DNA of 31,530 nucleotides from a virus. Shown one piece after another: positions 1-31,530 of this stretch. Made by a program: the position numbers and the translations under genes. The stretch covers positions 1 to 31,530 of IMG/VR virus record IMGVR_UViG_3300047276_000632; one strand, 5' to 3'. Every line of letters starts with the position of its first letter. Position 1 is the stretch's first letter. The notes below the pieces were generated by a model. It worked only from the letters and a program-made list of their open reading frames with translations. It made no database searches and was not told the DNA's origin.

Positions 1-1209
1 CTGCCGCCACAGGCCGTCTTCGAGGAAGAGGCAGGCGCCTTGGCAGAGCTGCAGCACCGGACAACTCCTGCACTCGGCGCGCGTCGACCAGTGATACGCC
101 GTCGTCAGACGGATGTCCTCGAACGCCTCGATCGAACCGATCCGGTGCTTGGTACCCGCACTCGTATTCTGACAGGTCAGGGCATTGCCCTTGAGATCGA
201 CGGCCAGATCGGTCGGCCGGTCCATGCCGCATTTCTGGCCAAGGGTCGATGCGGGGCGTGCCTTTGCGATGGAGCGGAAGAACTCGTCGATCTTCGAACG
301 TAGCGTCGAAACCGGCATGCTCTCACCGCGTACGGCTTCCCAGAACACCGCTTCCAGATAGGCGCGATGCTCGCTCTCGGTGTGAGGCGAGAGGACGACG
401 CCGCCCTGATCGTAGGGCAGCAGGATTTCCTCGGTGGAGAGCGGAATGTCGTCGACCGGCACACCCAAGCGCTCGGCAATGTGGCGCCGAACTGCAGCCA
501 GCGACGTGTTGTGCTTGTGCAGCACGCAGTTGAAGCCGATCCGGCCCCAGGGTCGCAGACGGTCGTAGAGCTTACGTATCGCGGCGCGCTGATTGGGGTC
601 ATCGAGCGGGTCCGGCCCGCGATAGCGCATGGCCGGGCCGTCATGGCTGATCCCGACACCGAAGCCGAGCTTATCCAAGAACTCGATCTTGTCGTCGTCG
701 ATCAGCGCGCCGTTGGTGATGACGTTGAACCGCGCCTTCGGATAGGCCGATCGCAGCGCGCCCGCGAGCACGCGGAACGTCTTCCAGTAGACCAGCGGTT
801 CGCCGCCCCAGAATTCGATGCGCACGCCGCTGCCATCGCCTGCCGTGCCGCCGTCGAACCAGGTCGGGAGGCGGCGCAGGAAGGACTGGACGTCGCCCAT
901 GTCACCCTGGATTTCATGGGGCTGGGACGCCTGATTGCAGTAGGTGCAGGCGTAGTTGCACTTGAGCCCCATCTGGATCTTTAGCACGCGGATGTCGCGG
1001 CTCTTGCGACCCGGATTGGCCGGAGACACGGGCTCCGCATGCGTCCAGTCCGCTGGCGATGGATCATACCCTGTGCCGACCGCCCGCAGATCGACGGGCT
1101 CGCCCGTGTCTTCCCAACGAAGTTCCGAGCTGTGCGGGCGGTAGAGCAGTGCGCGCGCGAATCCATTCCGGCCCGCCATCGCGAGCCGGTATTCCAGGGG
1201 TTCAGTCAT
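1..1209 (-). CDS. Radical SAM/SPASM enzyme A (C-terminus cut by window edge)
   Basis: This is a radical S-adenosylmethionine enzyme with a SPASM domain; 403 residues are visible and the gene runs off the left edge. The radical SAM cluster motif CxxxCxxC is at residues C84, C88 and C91, and a WGGEP motif at about 134-138 is the SAM-contacting segment. The SPASM pattern CX13GX4C (C327 to C346) and CX2CX5CX3C (C380, C383, C389, C393) binds auxiliary Fe-S clusters in this family; the last expected cysteine would lie beyond the edge. About 75 residues precede the core, longer than in the neighbouring paralogue, and could hold a substrate-recognition segment, which is a guess. The ATG at 1209 lies one base after the stop of radical SAM enzyme B, so the pair is probably translationally coupled. 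SPASM enzymes usually mature peptides; the exact reaction here is unknown. Confidence 0.93.
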   Translation of the reverse strand, partial: MTEPLEYRLAMAGRNGFARALLYRPHSSELRWEDTGEPVDLRAVGTGYDPSPADWTHAEPVSPANPGRKSRDIRVLKIQMGLKCNYACTYCNQASQPHEIQGDMGDVQSFLRRLPTWFDGGTAGDGSGVRIEFWGGEPLVYWKTFRVLAGALRSAYPKARFNVITNGALIDDDKIEFLDKLGFGVGISHDGPAMRYRGPDPLDDPNQRAAIRKLYDRLRPWGRIGFNCVLHKHNTSLAAVRRHIAERLGVPVDDIPLSTEEILLPYDQGGVVLSPHTESEHRAYLEAVFWEAVRGESMPVSTLRSKIDEFFRSIAKARPASTLGQKCGMDRPTDLAVDLKGNALTCQNTSAGTKHRIGSIEAFEDIRLTTAYHWSTRAECRSCPVLQLCQGACLFLEDGLWRQ

Positions 1210-1210
1210 T

Positions 1211-2233
1211 TCATGGCACCTTGATCTGATTGCGCGGCAGTGCGCCGTTCTCTTGTTCGTCGAGCCAGGCAAAGACCCGATGCTTCTCGCGGGACAGCCG
1301 GCAGTCGAGTTCGTGGGTCTGTGACAGATGGCAATTGCCGCGGCACCAGGAGCGCACCGGGCAGGCCTGGCACTCGGCGCTTCTCACCCAGCGCCAGGAG
1401 TGATCGAGAGCTTCTTGTTCGCCCTGATCGCGCGGCCCGGTCTCGTCGAAGAGATGCCCCGTCCGGAAGCTGCGTTTCACACTGTGGTGGCAGGCATAGC
1501 GGTTGCCGGCGAGATCGACCGACAGATGGCTGGCGCTGTGGCACAGCGGCTCGACCGGAGCCACCGCGCGCGCTAAGCCGCGCCGCCACTCATCGAGATG
1601 GCCGTCAAAGAACAGGCTGGCATATCGATGGCCCGCGCGCCGCATCCGTGCGAGCTCCCAGAGATGCTCGACATGGCGGTCGAGGCTCTGGGGCGTGAAC
1701 CAGTAGCGTGGCGCGCATCCCCTTGTCGTGCGAACCCAATGAGCATAGGGCCAGAACGGCCGGCGATATTCCGCTTCAAGGCGATCGAGCTTTTCGAACA
1801 GCGGCCAGATGACCGGGGTCTCCGCGGTGAAAAGAAAGGAAATGCTCGACCGCTTGAGCCTGCGCACCATGTCCCATGCCGGCTGGCCGAACTCGCCGTG
1901 ATCACTGACGACGACGTAGAAGTTCCAGTCGTTCATCGGCCCTACGAAATCCGGCGCCAGCAGACTGCCGTTGGTCGTGATGCGCACGAAGTCGAAAGTC
2001 AGCCCAGCGCGATCGAATGCCGTATGAATGGCGCTGATTTCGCTCCAGTAGAGCAGCGGCTCACCGCCCCAATAGTCGATCCGCTTGATCCCTTTCTCCC
2101 GGACGAACGGGACGACGCGCTCAATGAACGGCTCGACGGGGTGGCGCCGCCGCACGGCGTCGGGCGCATCGAGTTCCTGAAGGCAGTAGCTGCATGAGAA
2201 ATTGCAAGCATAGCCGAGGAAGATGTTGAGCAC
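1211..2233 (-). CDS. Radical SAM/SPASM enzyme B
   Basis: This complete 340-residue radical SAM enzyme has the cluster motif at C10, C14 and C17 and a WGGEP motif at about 55-59. Its SPASM domain is canonical: C231-X11-G-X4-C248, then C288-X2-C291-X5-C297-X3-C301, and a final C311. That cysteine pattern is the one defined for peptide- and protein-modifying maturases. The start is a GTG at 2233, three bases after the stop of the upstream 294-residue gene; only nine residues precede the CxxxCxxC motif, so there is no room for an N-terminal recognition domain. It shares the core motifs with enzyme A downstream but is clearly a divergent paralogue. The position at the end of the tail operon, behind a cysteine-rich tail fibre, suggests that the fibre is the substrate. 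That is inference. Confidence 0.93.
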   Translation of the reverse strand: MLNIFLGYACNFSCSYCLQELDAPDAVRRRHPVEPFIERVVPFVREKGIKRIDYWGGEPLLYWSEISAIHTAFDRAGLTFDFVRITTNGSLLAPDFVGPMNDWNFYVVVSDHGEFGQPAWDMVRRLKRSSISFLFTAETPVIWPLFEKLDRLEAEYRRPFWPYAHWVRTTRGCAPRYWFTPQSLDRHVEHLWELARMRRAGHRYASLFFDGHLDEWRRGLARAVAPVEPLCHSASHLSVDLAGNRYACHHSVKRSFRTGHLFDETGPRDQGEQEALDHSWRWVRSAECQACPVRSWCRGNCHLSQTHELDCRLSREKHRVFAWLDEQENGALPRNQIKVP

Positions 2234-2236
2234 GGC

Positions 2237-3121
2237 TCAAACCACCCGAACCTTTACCTCGGCTACGCTGCTGAAGTGCCGGAAGCCGACCTTGACCCGA
2301 AAGCTCTCGCCGGCATCGAGCCCGAGTGCTCCGATGCGGAACTGCGTCTTTCCCTTGATTGTCATCGCCCGTTGCTGCGGGAGGTACCCGCCGGTGGCTT
2401 CGATGTAGATCTCGGCCTCTGCATCCTTGATGGTTTTTCCTGCACCATCCACGAGCTGCGCTGTTACCGTGCCGTAGGCATCGGGCGCCAGATCAAGGGT
2501 GTCGGTCGATAACGCAATCTCGGCAAACGGCTTCTGAGCGCCCTGAAGCACGTCCGCATAGGTGACCTCGACGCCAGGATCGAGATTGCCGACCAATCCA
2601 AAATCGTGATGTAGCGCGACGCTGAAACTGCAGCTGTCGAAGTCGCAGCTCGCGAAGGGGACGTAGATCTGAAGCGCGCAGTTTCTGCCCGCTGTCGCCA
2701 GCAGCCTCGGTGTCCTGGCCTTGGTCTCGCGTGTCATCACGAAGCGATTGAACGGCACCTGCGGTGTCCCGGCGTGATCGAGCGGAAACAGCCAATTCGC
2801 GCGGTCGGACCATTCGCCTTTGCCGAGCATGCCATCAAGGTCGAGGCAGACGCTGCCGAGTTCCTCAAAGATGCGTCCATCGAGTGCCGCTGCAAGCATG
2901 AGTCCGGGGATCGGACGGCGGCGGAACATGGTGCTTGGCCACGCATCCGCGTGCTCCGTGAGCAAGCGCTCGGCTTCCAGTCGCATGATTGGATTGGCGT
3001 GCTCCACATCGGCCGGGAGCTCTCGGAATGTCCGGCAGGTCACCTTGCGACGATCCCGACGCACGAGCACGAGGATCGGCAACGGCAGATCGAAGAAGTG
3101 CCGGGTGAATGGCTTGATCAT
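2237..3121 (-). CDS. Hypothetical protein with Ig-like C-terminal domain, between tail fibre and radical SAM genes
   Basis: This 294-residue protein matches no family I can name. The C-terminal third (about 200-294) reads like a bacterial immunoglobulin-like or carboxypeptidase-regulatory beta-sandwich, with alternating hydrophobic strands and a DGAGKTIKDA turn. The N-terminal two thirds are unrecognised; they include a cluster of cysteines at about 157-174 (CALQ...CDFDSC). The start is well supported: a strong Shine-Dalgarno sequence (TGAGGAGG) lies seven bases before the ATG and overlaps the stop codon of the tail fibre. It is the gene immediately after the fibre and immediately before the two radical SAM genes, so a role in fibre assembly, fibre decoration or delivery to the maturases is plausible. 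No signal peptide or membrane segment is evident. Confidence 0.85.
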   Translation of the reverse strand: MIKPFTRHFFDLPLPILVLVRRDRRKVTCRTFRELPADVEHANPIMRLEAERLLTEHADAWPSTMFRRRPIPGLMLAAALDGRIFEELGSVCLDLDGMLGKGEWSDRANWLFPLDHAGTPQVPFNRFVMTRETKARTPRLLATAGRNCALQIYVPFASCDFDSCSFSVALHHDFGLVGNLDPGVEVTYADVLQGAQKPFAEIALSTDTLDLAPDAYGTVTAQLVDGAGKTIKDAEAEIYIEATGGYLPQQRAMTIKGKTQFRIGALGLDAGESFRVKVGFRHFSSVAEVKVRVV

Positions 3122-3132
3122 GATCTGCCTCC

Positions 3133-4197
3133 TCAGCCGTCACCGCAGGCGCAGTTGCAATCGCAATTGCAGTTGCAATTGCAGTTCGAGTAGCAGTTGA
3201 AGCCGCCGCAATTACAGTTGTTGAAGTTCCGTCGATACTCACCGCCGCCAATTTCGTCCGCAGCCAGATTGTATCCGGCGTACACGAAGCCCACGGATAC
3301 CGCCTGGTAGGTAACGCTCGAACCGCCCGCGAAATCGAATCCGCTTGGATTGGCTGGACCGAAGCCCAAGCCCCATGTCCACCAATTGCCGTTAGGTGGT
3401 GTCCATTGGGTGTTACCTAAACAATTGCCGTTAGGAATGTATCCCGTGCAATTATTCACTCGGTCATCGTAGTATTGATTTGACCTGTTGAGTTCGCCGA
3501 TATCTGACCCATCAGCGATTTTGAAACCCGTTGATCTCGCGGTGTCCCCGGTTGCCCCTGAACGTACGGATCCTGTCGAGATCAGTCCGGGCACCGTCAG
3601 CGTTCCGGTCATCGTATCGCCCGACTTGGCGACACGACTGCCGAGATCAACACCGGCGCGAATGTCAGTGATGGTCTGGCTTGCAAGATCACCTGTCGTG
3701 ATCGTGCCATCGGCAATCTTCGCACTGGTGATGGCGCCATCGACGAGTTTGCCGGTCGTCACCTGCGCATCAGCGATCTTGGTCGTTGTGACTTGCGCGT
3801 CGCCGATCTTTGTTGTCGTGACGGCGCCGTCCTGGATCTTAGCGTTCTGGACTGCAGCATTATCGATGTCGGACGCTGCGACGGTGTTTTTGACGGCAAG
3901 TGCCGCCAAGCCAAGATTGCTGCGTGCTGTTGCAGCGTCCGTTGCATTTGTGCCGCCCTGCGAGATCGGAACTGGGACACCGAGCGGGACGCGCGTCCAT
4001 GTGACGGGCGAGGCAATGGTCAGCTGATAGAGCTGGCCCAGATCCGTCCGAAAGCAGAGCATGCCGGCGACCAGATTGGTGCTGGGGAAGGTCGTGCCGG
4101 AGAAAGCCGATCGGATCGCCTCGTCGCGATCAAGGATATCCTGCCGGCTATCGCGGACCGCCTTGGTCGAGGGGATATCGGGATAGGTCTGGGCCAT
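3133..4197 (-). CDS. Tail fibre with Cys-rich (Asn-Cys repeat) C-terminus
   Basis: This 354-residue protein has hallmarks of a siphovirus side tail fibre. It carries an ISQGGTNATDAATARSNLG motif (about 78-96) and an AKSGDTMTGTLTV motif (about 190-202), both typical of lambda Stf-like fibres. Between them are about seven degenerate ten-residue repeats of the type (A/G)xVTTxKIxD, expected to form a beta-helical or collagen-like shaft. The C-terminus is unusual: the last 28 residues contain ten cysteines, mostly alternating with Asn or Asp, and the protein ends in CGDG. A GAGGA sequence precedes the ATG. Two SPASM radical SAM genes follow on the same strand, so the cysteine tail is a candidate modification substrate. 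Metal binding or disulfide cross-linking of the fibre tip are alternatives. Confidence 0.9.
   Translation of the reverse strand: MAQTYPDIPSTKAVRDSRQDILDRDEAIRSAFSGTTFPSTNLVAGMLCFRTDLGQLYQLTIASPVTWTRVPLGVPVPISQGGTNATDAATARSNLGLAALAVKNTVAASDIDNAAVQNAKIQDGAVTTTKIGDAQVTTTKIADAQVTTGKLVDGAITSAKIADGTITTGDLASQTITDIRAGVDLGSRVAKSGDTMTGTLTVPGLISTGSVRSGATGDTARSTGFKIADGSDIGELNRSNQYYDDRVNNCTGYIPNGNCLGNTQWTPPNGNWWTWGLGFGPANPSGFDFAGGSSVTYQAVSVGFVYAGYNLAADEIGGGEYRRNFNNCNCGGFNCYSNCNCNCNCDCNCACGDG
3151..3186 (-). repeat. Six tandem hexamers encoding the (Asn/Asp)-Cys tail
   Basis: On the plus strand this reads as six consecutive units gcagtt, gcaatc, gcaatt, gcagtt, gcaatt, gcagtt, i.e. AAYTGC or GATTGC on the coding strand. 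Each unit encodes Asn-Cys or Asp-Cys. The units are nearly identical at DNA level, so slippage could add or remove Cys pairs without a frameshift. Confidence 0.9.
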
Positions 4198-4208
4198 GCG
4201 GTCCTCGG

Positions 4209-5390
4209 TCAGTAGCCTTCAGCGGCCCAGCTGGCGTTGCCGGCCACCGATGCTTGGGTTGCAGGGTTGATGAGGGTCAGCTGGAACCCGCTCGTCGTGA
4301 TCGTGCCGATCTGCGGCACGGCGATCGTCGCGCCGCCCTTGAACGTCGCCTGGACTTCAGGCGGCGCATTGAATGGCTGGTTGAAGGCGACAGTCAGTCC
4401 GCCGACAGGAACCGCAACCGTGCCGCGATCCCGGACATCCGGAACGTCCACGATGAGCTTGGCATCGGTCAGCGCGATCCTGCTGGTCGATGTGCTTGGC
4501 GCTGCGAGCGCCAAACGAATAAGCGCTTTCGCGTATTCGTAGTCGCCAGGCGTCAGGTCTCGGAATGCGCTGAAGCCAAGAGGACGCGCCTCGGCAATCA
4601 GCGCCGCAAATCCCTCGTCATCCAGCGCAGTCGTCCGGAAAGCGAGGTCTGCGATGACGGCCTCTGATGCGCGGAGGATCCGATCCAGCAGAGCCAGCTG
4701 TTCGAACGATGGCTTGGTGACGGCATTGCCTCGCGCATCTGCAATTGAGATCTGTTCGGCGATCTGCGCGAGGAATGAAATCAGATCAGTGTAGGTCTCC
4801 GCGAAGGCAAGGCTCCGAACGCTGCTCTGAATGGATTCAGCTGCACGAATGTCTCCGAGAGTGAACGTGCTATTGCGGGGTGTAACGGCATCGCGCGTGG
4901 ATTGTTCGGTGAACGCCGTGTTCTCAGAGATGGCTTGCCCGATACTGGCAGCGTCCTGTTCGAGTGTGCTCCATGCTTCATTGGTGACAGTGAGGGGGTT
5001 CTTTGACACGCTGTCGATCAGCCCCAGCATCTCTGCAAAGGGCGACTGGGTCATTTGGCGCAGCGCAATTTCGCCGATGCCGATCGACTCAGCAGCGGTC
5101 AGAATGAACGCGATGAGATCAATGTAGGTCTCCGCAAGTGACAGGGCCTCCGCTGCACTTGTTGTGGCGGCGAAGGCGTCCGCATCGGCGAGTCCAAGGC
5201 TCTCGCTGTCATTGACAATCGGCAGACACGCTTCAACCGGTGCAAGCAGAAGACCATCGCTTTCTTCGGCAAGAAAGCTCGTGGCGCTCGCGTCCTGCCA
5301 AGCCTTACCGGCCTCGGTCGCGTCCCAGCTGAAGGCAGCGTTACCCCAGACATAGGCCGTGCCTGGTGTTATGGTGATCGTGACTGGCAC
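4209..5390 (-). CDS. Tail protein with internal repeats and a lectin-like C-terminus
   Basis: This 393-residue protein lies between a small tail protein and the Cys-rich fibre. The middle contains at least two related segments of about 50 residues, starting at LSLAETYIDLIAF and LAFAETYTDLISF, each followed by a conserved SPFAEM or PSFEQL helix and then a leucine-rich stretch; this is an internal duplication. The last 75 residues are rich in beta-strand and resemble the H-type lectin-like domains found at the ends of phage baseplate or receptor-binding proteins (FNQPFNAPPEVQATF and FQLTLINPAT segments). The start is a GTG three bases after the upstream stop. I infer a virion tail-tip component, possibly a receptor binder, with moderate confidence. 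Confidence 0.78.
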   Translation of the reverse strand: MPVTITITPGTAYVWGNAAFSWDATEAGKAWQDASATSFLAEESDGLLLAPVEACLPIVNDSESLGLADADAFAATTSAAEALSLAETYIDLIAFILTAAESIGIGEIALRQMTQSPFAEMLGLIDSVSKNPLTVTNEAWSTLEQDAASIGQAISENTAFTEQSTRDAVTPRNSTFTLGDIRAAESIQSSVRSLAFAETYTDLISFLAQIAEQISIADARGNAVTKPSFEQLALLDRILRASEAVIADLAFRTTALDDEGFAALIAEARPLGFSAFRDLTPGDYEYAKALIRLALAAPSTSTSRIALTDAKLIVDVPDVRDRGTVAVPVGGLTVAFNQPFNAPPEVQATFKGGATIAVPQIGTITTSGFQLTLINPATQASVAGNASWAAEGY

Positions 5391-5393
5391 GCG

Positions 5394-5885
5394 TCAGCTC
5401 ATGGTAAAGGTAAAGCGCTGGGTCAGCGTGTCGTCGGCGCCCTTGTTGATGACCGCGAAAACGACGCGATCCAGCATGGTTCCCGCGCTGGCCGCGTTGA
5501 AGACCCCGGCCTCGGTGATGGCGCCGGTTGCCTCACCTGCATTGAAGGTCGCCTCGAACTGAAACACCTTGGTGCCTGCCGTATGGCTGAAGGTCGCTGC
5601 CTTACGCGCCAACTCGGTCACGAGGGCCGTGTTTGCGGCAGCAGCCGCCGTGGTGCCAGTGCCGACCGCGATATGGCTCATCACGCCCGGGCGACCCGTG
5701 GAGAGGCCGACCGCCTGGGCGATAAAGCTAAAACCGGTATTGACGATGAGGTTGTCTTTGACCCGGACGATGACGGAGCCGTCGGGTTTGATGAGGTGTG
5801 CCTCCAGGCGTCCATGCAGGCAAAAGCCGTCCGTTCCGGCTTTCCGGCCCAGACGGGCCAGAAGCTCGGCAAAGCCGATCTTCAT
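5394..5885 (-). CDS. Small phage tail protein
   Basis: This 163-residue protein follows the tip protein. It has a beta-strand-rich sequence with a segment HIAVGTGTTAAAAANTAL that recurs in phage tail proteins lying between the tip protein and the fibres; they often begin with a short helical region followed by NLIVNTG, as here. A clear GGAGA ribosome-binding site lies six bases before the ATG. No catalytic motif is visible. The gene abuts the next one (three-base gap), so it belongs to the same tail-tip operon segment. The exact role, structural collar or fibre connector, cannot be told from sequence. Confidence 0.75.
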   Translation of the reverse strand: MKIGFAELLARLGRKAGTDGFCLHGRLEAHLIKPDGSVIVRVKDNLIVNTGFSFIAQAVGLSTGRPGVMSHIAVGTGTTAAAAANTALVTELARKAATFSHTAGTKVFQFEATFNAGEATGAITEAGVFNAASAGTMLDRVVFAVINKGADDTLTQRFTFTMS

Positions 5886-5894
5886 ATTGTTCTC

Positions 5895-8800
5895 CTATGC
5901 GGGGTGAAGCTGCGCGCCGGTAAAGGCGCCAAGCGGTGCGAGCGGCGCCGCACCTGACGCGATAAGTCCGGTCTGGGCTGAGGCTACAAAAAGCCTGCGC
6001 GTCGTCGGTGTCTGGCAGATGCCGAAGGTGATGATGTCGCCCGAGCGCCGCAGCAGGGCGGCGGTCACGCGCTGGCCGTGATCATCCTCGAGCGCAAAGG
6101 CGCTATCCTCGGGCGACCAGATCAGCCGCAGCGTGCCGGCAGTGCCAGTCAACGCGAGATAGACGGTCGGTTCGTCAAGGATCTGGTCAAGCCGGACATC
6201 GAAGGTGGTCGAGAATTCCGAGGGGATGGCGATCGACCAGCCAGCCTTGGTCCCACCGCCAACCTTTAGGCCCTGATCAAAGCGCGCAGGTGTATAGGTA
6301 AGGTTCTGTGCCTGCGCTGGGCTCTGCCCGCGCATGCCTGTCAGGGCGCCTGCCAGCCGAAAGCCTTCAATCAGATCATTGGCAAGGGGCGCCTCAACTG
6401 CGATCTGGCTGCGGAGCGTCGCGCCGTCCACATCGCCAAGCGGCAGCCAAGCAGAGGAGGCCTCCGGATCCTGCCAGGCGAAGCCCGCGGTGTCCCAAAC
6501 CAGGTCGTCAGCCGGCGTCGTGCCGACATGCGCCTCGATCCAGTTTCGCGCCCGCCATGTCCGCCCGAAGGAGACGGGAAAGACATATTCGCCGCGCGCG
6601 ATGGTCGTTGAGCCGCTGCGCGCAAGGGCGAGCAGATTGCCGCCGATGATCTCCATGCCTTGCGTGACGCCTGGCCATCCCAGCGCCTGGCGATCGCTAA
6701 CCAGCACGGCGTTGCGTCCGGCGAGCGGCGCTAGCCTTGTCGTCGCATAGGCGGCGCCCTCGCTGTAGAGCCCGGCTGAGGAGATGGCCTTGAGCCAGAA
6801 GGTCTCATCTGTTGCTTCGCGGATTGGCCAAAGGGCAACAAGGTGGTTGCCGGCGGCACGCCCAACGAAGCGCCCCGTGCCCCAGGTCGTTCCGGCGCGA
6901 AGCTCGTATTCGACGCCTGTTCCTTCGACCGGCTCCCAGGAGGCCCGGACGTGATCGCCCTGCGGGATGACATCGAAGGCCGTCACATTGTCGGGTGGTG
7001 CTACAGCCGCCGCGATACTGCTGGCCGCAGGGCTCACCAGGCCGATTTCATCAATGGCCTTGATGTGAAAAAGCCGTTCCCCGGCATCAGCAAGAGCGAC
7101 AAACAGCGTTGTGCCGCGATGGCGGGTGGTGACAAGGGTCCCGGCATCCCAGGATGCGCCCATCCGGATTTCGTAGCCGACAAGATCGAGCGCCGAGACC
7201 GGCTCCCATGATAGCTGGACACCGTCTGCTCGCCGTTCCGCGGCAAAGCCGCCGACATCTGCCGGTGGCGTGGTGCGTCCCACAACTTGGTGCGCCAGCA
7301 CCTCCGTCCAGTCGGAGGCTATCCCGTTCCGAGCCACAAAGCGCAGGCGCAGGTCGTAGCTTTTGCCATCCTCGACCGGTTGAATGGCGACGGTCAGCGT
7401 ATCGGCGGGCTGCGTCGGCACTGAGCCCCATGGACCGGTATTGCCCGTCTCCCGGTAGCGGATTTCTATCCCGTCTGGCGCATTGGTGGCATCGGAGCCA
7501 GGGGGGTAGAGGCGAACCAGAATGCGCGGCGCCGACCTGCCATCGGGCCCGCGCACCAGCACGGTCTCATCGGAAATGGTGGTCCAAATCACCGGTGGCG
7601 CTGGGCGCACCAGTTCAATCTGCGCCGGGCGTGTGATGTAGCTGTCGAATGCCGGGATTGGGCCGGTATCGGCTTGGTGAACGCCGGGTGCGGCTGGGAT
7701 CAGGATCAGCTTGGCGGAGAGGTTCGGGCCCGGTTCGATCCCTTTGACCAGCATTGGCGCCGCCTCGCGCCCCGCTTCGCCGAACTGAAAGAGATCGCCG
7801 GGTTCAGGCGCCAATGTCTCGGGAAGGTGCGTGGCCAGCGTGACGCTCCGCGCATCACCCGGCGCCGTGTTAAGCGGTAGCACCTGGCTTGCCCCGTCCA
7901 AGCGCCGCACCCGCAGCGCATAATTCTTACCGGCCTCCATGGGCGCGGGTTCATCGAGCAGCAGACCCGTCACCAGCCCTTCGGCAAGGATCCGCGCCTT
8001 GATCCTCCCGCTCGCCAGACCGACCAGGATCACGTCATGGGCGAACATGACGAGGTCGCCATCGGTGGCGCGCAGCGCCTCGACATCCTGATAGACCTCA
8101 TGGGTTTCCGGCCGAAGGCGACCCACGGCCAGATGATAGCGCCCCTCGCGCCAAGCCTGTTCGGCGCGCGTGCAGGCCATCATGTCGACGGTCTCAAAGC
8201 GCGCAGCATTCTCCGCGCTATAGCCATCGGCATAGACGATCCGCTCATCCTCCTGCCAATCCTTGTCCGGATTGATAAAGCGGACCTTCAGCGCATGCGG
8301 CAGGTCAATGAACTGCTTGCGGCCGACATAGTTGAAGGAATTGCGCGGCGTGATGTGCAGCACCGGCACGCTCTGCGGAATATCACGCACCACGGAGTGC
8401 TTGCCATCGCGAATGCCGTAGCGCGCACGCGCATGGGAGGCGATGTCGCGCAGCGCCTCGACGACGGAACCGCCCTCGACGATGCCATCAAAAGTCCATT
8501 TCGGCTGTCCATCCTGCGCTGGCATCTCACAGGCCTCCGCCCAGGCGCGGATTGCGGTCAGATCGATGCGCTCATCGCTGATAAGCCGCGTGTTGCCGCG
8601 CCGGCGCAGCACGTCGCAATAGGCCCAGGCAGGATTGCGGGTCAGTTGCCAGGACCAAGCCGACCCGTTCCACACCTCCAGGTAAGAACTCGCAAGGCAG
8701 CTGATCTGCTGCAGTTGGTTGTTGATCTGTTCATAGGCCTTGAGCCGCAGCGCCACCATGGCAAGGCCCGTCATGGTGACTGGCGCGTCGTTGGTGATGG

Positions 8801-10016
8801 TGCGCAGTGCCGAGAGCGTGACGGTGTCGATCAGCCTCGGGTTGGTGGCGTCCGCCGTGGTTCGGCGCAGACGGACTTCGTACTGCCCGGTGTCCGGCGT
8901 GTCGAAGCGCCCGCCGCGCCGAACCGGCGAGGACGAGGAATCGACAATCGTAATCTTGCCGGCGGTTTCAAAGCCTGCATCGCCTCCAGCTTTCCAGGGG
9001 ATCGGCAACCAGGATACGGCGCCGACTTCGCGGTATTCCGCATCGAATTCCACCGTCGCGTTGGAACGCCCGCCCTGATCATTGAAAAAGGCGAGCCCCC
9101 GATCGAAGGAGAGGTCGAGATTGATCTCTCGCGCATCGGGCCTCGAGGTGATGGTGCGCCAGCCGCCCGAGGCTGTCAGCGCGATGGAGAGTGCATCCTC
9201 CTCGATACGCTGTGTGTAGAGGGTGATCGGCTGATCGCTCGGCCAGCCCTCACGAATCTCGGCCTCTGCGCCATCAAAGGCCGAGAGCGGCGTTGACCCG
9301 ATCCGGATATCTTCGATCTTGAGGGGGCCATAACCCACGAGCAAGAGCAGGCGCATGTAGCGCTCATTGCCAATGGTCTCGGTGTAGGGCTTCGCGGCCA
9401 GGATCGGGAAAAGCCGCCGCGTGCCATAGACGCGCGGGATCGGGCCGTATGGGTTGAGGCGATTGGTCGTCCCCGTGATGGCGTAGGTCGGTGTCGAAAG
9501 CCCTGCATCATTGCCGCGCAGGGATAGGTTGGGCGTCGGCGCGATCGCATTGACCAGCAGCGAGCCCACCATGGTGATGGCGCCCGCAATGACGAGCTTG
9601 GTGAGCCCCATGGCGGTAAAGACACCAGCCGCATTGACGGCCGCAACGTTGACGCCAAAGAACGCCGCCGTGAGCGCTGGCGCTGCCCAGGCTGCAAAGG
9701 CGATGACCGCAATGGCGCCGATGATAGCGAGCGGGTTCTTGCCTCCACCGCCGCCGCCGCCCAGCGCGTTGACCCGCACAAAGAGCCGCGCATTGGGCTT
9801 GGGGCGAACTTGGGCCCACCAGTCGCGCGGCACCTCCTCGTCATCGACAAAGACCTGCAGGTAGGGCCAGTAGCGCTGCGGTAGGTCCGAGGCTTCAAGC
9901 ATCTGCGCAAGGCTGAGGCCGACCGGCGCAAAACGCTCCTCCCGCTCGGTGGAAAAGGGGCGCGCGACAAGTGTCCATCGCAGCTGCGTATCGAACTGCG
10001 TGGCATCAAGCGGCAT
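5895..10016 (-). CDS. Host-specificity tip protein (TipJ/lambda J-like)
   Basis: This 1373-residue protein is the central tail-tip (host-specificity) protein. The N-terminal 85 residues plus a run of seven glycines (86-92) and a hydrophobic segment (about 96-120) resemble the lambda I-type region. The core that follows (PRVYGTRRLFP onward) matches the TipJ/J family, including the segment around CDVLRRRGNTRLI and the IVYADGYSAENA region. Fibronectin type III-like modules follow (for example VQLSWEPVSALDLVGYEIR), then a lectin- or adhesin-like tail. The start chosen is the ATG at 10016, which overlaps the NlpC stop by 11 bases and matches the homologous N-terminus; a longer ORF extends 40 codons upstream but overlaps the peptidase in another frame. 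Translation is probably coupled to the peptidase gene. Confidence 0.92.
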   Translation of the reverse strand: MPLDATQFDTQLRWTLVARPFSTEREERFAPVGLSLAQMLEASDLPQRYWPYLQVFVDDEEVPRDWWAQVRPKPNARLFVRVNALGGGGGGGKNPLAIIGAIAVIAFAAWAAPALTAAFFGVNVAAVNAAGVFTAMGLTKLVIAGAITMVGSLLVNAIAPTPNLSLRGNDAGLSTPTYAITGTTNRLNPYGPIPRVYGTRRLFPILAAKPYTETIGNERYMRLLLLVGYGPLKIEDIRIGSTPLSAFDGAEAEIREGWPSDQPITLYTQRIEEDALSIALTASGGWRTITSRPDAREINLDLSFDRGLAFFNDQGGRSNATVEFDAEYREVGAVSWLPIPWKAGGDAGFETAGKITIVDSSSSPVRRGGRFDTPDTGQYEVRLRRTTADATNPRLIDTVTLSALRTITNDAPVTMTGLAMVALRLKAYEQINNQLQQISCLASSYLEVWNGSAWSWQLTRNPAWAYCDVLRRRGNTRLISDERIDLTAIRAWAEACEMPAQDGQPKWTFDGIVEGGSVVEALRDIASHARARYGIRDGKHSVVRDIPQSVPVLHITPRNSFNYVGRKQFIDLPHALKVRFINPDKDWQEDERIVYADGYSAENAARFETVDMMACTRAEQAWREGRYHLAVGRLRPETHEVYQDVEALRATDGDLVMFAHDVILVGLASGRIKARILAEGLVTGLLLDEPAPMEAGKNYALRVRRLDGASQVLPLNTAPGDARSVTLATHLPETLAPEPGDLFQFGEAGREAAPMLVKGIEPGPNLSAKLILIPAAPGVHQADTGPIPAFDSYITRPAQIELVRPAPPVIWTTISDETVLVRGPDGRSAPRILVRLYPPGSDATNAPDGIEIRYRETGNTGPWGSVPTQPADTLTVAIQPVEDGKSYDLRLRFVARNGIASDWTEVLAHQVVGRTTPPADVGGFAAERRADGVQLSWEPVSALDLVGYEIRMGASWDAGTLVTTRHRGTTLFVALADAGERLFHIKAIDEIGLVSPAASSIAAAVAPPDNVTAFDVIPQGDHVRASWEPVEGTGVEYELRAGTTWGTGRFVGRAAGNHLVALWPIREATDETFWLKAISSAGLYSEGAAYATTRLAPLAGRNAVLVSDRQALGWPGVTQGMEIIGGNLLALARSGSTTIARGEYVFPVSFGRTWRARNWIEAHVGTTPADDLVWDTAGFAWQDPEASSAWLPLGDVDGATLRSQIAVEAPLANDLIEGFRLAGALTGMRGQSPAQAQNLTYTPARFDQGLKVGGGTKAGWSIAIPSEFSTTFDVRLDQILDEPTVYLALTGTAGTLRLIWSPEDSAFALEDDHGQRVTAALLRRSGDIITFGICQTPTTRRLFVASAQTGLIASGAAPLAPLGAFTGAQLHPA

Positions 10017-10455
10017 GGCGGTAGAGCCCAAGGAGGCGCTTTTCCCAGCGGGAGCCAGTCGTGAAGCGTTCGAGGATGCTGTCGCATTTCTTTTCGATGT
10101 GCAGCATGAAGCCGGGCGCCACGACGACGCCGACATGAATGGGGCGCCCCATCACGCGCAGCAGAACGCCGTCGCCGGGTTTCTCCTCCCCGATGGCGAT
10201 CGGACGCCAGAGGCGGATCCGTTCATCCATCAGCGCGGCAAGCAGGCTGCTGTCCTCGCCGGGTCGGTAGGCAATGCCCTCATATTCCGGCACGGCGCCG
10301 CCGAAGCGCTCGTTGATGACGAGCCGCAGCAGCCCGTAGCAGTCGAGCCCGTCCCGATTGCGCCCACCCTCCTTGAAGGGCAGGCCGACATAGGCGGAGA
10401 CCCAGTCGGGCAGGCTAGACGAGGCTGACTGTGCGATGGCGGTGAAGTCCTTCAT
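10006..10455 (-). CDS. NlpC/P60 tail peptidase (lambda K-like)
   Basis: This 149-residue C40 peptidase is of the kind carried at the tail tip of lambda-like phages, where it is thought to cut peptidoglycan during DNA entry. The catalytic cysteine is C39 in RDGLDCYGL, the histidine is H107 in GRPIHVGVVV, and H119 could be the third polar residue. The ATG at 10455 was preferred because a GCGAGG lies upstream and conserved homology begins shortly after, at LPDWVSAYVGLPF. An in-frame ATG at 10506 would add 17 residues but has no ribosome-binding site and lies at the junction with the inserted Phd cassette. The end overlaps the start of the tip protein gene. Confidence 0.9.
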   Translation of the reverse strand: MKDFTAIAQSASSSLPDWVSAYVGLPFKEGGRNRDGLDCYGLLRLVINERFGGAVPEYEGIAYRPGEDSSLLAALMDERIRLWRPIAIGEEKPGDGVLLRVMGRPIHVGVVVAPGFMLHIEKKCDSILERFTTGSRWEKRLLGLYRHAA

Positions 10456-10531
10456 CTGGGGTGGTGCCTCGCCGCGAAACGAGAGGGCTTTGACGCTCTC
10501 GAACATGTGGAGAGAGGAATATCTTGAGCTC

Positions 10532-10560
10532 TTGAATTAGAGCCAAAAAAGGCTCTATAT
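10532..10560 (+). promoter_or_regulatory. Promoter and palindromic operator of the Phd gene
   Basis: A -35-like TTGAAT (10532-10537) and a -10-like CTATAT (10555-10560) are separated by exactly 17 bases. The spacer holds most of a perfect inverted repeat, TAGAGCC-AAAAAA-GGCTCTA (10538-10557). Phd-family antitoxins repress their own promoters through such palindromes. The repeat is not followed by a T-run in either useful position, so an operator fits better than a terminator. Confidence 0.6.
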
Positions 10561-10587
10561 CTGTATCTAAATTTCCGAGAGGCCACT

Positions 10588-10839
10588 ATGGATACGATTT
10601 TCGCGGATCTCTCAGTCAGTATGTCTGAGTTCAAGCGGAACCCTGCCCAGGTGCTGCGTACTGCCGGCGAAAAGCCAGTGGCGGTGCTCAATCATAATCG
10701 ACCGGCCTTCTACATGATCTCGCCAAAGCTCTTCGAGGCTCTGGTGGAAGAGTTGGCTGATCGTGAATTGGTTAACTTGGCTCGAAAGCGGTTGCTGGAG
10801 AAAGACAACGCTGTTGATGTTGATCTTGACCAACTTTGA
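10588..10839 (+). CDS. Phd/YefM-family antitoxin, apparently without its toxin
   Basis: This 83-residue protein has the Phd/YefM layout: an N-terminal DNA-binding region (VSMSEFKRNPAQVLRTAGEKPVAVLNHNRPAFYMISPKLFEAL) followed by an acidic, probably flexible tail ending in DVDLDQL that would bind and neutralise a toxin. A GAGAGG ribosome-binding site precedes the ATG. It stands on the opposite strand from the tail genes, between DUF1833 and NlpC. No intact RelE/ParE toxin follows: only a short frame opening with a TTG overlapping the stop (LRRIKISCAALKKLL) looks like a RelE N-terminus, and it runs into the end of the convergent tail gene. It is therefore an orphan antitoxin, either a decaying pair or an anti-addiction gene. 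Confidence 0.85.
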   Translation: MDTIFADLSVSMSEFKRNPAQVLRTAGEKPVAVLNHNRPAFYMISPKLFEALVEELADRELVNLARKRLLEKDNAVDVDLDQL

Positions 10840-10866
10840 GGCGCATTAAAATTTCGTGCGCAGCAC

Positions 10867-11334
10867 TTAAAAAGCTCCTGGAAACCGCGCTGGAGTCATC
10901 TGCTCGCAAACCGGTTCTGATAAAATGTCTTCGTAGACAAGATCGCCCGAAATCTCGCCTGCATCCCAGGTCACGTTGCGCAGCCGCATACCGGCGTATT
11001 CAACCTCGATCACATCAGGCTGATCCGCTAGTACCACGCGAAGCGTCACGCTTGGCGGCTCGCTGATGCTACGCACTTCATCGACGATCAGCCGCTCTGT
11101 ATTGTCGATACGAATGCGCGCGATCATCGGACGGTCCTGACTTTCAGGCGGCAGCTCTACCTCGAAAGGATAGCCAATGAAGGTCCAGCCCTGATGAATG
11201 ACATCGATATTATCATTGGCGACGCGGATGGGCGTTGAGAGACCTGTCGCTGTGATTTCAAGCAGGACGAGCCAGACCTTGTCGGAGGCTTCGGCATGGG
11301 CTGCCGCTCTTGCCCCTGGCGATATCGTCCTCAG
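10867..11334 (-). CDS. DUF1833 minor tail protein, probable CTG start
   Basis: This is a 155-residue protein of the DUF1833 family, found next to the NlpC peptidase and tip gene in many prophages and positioned like lambda gpL. Family features seen are PIRVANDNIDVIHQGWTFIGYPFEVELPPE near the N-terminus (about 36-65), IARIRIDNTERLIVDEVRSI in the middle and a C-terminus ending PARFPGAF. No ATG, GTG or TTG lies in frame before the internal methionine at 11127, which would discard the conserved N-terminal half. A CTG at 11334 overlaps the upstream TGA (CTGA), mimicking the ATGA junctions elsewhere in this operon, and gives the family's usual length. The start is inferred; the reading frame is certain. 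Confidence 0.82.
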   Translation of the reverse strand: MRTISPGARAAAHAEASDKVWLVLLEITATGLSTPIRVANDNIDVIHQGWTFIGYPFEVELPPESQDRPMIARIRIDNTERLIVDEVRSISEPPSVTLRVVLADQPDVIEVEYAGMRLRNVTWDAGEISGDLVYEDILSEPVCEQMTPARFPGAF

Positions 11335-11687
11335 GACATCTGCTCCAGTTTGATCGCGATTGAGAATAGCGTTCCTGTGATAGCCGACACGCGGGGTGCT
11401 TCGACAAAACGGAATTCCGCTGACGTCCCTTCACGCGGGTGCATCCAGTCGAAGGGCAAGGCGCCACCGGCGGTCGTTTCTTCGAAGAAGGTTTTGAGTG
11501 TCGCGGCCTGTGCCGCGTTGACGCGGAAGGTCACCTCCATCTGGCGTGGCGCTGCCGTGAAGCGGCGTCGGGTCTTTGCGACCCCGGTTTCCATGGCTGT
11601 GCGCAGGACCGTGTCGGCAAAGCGCTCCTGGTACCCGCCTACGGTTGGACGTTGCGGGAGGCTCGAAGGCCAGACGATGCTTGACAT
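11331..11687 (-). CDS. Minor tail protein (lambda M-like position)
   Basis: This 118-residue protein belongs to a common prophage family found between the tape measure and DUF1833. Family features are WPSSLPQRPTVGGY near the start, FADTVLRTAMETGVAKTRRRFTAAPRQ (a basic segment conserved in the family), GALPFDWMHPREGTSAEFRFVE in the middle and a strand-rich end. The ATG at 11687 was chosen over a TTG six bases upstream. By position it corresponds to lambda gpM, a tail-tip network protein. Its end overlaps the DUF1833 start. The broken higBA cassette separates it from the tape measure gene, with which it would normally be contiguous. Confidence 0.85.
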   Translation of the reverse strand: MSSIVWPSSLPQRPTVGGYQERFADTVLRTAMETGVAKTRRRFTAAPRQMEVTFRVNAAQAATLKTFFEETTAGGALPFDWMHPREGTSAEFRFVEAPRVSAITGTLFSIAIKLEQMS

Positions 11688-11803
11688 GGTCAATCCAAGC
11701 TGCAGGACCGGCGTATGGGCAATGCGACATCACCTTCCATCCGGATGGCGCCGATTTTCTGCTGTTTCTGGGACGGCTTTTTTTGCAGCCCTGGAGCATT
11801 TGT

Positions 11804-12091
11804 CTACTCGGCAGGTGCCACAGTAAATTTGAAACCTAGCGCGCGAATAACACCAAGCAGAGTTGTCAGTCGTGGATCACCATCTTCGCTGAGCGCACGA
11901 TAGAGTGCCTCTCGGGTAATGCCAGCATCCCGGGCCACCTCGGTCATACCGCGCGCACGGGCTATAACCCCAAGCGAGTTTGCAATATAGCCGGCGTCAC
12001 CGGTCTCCATTGCGTCTGACAAGAGCTCGGCCTGCGCTTCGGGTGAGGTCAGGTAACGCGCCGCATCAAAGGGCAATGTCTTTGTCGCCAC
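11804..12091 (-). CDS. HigA-type antitoxin (XRE helix-turn-helix), partner of a broken toxin
   Basis: This 95-residue protein is of the addiction-module antidote type (HigA/RHH-free XRE class). The helix-turn-helix is about residues 46-68 (GMTEVARDAGITREALYRALS), and the C-terminus LLGVIRALGFKFTVAP is typical of this family. It starts three bases after the stop of the toxin gene on the same strand, the usual toxin-first higBA order. It is probably co-transcribed from the promoter at 12398-12427. Because the toxin has an in-frame stop, the antitoxin may now act only as a repressor or as protection against related toxins. Confidence 0.88.
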   Translation of the reverse strand: MATKTLPFDAARYLTSPEAQAELLSDAMETGDAGYIANSLGVIARARGMTEVARDAGITREALYRALSEDGDPRLTTLLGVIRALGFKFTVAPAE

Positions 12092-12094
12092 GTC

Positions 12095-12391
12095 TCAATC
12101 CTCCAATTCGGCAGCGAGGCGCTGGGCACGTTCAATATCACGCCGCTGACTGCCTTTGTCCCCGCCGCACAACAAAATGATCACTACCCGACCCCGCTGT
12201 AAGAAATAGACGCGATACCCTGGGCCGTAATCGATCCGTAATTCCGATAAGCCTTGGCCAACCGGCTTCACGTCGCCGAAGAGTCCAGATTGCAAACGCA
12301 CCAACCGTTGCGCGATGCGCGCGGTGGCATGCTAATCAGAGAGCCCATCCAGCCATTCCGTAAAGATTTTGGTTTGACGGAGTTCGATCAT
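12095..12391 (-). pseudogene. HigB/RelE-type toxin interrupted by an in-frame amber codon
   Basis: The frame reads MIELRQTKIFTEWLDGLSD, then TAG (12332-12334), then continues without any frame change as HATARIAQRLVRLQSG through ELRIDYGPGYRVYFLQRGRV to the normal C-terminus. Both halves match the RelE/HigB family (DUF4258-free, 98-100 residues): IDYGPGYRVYF and a final CGGDK-like segment are hallmarks. The stop replaces a codon near residue 20, usually basic in relatives. The toxin is therefore inactive unless the amber is suppressed, or unless translation restarts at the GTG at 12304, which would make a 69-residue fragment lacking the first helix. Confidence 0.85.
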
Positions 12392-12393
12392 CT

Positions 12394-12427
12394 GTAACTT
12401 ATAGGTTACGAAATCCCTTGGTGTCAA
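12394..12427 (-). promoter_or_regulatory. Promoter and operator of the broken higBA pair
   Basis: On the minus strand a perfect -35, TTGACA (12427-12422), is followed after 18 bases by a -10 TATAAG (12403-12398). A perfect inverted repeat GTAAC-N6-GTTAC (12394-12409) overlaps the -10. This is the usual autoregulated layout for HigA. The toxin ATG starts only six bases past the -10, so the transcript would be leaderless or nearly so. Confidence 0.7.
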
Positions 12428-12529
12428 GCCAATCTTTTTTCTCAAGCCCCTTTCAGCGGAGGCCTGCTGCGCGAAGATGACCGTCCTTGATCGGACCACA
12501 CTGAAGCCAGCCATCTGACCAACCATCGA

Positions 12530-15500
12530 TCACACCCGCTTGGTCATGCGCCGCGAGCCATAGGTCTCGCCCTGCGCCCGATCGAGACGACCGCTTCGGA
12601 TTGCTTCATCGATTTTGTCTTCGATAAAGACCGCGATCTCGCGTTTGCCGTCGGCCCCGCGACGCTGCTCGGTGCGCGCAGGCGGCTGATCGCGACCTAT
12701 GCGCATGTCGTAGACATTGACCTGCATATCATTCGCCGGCGCCGGCATCCGCATTCGATCGAGACGCTCAGCGTTCCACCGGTGACGCGGGTCGCTGCGT
12801 GTCAGAACTTCCTCGCCGCGCAGACCGACAAACGGTACCTCATCCGGCCGTAAACCCAACATGCCACCTGCATGGAAGCGCTCGGCCCCTGCAAAGGCAT
12901 TGAGTGCCACCTGCCTGGTGTGAGATGGCGCTATACCGACCAGGCCGCCGGCATGCGCAGCGCCAAATAGCCCAGAGAACCAATTGCCGATGCCTTCAAA
13001 AAAGCCAGGCCCGGAGCTTGCGGCCGCTGTCCCAGCAGCGCTTGCGCCGGCCTGAGCTGCAGCTTGCGGCGCCACCACACCAAACAGGCTCGGGAAAGCC
13101 CCGACAATTTGTGTGGTGATGGGGAGGATGAATTTCTGCTCGATCAGCGTTGCCGCGATACGCGCGGCCATACGACGGAACAACCCAACTGCGCCTTCGG
13201 CCAGGTTAGCAAAAACACTTTTGCCAGCCCGCCCAGCATTGGCAAAGCCGTCTACAAGGAAGTTCGATATATCGCTTGATAGGCTCTTTGCTTGATCGCG
13301 GATGTCGTTGAAGTAGCGAGCCTGTTCGCGGAACGCGGCAGCCGCGTCCTGGGCCTGCAGCGCTTGTTCATCTATGCTACCGAGACGCTCACGCATGCTC
13401 TGCATGCGACGCTCGCGCTCGATGGCAAGCTCTGCCGCCCTACGTTCTGCAGGATCGCTGAGGCGGGCGGCTTGCGCCTCCCGTTCCGCAATGTCCAGGT
13501 CGTTGGTCGATGTGCGTCGCTCGCGGGCCAGCGCGCGTGCGCGTTCCGCCGCCGCCTGGGCTTCGATTGTGCGGGTCGTCGCTTCAATGGATGCGCGTAG
13601 GCGTTCTTCGGCAGCGCCCGTGGCAAGAGACAGGGCCGCGCGCGCATCACGTGTCGCAGCCAAGGACCGCTCGGCCACCTCTGCGCGCTGGACGGCTGCA
13701 GTACCCTGTGCCTCTGCTTCCGCGAGCCTGCGTGCGCTTTGCGCGGATAGTTCCGCCTGGAAGGCTGCACGAGCCTGCGCTTCCACCGTTTCTATCACGC
13801 GGGTCCGGAGGATTTCCTCCGTTCTCGCCGTCTCGTTGATCCCGTTGCGATAGCCCTCGACTGCCGCTTGCCGGGCCGCCTCGGCACGGATGACTGCCGA
13901 TTGGCCTTGCCCATAGGCATCCGCCACGGCGAGCGTCGCGCGGCTCTGGATCTCCAGTTCGCGCGTCTGGTCCTGGTATTGTTGGCGCTGCTGGGCTGCC
14001 GCGTCAGCAACCATGCGGCGCTTGAGGGCTTCCGCCTCCAGCGCATTGAGGTTTCGCTCGCGCGCCGTGATCTCCGCCTGGATCTCCGCCTCCACAAGAG
14101 GGCGGCGGGCGGGCGCTGCGTTGTAGATCCGTTGGCGTCGTTCGAGATCGGCGATCTGGCGTGCGGTCTCTTCGCCGATCGCCGGGGGCTGTGGGGCATT
14201 AGCGGCAGAACCTGCAACCACGAGCGACTGGGCTTGCGCTTGAGCGCGGGCCTGCGCCTGTTCAGCAGCTTGCCGAAGCTGTTCATACTCCGCACGTGCG
14301 GCCTCGACCTGCTCCTGGACTTGAAGCCTGACGGCATTGGGCGACCCATAGCCAAAGCCTGGAATGACCACTTCTGCATTCGGGTCTCTATAGAGCCGGG
14401 TCTCGCGGTTGAAGCGGTCGAGCCGCTCGACCGCCATGTGCAGCGCATCCTCGGCCTCAGCGAGGGGATCGCGTACACGCGGCTGGGATGGGGCAAGCAG
14501 ATTGGCTGCGCCGGAGATCGCGCCTTCGACGACCTGCAGCGTGATCCGGCCGATCGCGCCGCGCGCCAAATTGTCGACGAGGCGGTCCCAGGCACGACTG
14601 ATATCGTTGATCGACTTCTCGGTGGGCGACAGCGACTGCTCGTTCAGCCCCCGGATGCGTTCCTGCAGCGCTGCAATCGCGATGCCATAAGCGCGTGACT
14701 TCTCGCCTTGCTCAGCGAGGAGACGGATATTCTCGCGTTGGGATGGGTTCAGGAAGCCATTCAGCGCCCGATCTAGCTTGATGATCGCGTCATAGCCGCC
14801 TGTGGCTAGTTCGCCGAGTTGGCGAGCCGCGTCACTGGTGCCGGTCCCCATCGCGGCCGCCAGATCGGGCGCCATGCTCGCCAGACGCGGGATCTCCGCG
14901 CCCGGAAGGTTCGGCGTGCGAATAAGGGTCGAGATCGCTGAGCGCGCCTCGTCACGCGCGACGCCGACATCGCGCAGTTTCTCGACGAGTTCGTTGAGCT
15001 GCCCAGCAGTTGTCTGGCCTTGGCGCCCCATGGCGGCAAGCGCGACGTTGAAGGTGCGGCTTTCTGCGGCAAGATCGGTCGCGCGCGACAGAATGATCGC
15101 GAGCGGAATGCCGACCGCCGCCAAGGCAGCCGCGGCGCCAAGCGCCACCGGCGGGATCGCCCGGAACGTCGCCCCGATCCCGCCAAAGATCTGGGTGATC
15201 TGCGGACCCTGTTGTAGGGCCACGGTCAACGGGCTCATGCCCGTCGTCAGCGTCGTGAAGATATCGTTCAGCTGCGGCTGCAGCTGAGCCAACTGCCGTG
15301 CTGTGATGCGGGCCTGCTGGCCCTGTGTCTCGACAGCCTGGCCAAAGCTGCGCGCCTGCGTGCCGGCAGCGGTGAATTTGCGCCCGATGCCCTCGACGAC
15401 GCTCGCATACTCGCCCTGCGTCAGCAGCCCTTTGCTGAGCAGGGCGCTTGCGCGGCCCTGTTCCTGGGCTGCCTGATAGCCTTCGGCGTATTGACGCTTC

Positions 15501-15709
15501 AGGCGCTCGGCGGAACGGGCGAGCTTTTCCTGCTCCCGGTCAGCCTTTTGCGCAGAGGCGCCGGTCCGCTCCAGAGCATTGCCGGCATCACGCGCCGCCG
15601 TCTCGATGGTCTTGAGCGCCTGCTGGCCGGTACGACCCGCTTCGACCAACTCGGCCTTGAAGCGTCCGCCATCGACCTGCAGTCGGACCGAGATGTTACG
15701 GTTCGCCAT
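12530..15709 (-). CDS. Tail tape measure protein
   Basis: This 1059-residue protein is the lambda H-like tape measure. It starts with a family-typical region (NISVRLQVDGGRFKAELVEAG) followed by long Ala/Gln/Glu/Arg coiled coils. A hydrophobic segment (about 188-212, PPVALGAAAALAAVGIPLAIIL) may insert in the host membrane during DNA entry. A further coiled-coil stretch spans about 480-800. The C-terminal domain (AHAGGLVGIAPSHTRQ to FVGLRGEEVLTRSDPRHRWNAERL) is the conserved lambda-family end. By the usual rule of about 0.15 nm per residue the tail would be roughly 160 nm; that is an inference. The start overlaps the tail chaperone gene by 14 bases. In most relatives the M-like gene follows directly, but here the higBA remnant intervenes. 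Confidence 0.95.
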   Translation of the reverse strand: MANRNISVRLQVDGGRFKAELVEAGRTGQQALKTIETAARDAGNALERTGASAQKADREQEKLARSAERLKRQYAEGYQAAQEQGRASALLSKGLLTQGEYASVVEGIGRKFTAAGTQARSFGQAVETQGQQARITARQLAQLQPQLNDIFTTLTTGMSPLTVALQQGPQITQIFGGIGATFRAIPPVALGAAAALAAVGIPLAIILSRATDLAAESRTFNVALAAMGRQGQTTAGQLNELVEKLRDVGVARDEARSAISTLIRTPNLPGAEIPRLASMAPDLAAAMGTGTSDAARQLGELATGGYDAIIKLDRALNGFLNPSQRENIRLLAEQGEKSRAYGIAIAALQERIRGLNEQSLSPTEKSINDISRAWDRLVDNLARGAIGRITLQVVEGAISGAANLLAPSQPRVRDPLAEAEDALHMAVERLDRFNRETRLYRDPNAEVVIPGFGYGSPNAVRLQVQEQVEAARAEYEQLRQAAEQAQARAQAQAQSLVVAGSAANAPQPPAIGEETARQIADLERRQRIYNAAPARRPLVEAEIQAEITARERNLNALEAEALKRRMVADAAAQQRQQYQDQTRELEIQSRATLAVADAYGQGQSAVIRAEAARQAAVEGYRNGINETARTEEILRTRVIETVEAQARAAFQAELSAQSARRLAEAEAQGTAAVQRAEVAERSLAATRDARAALSLATGAAEERLRASIEATTRTIEAQAAAERARALARERRTSTNDLDIAEREAQAARLSDPAERRAAELAIERERRMQSMRERLGSIDEQALQAQDAAAAFREQARYFNDIRDQAKSLSSDISNFLVDGFANAGRAGKSVFANLAEGAVGLFRRMAARIAATLIEQKFILPITTQIVGAFPSLFGVVAPQAAAQAGASAAGTAAASSGPGFFEGIGNWFSGLFGAAHAGGLVGIAPSHTRQVALNAFAGAERFHAGGMLGLRPDEVPFVGLRGEEVLTRSDPRHRWNAERLDRMRMPAPANDMQVNVYDMRIGRDQPPARTEQRRGADGKREIAVFIEDKIDEAIRSGRLDRAQGETYGSRRMTKRV

Positions 15710-16022
15710 CCTCGCTCTTGTCGCTTCGCTTTGTGAGGCCGCGCATAAGGCCGGCTTCGGCCGCGGGCAGGAGTTCGGCGAGCGCTGGTCGGCTTACGCC
15801 GAGCGCATCACCCATGAGAAATACGGCCCCGAAATCGAGCCCAACCGGGCCCGCAGGCCCCATACGAAGTTGCCCTGTGCAACGTTCCAGAAGGTCCCAG
15901 ACTTCCCAGCCCTCAGCGGTGGCTGGTTGATCGCGTTCATAGGGACATTCAGGGCAGCGCCCGGGACAGGCTGCGCAATAGGCGGGCCCGCCGCCGAAAT
16001 GCCATTCGGCGCGGGCGCTCAT
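15696..16022 (-). CDS. Small tail protein with four-Cys motif (lambda T chaperone position)
   Basis: This 108-residue protein sits between the G-like chaperone and the tape measure, the position of the second tail assembly chaperone. It is joined to the previous gene by an ATGA overlap rather than a frameshift signal. Residues 16-26 form CAACPGRCPEC, i.e. CX2CX3CX2C, which could bind zinc. The remainder is a helical segment (LAELLPAAEAGLMRGL) with a charged tail. I do not recognise a named family beyond its position. It may guide tape measure folding during tail assembly, as the G/GT proteins do in lambda. Confidence 0.75.
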   Translation of the reverse strand: MSARAEWHFGGGPAYCAACPGRCPECPYERDQPATAEGWEVWDLLERCTGQLRMGPAGPVGLDFGAVFLMGDALGVSRPALAELLPAAEAGLMRGLTKRSDKSEDGEP

Positions 16023-16381
16023 GCGTTTTTTTCGGCTTCGATCTCCGCGATCGGGCGTGCATAGATCCGCTCGAAAGCGGCGGCCGCTTGCCAGATCTCC
16101 ATCAAAGCTTCGACGGCCTCAGGGGTGACCGGCGCCGGGGCGCCCTTATCGTCGGCGATCCCCTCCCAATCGATGATTGAGAGTCGGGCGAGCGCTTTGA
16201 TGAAGGCGACGCCGCGCAGAGCGTCGATGACTTCGCTGGCCGTCTCGCCCTCGGTATCGACCCGCACCATGGCGGATTGGGCGGCAAAGAACAGCGCCGT
16301 CCCGAATGGACGGACCTTGAGCCGCACACCAGGCAGCAGATCGAGCCAATAGGGCTCGGCTTTGAGACCAAGGCGGATCAT
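16019..16381 (-). CDS. Tail assembly chaperone (lambda G-like)
   Basis: This 120-residue protein follows the tail tube gene through an ATGA overlap and precedes the four-Cys protein and tape measure. A beta-rich start (YWLDLLPGVRLKVRPF) and a helical remainder are typical of tail assembly chaperones in this position, with a GxALFFAAQSAM segment like the 'tail assembly chaperone' annotations of alphaproteobacterial prophages. It is not part of the virion in lambda, where it coats the tape measure. No slippery heptamer followed by a -1 extension into the next gene was noticed. The assignment rests mainly on gene order. Confidence 0.75.
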   Translation of the reverse strand: MIRLGLKAEPYWLDLLPGVRLKVRPFGTALFFAAQSAMVRVDTEGETASEVIDALRGVAFIKALARLSIIDWEGIADDKGAPAPVTPEAVEALMEIWQAAAAFERIYARPIAEIEAEKNA

Positions 16382-17328
16382 GGCGTGGCTCCATAGGCGG
16401 CGACATCATTCTTGAGGATGGTAGTCAGCATGCGTCCAAGCGTTGGATCCTTGGCGCCGCGAAACTCGAAGGTGACTTGGATGCCGGACGGGCCTTCGAT
16501 CGGCACGGAGGGGCGCGACAGCACCGCCTCGTGCACGGTAAAAATCAGGCTCGTATTGGCATCGCGCACATAACCGAAATCGAGCTCCATAGGCGTGCCT
16601 GCCGTCGCAGCATCGATCAGCGTCGTTCCGTCAACGCGGACCACGATATTGCCCGTGCAGGCGGCGACAGTCGGCTCTGCGCTGTCGATCAGCCCGTCAG
16701 GGCGGATCGTCTCAATGCGATCGAGGCCATTGCGATAGACGATCTCTGCTGAGACAACGCGCCCCATGGCTGTGCCGTTGCGTCGGATCGTTCCCTGGAA
16801 GGAGCCGAAGCGCAGGGCGTTGTAGCTTACCGGCGTCAGGTCGCGATCGACATTGTCCGTGCTCTCTCCCTGCGCGATGAGGGAGAGGGTGGCGCTGGTT
16901 AGGCCGTCGCGGCGGAGCGGCAGCGTGAAGCTATCAACGCGGGCGCCAAAGTGAGTGCGCCGCAGCGGGACATCCGGGTTGATCGCCTGAAGCGACAGGC
17001 TTGGGATGGTGGCGCCGCCGGACTGGAAGCTATGCGTGAAATTCGTCGTGCCCGTCGTGGTCGGCTCCCCCAGCAGCGCCTTGAGCCAAAAGCCGATCTG
17101 CCGCGCATCGCAAGGCACGGCGACTTCACCGTCGCAGGTAAGAGCGCCAAGCACCGCAGGCGCGGGATCGCGTCCCTCGCCAAGCAGATCATTTTCGAGC
17201 AGGGGTTGGCGCGCGGATAGCCCGTATCGTGAGAAGCCAAGCCGGTGATAGCCATCGGACGGTGGTGAGCCGTAGGTCGTCTCATAGGCTGCCATAAGGC
17301 GCGCATTTGCACCGAAACCAAGCGCCAT
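16378..17328 (-). CDS. Major tail tube protein
   Basis: This 316-residue protein is the tail tube subunit. It is almost entirely beta-strand, with repeated hydrophobic/hydrophilic alternation and segments typical of the phage tail tube families: ETTYGSPPSDGYHRLGFSRY near the start, a Cys-containing VPCDARQIGFWLKALLG, a central strand pair (SFTLPLRRDGLTSATLSLIA), and a C-terminal Ig-like end (SGIQVTFEFRGAKDPTLGRMLTTILKND). A GGAGA ribosome-binding site precedes the ATG by seven bases. It follows the terminator-like gene and is coupled to the chaperone gene by an ATGA overlap. Confidence 0.9.
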   Translation of the reverse strand: MALGFGANARLMAAYETTYGSPPSDGYHRLGFSRYGLSARQPLLENDLLGEGRDPAPAVLGALTCDGEVAVPCDARQIGFWLKALLGEPTTTGTTNFTHSFQSGGATIPSLSLQAINPDVPLRRTHFGARVDSFTLPLRRDGLTSATLSLIAQGESTDNVDRDLTPVSYNALRFGSFQGTIRRNGTAMGRVVSAEIVYRNGLDRIETIRPDGLIDSAEPTVAACTGNIVVRVDGTTLIDAATAGTPMELDFGYVRDANTSLIFTVHEAVLSRPSVPIEGPSGIQVTFEFRGAKDPTLGRMLTTILKNDVAAYGATP

Positions 17329-17385
17329 GCCGGGTCTCCTCTCTCAGTTTCTAAAGTTGGGAAGCTGCGTCTGGAGGTAGACGCG

Positions 17386-17808
17386 TCAGGTCAGCGGATT
17401 GCTCGTCTCGTAGACGAGGCGGATGGGGACGATGGCGGCCTTGACGTTGGGTCCGCCTTCCGGCGCGGCGCCGTCAAAATCCGGCGCACCGATCTCCATC
17501 TGATCGATTTCTCTACCCAAGGCGGGATCAACGCCGAGGACGGTAGCGATGGAAGTGAGCAACGTATCGAGATGCGTGTCGGGATCGCCGGATGCCGAGA
17601 ACACCTCGACGCGCGCCGTATGGGTCCAGATGTAGCTCAGCGGTGAGAGCAGAACCTCTGGCTCGCCGATCTCGCCGTCGCGCAGAATGATCAGGCCCTC
17701 TGGCGGGATCCTCTCCGGTCGCAGACGGTTCCGCTCGACTTTTCCCAACGGCACGGTTTGCAGCTGAGCTAATAGAGCCTGCAAGACTTCCTCGCGCTTA
17801 CTGGCCAT
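17386..17808 (-). CDS. Tail terminator-like protein (lambda U-like position)
   Basis: This 140-residue protein lies just upstream of the tail tube gene, the usual site of the tail terminator/connector. The sequence (REEVLQALLAQLQTVPLGKVERNRLRPERIPPEGLIILRDG..., then GEPEVLLSPLSYIWTHTARVEVF) matches a family often mislabelled as 'acyl-CoA transferase' in prophage annotations; no such enzyme motif is visible here. The plus-strand higBA cassette separates it from the DUF6441 gene. It is inferred to cap the tail tube before head attachment. Confidence 0.8.
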   Translation of the reverse strand: MASKREEVLQALLAQLQTVPLGKVERNRLRPERIPPEGLIILRDGEIGEPEVLLSPLSYIWTHTARVEVFSASGDPDTHLDTLLTSIATVLGVDPALGREIDQMEIGAPDFDGAAPEGGPNVKAAIVPIRLVYETSNPLT

Positions 17809-17831
17809 TTACTTACTTTCAGGTGTTATGC

Positions 17832-17864
17832 TTGACGTACCGCCCGTTATGCGTTACATAACGG
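17832..17864 (+). promoter_or_regulatory. Promoter and operator of intact higBA
   Basis: A -35 TTGACG (17832-17837) and a -10 TACATA (17855-17860) lie 17 bases apart. A perfect inverted repeat, CCGTTATG-N5-CATAACGG (17844-17864), covers the -10. HigA-type antitoxins repress such sites. The GTG start of higB is six bases past the -10, so the message is probably leaderless, like that of the broken pair. Confidence 0.75.
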
Positions 17865-17866
17865 TT

Positions 17867-18148
17867 GTGATCAAAAGCTTCGGATGCAAACGCACGGCGC
17901 TCGTTTTCACCGGTCAGGTCCCGAAAGGTTTTCCGTCGGACATCCTGACCGTGGCACGCCGAAAGTTGAGAATGCTAGACTCGGCGATCCGGCTCGATGA
18001 TCTGCGAGTGCCGCCAAGCAATCACTTGGAGGCACTCAAAGGGGATCGGATTGGACAGCACAGCATCCGTATTAACGATCAATGGCGGCTCTGCTTCGTA
18101 TGGCAGGATGGAGCCGCGCACGGTGTTGAGATCGTCGACTATCATTGA
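17867..18148 (+). CDS. higB: HigB-type toxin (RelE superfamily)
   Basis: This 93-residue mRNA-interferase-type toxin starts VIKSFGCKRTALVFTGQVP (about 1-19) and carries the HigB hallmarks LRVPPSNHLEALKGDRIGQHSIRINDQWRLCFVW, ending in VEIVDYH. RelE-superfamily toxins of this type cut mRNA on the ribosome. The GTG at 17867 was chosen because it matches the family N-terminus; the ATG at 17828 lies upstream of the -35 box. The stop overlaps a TTG, and the antitoxin follows directly. It is on the plus strand between two minus-strand tail genes, so it is a self-contained inserted cassette. Confidence 0.93.
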   Translation: MIKSFGCKRTALVFTGQVPKGFPSDILTVARRKLRMLDSAIRLDDLRVPPSNHLEALKGDRIGQHSIRINDQWRLCFVWQDGAAHGVEIVDYH

Positions 18149-18159
18149 GGAGACGAAGC

Positions 18160-18504
18160 ATGGGTAAGAAGAGCAAATTGATCAGCCGCGACGATCTCGA
18201 CGCGGGCAAAGTGAACCTGTCGGACGAGTCGACCGGACAGAACCTGCCACTCGTAACGCCCGGGGAGGTCCTGCGCGAAGAATTCATGACGCCGATGGCC
18301 ATTTCTGCGCGCGCACTGGCGCGCGATATCGATGTGCCTGCCAACCGCATTACCGAGATACTGCATGGCGAACGGGCGATCACCGCCGACACGGCGCTGC
18401 GCTTGTCCCGTCGTTTCGGCGTCTCTGCTGAATTCTGGATGAACCTGCAGACCGCGCATGACCTTGAGAAAGCTCGACGGCACTGGCCAACAGCGGCCGA
18501 GTAA
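18160..18504 (+). CDS. higA: HigA-type antitoxin (XRE helix-turn-helix)
   Basis: This 114-residue antitoxin has an unstructured N-terminal part of about 35 residues and then a HigA-family XRE domain: TPGEVLREEFMTPMAISARALARDIDVPANRITEILHGERAITADTALRLSRRFGVSAEFWMNLQ (about 39-103). The ATG at 18160 is preceded by GAGGAG at a spacing of about nine bases; 11 bases separate it from the toxin stop. It should neutralise HigB and repress the palindromic operator at 17844-17864. Confidence 0.93.
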   Translation: MGKKSKLISRDDLDAGKVNLSDESTGQNLPLVTPGEVLREEFMTPMAISARALARDIDVPANRITEILHGERAITADTALRLSRRFGVSAEFWMNLQTAHDLEKARRHWPTAAE

Positions 18505-18597
18505 TTCGATCACGGCCAATGCCCCAGACCTGAGGTTAAGCGCTGCGATAGACCAATCAAAACCGAATTGCTCGCTTCTGTTAATAAATATAGACCG

Positions 18598-19290
18598 CTA
18601 GTCGCTAGTTTTGTCCCGCGCCTCCCATTCCCGCACGACCTGATCAGGCAGCCGGTTTACCCAGCTTTCCGCTGGCCCACGCCAGTCCAGCAGGCGTGGC
18701 ATTTGAACCTGGCGCACCAGTATGAACATCGGAACCCACTCGACGGTGCGTCCCGCCTTGACGCGGCGACCGGTTGCCGGCCGCAGCGTTCGGCCGTTCG
18801 TGGCGCGAACGACTGGCAGCACAAGCAACAGCACACCGGGGCGGTTCGTCCGGACGACTTCGAGGTCTCGACCAAAACCGCCGAACTTCGTCCCACTTTG
18901 CATGTCGTTCGGGGTCATTCGGCGCCCGCCGCCCTTCATGGGCACGTTTTCGGTCGGAATGGCGAGATAACGTCCGCCGCTACGCCGGATCAGCGTGCCT
19001 TCCTCGAAGGCTGCGATGATATCGGCCGCGCCACCGCGTCCGCCCTTACCGGGCCGGGCAAAGACCCACGCCGCCGTACTGAGGCTCTCACCACGCTGGG
19101 GATAGACATTGCAGCGCACGGCATTGGCGAGGCGTCGTCCAAGGCCTGCGCCGACGACTTGCGCCCTCAGCTCGGTCTTTAAGCTCTCGCCCGCCTTACG
19201 CACTGCCGCCGTGACAGCCGCCTCCGCGACACGAGATTCACCCGCGAGGATCTTGTTCAGATCCCCCTCGATCTGGAGGTCAAGCCTCAT
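18598..19290 (-). CDS. DUF6441-like tail-completion protein
   Basis: This 230-residue protein starts by ATGA overlap with the head-tail joiner and ends before the higBA cassette. It contains an N-terminal helical region (AAVTAAVRKAGESLKTELRAQVVGAGLGRRLANAVR), a central beta segment with RRSGGRYLAIPTENVP, and a C-terminal tryptophan-rich end. It matches the DUF6441 type found at the head-tail junction of alphaproteobacterial phages, in the position of lambda Z or HK97 gp10. The molecular role is assigned from position only. Confidence 0.78.
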   Translation of the reverse strand: MRLDLQIEGDLNKILAGESRVAEAAVTAAVRKAGESLKTELRAQVVGAGLGRRLANAVRCNVYPQRGESLSTAAWVFARPGKGGRGGAADIIAAFEEGTLIRRSGGRYLAIPTENVPMKGGGRRMTPNDMQSGTKFGGFGRDLEVVRTNRPGVLLLVLPVVRATNGRTLRPATGRRVKAGRTVEWVPMFILVRQVQMPRLLDWRGPAESWVNRLPDQVVREWEARDKTSD

Positions 19291-19601
19291 GGCGCTACGA
19301 CGTCGAGCCGCAGGATGCGACCATCCATCATGGAGATTGGCGTCGCCTGTACGCGATAGATCACGCCCGACACTTCGAGCGTGTCGCCCTCCGCAATCCC
19401 TGACGCTTCTTCCGCGCGGATGTCGAAGAGCGTTGCGTCCTGGACGAGCTTGGCACCGCTGATCTCGAATACCGGTTGCGGTTGCACGCGCTGGAGCCGA
19501 ACAGGATGTCCCGCTCCCTGACTCCCACTACGCCAGATCCCGGACTGGGCAAGGTTTTCGTCAGCAAAGAGGCTCCCGAGTGCGGTGTCGAAAACCGTCA
19601 T
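19287..19601 (-). CDS. Head-tail joining protein
   Basis: This 104-residue protein is mostly beta-strand (VFEISGAKLVQDATLFDIRAEEASGIAEGDTLEVSGVIYRVQATPISMMDGRILRLDVV) and fits the small FII/HK97 gp9-like head-tail joiner fold. ATGA overlaps link it to the coiled-coil gene upstream and the DUF6441 gene downstream. This order (joiner, tail completion, tail terminator, tube) is standard for siphovirus connectors. Confidence 0.8.
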   Translation of the reverse strand: MTVFDTALGSLFADENLAQSGIWRSGSQGAGHPVRLQRVQPQPVFEISGAKLVQDATLFDIRAEEASGIAEGDTLEVSGVIYRVQATPISMMDGRILRLDVVAP

Positions 19602-19900
19602 TGCCGACGCTCCTGCAGACGCCCATCGATCCGCCGCAGCAACTCAAGTTGCGCGTTTGCACGTTCTTCAATGCGCGCCAGTCGCTCCACGATCGCTGAG
19701 ATCGCACGCTGGTCCTCATCGAGACGCTGCTCGACGCGCGCCAGTCGCTGCTCCTTTACGGTGAGGCGGGATTCGACCGACGAAAACCACCAGACGAATC
19801 CACCAAACTGCACAAGAAGCGTGGTGATCAGCGCAAGCGGAATACGGCGGTCGATGGTCCAATGCACCTCCGGACGATCACCTTCTTCAGGGGGTGCCAT
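19598..19900 (-). CDS. Single-pass membrane protein with coiled coil
   Basis: This 100-residue protein has one hydrophobic segment (about 21-40, IPLALITTLLVQFGGFVWWF) followed by a heptad-rich charged coiled coil to the end (SRLTVKEQRLARVEQRLDED...). The N-terminus is acidic. It resembles small phage membrane proteins of unknown function; a holin- or spanin-like role is possible, but its site between the cement protein and the head-tail joiner is not a usual lysis position and no endolysin lies beside it. It is coupled to the next gene by an ATGA overlap. Confidence 0.75.
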   Translation of the reverse strand: MAPPEEGDRPEVHWTIDRRIPLALITTLLVQFGGFVWWFSSVESRLTVKEQRLARVEQRLDEDQRAISAIVERLARIEERANAQLELLRRIDGRLQERRQ

Positions 19901-19922
19901 GAACGTAGGCTGTCGCGCTCAC

Positions 19923-20258
19923 TCAGTAGCTACCGTTTAACCGCAAGCGGCCAATGGTCTCGCTTGCCGCATTGCCGACAGCCTCGACCGCTACGCCTAT
20001 AGCAGTATTGCCGGTGGCCGTTTTAGTGGCCTCTTTGGCCGTATTATCCCAATAAACTTTATCACCAACGGCCCATGCCTGCGATGCTGCTTTCTTCAGA
20101 TCAAAGACGCCTACTAGAGCGGCCTCGACAGCCTCGCCAATTGCGCTGTTTGCGCTGGCCACACCGAAAATGGCGCCAACAAGCAGGCCATCGCCCGATG
20201 ATACGGCATAAGGCGCTGGGAGCGTAATCGTCTTACCCGGCTGTATATAGTTCTTCAT
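19923..20258 (-). CDS. Capsid cement/decoration protein (DUF2190)
   Basis: This 111-residue protein belongs to the DUF2190 family of capsid decoration proteins. It has the typical start KNYIQPGKTITLPAPYAVSSGDGLLVGAIFGVA and the later WAVGDKVYWDN segment. Such proteins bind the expanded capsid lattice and stabilise it. AAGGAA precedes the ATG. The gene follows the capsid gene across a short gap that holds a terminator-like hairpin, so it may need read-through or its own promoter. Confidence 0.92.
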   Translation of the reverse strand: MKNYIQPGKTITLPAPYAVSSGDGLLVGAIFGVASANSAIGEAVEAALVGVFDLKKAASQAWAVGDKVYWDNTAKEATKTATGNTAIGVAVEAVGNAASETIGRLRLNGSY

Positions 20259-20283
20259 CGAAAATTCCTTTTCAAAAGAGAAA

Positions 20284-20302
20284 GGGCGGCCTCAAGCCGC
20301 CC
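20284..20302 (-). terminator. Intrinsic terminator-like hairpin after the capsid gene
   Basis: On the minus strand a GGGCGGC stem, a five-base loop and GCCGCCC are followed by a T-rich run (TTTCTCTTTT). It lies between the capsid fusion stop and the cement start. It probably gives partial termination to set capsid and cement levels apart. Confidence 0.7.
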
Positions 20303-20333
20303 AATTCAGTGAAATCATTTGGTATTTTGGGTT

Positions 20334-22283
20334 TTACGCACCGGGATTTTTGTAAAGGCCGCGCCAGTCTATTGCCTTAGCCCCAAAATCAAGGCGGCAT
20401 TTGATTTCAACGCCATCGACATCAAACCCATTGCGCGTTTCGATGTAGGCGCCCTGCTGTCCCTCTAGATAAGCGTATTCGAGGGTATCAATCTGGGCAG
20501 GGCTGGCGGTCAAAAACCAGCCGGTTTGGCTGACGGTATCCAGGCGTGGCTCTGCAATTACGGCGAGGCTACGAATGGATTGGGGTACTACGTCCGCCGT
20601 TTTTGTCGGTGTGAGATTTTGCGCAAGTAACTGCTCGGCGGCTAATTCAAGGGATACCGGCACCAAGAGATAAGTCGGGCGAATATTCAGAACCGTCTTC
20701 TTGTCGATCCCGGTCTGCTTTGCCATGGAAGCGCGCGCCTCTCCAATACTGGCGGTAGAAAGCGCAGAACCACTTGAGGCTAGATTTTTGTGCGTGGCAT
20801 GAAAGAGAGCAACTCCATCGCCCATGGCTGCATTGGCGGTCAAAATCGCCCAAACAACATCACTTTCAAGTGTGGCGATGGCAGTACCATACATGGCTGG
20901 AAGCCTCGTGAAGGCGTCAAGATCATCGTTGATGATTGTCTGCCGGGTGATGCCAACAACGCGGCCATAAGTCTCAACGCGGTAACGTTCGCGTGCTTCC
21001 CCAATGGTTCCACGTTTGAACTCGCCCGCCTCATTCACCTTTTGCAGCTGGGGTGCTTCTCCAAGCTGAACCCGGGTGATATCCCGGAAATCTGAGGCCT
21101 GAACCTGCCGACAGAAGGGCTTGAATGTCTGCGGATAAGCTTCATAGGCTTGACGAAGCGTCTTGTTCGTCACTGCTGCGAGAATTTCCGGAAAATCAGA
21201 AGTTGAATGTAGGGCCCGGGTTGCGATCTCATCACGAGACATGCCGCGTACATTGACCCCTGCCGAGGCAAGAAATTCACGCGATAATTCGAGCAAGGTC
21301 ATACCGCGATAGTCACGCGCAGGATCATTCAGCGGGAATAGGGTGGGGCTATATCGATGGAGCAGCGCGCTCGTTACCGCCTCGCGGCGGGTCTGGCGTT
21401 CATCCAGCCCTCCAAGTGGGGTTGAGATTTGCGCAAATGTACGTTTTTGCTCGGCTTCATCAGCGACCCTATCGAGAATTATACGCCGGGCCTCATCGAG
21501 CACGACGCCTCTTGTGATCAAATCTTCGGCGATGCCGCGTTCAAGGCCAAGGCGACCTGAAATATCGTAGATAGTGGCGACCCTTTCGCGCTCGGCTGTC
21601 TGCGCCTGTGCAATGAGGGTTTGGGTGTCGGGCGCAGCGTCCATTGCGCGTACGATGGGCTCAGGCGCAGGATGCTCGGTCGTCGTGATGGTTGGGGTCT
21701 CGTCCATGGAAATCCTCTCTGTGGTGGAGGCGTCGTCCCGGTCCACGACGCAAGGGCTAAGCGGATCAACCGAACGGAAGCCGGCCGCCGGATCGGCCCC
21801 CACCGGGACCGCGGAAATTTCAAAGGGTGTCCAATCAATCGCCCGCCAGATTTCTGGGGCATTGGGAGGGCGCGTCACATCAAAGCGATGGACCTGGTAT
21901 CCGATTGATACAGCGCGCAGATGCCCTGCCCGGACGTCCGCCCAGATGGGTTCAACGTCGTCACGCTCGCTGAAACGAACACGCGCGATGCCACGCCCCT
22001 GATCGATCCTGGCGGTACCGGGCACGACCGAACCAATAACTGCGTCTAGCGTACGGGTGTCATGTACCTTGAGCAGCGGACCGCCAGCATTTAGCCGATC
22101 GAGCCTTACGTTCGTGGGCTCCATGCTAAGTTCTTCATCGAAGGGCTCGCCAAAGAGCGGCTGCCTTCTGACCCTTGCGCCTGTCGACCAGACAACTTCG
22201 ATCGAGCGGTCCTGCTCATCGATGGTGGCGGGCAACAGGTCTGCTGCCCGGCGTAAAGCCGGCAGTTCAATGGTTCCGTGCAT
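20334..22283 (-). CDS. Prohead protease/major capsid fusion protein
   Basis: This 649-residue protein fuses two normally separate head proteins. Residues 1 to about 190 are an HK97-type prohead protease: the catalytic histidine is H74 in LLKVHD and the serine S126 in HLRAVSIGY, both in the family context. A linker (about 190-260) rich in Thr/Pro/Ala and helices likely acts as the scaffold. The remainder is a Mu gpT/HK97-like capsid subunit, recognisable at ETYGRVVGITRQTIINDDLDAFTRLPAMYG and LFHATHKNLA. The protease would cleave itself and the scaffold segment off during maturation. Such fusions are known in prophages. The start is ATG, with a weak AGAGGC upstream. It is separated from the portal gene by the plus-strand mazEF cassette. 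Confidence 0.93.
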   Translation of the reverse strand: MHGTIELPALRRAADLLPATIDEQDRSIEVVWSTGARVRRQPLFGEPFDEELSMEPTNVRLDRLNAGGPLLKVHDTRTLDAVIGSVVPGTARIDQGRGIARVRFSERDDVEPIWADVRAGHLRAVSIGYQVHRFDVTRPPNAPEIWRAIDWTPFEISAVPVGADPAAGFRSVDPLSPCVVDRDDASTTERISMDETPTITTTEHPAPEPIVRAMDAAPDTQTLIAQAQTAERERVATIYDISGRLGLERGIAEDLITRGVVLDEARRIILDRVADEAEQKRTFAQISTPLGGLDERQTRREAVTSALLHRYSPTLFPLNDPARDYRGMTLLELSREFLASAGVNVRGMSRDEIATRALHSTSDFPEILAAVTNKTLRQAYEAYPQTFKPFCRQVQASDFRDITRVQLGEAPQLQKVNEAGEFKRGTIGEARERYRVETYGRVVGITRQTIINDDLDAFTRLPAMYGTAIATLESDVVWAILTANAAMGDGVALFHATHKNLASSGSALSTASIGEARASMAKQTGIDKKTVLNIRPTYLLVPVSLELAAEQLLAQNLTPTKTADVVPQSIRSLAVIAEPRLDTVSQTGWFLTASPAQIDTLEYAYLEGQQGAYIETRNGFDVDGVEIKCRLDFGAKAIDWRGLYKNPGA

Positions 22284-22304
22284 CTGGGAATTTGCCTCTT
22301 GTAG

Positions 22305-22337
22305 AATCCTAAGGATTAGGCCATGTTACATGTAACA
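22305..22337 (+). promoter_or_regulatory. Two palindromes upstream of mazEF
   Basis: AATCCT-A-AGGATT (22305-22317) and TGTTACATGTAACA (22324-22337) are both perfect inverted repeats just before the mazE ribosome-binding site AAGGAGAGG. They look like operators for the MazE/MazF complex. Clear -10 and -35 boxes were not found with confidence. The capsid gene start on the other strand is only 22 bases away. Confidence 0.6.
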
Positions 22338-22348
22338 AGGAGAGGCCC

Positions 22349-22594
22349 ATGGCATCCTCAACTAAGCGTTCAAAGGGCAGTGGACCCGTTCGAGAGCGTG
22401 TCGGGGCGCACCGCGACCGGCTACGTGCCCAGGGACTACGGCCGATCCAAATCTGGATCCCGGATACTCGTGCGCCTGGCTTTGCGGATGAGGTGCGCCG
22501 GCAATGCCTTCTGGCCAATGCGAGCCCGCACGCAGAGAGTGATCAGGCCTTCATCGACTCAATTTCCTGGTTCAACGCCGATGAAGCGCGGTGA
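22349..22594 (+). CDS. mazE: MazE-type antitoxin (DUF3018 family)
   Basis: This 81-residue protein matches the DUF3018 antitoxin type: a basic N-terminus, then RERVGAHRDRLRAQGLRPIQIWIPDTRAPGFADEVRRQCLLAN (about 14-56), and an acidic tail ending in ADEAR. AAGGAGAGG lies at proper spacing before the ATG. The gene overlaps mazF by 14 bases. It is expected to bind MazF and the palindromes upstream. It sits on the plus strand between the capsid and portal genes. Confidence 0.9.
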   Translation: MASSTKRSKGSGPVRERVGAHRDRLRAQGLRPIQIWIPDTRAPGFADEVRRQCLLANASPHAESDQAFIDSISWFNADEAR

Positions 22595-22910
22595 AATCTG
22601 GACCGTCTCTGGCGGTCCTGATTACGCCGGCAAACCTCGCCCTGTGGTTATAGTCCAGAGCGAAGCGTTCGAAATTCTAGACTCGGTTACGATCTGTCCC
22701 TTCACCACGGATCCCACCGAGTTGCCGCTATTTCGTCTCGACGTGGTCCCGGCCGGCGCAAATGGCTTGCGCGCTGCCTCGCGGATTATGATCGACAAGG
22801 TAAGCACTATCCCCAAGACAAAGCTTGGAGGCCGGATCGGACAACTCGCCGCCGCCGATGTCGTGCGCGTCAATCGCGCATTGATCGTTTTTCTTGGTCT
22901 TGCCGACTGA
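22581..22910 (+). CDS. mazF: MazF/PemK-type mRNA interferase toxin
   Basis: This 109-residue toxin opens with MKRGEIWTVSGGPDYAGKPRPVVIVQSEAF, the classic PemK/MazF start, and keeps the family Arg in PRPVVIVQ and the ICPFTTD segment. The ATG overlaps the mazE stop region, giving coupled translation. MazF proteins cut mRNA or tRNA at short sequence motifs. The stop is seven bases from the convergent portal gene stop. Confidence 0.94.
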   Translation: MKRGEIWTVSGGPDYAGKPRPVVIVQSEAFEILDSVTICPFTTDPTELPLFRLDVVPAGANGLRAASRIMIDKVSTIPKTKLGGRIGQLAAADVVRVNRALIVFLGLAD

Positions 22911-22916
22911 CCGTTA

Positions 22917-24401
22917 CTATTCTTGGAACGCCGCGGGCGATTGCATAACGCCGGTCTTAGTGACGCGGCGTGGATCGCTGTCCAGAATGAGCTCAAGGCT
23001 ATCGATCTTGGCGTTCATGGAGGCGATCTCAGCTAGTACTGCGTCAGGGTTGTGGCCTTGCCGTGCGATCGCTTGAGCCAGCGTCATTGTGCCAGACCGC
23101 ATGGCGAGTAGGTCCGCCATGGCGTCTTTCAGCGGATCGACCGCTTCGAAGCGCGGTGGTGACCATTCGACCGGGATACGGGGTTGCGCCAGCTTACCTG
23201 CCGCCCAGGCTTGCTCGGTGAACCAGTTCCATGTGGGTTGGCAGAGCATTGGGATGATGATCTGCCATTGCACCGCATCGATCAGGCGGCGGAACTCGAC
23301 GAGCCCAGCCCGAATGGATGAATAATTGACCTGGCTTAGGTCGCCAGTGAGCAACTCGTAGGGCATGCGGAACCCGGCGGCCACGACATGCAGCTGCGCC
23401 CGTAGCCATTCCGAGACACCGGCTGTGGTTGCGGGCTGGTTGAAGCGGATATCCTTCCCACCACGGGCATAGGCGATGAGGCCAGGCTCAAATTGCTCGA
23501 CCCTGTTGCCATCGGCATCGACGACCGATGGCGCGATGCCCTGTTCGCCTTCATCGGCGCCAAGCACAATGCCGACCACGCAGGCTTCGGTCTTTTTGCG
23601 AACGAGCTCCGCCTGCGTCCAATCATCAAGATCACGCAGAACCCGCATGACTGGCGTACCCCATGGTACGCCCCGAGCTTGGGTTCGCTGCTTCTCGTAG
23701 AGATGGGCGATGTCGCTCGCCGGGATCGCCAGGCTGTCGAGCCGGCGCCTTGTGGTGACAACCGTATCGCCCGGATGCTGCGCATAGAGCCAATAGGCTC
23801 GCCGTTGGCCGAGGCCGTTGAACTCGACCCCTTGTACGATCCGCCCGCCATCAAGGAGATCGCCGTTGCGGCTGGCGTCCAGCATATCAGCTTCGAGCAG
23901 TTGCAACTGCAGGGGTACGTCGAGCCCATCACTTGCCCGGCGCGGTCTGCGCCGGATTAGCACTTCGCCCGCTTCGACCATCTGTCGGCAGGCAAGCGTC
24001 TGGATCCCCAGGAAGTCGAGTTGCCCGTCAGCATCGCAGCGCGCCGACCAAGCCTCCCATAGGGCCGTAGCCTGCGCGTCGAGCTTGTCATTGCCGCTCG
24101 CAGCACGGGCGATGATGCCCGAGCCGATGATGTTGTTCACCAGAACCGACACCGCTTTCGCGGCGTGCGGGTTGTTCCGTACCAGGTCGCGCATGCGATC
24201 CCGGAGCAGGGCACCTGCGGTCCCGATCTCGCTATCGGCGGATGTACCAGCGCTACGCCAACCGTCAGTCCGTCGCCCCTTGGCCGCGCCATCATAGCCG
24301 CGGGTCAGGGCGTCAAGGCTGTCGCGGGCCTGGAGCCGTCTGAGCGCCGTGCGTGGCGCAACCGAGCCGATGGCGCGATCAAGCCACGTCACGCGGCCCA
24401 T
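22917..24401 (-). CDS. Portal protein (lambda GpB family)
   Basis: This 494-residue portal matches the lambda-type family. It carries NNPHAAKAVSVLVNNIIGSGI (about 75-95), LQLLEADML, the AHLYEKQRTQARGVPWGTPVMRVLRDLDDW segment (about 233-262) and the SYSS-like motif NYSSIRAGLVEFRRLID (about 357-373). It forms the dodecameric DNA entry ring of the capsid. Its ATG overlaps the gpW stop (ATGA). The C-terminal residues end before the mazF stop. Confidence 0.95.
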   Translation of the reverse strand: MGRVTWLDRAIGSVAPRTALRRLQARDSLDALTRGYDGAAKGRRTDGWRSAGTSADSEIGTAGALLRDRMRDLVRNNPHAAKAVSVLVNNIIGSGIIARAASGNDKLDAQATALWEAWSARCDADGQLDFLGIQTLACRQMVEAGEVLIRRRPRRASDGLDVPLQLQLLEADMLDASRNGDLLDGGRIVQGVEFNGLGQRRAYWLYAQHPGDTVVTTRRRLDSLAIPASDIAHLYEKQRTQARGVPWGTPVMRVLRDLDDWTQAELVRKKTEACVVGIVLGADEGEQGIAPSVVDADGNRVEQFEPGLIAYARGGKDIRFNQPATTAGVSEWLRAQLHVVAAGFRMPYELLTGDLSQVNYSSIRAGLVEFRRLIDAVQWQIIIPMLCQPTWNWFTEQAWAAGKLAQPRIPVEWSPPRFEAVDPLKDAMADLLAMRSGTMTLAQAIARQGHNPDAVLAEIASMNAKIDSLELILDSDPRRVTKTGVMQSPAAFQE

Positions 24402-24610
24402 CAGCGATCCCCGCGCGCGAAACCGGCAAGGCCGGCTACGGGAGCGCGATCGACCGCATCCCCGGCCAATTCGCGCTCGATCGTGCGGATCCGCGACAGC
24501 AGATCGGCGGCAGATCCGTATTCGACGGTCTTGCCCTCGTAGCTGACCCGCAGGGTGCCAGAGGCATATGCGCGCCGCAGGGCATTGAGTTCAGTTGTCG
24601 TCCAGCTCAT
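24401..24610 (-). CDS. gpW-like head completion protein
   Basis: This 69-residue protein starts MSWTTTELNALRRAYASGTLRVSYEGKTVEYGSAADLLSRIRTIERELAG. The pattern of a helix, a short basic beta-hairpin containing YEGKTVEYGS, and a second helix is that of the gpW head-tail joiner. The ATG at 24610 overlaps the terminase stop; a longer frame reaches 24643 but would overlap the terminase and lacks the family start. It is coupled to the portal gene by ATGA. Confidence 0.9.
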   Translation of the reverse strand: MSWTTTELNALRRAYASGTLRVSYEGKTVEYGSAADLLSRIRTIERELAGDAVDRAPVAGLAGFARGDR

Positions 24611-26628
24611 CGCAGCCATCCTTTGTCGACGCCAGAGAGCCAATCAGACCGGCGCTTGCCACCCAGGGAGGGCGCGCGCGCCAGCACACCGGCTGCGATC
24701 GATGTATCGGGTTTCATATCCAGTATTTGTTCGGGCATGGGCCCGACCTGATCCTCCAGGTCGCGCCATTTCTCATCCGCCCAGCGATCGGCGCCCGCGA
24801 TCCAGGCCGCCGCGCGGGCATAGACCCGGCAGTCGAGCACCTCGTTGCGCTCCCTGATTTTTTGCCATTCAAGCTTCTGGAAGCCTCGGCGTGTCTTCAC
24901 GCTGATTAACTGCTCAGCCACGAGCTGCTTGACCCACTCGGCCTCTAGCCCGCGCGGTAAGTGCACGTATCCTGCAGGGTATTGAGCACCCTCCAGAACT
25001 TCTTCATCAGTCGGCCGCACAAGGCGCAGATAGCGATAGGTCTCGCTCTTGAAGGTGGCGACCGCAACGGTCCAGAGCCGTGCCCCGCGTCGTAGTTTCC
25101 GACCCGCCTCGGTCACATCGACGAAGCTCGGGCCGAGGACGGGAGCGGTACGATTGAACCCTTCCACGCCTTTGAGCGTCGCCACCTGTCCGTGTCCCAT
25201 GGCCCGCGCCCAGGAATAGACCGCAGCCGACTCGTAACCCGTATCGATCCCAAGCTTGGCAAGGCCGAGCCTCGCGCCATGCGCGTGCGGCCAGGTTCGG
25301 TCCAAAAGTTTCGCCATTTCCGACCAGCATTCAGGATTATCAGGCCCACCATCGATGATGATGTGATCGACGAGCCAGCTCGTGAGCTCGCGTCCCCAAG
25401 CCCATACTGAAACTTCGATCCTGTCCTTCTGCACGTCGGCGCCAGCCGTGAGAAATAAACCACTCGCTGGGACGGTGCCGATCTGCCAATCCCCGCGCCG
25501 CTCATAGAGGCGCTGCCAGTCGGGCGCGTCTCCAGTCTCGATCCAGGTCTCGCCCAGAACGCCATTCTTGAAGCTGCGTCGGGCTTCGTCGTTTGCCTGG
25601 GCTGCCTCCCACATCCGGGCCAGCATCTCCCAACTCATCCATCCAACGGGTGAGTAAAGGGCCGATAAGTGAAAGCCAATTGTTCCTGGATCTGACGCTT
25701 GGGCCGTTGCGCGCCATTCTCCAGCGGCCAGCATAGCGATTTTGTGGTGCTCGACGATCGACCCATCGCAGGCTTCACATTCATAATGTACGGTCTCGGG
25801 CTTAGCCTTGTCCCAGCGCAGGCGCTCAAAGCGTAGCCATTGGCGATGCTGGCAATGCGGGCAGGGCACAAAAAAGCGCTGCTGGTCGGACGCCTCAAAT
25901 TCACGATCGATCCGCGATACACCCTGGATGGTCGGCGTCGAAGCGAGAAATATTTTTGATCGCCACGAGAAGGTCCTGGTGCGCGCCTCAGCAAGCGCCA
26001 CAGGATCACCTTCCTCATCGGCTGAGGGCGGATAGGCGTCTACCTCGTCAAGAAATAAATAGCGTGCCGGCATGGACCTGAGGCCAACGGCACTATTCGC
26101 ACCGGTAATAACGAGCAGGCCCGCCGGAAACTCTTTAGAAAGAACGGTATTGCCGGCGTCGCGGGCACGTGCTGGTTTGACGCGTTCACGTAATGCCGGA
26201 CTCTCGGCGATTAATGGCTCAATGCGCTGGCGCGAGAAGCGTTTGGCTAGCTCTACGGTTGGTTGTACCGAAAGCATAGGGCCGGGCGCGTGGTGGATAA
26301 CGTAGCCGATCCAGTTATTGCCAGCCTCAGTTGCGCCAACCTGTGCTGCCTTCATAAAGACGATACGCCGGGCCGGATGTGACGGCGACAGCGCATCCAT
26401 GATTGCGCGCATGTAGGGCGTCCGGTCAGTCCTGTAGCGCCCAGGCTCTGCCGAGGCGCGGGGACTTAGAAAGCGATGGCGATCGGCCCACTCGGAAACG
26501 GTAAGCAGCGGGTCGGGCGTGAGCCCGTCACGCCAGGACTGCCAGAGCTGCTCAGCGCCATCAAACCCCACACCCTCAGGCGAGTTCTGGTCGTATCTCG
26601 GTGAGCTCGCTGAGGTGGGCGCGGACAT
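24607..26628 (-). CDS. Large terminase subunit (GpA family)
   Basis: This 673-residue packaging ATPase-nuclease belongs to the lambda GpA family. Visible features are a variant Walker A (MKAAQVGATEAGNNW), a Walker B (ARYLFLDEVDAYPPSA), a CPHC...CEAC zinc-finger pair in the middle, and a C-terminal nuclease half including GIDTGYESAAVYSWAR. The ATG at 26628 was chosen because GGAGA lies just upstream; an earlier ATG at 26670 adds 14 residues. It overlaps the small terminase by 53 bases and the gpW gene by four. Confidence 0.95.
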   Translation of the reverse strand: MSAPTSASSPRYDQNSPEGVGFDGAEQLWQSWRDGLTPDPLLTVSEWADRHRFLSPRASAEPGRYRTDRTPYMRAIMDALSPSHPARRIVFMKAAQVGATEAGNNWIGYVIHHAPGPMLSVQPTVELAKRFSRQRIEPLIAESPALRERVKPARARDAGNTVLSKEFPAGLLVITGANSAVGLRSMPARYLFLDEVDAYPPSADEEGDPVALAEARTRTFSWRSKIFLASTPTIQGVSRIDREFEASDQQRFFVPCPHCQHRQWLRFERLRWDKAKPETVHYECEACDGSIVEHHKIAMLAAGEWRATAQASDPGTIGFHLSALYSPVGWMSWEMLARMWEAAQANDEARRSFKNGVLGETWIETGDAPDWQRLYERRGDWQIGTVPASGLFLTAGADVQKDRIEVSVWAWGRELTSWLVDHIIIDGGPDNPECWSEMAKLLDRTWPHAHGARLGLAKLGIDTGYESAAVYSWARAMGHGQVATLKGVEGFNRTAPVLGPSFVDVTEAGRKLRRGARLWTVAVATFKSETYRYLRLVRPTDEEVLEGAQYPAGYVHLPRGLEAEWVKQLVAEQLISVKTRRGFQKLEWQKIRERNEVLDCRVYARAAAWIAGADRWADEKWRDLEDQVGPMPEQILDMKPDTSIAAGVLARAPSLGGKRRSDWLSGVDKGWLR

Positions 26629-27121
26629 GCGTCTCCAGAATTTTTTGCATGGGATGGGGATCGACACCAAGCTCGGCTGCCATCAGCGCTGCAATACGAG
26701 CTGGCCAAGTGACCCATGTGTCACGTTCTTCGCGTGCAAGCCGGAAAACCAATGCCGTCGCACGCGAGCGTTCGATTAATTCGCCCTTCATGCGCTGTAG
26801 GCGTAGGCGCGCTAGATGTGCCTTTGCAATTTCATGAGCCGTACGGGCCTGAACGAAGGTAACATTGCCACTTGTTGGCAAGCCTTGTTCTTTCAAAGTC
26901 TCCCGCACAGAGCCAACAGCTGCCTCAGCGACTGGCTTTAGCCTCCTTGCGCCTTGCTTTGCGCGGCTGGGATCGGTGCTTCGCTCCCAAGCGCTATCTG
27001 CCTTGGCCAAGTCTATCGTCCCATCCGCCTCTACTGGTACGCGGCCAGCTTTAACGGCTCGAAGCACAGCGACATGGCTAACGCCGCGATGCCTAGCATA
27101 GGCGCGGATTGATAATCCCAT
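26576..27121 (-). CDS. Small terminase/DNA-packaging protein
   Basis: This 181-residue protein begins with a winged or helix-turn-helix segment (GLSIRAYARHRGVSHVAVLRAVKAGRVPV, about 2-30) followed by a basic linker and a helical region (QARTAHEIAKAHLARLRLQRMKGELIERSRATALVFRLAREERDTWVTWP) typical of small terminase-like proteins upstream of GpA-type terminases. It would bind the packaging start site. The ATG at 27121 begins the conserved HTH; an alternative start at 27136 adds five residues. A cos or pac site was not identified. Confidence 0.85.
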   Translation of the reverse strand: MGLSIRAYARHRGVSHVAVLRAVKAGRVPVEADGTIDLAKADSAWERSTDPSRAKQGARRLKPVAEAAVGSVRETLKEQGLPTSGNVTFVQARTAHEIAKAHLARLRLQRMKGELIERSRATALVFRLAREERDTWVTWPARIAALMAAELGVDPHPMQKILETHVRAHLSELTEIRPELA

Positions 27122-27220
27122 GATTAAAAGAGCCAAAAGAAAGAAATATTATTACACATCATTCGAGTTGGCTTCTGAGAAAAAGGAAGCATTCATCCGG
27201 GTACCAACAAGGAGATCCCG

Positions 27221-27442
27221 ATGAGAATATCCCATCATAAGGAAAGCGCCCATGAGGCTTTCATGAAATGCAAGATCGAGATCGACGCCATGTTGTCTCG
27301 TCTCAAAGGGGCCAGTGACGAGCATTTTGGTTACTCTCCCGATGAGATACATTGGGGCCATGTCGGGACGCTCGGGTATTACGCAGAACTGCTCAAGCGC
27401 ATTACCGACAGTGCCTTCCAGGAAGGCGAATACGCCGAATAA
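27221..27442 (+). CDS. Small hypothetical protein upstream of DUF3489 gene
   Basis: This 73-residue protein (MRISHHKESAHEAFMKCKIEIDAML...) has a strong AAGGAG ribosome-binding site eight bases before the ATG. It is acidic to neutral, helical by composition, with HWGHVGTLGYYAELL near the centre. I do not recognise its family. It lies on the plus strand, divergent from the terminase, and probably forms a two-gene accessory cassette with the DUF3489 gene 108 bases downstream; a divergent promoter region is expected at 27122-27220. Confidence 0.75.
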   Translation: MRISHHKESAHEAFMKCKIEIDAMLSRLKGASDEHFGYSPDEIHWGHVGTLGYYAELLKRITDSAFQEGEYAE

Positions 27443-27550
27443 TCAACTTCCCAGTGCATATGGCCCCGCGACTGTATGGGTCGGCGGGGATTCGAGGCGT
27501 GGCAACACCACGACGGTCGTGGCTCTTGCCCAGCTCGAAGGGAAACCAAC

Positions 27551-28183
27551 ATGCATCTCACTGATACCCAACGTATCATTTTGAACGTGGCATGCCAGCG
27601 TGCAGACCGTATGGTCCTGCCACTGCCGAAGACACTAAAGGGCGGCGCGGTCGCCAAGGTGATCGACAGCCTCTTGGCCAAAGGCCTGATCGCCGAAGTT
27701 CCTGCAGACCAAGGTGCGCTACCTCCATCAGTTGATGAAATGCTCTGGCGTGAAACTGAAAATGGTGAGCGCCTTACCTTGGTGACGACCCTCCTAGCCT
27801 TCGAGGTGTTAGCTATTGAGCCTGAGGGCAATCAGGCAATCGTAGAGCACAGTGGGGTGTCGATAGATGACAGCGCCATGATCGGTTCTGCCCCAGCCGA
27901 TCAGTCTATTGTCGCAGGAAAAATTGAAACCCAATCAGGCGATGCAGAGGTAGATCTGGAAAAATCAGGGCGTGGCAAGCGAGCGGCCAGCAAAAAAACC
28001 GATCTTGTCAGACTGCTTCAGCGTAATGAGGGTGCCACCATCAGCGAGATAAGCGCAGTTCTTGCCTGGCAACAGCACACTGTGCGAGGCGCTATCGCCG
28101 GTATCATCAAGAAGAAGCTCGGCCTGAAAGTGGTCTCCAAAAAAATGGATGCTCGCGGCCGGGTTTACCGTATTACGGCTTGA
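27551..28183 (+). CDS. DUF3489-domain protein
   Basis: This 210-residue protein has two recognisable parts. The first (about 1-80, LTDTQRIILNVACQRADRMVLPLPKTLKGGAVAKVIDSLLAKGLIAEV) resembles a winged-helix module. The C-terminal part (about 140-210, KTDLVRLLQRNEGATISEISAVLAWQQHTVRGAIAGIIKKKLGLKVVSKK) is the DUF3489 module, another winged helix. A polar linker separates them. AAGGGAAA precedes the ATG. Function is unknown; DNA binding is likely from the folds. It converges with, and overlaps by 11 bases, the end of the ParB/methyltransferase gene. Confidence 0.85.
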   Translation: MHLTDTQRIILNVACQRADRMVLPLPKTLKGGAVAKVIDSLLAKGLIAEVPADQGALPPSVDEMLWRETENGERLTLVTTLLAFEVLAIEPEGNQAIVEHSGVSIDDSAMIGSAPADQSIVAGKIETQSGDAEVDLEKSGRGKRAASKKTDLVRLLQRNEGATISEISAVLAWQQHTVRGAIAGIIKKKLGLKVVSKKMDARGRVYRITA

Positions 28184-29408
28184 CGCTGTTGAAGGGCTGG
28201 CCGGTAGTAGCATGTAGGGCGCTGCCGCCGGTGGCCTCTTGCCAACGTTGCACGATGACGTCCACGTATTTTGGGTCGAGCTCAACGAGCCGCGCGCGGC
28301 GTTCAGTCCGTTCGGCTGCTATCATGGTTGTGCCCGAGCCGCCAAAAAGATCAAGGACGATATCCCGGCTCTTTGAGGAGTTGCGTATGGCGCGTTCGAC
28401 CAGTGCTATCGGCTTCATTGTCGGATGAAGGTCATTTTTGGCTGGCTTATCGAAGAACCAGACGTCACCCTGATCGCGGGCGCCACACCAGTAATGATCG
28501 GCGCCATCCTTCCAGCCATAAAGGATGGGCTCGTATTGACGCTGATAATCAGCGCGGCCGAGCGTAAAAGTATTCTTTGCCCAGATGACGAAAGTCGACC
28601 ATTTGCCACCGGCTGCCCGAAAGGCCTTCTGCAGCGCGTCCAACTCTGAGGAAGACATGCAGACGTAGACCGCCCCCTTGGTGACGGTCAGCAGGTTGAC
28701 GCAGGCGTCGTAGAGAAAGGTCCCGAAATCATCGCCTAATGCGTCATTCAGGATTGGCCGGTCTTTACCTCGTAGCTTGTCTTTGGCCGAATTCGCGTAG
28801 TTCACGTTATAGGGTGGATCCGTAAAAGCCATATCCGCCAGCTCGCCCGCTAGCAGCTTTTCGACATCGCTCAGCACCGTAGCATCTCCGCACAGCACAC
28901 GGTGCTGACCACAGATCCAAATATCGCCTAGGCGGCTGATGGGTTCTGTTGGCGGCTCGGGCGCCTCATCGGCGCTTTGGACTTCCTCAAGGGGTGTCGC
29001 CAGGAAACGATCTAGATCGGCATCATTAAAACCAAGTAACTCAAGGTCGAATGCCTCCTCCTTGAGGGAGGCCAGCTCGGCTGACAGCATCTCCTCATTC
29101 CATCCCGCATTCAGCGCAATCTGGTTATCGGCGATCATGAGGGCGCGACGCTGGGTTGGTGTCAGATGCGCAAGCACGATCACTGGCGCCTCATGTAGGC
29201 CAAGCTTACGCGCAGCCAGGACGCGGCCGTGTCCGGCGACCAGGACGCCATCATCACCGACAAGAACTGGGTTCACAAACCCAAACTCGGCGATTGAGCC
29301 GGCAATCTGTGCGATCTGGGTCTCTGAATGGGTCCTGGCGTTACGGGCATGGGGAATCAGCCTGTCGAGTGGCCAGCGCTCGACCTGGGCGGCGAATTCT
29401 GAGGGCAT
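28173..29408 (-). CDS. ParB-domain/DNA methyltransferase fusion
   Basis: This 411-residue protein has an N-terminal ParB/Srx-like domain (RLIPHARNARTHSETQIAQIAGSIAEFGFVNPVLVGDDGVLVAGHGRVLAARKLG, about 15-70) and a C-terminal DNA methyltransferase of the beta (N6-adenine/N4-cytosine) class: motif IV TDPPYN (about 195) comes before the SAM-binding motif DLFGGSGTT (about 354-362). Such fusions are common in phages, where they may protect phage DNA against host restriction or mark packaging. It is the first gene of the packaging segment, transcribed leftward from the 312-base gap at 29409-29720. Confidence 0.93.
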   Translation of the reverse strand: MPSEFAAQVERWPLDRLIPHARNARTHSETQIAQIAGSIAEFGFVNPVLVGDDGVLVAGHGRVLAARKLGLHEAPVIVLAHLTPTQRRALMIADNQIALNAGWNEEMLSAELASLKEEAFDLELLGFNDADLDRFLATPLEEVQSADEAPEPPTEPISRLGDIWICGQHRVLCGDATVLSDVEKLLAGELADMAFTDPPYNVNYANSAKDKLRGKDRPILNDALGDDFGTFLYDACVNLLTVTKGAVYVCMSSSELDALQKAFRAAGGKWSTFVIWAKNTFTLGRADYQRQYEPILYGWKDGADHYWCGARDQGDVWFFDKPAKNDLHPTMKPIALVERAIRNSSKSRDIVLDLFGGSGTTMIAAERTERRARLVELDPKYVDVIVQRWQEATGGSALHATTGQPFNSVKP

Positions 29409-29446
29409 GGATCTTTCGTGGTCATCGGAGCTTAGGCCAAGGTCGT

Positions 29447-29562
29447 GGTAACCGAGGCCTAGCTAGGGGGAGGGGGTTACCAGCACGCAACAGGCAGAAA
29501 GACCCCCCAACTCTAGGGACTTAGTGCCTCGAGCCGGCGCTCAGGCCCGGTAACCGGTAACC
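29447..29562. repeat. GGTAACC repeats in the 312-base noncoding gap 29409-29720
   Basis: The heptamer GGTAACC occurs at 29447-29453, 29549-29555 and 29556-29562, with an inverted copy GGTTACC at 29475-29481. The gap (29409-29720) holds no gene; it would carry divergent promoters for the methyltransferase (minus) and Fic (plus) genes. The repeats look like regulator or packaging-protein sites; no clear -10/-35 pair was recognised. Confidence 0.55.
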
Positions 29563-29659
29563 TTGGTTTTAAGCCTGCCGGTAGCGAAATCTCGCGCCTT
29601 GCCCTCCCGCATTACTAGGGGGCAGGAAGGACCCGCGATATCAGATACTTAGTTTATTT

Positions 29660-29722
29660 GGGTGTAAACGGGTGTCGAATTGGGTTGCCTAAACGGGTGT
29701 ATTTGGGTGTATATTTGGGTAT
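29660..29722 (+). promoter_or_regulatory. GGGTGT iterons upstream of the Fic gene
   Basis: Four exact GGGTGT copies start at 29660, 29670, 29695 and 29705, with degenerate copies GGGTTG at 29682 and GGGTAT at 29717. Start-to-start spacing is 10 to 13 bases, about one helical turn, and the last copy touches the ATG. This is the form expected of an operator for a helically phased DNA-binding protein; the Fic protein itself has a C-terminal winged helix and could be the regulator. Confidence 0.7.
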
Positions 29723-30782
29723 GACGGACGCTGCGCTTAACACTAAGACCATCCTGATCACCCCGGAAATTCTCGGTCTGGTTGCCGAGATCGACGAGTT
29801 CAAGGGCGCATGGCGTGCTTTGGGCACCTTGGCGCCAGAGCGGCTTTCTGCGCTCCGCCGTGTCGCGACCATCGAAAGCATCGGCTCCTCTACCCGTATT
29901 GAAGGAAGCAAGCTCTCGGACCGGGAGGTTGAGCGCCTGCTCGCCAGTCTGGAGATCAAATCCTTCGCCACACGCGACGAGCAGGAAGTGGCCGGCTACG
30001 CCGAGGTGATGGAACTCGTCTTCCGCGCTTGGGAAGACATCGCGGTCACCGAAAATCACATAAAGCAGTTGCACCGTGATCTCCTTGTCCATAGCGAGAA
30101 GGACACATGGCATAGGGGCAGCTATAAGACTTCCTCCAACAGTGTCGCCGCCTTCGACGAAGATGGCAGGCAGATCGGCATCGTGTTCGAGACCGCGACG
30201 CCATTCGATACGCCTCGCCTCATGGCCGAGCTTGTCGGTTGGATAACATCGGAGCGCGAGCAGCGACACCTGCATCCGCTTCTTGTGATTGCGGTGTTCA
30301 CCGTGGTCTTCCTCGAAATTCACCCCTTCCAGGACGGAAACGGGCGGCTCAGCCGAATACTGACGACCCTGCTGCTGCTGCAGGCGGGCTACGCCTATGT
30401 ACCCTACAGCTCGCTGGAAAGCGTCATCGAGCAGAGCAAGGAGGGCTATTACCTTGCGCTTCGGCAAACGCAAGGATCAATACGCAGCGACGCACCGAAC
30501 TGGCAGCCTTGGATCATTTTCTTCCTGCGCGCGCTGCAGCAACAGATGAGGCGCCTCGCGAAAAAGATAGAGCGCGAGAAGATTGTGCTTTCGAGCTTGC
30601 CGGACCTAGCGTTACAGATTCTCGATCACGCTCGCGATCATGGCCGCGTGAGCATGGGTGAGGTTATTCAACTGACCGGCGTCAGCCGGAATACGCTGAA
30701 GCAGCAGTTTCGCCAGCTTGTCGATAAGGGACACTTGGCCAAGCATGGAGGGGGGCGAACGACATGGTACACGCTACCATGA
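29721..30782 (+). CDS. Fic-family AMP transferase with winged-helix C-terminus
   Basis: This 353-residue Fic protein has the full catalytic motif HPFQDGNGRLSR at 201-212 and an N-terminal inhibitory motif S57-T-R-I-E61-G62, the class II form in which the helix blocks the active site. Fic proteins with intact motifs usually transfer AMP or related groups to target proteins. The C-terminal part (about 300-353, HGRVSMGEVIQLTGVSRNTLKQQFRQLVDKGHLAKHGGGRTTWYTL) is a winged-helix DNA-binding domain. The ATG at 29721 was preferred to a TTG at 29658 that would be read through the iterons. It stands on the plus strand between the methyltransferase and the DUF6362-like gene, as a separately transcribed accessory gene. 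Confidence 0.93.
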   Translation: MTDAALNTKTILITPEILGLVAEIDEFKGAWRALGTLAPERLSALRRVATIESIGSSTRIEGSKLSDREVERLLASLEIKSFATRDEQEVAGYAEVMELVFRAWEDIAVTENHIKQLHRDLLVHSEKDTWHRGSYKTSSNSVAAFDEDGRQIGIVFETATPFDTPRLMAELVGWITSEREQRHLHPLLVIAVFTVVFLEIHPFQDGNGRLSRILTTLLLLQAGYAYVPYSSLESVIEQSKEGYYLALRQTQGSIRSDAPNWQPWIIFFLRALQQQMRRLAKKIEREKIVLSSLPDLALQILDHARDHGRVSMGEVIQLTGVSRNTLKQQFRQLVDKGHLAKHGGGRTTWYTLP

Positions 30783-30937
30783 TGCGTTGCGGCATACGCT
30801 ACTTCCTGCTGGCAAACTGGCCCGTAAAATACGGATAGATGAAAGCGACGCACGTCCCGCGAGCATATCCATTTGATGGCCTAAAACGCGCCGATTTGTC
30901 CAACACTAAAATGTACCGCACAATCGTCATCACATTA

Positions 30938-31381
30938 TCAAAAATTCCTTGACAAAAGCCTCGATCGTTCCAGCAGAAAGCGCTGCGACCATTTTGCTGA
31001 TATCGGCCGATGATTTAACCGCCACGTGATGATATTTACGGCGTAGTCCCAGCGACGATTGGCTGTGGTGCGTGCAATACCAAACCGCCAGCAGATCGCT
31101 TTCCACGGCGCACGCTCGGCGCGCATCCAGACTAGCTTAACATTCTCGACCTCGAGCCATCGCAACCAGGCGAGAGCTTCTTCCATACGTGTGATCGCAG
31201 CCGCCGTTGGCGGCGGCAGTCTCATTGGCTCTGGCGCTTGCCCGATTAGATCATCGAAATCAGTTTTCATTTTTGGCCAAGTATTGAAGTAGCCTTGGAC
31301 GCGTACTGCTGGCAGGCGTCGCATGACAGCAGCAGCCTCATTCAGCCGTTCTTCAACCAGCTCCGGCGTCCAATCATTCAT
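30938..31381 (-). CDS. DUF6362-like phage protein
   Basis: This 147-residue protein starts MNDWTPELVEERLNEAAAVMRRLPAVRVQGYFNTWP, has LPPPTAAAITRMEEALAWLRWLEVENVKLVWMRAERAPWKAICWRFGIARTTANRRWDYA in the middle (about 73-131), and ends with a basic tail. The central part ends in a helix-turn-helix-like FGIARTTANRRW, so DNA binding is plausible. It fits the DUF6362 type found upstream of terminase genes in alphaproteobacterial prophages. The ATG at 31381 has AGG six bases upstream and overlaps the end of the preceding gene by eight bases. Confidence 0.8.
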   Translation of the reverse strand: MNDWTPELVEERLNEAAAVMRRLPAVRVQGYFNTWPKMKTDFDDLIGQAPEPMRLPPPTAAAITRMEEALAWLRWLEVENVKLVWMRAERAPWKAICWRFGIARTTANRRWDYAVNIITWRLNHRPISAKWSQRFLLERSRLLSRNF

Positions 31382-31530
31382 GTTTTGCCTCATGTCGCCG
31401 GACGCGTTGCCCATAGAGTTTTTCACCAAGCTGTCGGATCAGCTCACGCTCCGGCCAACTTAACCGTTCATCATCCTCGGATATGACAAGAACGCGCTGC
31501 TCGCGCCAACCCAATTGCTTAACCAACTCA
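31374..31530 (-). CDS. Incomplete gene entering from the right edge (C-terminal 52 residues)
   Basis: A frame open from the right edge ends at a TGA (31374-31376), eight bases into the DUF6362-like gene. The visible end, ELVKQLGWREQRVLVISEDDERLSWPERELIRQLGEKLYGQRVRRHEAKHE, has the composition of a real coding sequence and the overlap fits the operon style. Too little is present to name a family. Confidence 0.6.
   Translation of the reverse strand, partial: ELVKQLGWREQRVLVISEDDERLSWPERELIRQLGEKLYGQRVRRHEAKHE

Follow-up and report, generated by a model that had tools for sequence, protein, structure and literature searches.

gp38 is encoded by a separate gene lying right after the fibre gene. 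Such gp38-type tip adhesins of T-even-like phages (PMC12892980) are among the described systems closest to the locus studied here, together with the tail-fibre chaperones of Alteromonas phage V22 (PMC7289586) and Pam3 (PMC9608196) and with PapB, a ranthipeptide radical SAM enzyme that, is reported to form thioethers between Cys and Asp or Glu (PMC9413430). The host recognition clusters of two pelagimyophages are described as differing in radical SAM cassettes (PMC7029224); the available part of that report names no Cys-tipped substrate, partner protein or exchange boundaries, and the likeness to the present locus is by description only.

The locus lies in a viral record of 31,530 bases (IMGVR_UViG_3300047276_000632), taken over its whole length and referred to below as the window. 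Its minus strand carries, in this order, TipJ, a small phrog_5417 protein, a 393-aa protein, a fibre, a protein here called P0001 and two radical SAM proteins, rSAM-A and rSAM-B:

10136..5895, minus strand: TipJ.
4209-5390, minus strand: 393-aa protein upstream of the fibre.
3133..4197, minus strand: tail fibre of 354 aa, the presumed substrate, matching PHROG tail fibre families and bearing a Cys-rich C-terminal tip.
3136..3216, minus strand: Cys-rich fibre tip CNCGGFNCYSNCNCNCNCDCNCACGDG, the C-terminal end of the fibre, with 10 Cys in 27 residues and recurrent in relatives.
3128..3133, minus strand: Shine-Dalgarno sequence AGGAGG of the slot gene, which shares one base with the TGA stop of the fibre (3135..3133).
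2237..3121, minus strand: P0001, 294 aa, the candidate tip-partner ("slot") protein of the Ig family, from the ORF, family alignments and a locus census.
2528..3121, minus strand: N-terminal domain of P0001, residues 1-198, beta-rich in the AlphaFold2 model, with recurrent E.SD....F and L.IYVPF stretches.
2240..2527, minus strand: predicted C-terminal Ig-like (Big_1/intimin-type) domain of P0001, residues 199-294, by fold match, with GGYLPxxR and ALGL..G.
1211..2233, minus strand: rSAM-A, radical SAM/SPASM protein of 340 aa with a GTG start, the exchangeable second enzyme, by PF04055 and TIGR04085.
1..1209, minus strand: rSAM-B, radical SAM/SPASM protein, incomplete at the end of the window and regarded as the kept core enzyme, by Pfam and NCBIfam matches.

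The ORF of P0001, which a preliminary description had placed between the fibre and the radical SAM genes, was confirmed at 3121..2237; gaps of 11 nt and 3 nt separate it from the fibre gene upstream and from the GTG of rSAM-A downstream. The radical SAM motif of rSAM-A stands right at its start with no N-terminal extension. The best NCBIfam match of rSAM-A is PapB, far below the cut-off: the PapB profile (NF047865) scored 48.9 bits with rSAM-A and 58.8 bits with rSAM-B, the latter measured on the incomplete sequence in the window, whereas the profile requires 340. The 393-aa protein has a weak H-type lectin match near its C-terminus (PF09458, E 0.015, below cut-off). Since the capsid/protease protein is about 41% identical to those of Rhodobacter phages, and TipJ is 34.5% identical, over 63% of its length, to a Bradyrhizobium phage protein, the window probably belongs to a phage of Alphaproteobacteria.

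In its gene position directly downstream of the fibre (61 of 64 loci, see below) P0001 can be likened to gp38-type adhesins, from which it differs in being accompanied by radical SAM enzymes and in carrying an Ig domain. The likeness to tail-fibre chaperones, as a phage-encoded helper needed for the tail fibre, would hold if P0001 were itself a chaperone; neither P0001 nor its family matched the chaperone families of Pfam and PHROG and, unlike tail-fibre chaperones, P0001 is exchanged together with a modifying enzyme while the fibre body stays. With RiPP radical SAM/SPASM systems the locus shares a Cys-rich presumed substrate adjoining radical SAM/SPASM enzymes, and the tips of rSAM-A loci end in C[GNR]D; unlike in those systems, this presumed substrate is a virion fibre. 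We know of no counterpart of P0001 in RiPP radical SAM/SPASM systems.

The frame of P0001 is conserved, with dN/dS of 0.09-0.22 in nine pairs of relatives, so the ORF is not a chance one. P0001 has no Pfam or PHROG family, and its one NCBIfam match (E 0.02) is far below cut-off. An AlphaFold2 model built from a 29-row alignment reached a pLDDT of 92.0 and a pTM of 0.88, and its fold bore out the Ig-like end seen in the preliminary description: residues 199-294 matched 9bey (VIA Z 12.7, 94 aa, rmsd 2.3), the phage Chi neck protein 8vhx_H (VIA Z 11.0) and intimin 1f00 (VIA Z 10.7, 90 aa, rmsd 2.4). As modelled, these residues form an Ig-like domain with the fold of the Big_1, intimin and GH2 C-terminal domains. 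Big_1 (PF02369) was weakly matched in 3 of 29 family members (best E 0.0027) and not in P0001 itself. Ig-like domains of phages are found mostly in virion proteins.

The N-terminal two thirds, said earlier to match nothing, kept that status in profile and structure searches of Pfam, PHROG and PDB, apart from the NCBIfam match below cut-off. A model of residues 1-197 alone (44 rows, pLDDT 92.8) matched PDB entries at noise level only (best E 0.77 with Foldseek, best Z 4.0 with VIA), and profile searches of PDB sequences gave nothing, or one chance-level match at E 0.5. Two candidates for the fold, the phi812 baseplate chain 9euj_G (VIA Z 4.0, 91 aa, rmsd 3.8) and SPP1 gp22 2xc8_B (VIA Z 3.7, 108 aa, rmsd 4.3), were rejected as being at noise level. 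The domain is without a solved relative in the PDB searches, and novelty of the fold does not follow from the match list. Six predicted viral proteins of 257-315 aa were matched in BFVD at E < 1e-3, five of them called "uncharacterized" and one unnamed. Neither domain showed positive selection in the dN/dS of pairs, both being under purifying selection; in six pairs the dN/dS of the Ig domain was higher than that of the N-domain in four, lower in one and about equal in one.

Direct relatives of P0001 were found at 98, 88, 73 and about 45% identity, and anchoring on rSAM-B followed by profile HMM searches of the neighbouring ORFs revealed a much wider family. The members listed share a layout of an N-terminal part, mostly 130-250 residues long, then the Ig domain and then 0-5 residues; 50 of 75 N-terminal parts of 120-260 residues fall into one BLAST-linked cluster, the others being weakly linked or not at all. 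A tblastn search with three family members found no match in 50,697 phage records, and a search of bacterial genome contigs, with bacterial prophages in effect outside its coverage, gave one chance match (a membrane protein, L007). rSAM-B was unmatched in plasmids at E 1e-20, and the Campylobacter phage matches had no annotated fibre in the one region examined. The family is apparently undescribed. The slot is also occupied by a second family, f2 (L035:7079-7861, L005:7273-7995 and relatives), which has a C-terminal stretch like ALEQQVDLLTTLV. Achromobacter phage JWF (L005) combines a fibre, a slot protein of the f2 type and rSAM-B. A relationship between f2 and the N-domain was considered and dropped (hhalign probability 6.8% at most), and no kinship was detected between P0001 and the slot protein of an Achromobacter phage. 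Three loci (L108:3502-4539, L112:3430-4386, L122:1468-2262) have a family member downstream of rSAM-B; with at most 1.9 kb of upstream sequence, they may hold an additional upstream copy. Upstream in L108 and L112 lies an ORF with a PP-loop-like sequence, labelled by eye.

The association of this family with the Cys-tipped fibre and rSAM-B was investigated in a census of 110 viral loci, namely L012-L126 minus seven duplicates (L012, L013, L054, L055, L066, L068, L070) together with L002 and L008, which cover two of the contigs dropped; one of the rSAM-B anchoring scans behind the census comprised the best 80 of 310. Attention was confined to the 81 loci, near-copies included, with at least 2,700 nt upstream of rSAM-B; among the 29 shorter ones that were set aside, the family occurred in 11, f2 in one and the tip in seven. 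An ORF with a Cys-rich tip was present upstream of rSAM-B in 79 of the 81. Tip and family occurred together in 64 loci, tip and f2 in 13, the tip with neither slot family in two (L026, L036), the family without a detected tip in one (L087) and nothing in one (L095), and family and f2 were never found together (0 of 110 loci). As L026 and L036 show, tip and rSAM-B can occur without either slot family, so the family is not essential. In 61 of the 64 loci the start of the family ORF falls in a span from 100 nt ahead of the end of a tip ORF to 400 nt past it, and in the other three (L016, L057, L085) the ORF starts were taken as over-long. Clustering of rSAM-B at 80% identity, a better counting unit than the 81 loci, gave 36 clusters, of which 31 had only the family, two were mixed between family and neither, and three had f2.

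As a control for the tip pattern, 86 loci were scanned: 90 of 813 upstream plus-strand ORFs matched, compared with 1 of the 891 remaining ORFs on the plus strand and 9 of 1,576 on the minus strand, where a matching ORF was present in 8 of the 86 loci. In the reverse direction, with the family alignment as anchor, rSAM-B was found in 32 of 35 loci besides L022, a set that includes near-copies and seven loci on contigs already counted (L129, L153, L154, L156, L157, L161, L163); the new contigs had it in 25 of 28. It lies 3-4 kb from the family member in some of these loci, and the three without it (L142, L143, L148) are on contigs with about 4.2, 1.3 and 2.2 kb of downstream sequence. The preliminary description had proposed that P0001 belongs to the fibre/radical SAM system and suggested a phylogenetic profile against both. 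The census and the reverse anchoring bear this out, the family accompanying 33 of 36 rSAM-B clusters; it is present in related systems, and no clear homology to an enzyme or tail protein with an unrelated role was found. Six loci (L074, L075, L080, L144, L151, L152) have three tandem Cys-tipped proteins followed by one Ig-family gene; these three proteins may possibly form a heterotrimeric tip.

The ribosome-binding site that overlaps the fibre stop had been singled out as the strongest of the region, and its duplex with the anti-Shine-Dalgarno sequence is the most stable among the four genes considered (−11.4 kcal/mol for P0001, −5.9 for the fibre, −5.4 for rSAM-A and −3.3 for rSAM-B). Across loci, the Shine-Dalgarno sequence of the family was stronger than that of rSAM-B in 31 of 44 pairs and weaker in 12 (p 6e-5), stronger than that of the second enzyme in 27 of 33 and weaker in six (p 3e-4), and stronger than that of the fibre in 25 of 42 and weaker in 16 (p 0.03). 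These comparisons used one locus per rSAM-B cluster and, for every gene alike, the best start that lay within 30 codons; they lean towards the family, with loci holding a member preferred as representatives and loci fetched via the family included, so that 43 of the 49 clusters were tip plus family, five tip plus f2 and one neither. Judged by this strength, the slot protein looks to be needed in structural amounts.

The second enzyme was classified in 95 loci under seven labels, among them "none", meaning no recognised enzyme and less than 250 nt between the slot gene and rSAM-B. Mapped on quick trees with long branches, the labels required 15 changes on the slot-protein tree versus 26 on the rSAM-B tree, and shuffled labels about 51 on both. 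An earlier version with 98 loci had given 19 versus 29 changes; the later one omits the "other" loci L084, L085 and L086 and relabels L017 as rSAM-A. Mere adjacency does not explain the difference, since the second enzyme lies between the slot gene and rSAM-B. The classes c0 and c3 are 2OG-Fe(II) oxygenase-like by PF13759 in some of their members, with L022 above cut-off, L014, L026, L088 and L099 below it, and L030 and L076 unmatched. The c4 enzyme had no Pfam match, and its label "hydroxylase-like" was assigned by eye, as was the ATP-grasp label of L026 and L036, where D-Ala-D-lactate ligase was matched at E 0.058; L092 has an aminotransferase of class V (PF00266, E 4e-28).

The ends of the fibre tips vary with these enzymes. 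All 9 distinct tips from rSAM-A loci end in C[GNR]D(A/G), versus 1 of 55 others (Fisher p 4e-10, ignoring kinship, as do all the tip-end counts), CC ends in 6 of 7 c3 tips versus 1 of 57 others, and GNG ends in 6 of 8 c4 tips versus none of 56; single-Cys ends occurred in 19 of 25 tips of c0 loci, but also in 7 of 11 loci without a second enzyme. The counts leave aside the Hint-type fibres L022, L160 and L162, L104, the "other" tips L085 and L086, and L071, L084, L087, L097, L101 and L150, where the tip was missed by the picking rule. That the tip end changes with the second enzyme points to the fibre tip as the substrate of this enzyme, and since PapB is the best match of rSAM-A (below cut-off) and its tips end in C[GNR]D, a chemistry of the Cys-to-Asp/Glu kind is at most a fair guess for rSAM-A. 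In the JWF fibre (L005:5835-7286) a Hint/intein-like domain (PF05203 above cut-off, PF01079 below) directly follows the Cys-rich tip, and the fibre of Achromobacter phage 2-1 (L006:5844-7286) is like it by sequence; because of this domain, these tips may be released or ligated by self-processing. Thermus phage Cumys (PQ109079; L128:5940-8230) has a radical SAM protein right after a 343-aa protein of His/Ser/Asp repeats (HSDSHSDS...), which lies behind baseplate genes, and a DUF483 protein after the radical SAM protein; the repeat protein is possibly a further fibre modified by a radical SAM enzyme.

The joint variation of slot protein, second enzyme and tip end can be followed in nucleotide alignments. 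Alignment of the window with L014 runs at 92.3% nucleotide identity until only 18 bases of the fibre gene, its stop codon among them, are left, is absent across P0001 and rSAM-A except for a stray 40-nt match, and returns at 80.6% at the first base past the rSAM-A gene; between these points L014 encodes a distant relative bearing the same Ig domain, and a 2OG-oxygenase-like enzyme. The same two breakpoints are seen against L015, with flanks of 72% and 75%. In a second phage group, a fibre body and an rSAM-B with 73-93% nucleotide identity enclose four different insides: family plus rSAM-A (L027), family plus the c4 enzyme (L028, L032, L048), family plus a 2OG-like enzyme (L052) and, in L026 (5738-7906) and L036, a 2OG-like protein, a 158-aa protein and an ATP-grasp-like protein (by eye) without either slot family. 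BLAST alignment ends, accurate here and above to a few bases only, put the left break in this group 6-18 bases short of the fibre gene's end, except between L027 and L037, where the match extends 11 bases beyond it, and the right break in the range from 32 bases ahead of the first start codon in the rSAM-B ORF to 18 bases past it. L031 deviates, its similarity to L028 and L032 persisting through part of the slot gene. On these alignments, the last codons of the fibre tip, the slot protein and the second enzyme are exchanged as one cassette in two phage groups.

P0001 is very probably a dedicated partner of this fibre-tip system, and by its gene context and its exchange within the cassette it probably helps to build or cap the host-contacting tip of the fibre. 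From the computed gene order, the close association, the co-exchange with enzyme and tip end, the Shine-Dalgarno sequences resembling those of structural genes and the Ig fold of the model, we infer modification of the tip, binding of P0001 to it and presence of P0001 in the virion; modification is assumed because radical SAM/SPASM enzymes are present. The fibre would be made with a C-terminal tip of alternating Cys, which rSAM-B would cross-link or otherwise modify, and a second, exchangeable enzyme (in the window rSAM-A) would act near the C-terminus of the tip. P0001, produced from its strong overlapping ribosome-binding site, would then bind the finished tip, probably via its N-terminal domain, and remain in the virion, where it and its Ig domain would serve as a distal cap or adhesin. 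This binding and staying on the virion is the explanation that we rank first, at about even confidence, and the choice between a virion cap or adhesin and an assembly helper is, taken on its own, evenly poised. The Ig domain and the Shine-Dalgarno strength favour a part of the virion, and the ranking therefore runs from cap or adhesin through adaptor or chaperone to substrate.

The purifying selection in both domains does not look like that of a hypervariable adhesin, and two of the observations put beside the cap suit helpers too: the presence of f2 in the slot of 13 of the 81 loci suits chaperones equally, and the single family member for three tandem tips would also suit a helper acting in trans. 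Tentatively, P0001 could be an assembly chaperone or adaptor that binds the tip transiently, keeps its thiols apart and presents it to the enzymes without entering the virion. Its gene position between fibre and enzymes, its joint replacement with tip end and second enzyme, the start of rSAM-A without an extension before the radical SAM motif, and the sharing of the slot by two families without detected kinship are all consistent with such a helper. The Ig domain and a Shine-Dalgarno strength that is fibre-like rather than enzyme-like speak against it, and among the ORFs searched the Ig domain was fused neither with the tip nor with rSAM-B; such a fusion might have told the readings apart. Moreover, 13 of the 95 loci have no recognised second enzyme and keep the family, so P0001 is not solely an adaptor private to that enzyme; and a role as chaperone for the shaft of the fibre is unlikely, because the fibre body and rSAM-B are retained when the partner is replaced along with tip end and second enzyme.

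That the second enzyme might modify P0001 instead of the fibre, making P0001 a second substrate, appears improbable. The enzyme labels do follow the slot-protein tree better than the rSAM-B tree, and the preliminary description had pointed to a Cys cluster of P0001 at residues 157-174. Only two of the five cysteines of the protein (29, 92, 148, 159, 164) fall there, however, and neither is conserved, C164 being Ser in L008 and C159 being Gly in L020; eleven member ORFs of at least 200 aa (ten different records, one counted twice) are free of Cys. Modification by way of its own cysteines is thereby ruled out as a property of the family, and members occurring without a recognised second enzyme and tip ends varying with that enzyme argue in the same direction, the latter pointing to the tip as substrate. 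It is more doubtful still, and in our judgement very improbable, that the N-terminal domain is itself an enzyme, such as a third tip-modifying activity or a thiol handler. Many N-domains do share a recurrent polar stretch, E.SD ... PFN ... TK, and no solved fold match was found; against this, the alignment of 44 N-domains has no invariant or nearly invariant column, and the Shine-Dalgarno strength is unlike that of the enzymes.

The building blocks of the locus are of known kinds; the combination, the partner family and the rule of exchange were not found described in titles and opening abstract lines of the open-licence PMC papers that the searches listed, where no description of radical SAM modification of phage fibres was found either. 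Returning to P0001 as a cap or adhesin, we hold with middling confidence that an exchangeable "tip chemistry" cassette of tip codons, partner (most commonly from the P0001 family) and tailoring enzyme occurs in more than one phage group, with P0001 as the matched cap or reader of the tip. If this is true, phages would build receptor-binding tips with radical SAM cross-links or hydroxylations and exchange this chemistry as a module, and an unnamed protein family would gain a testable role. The loci would offer some dozens of distinct natural radical SAM substrates with simple repeating tips, as well as naturally occurring joint replacements of tip end, partner and enzyme against a constant fibre body and core enzyme. 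A cassette that rewrites the covalent chemistry of the tip would amount to host recognition by peptide natural-product chemistry on the virion.
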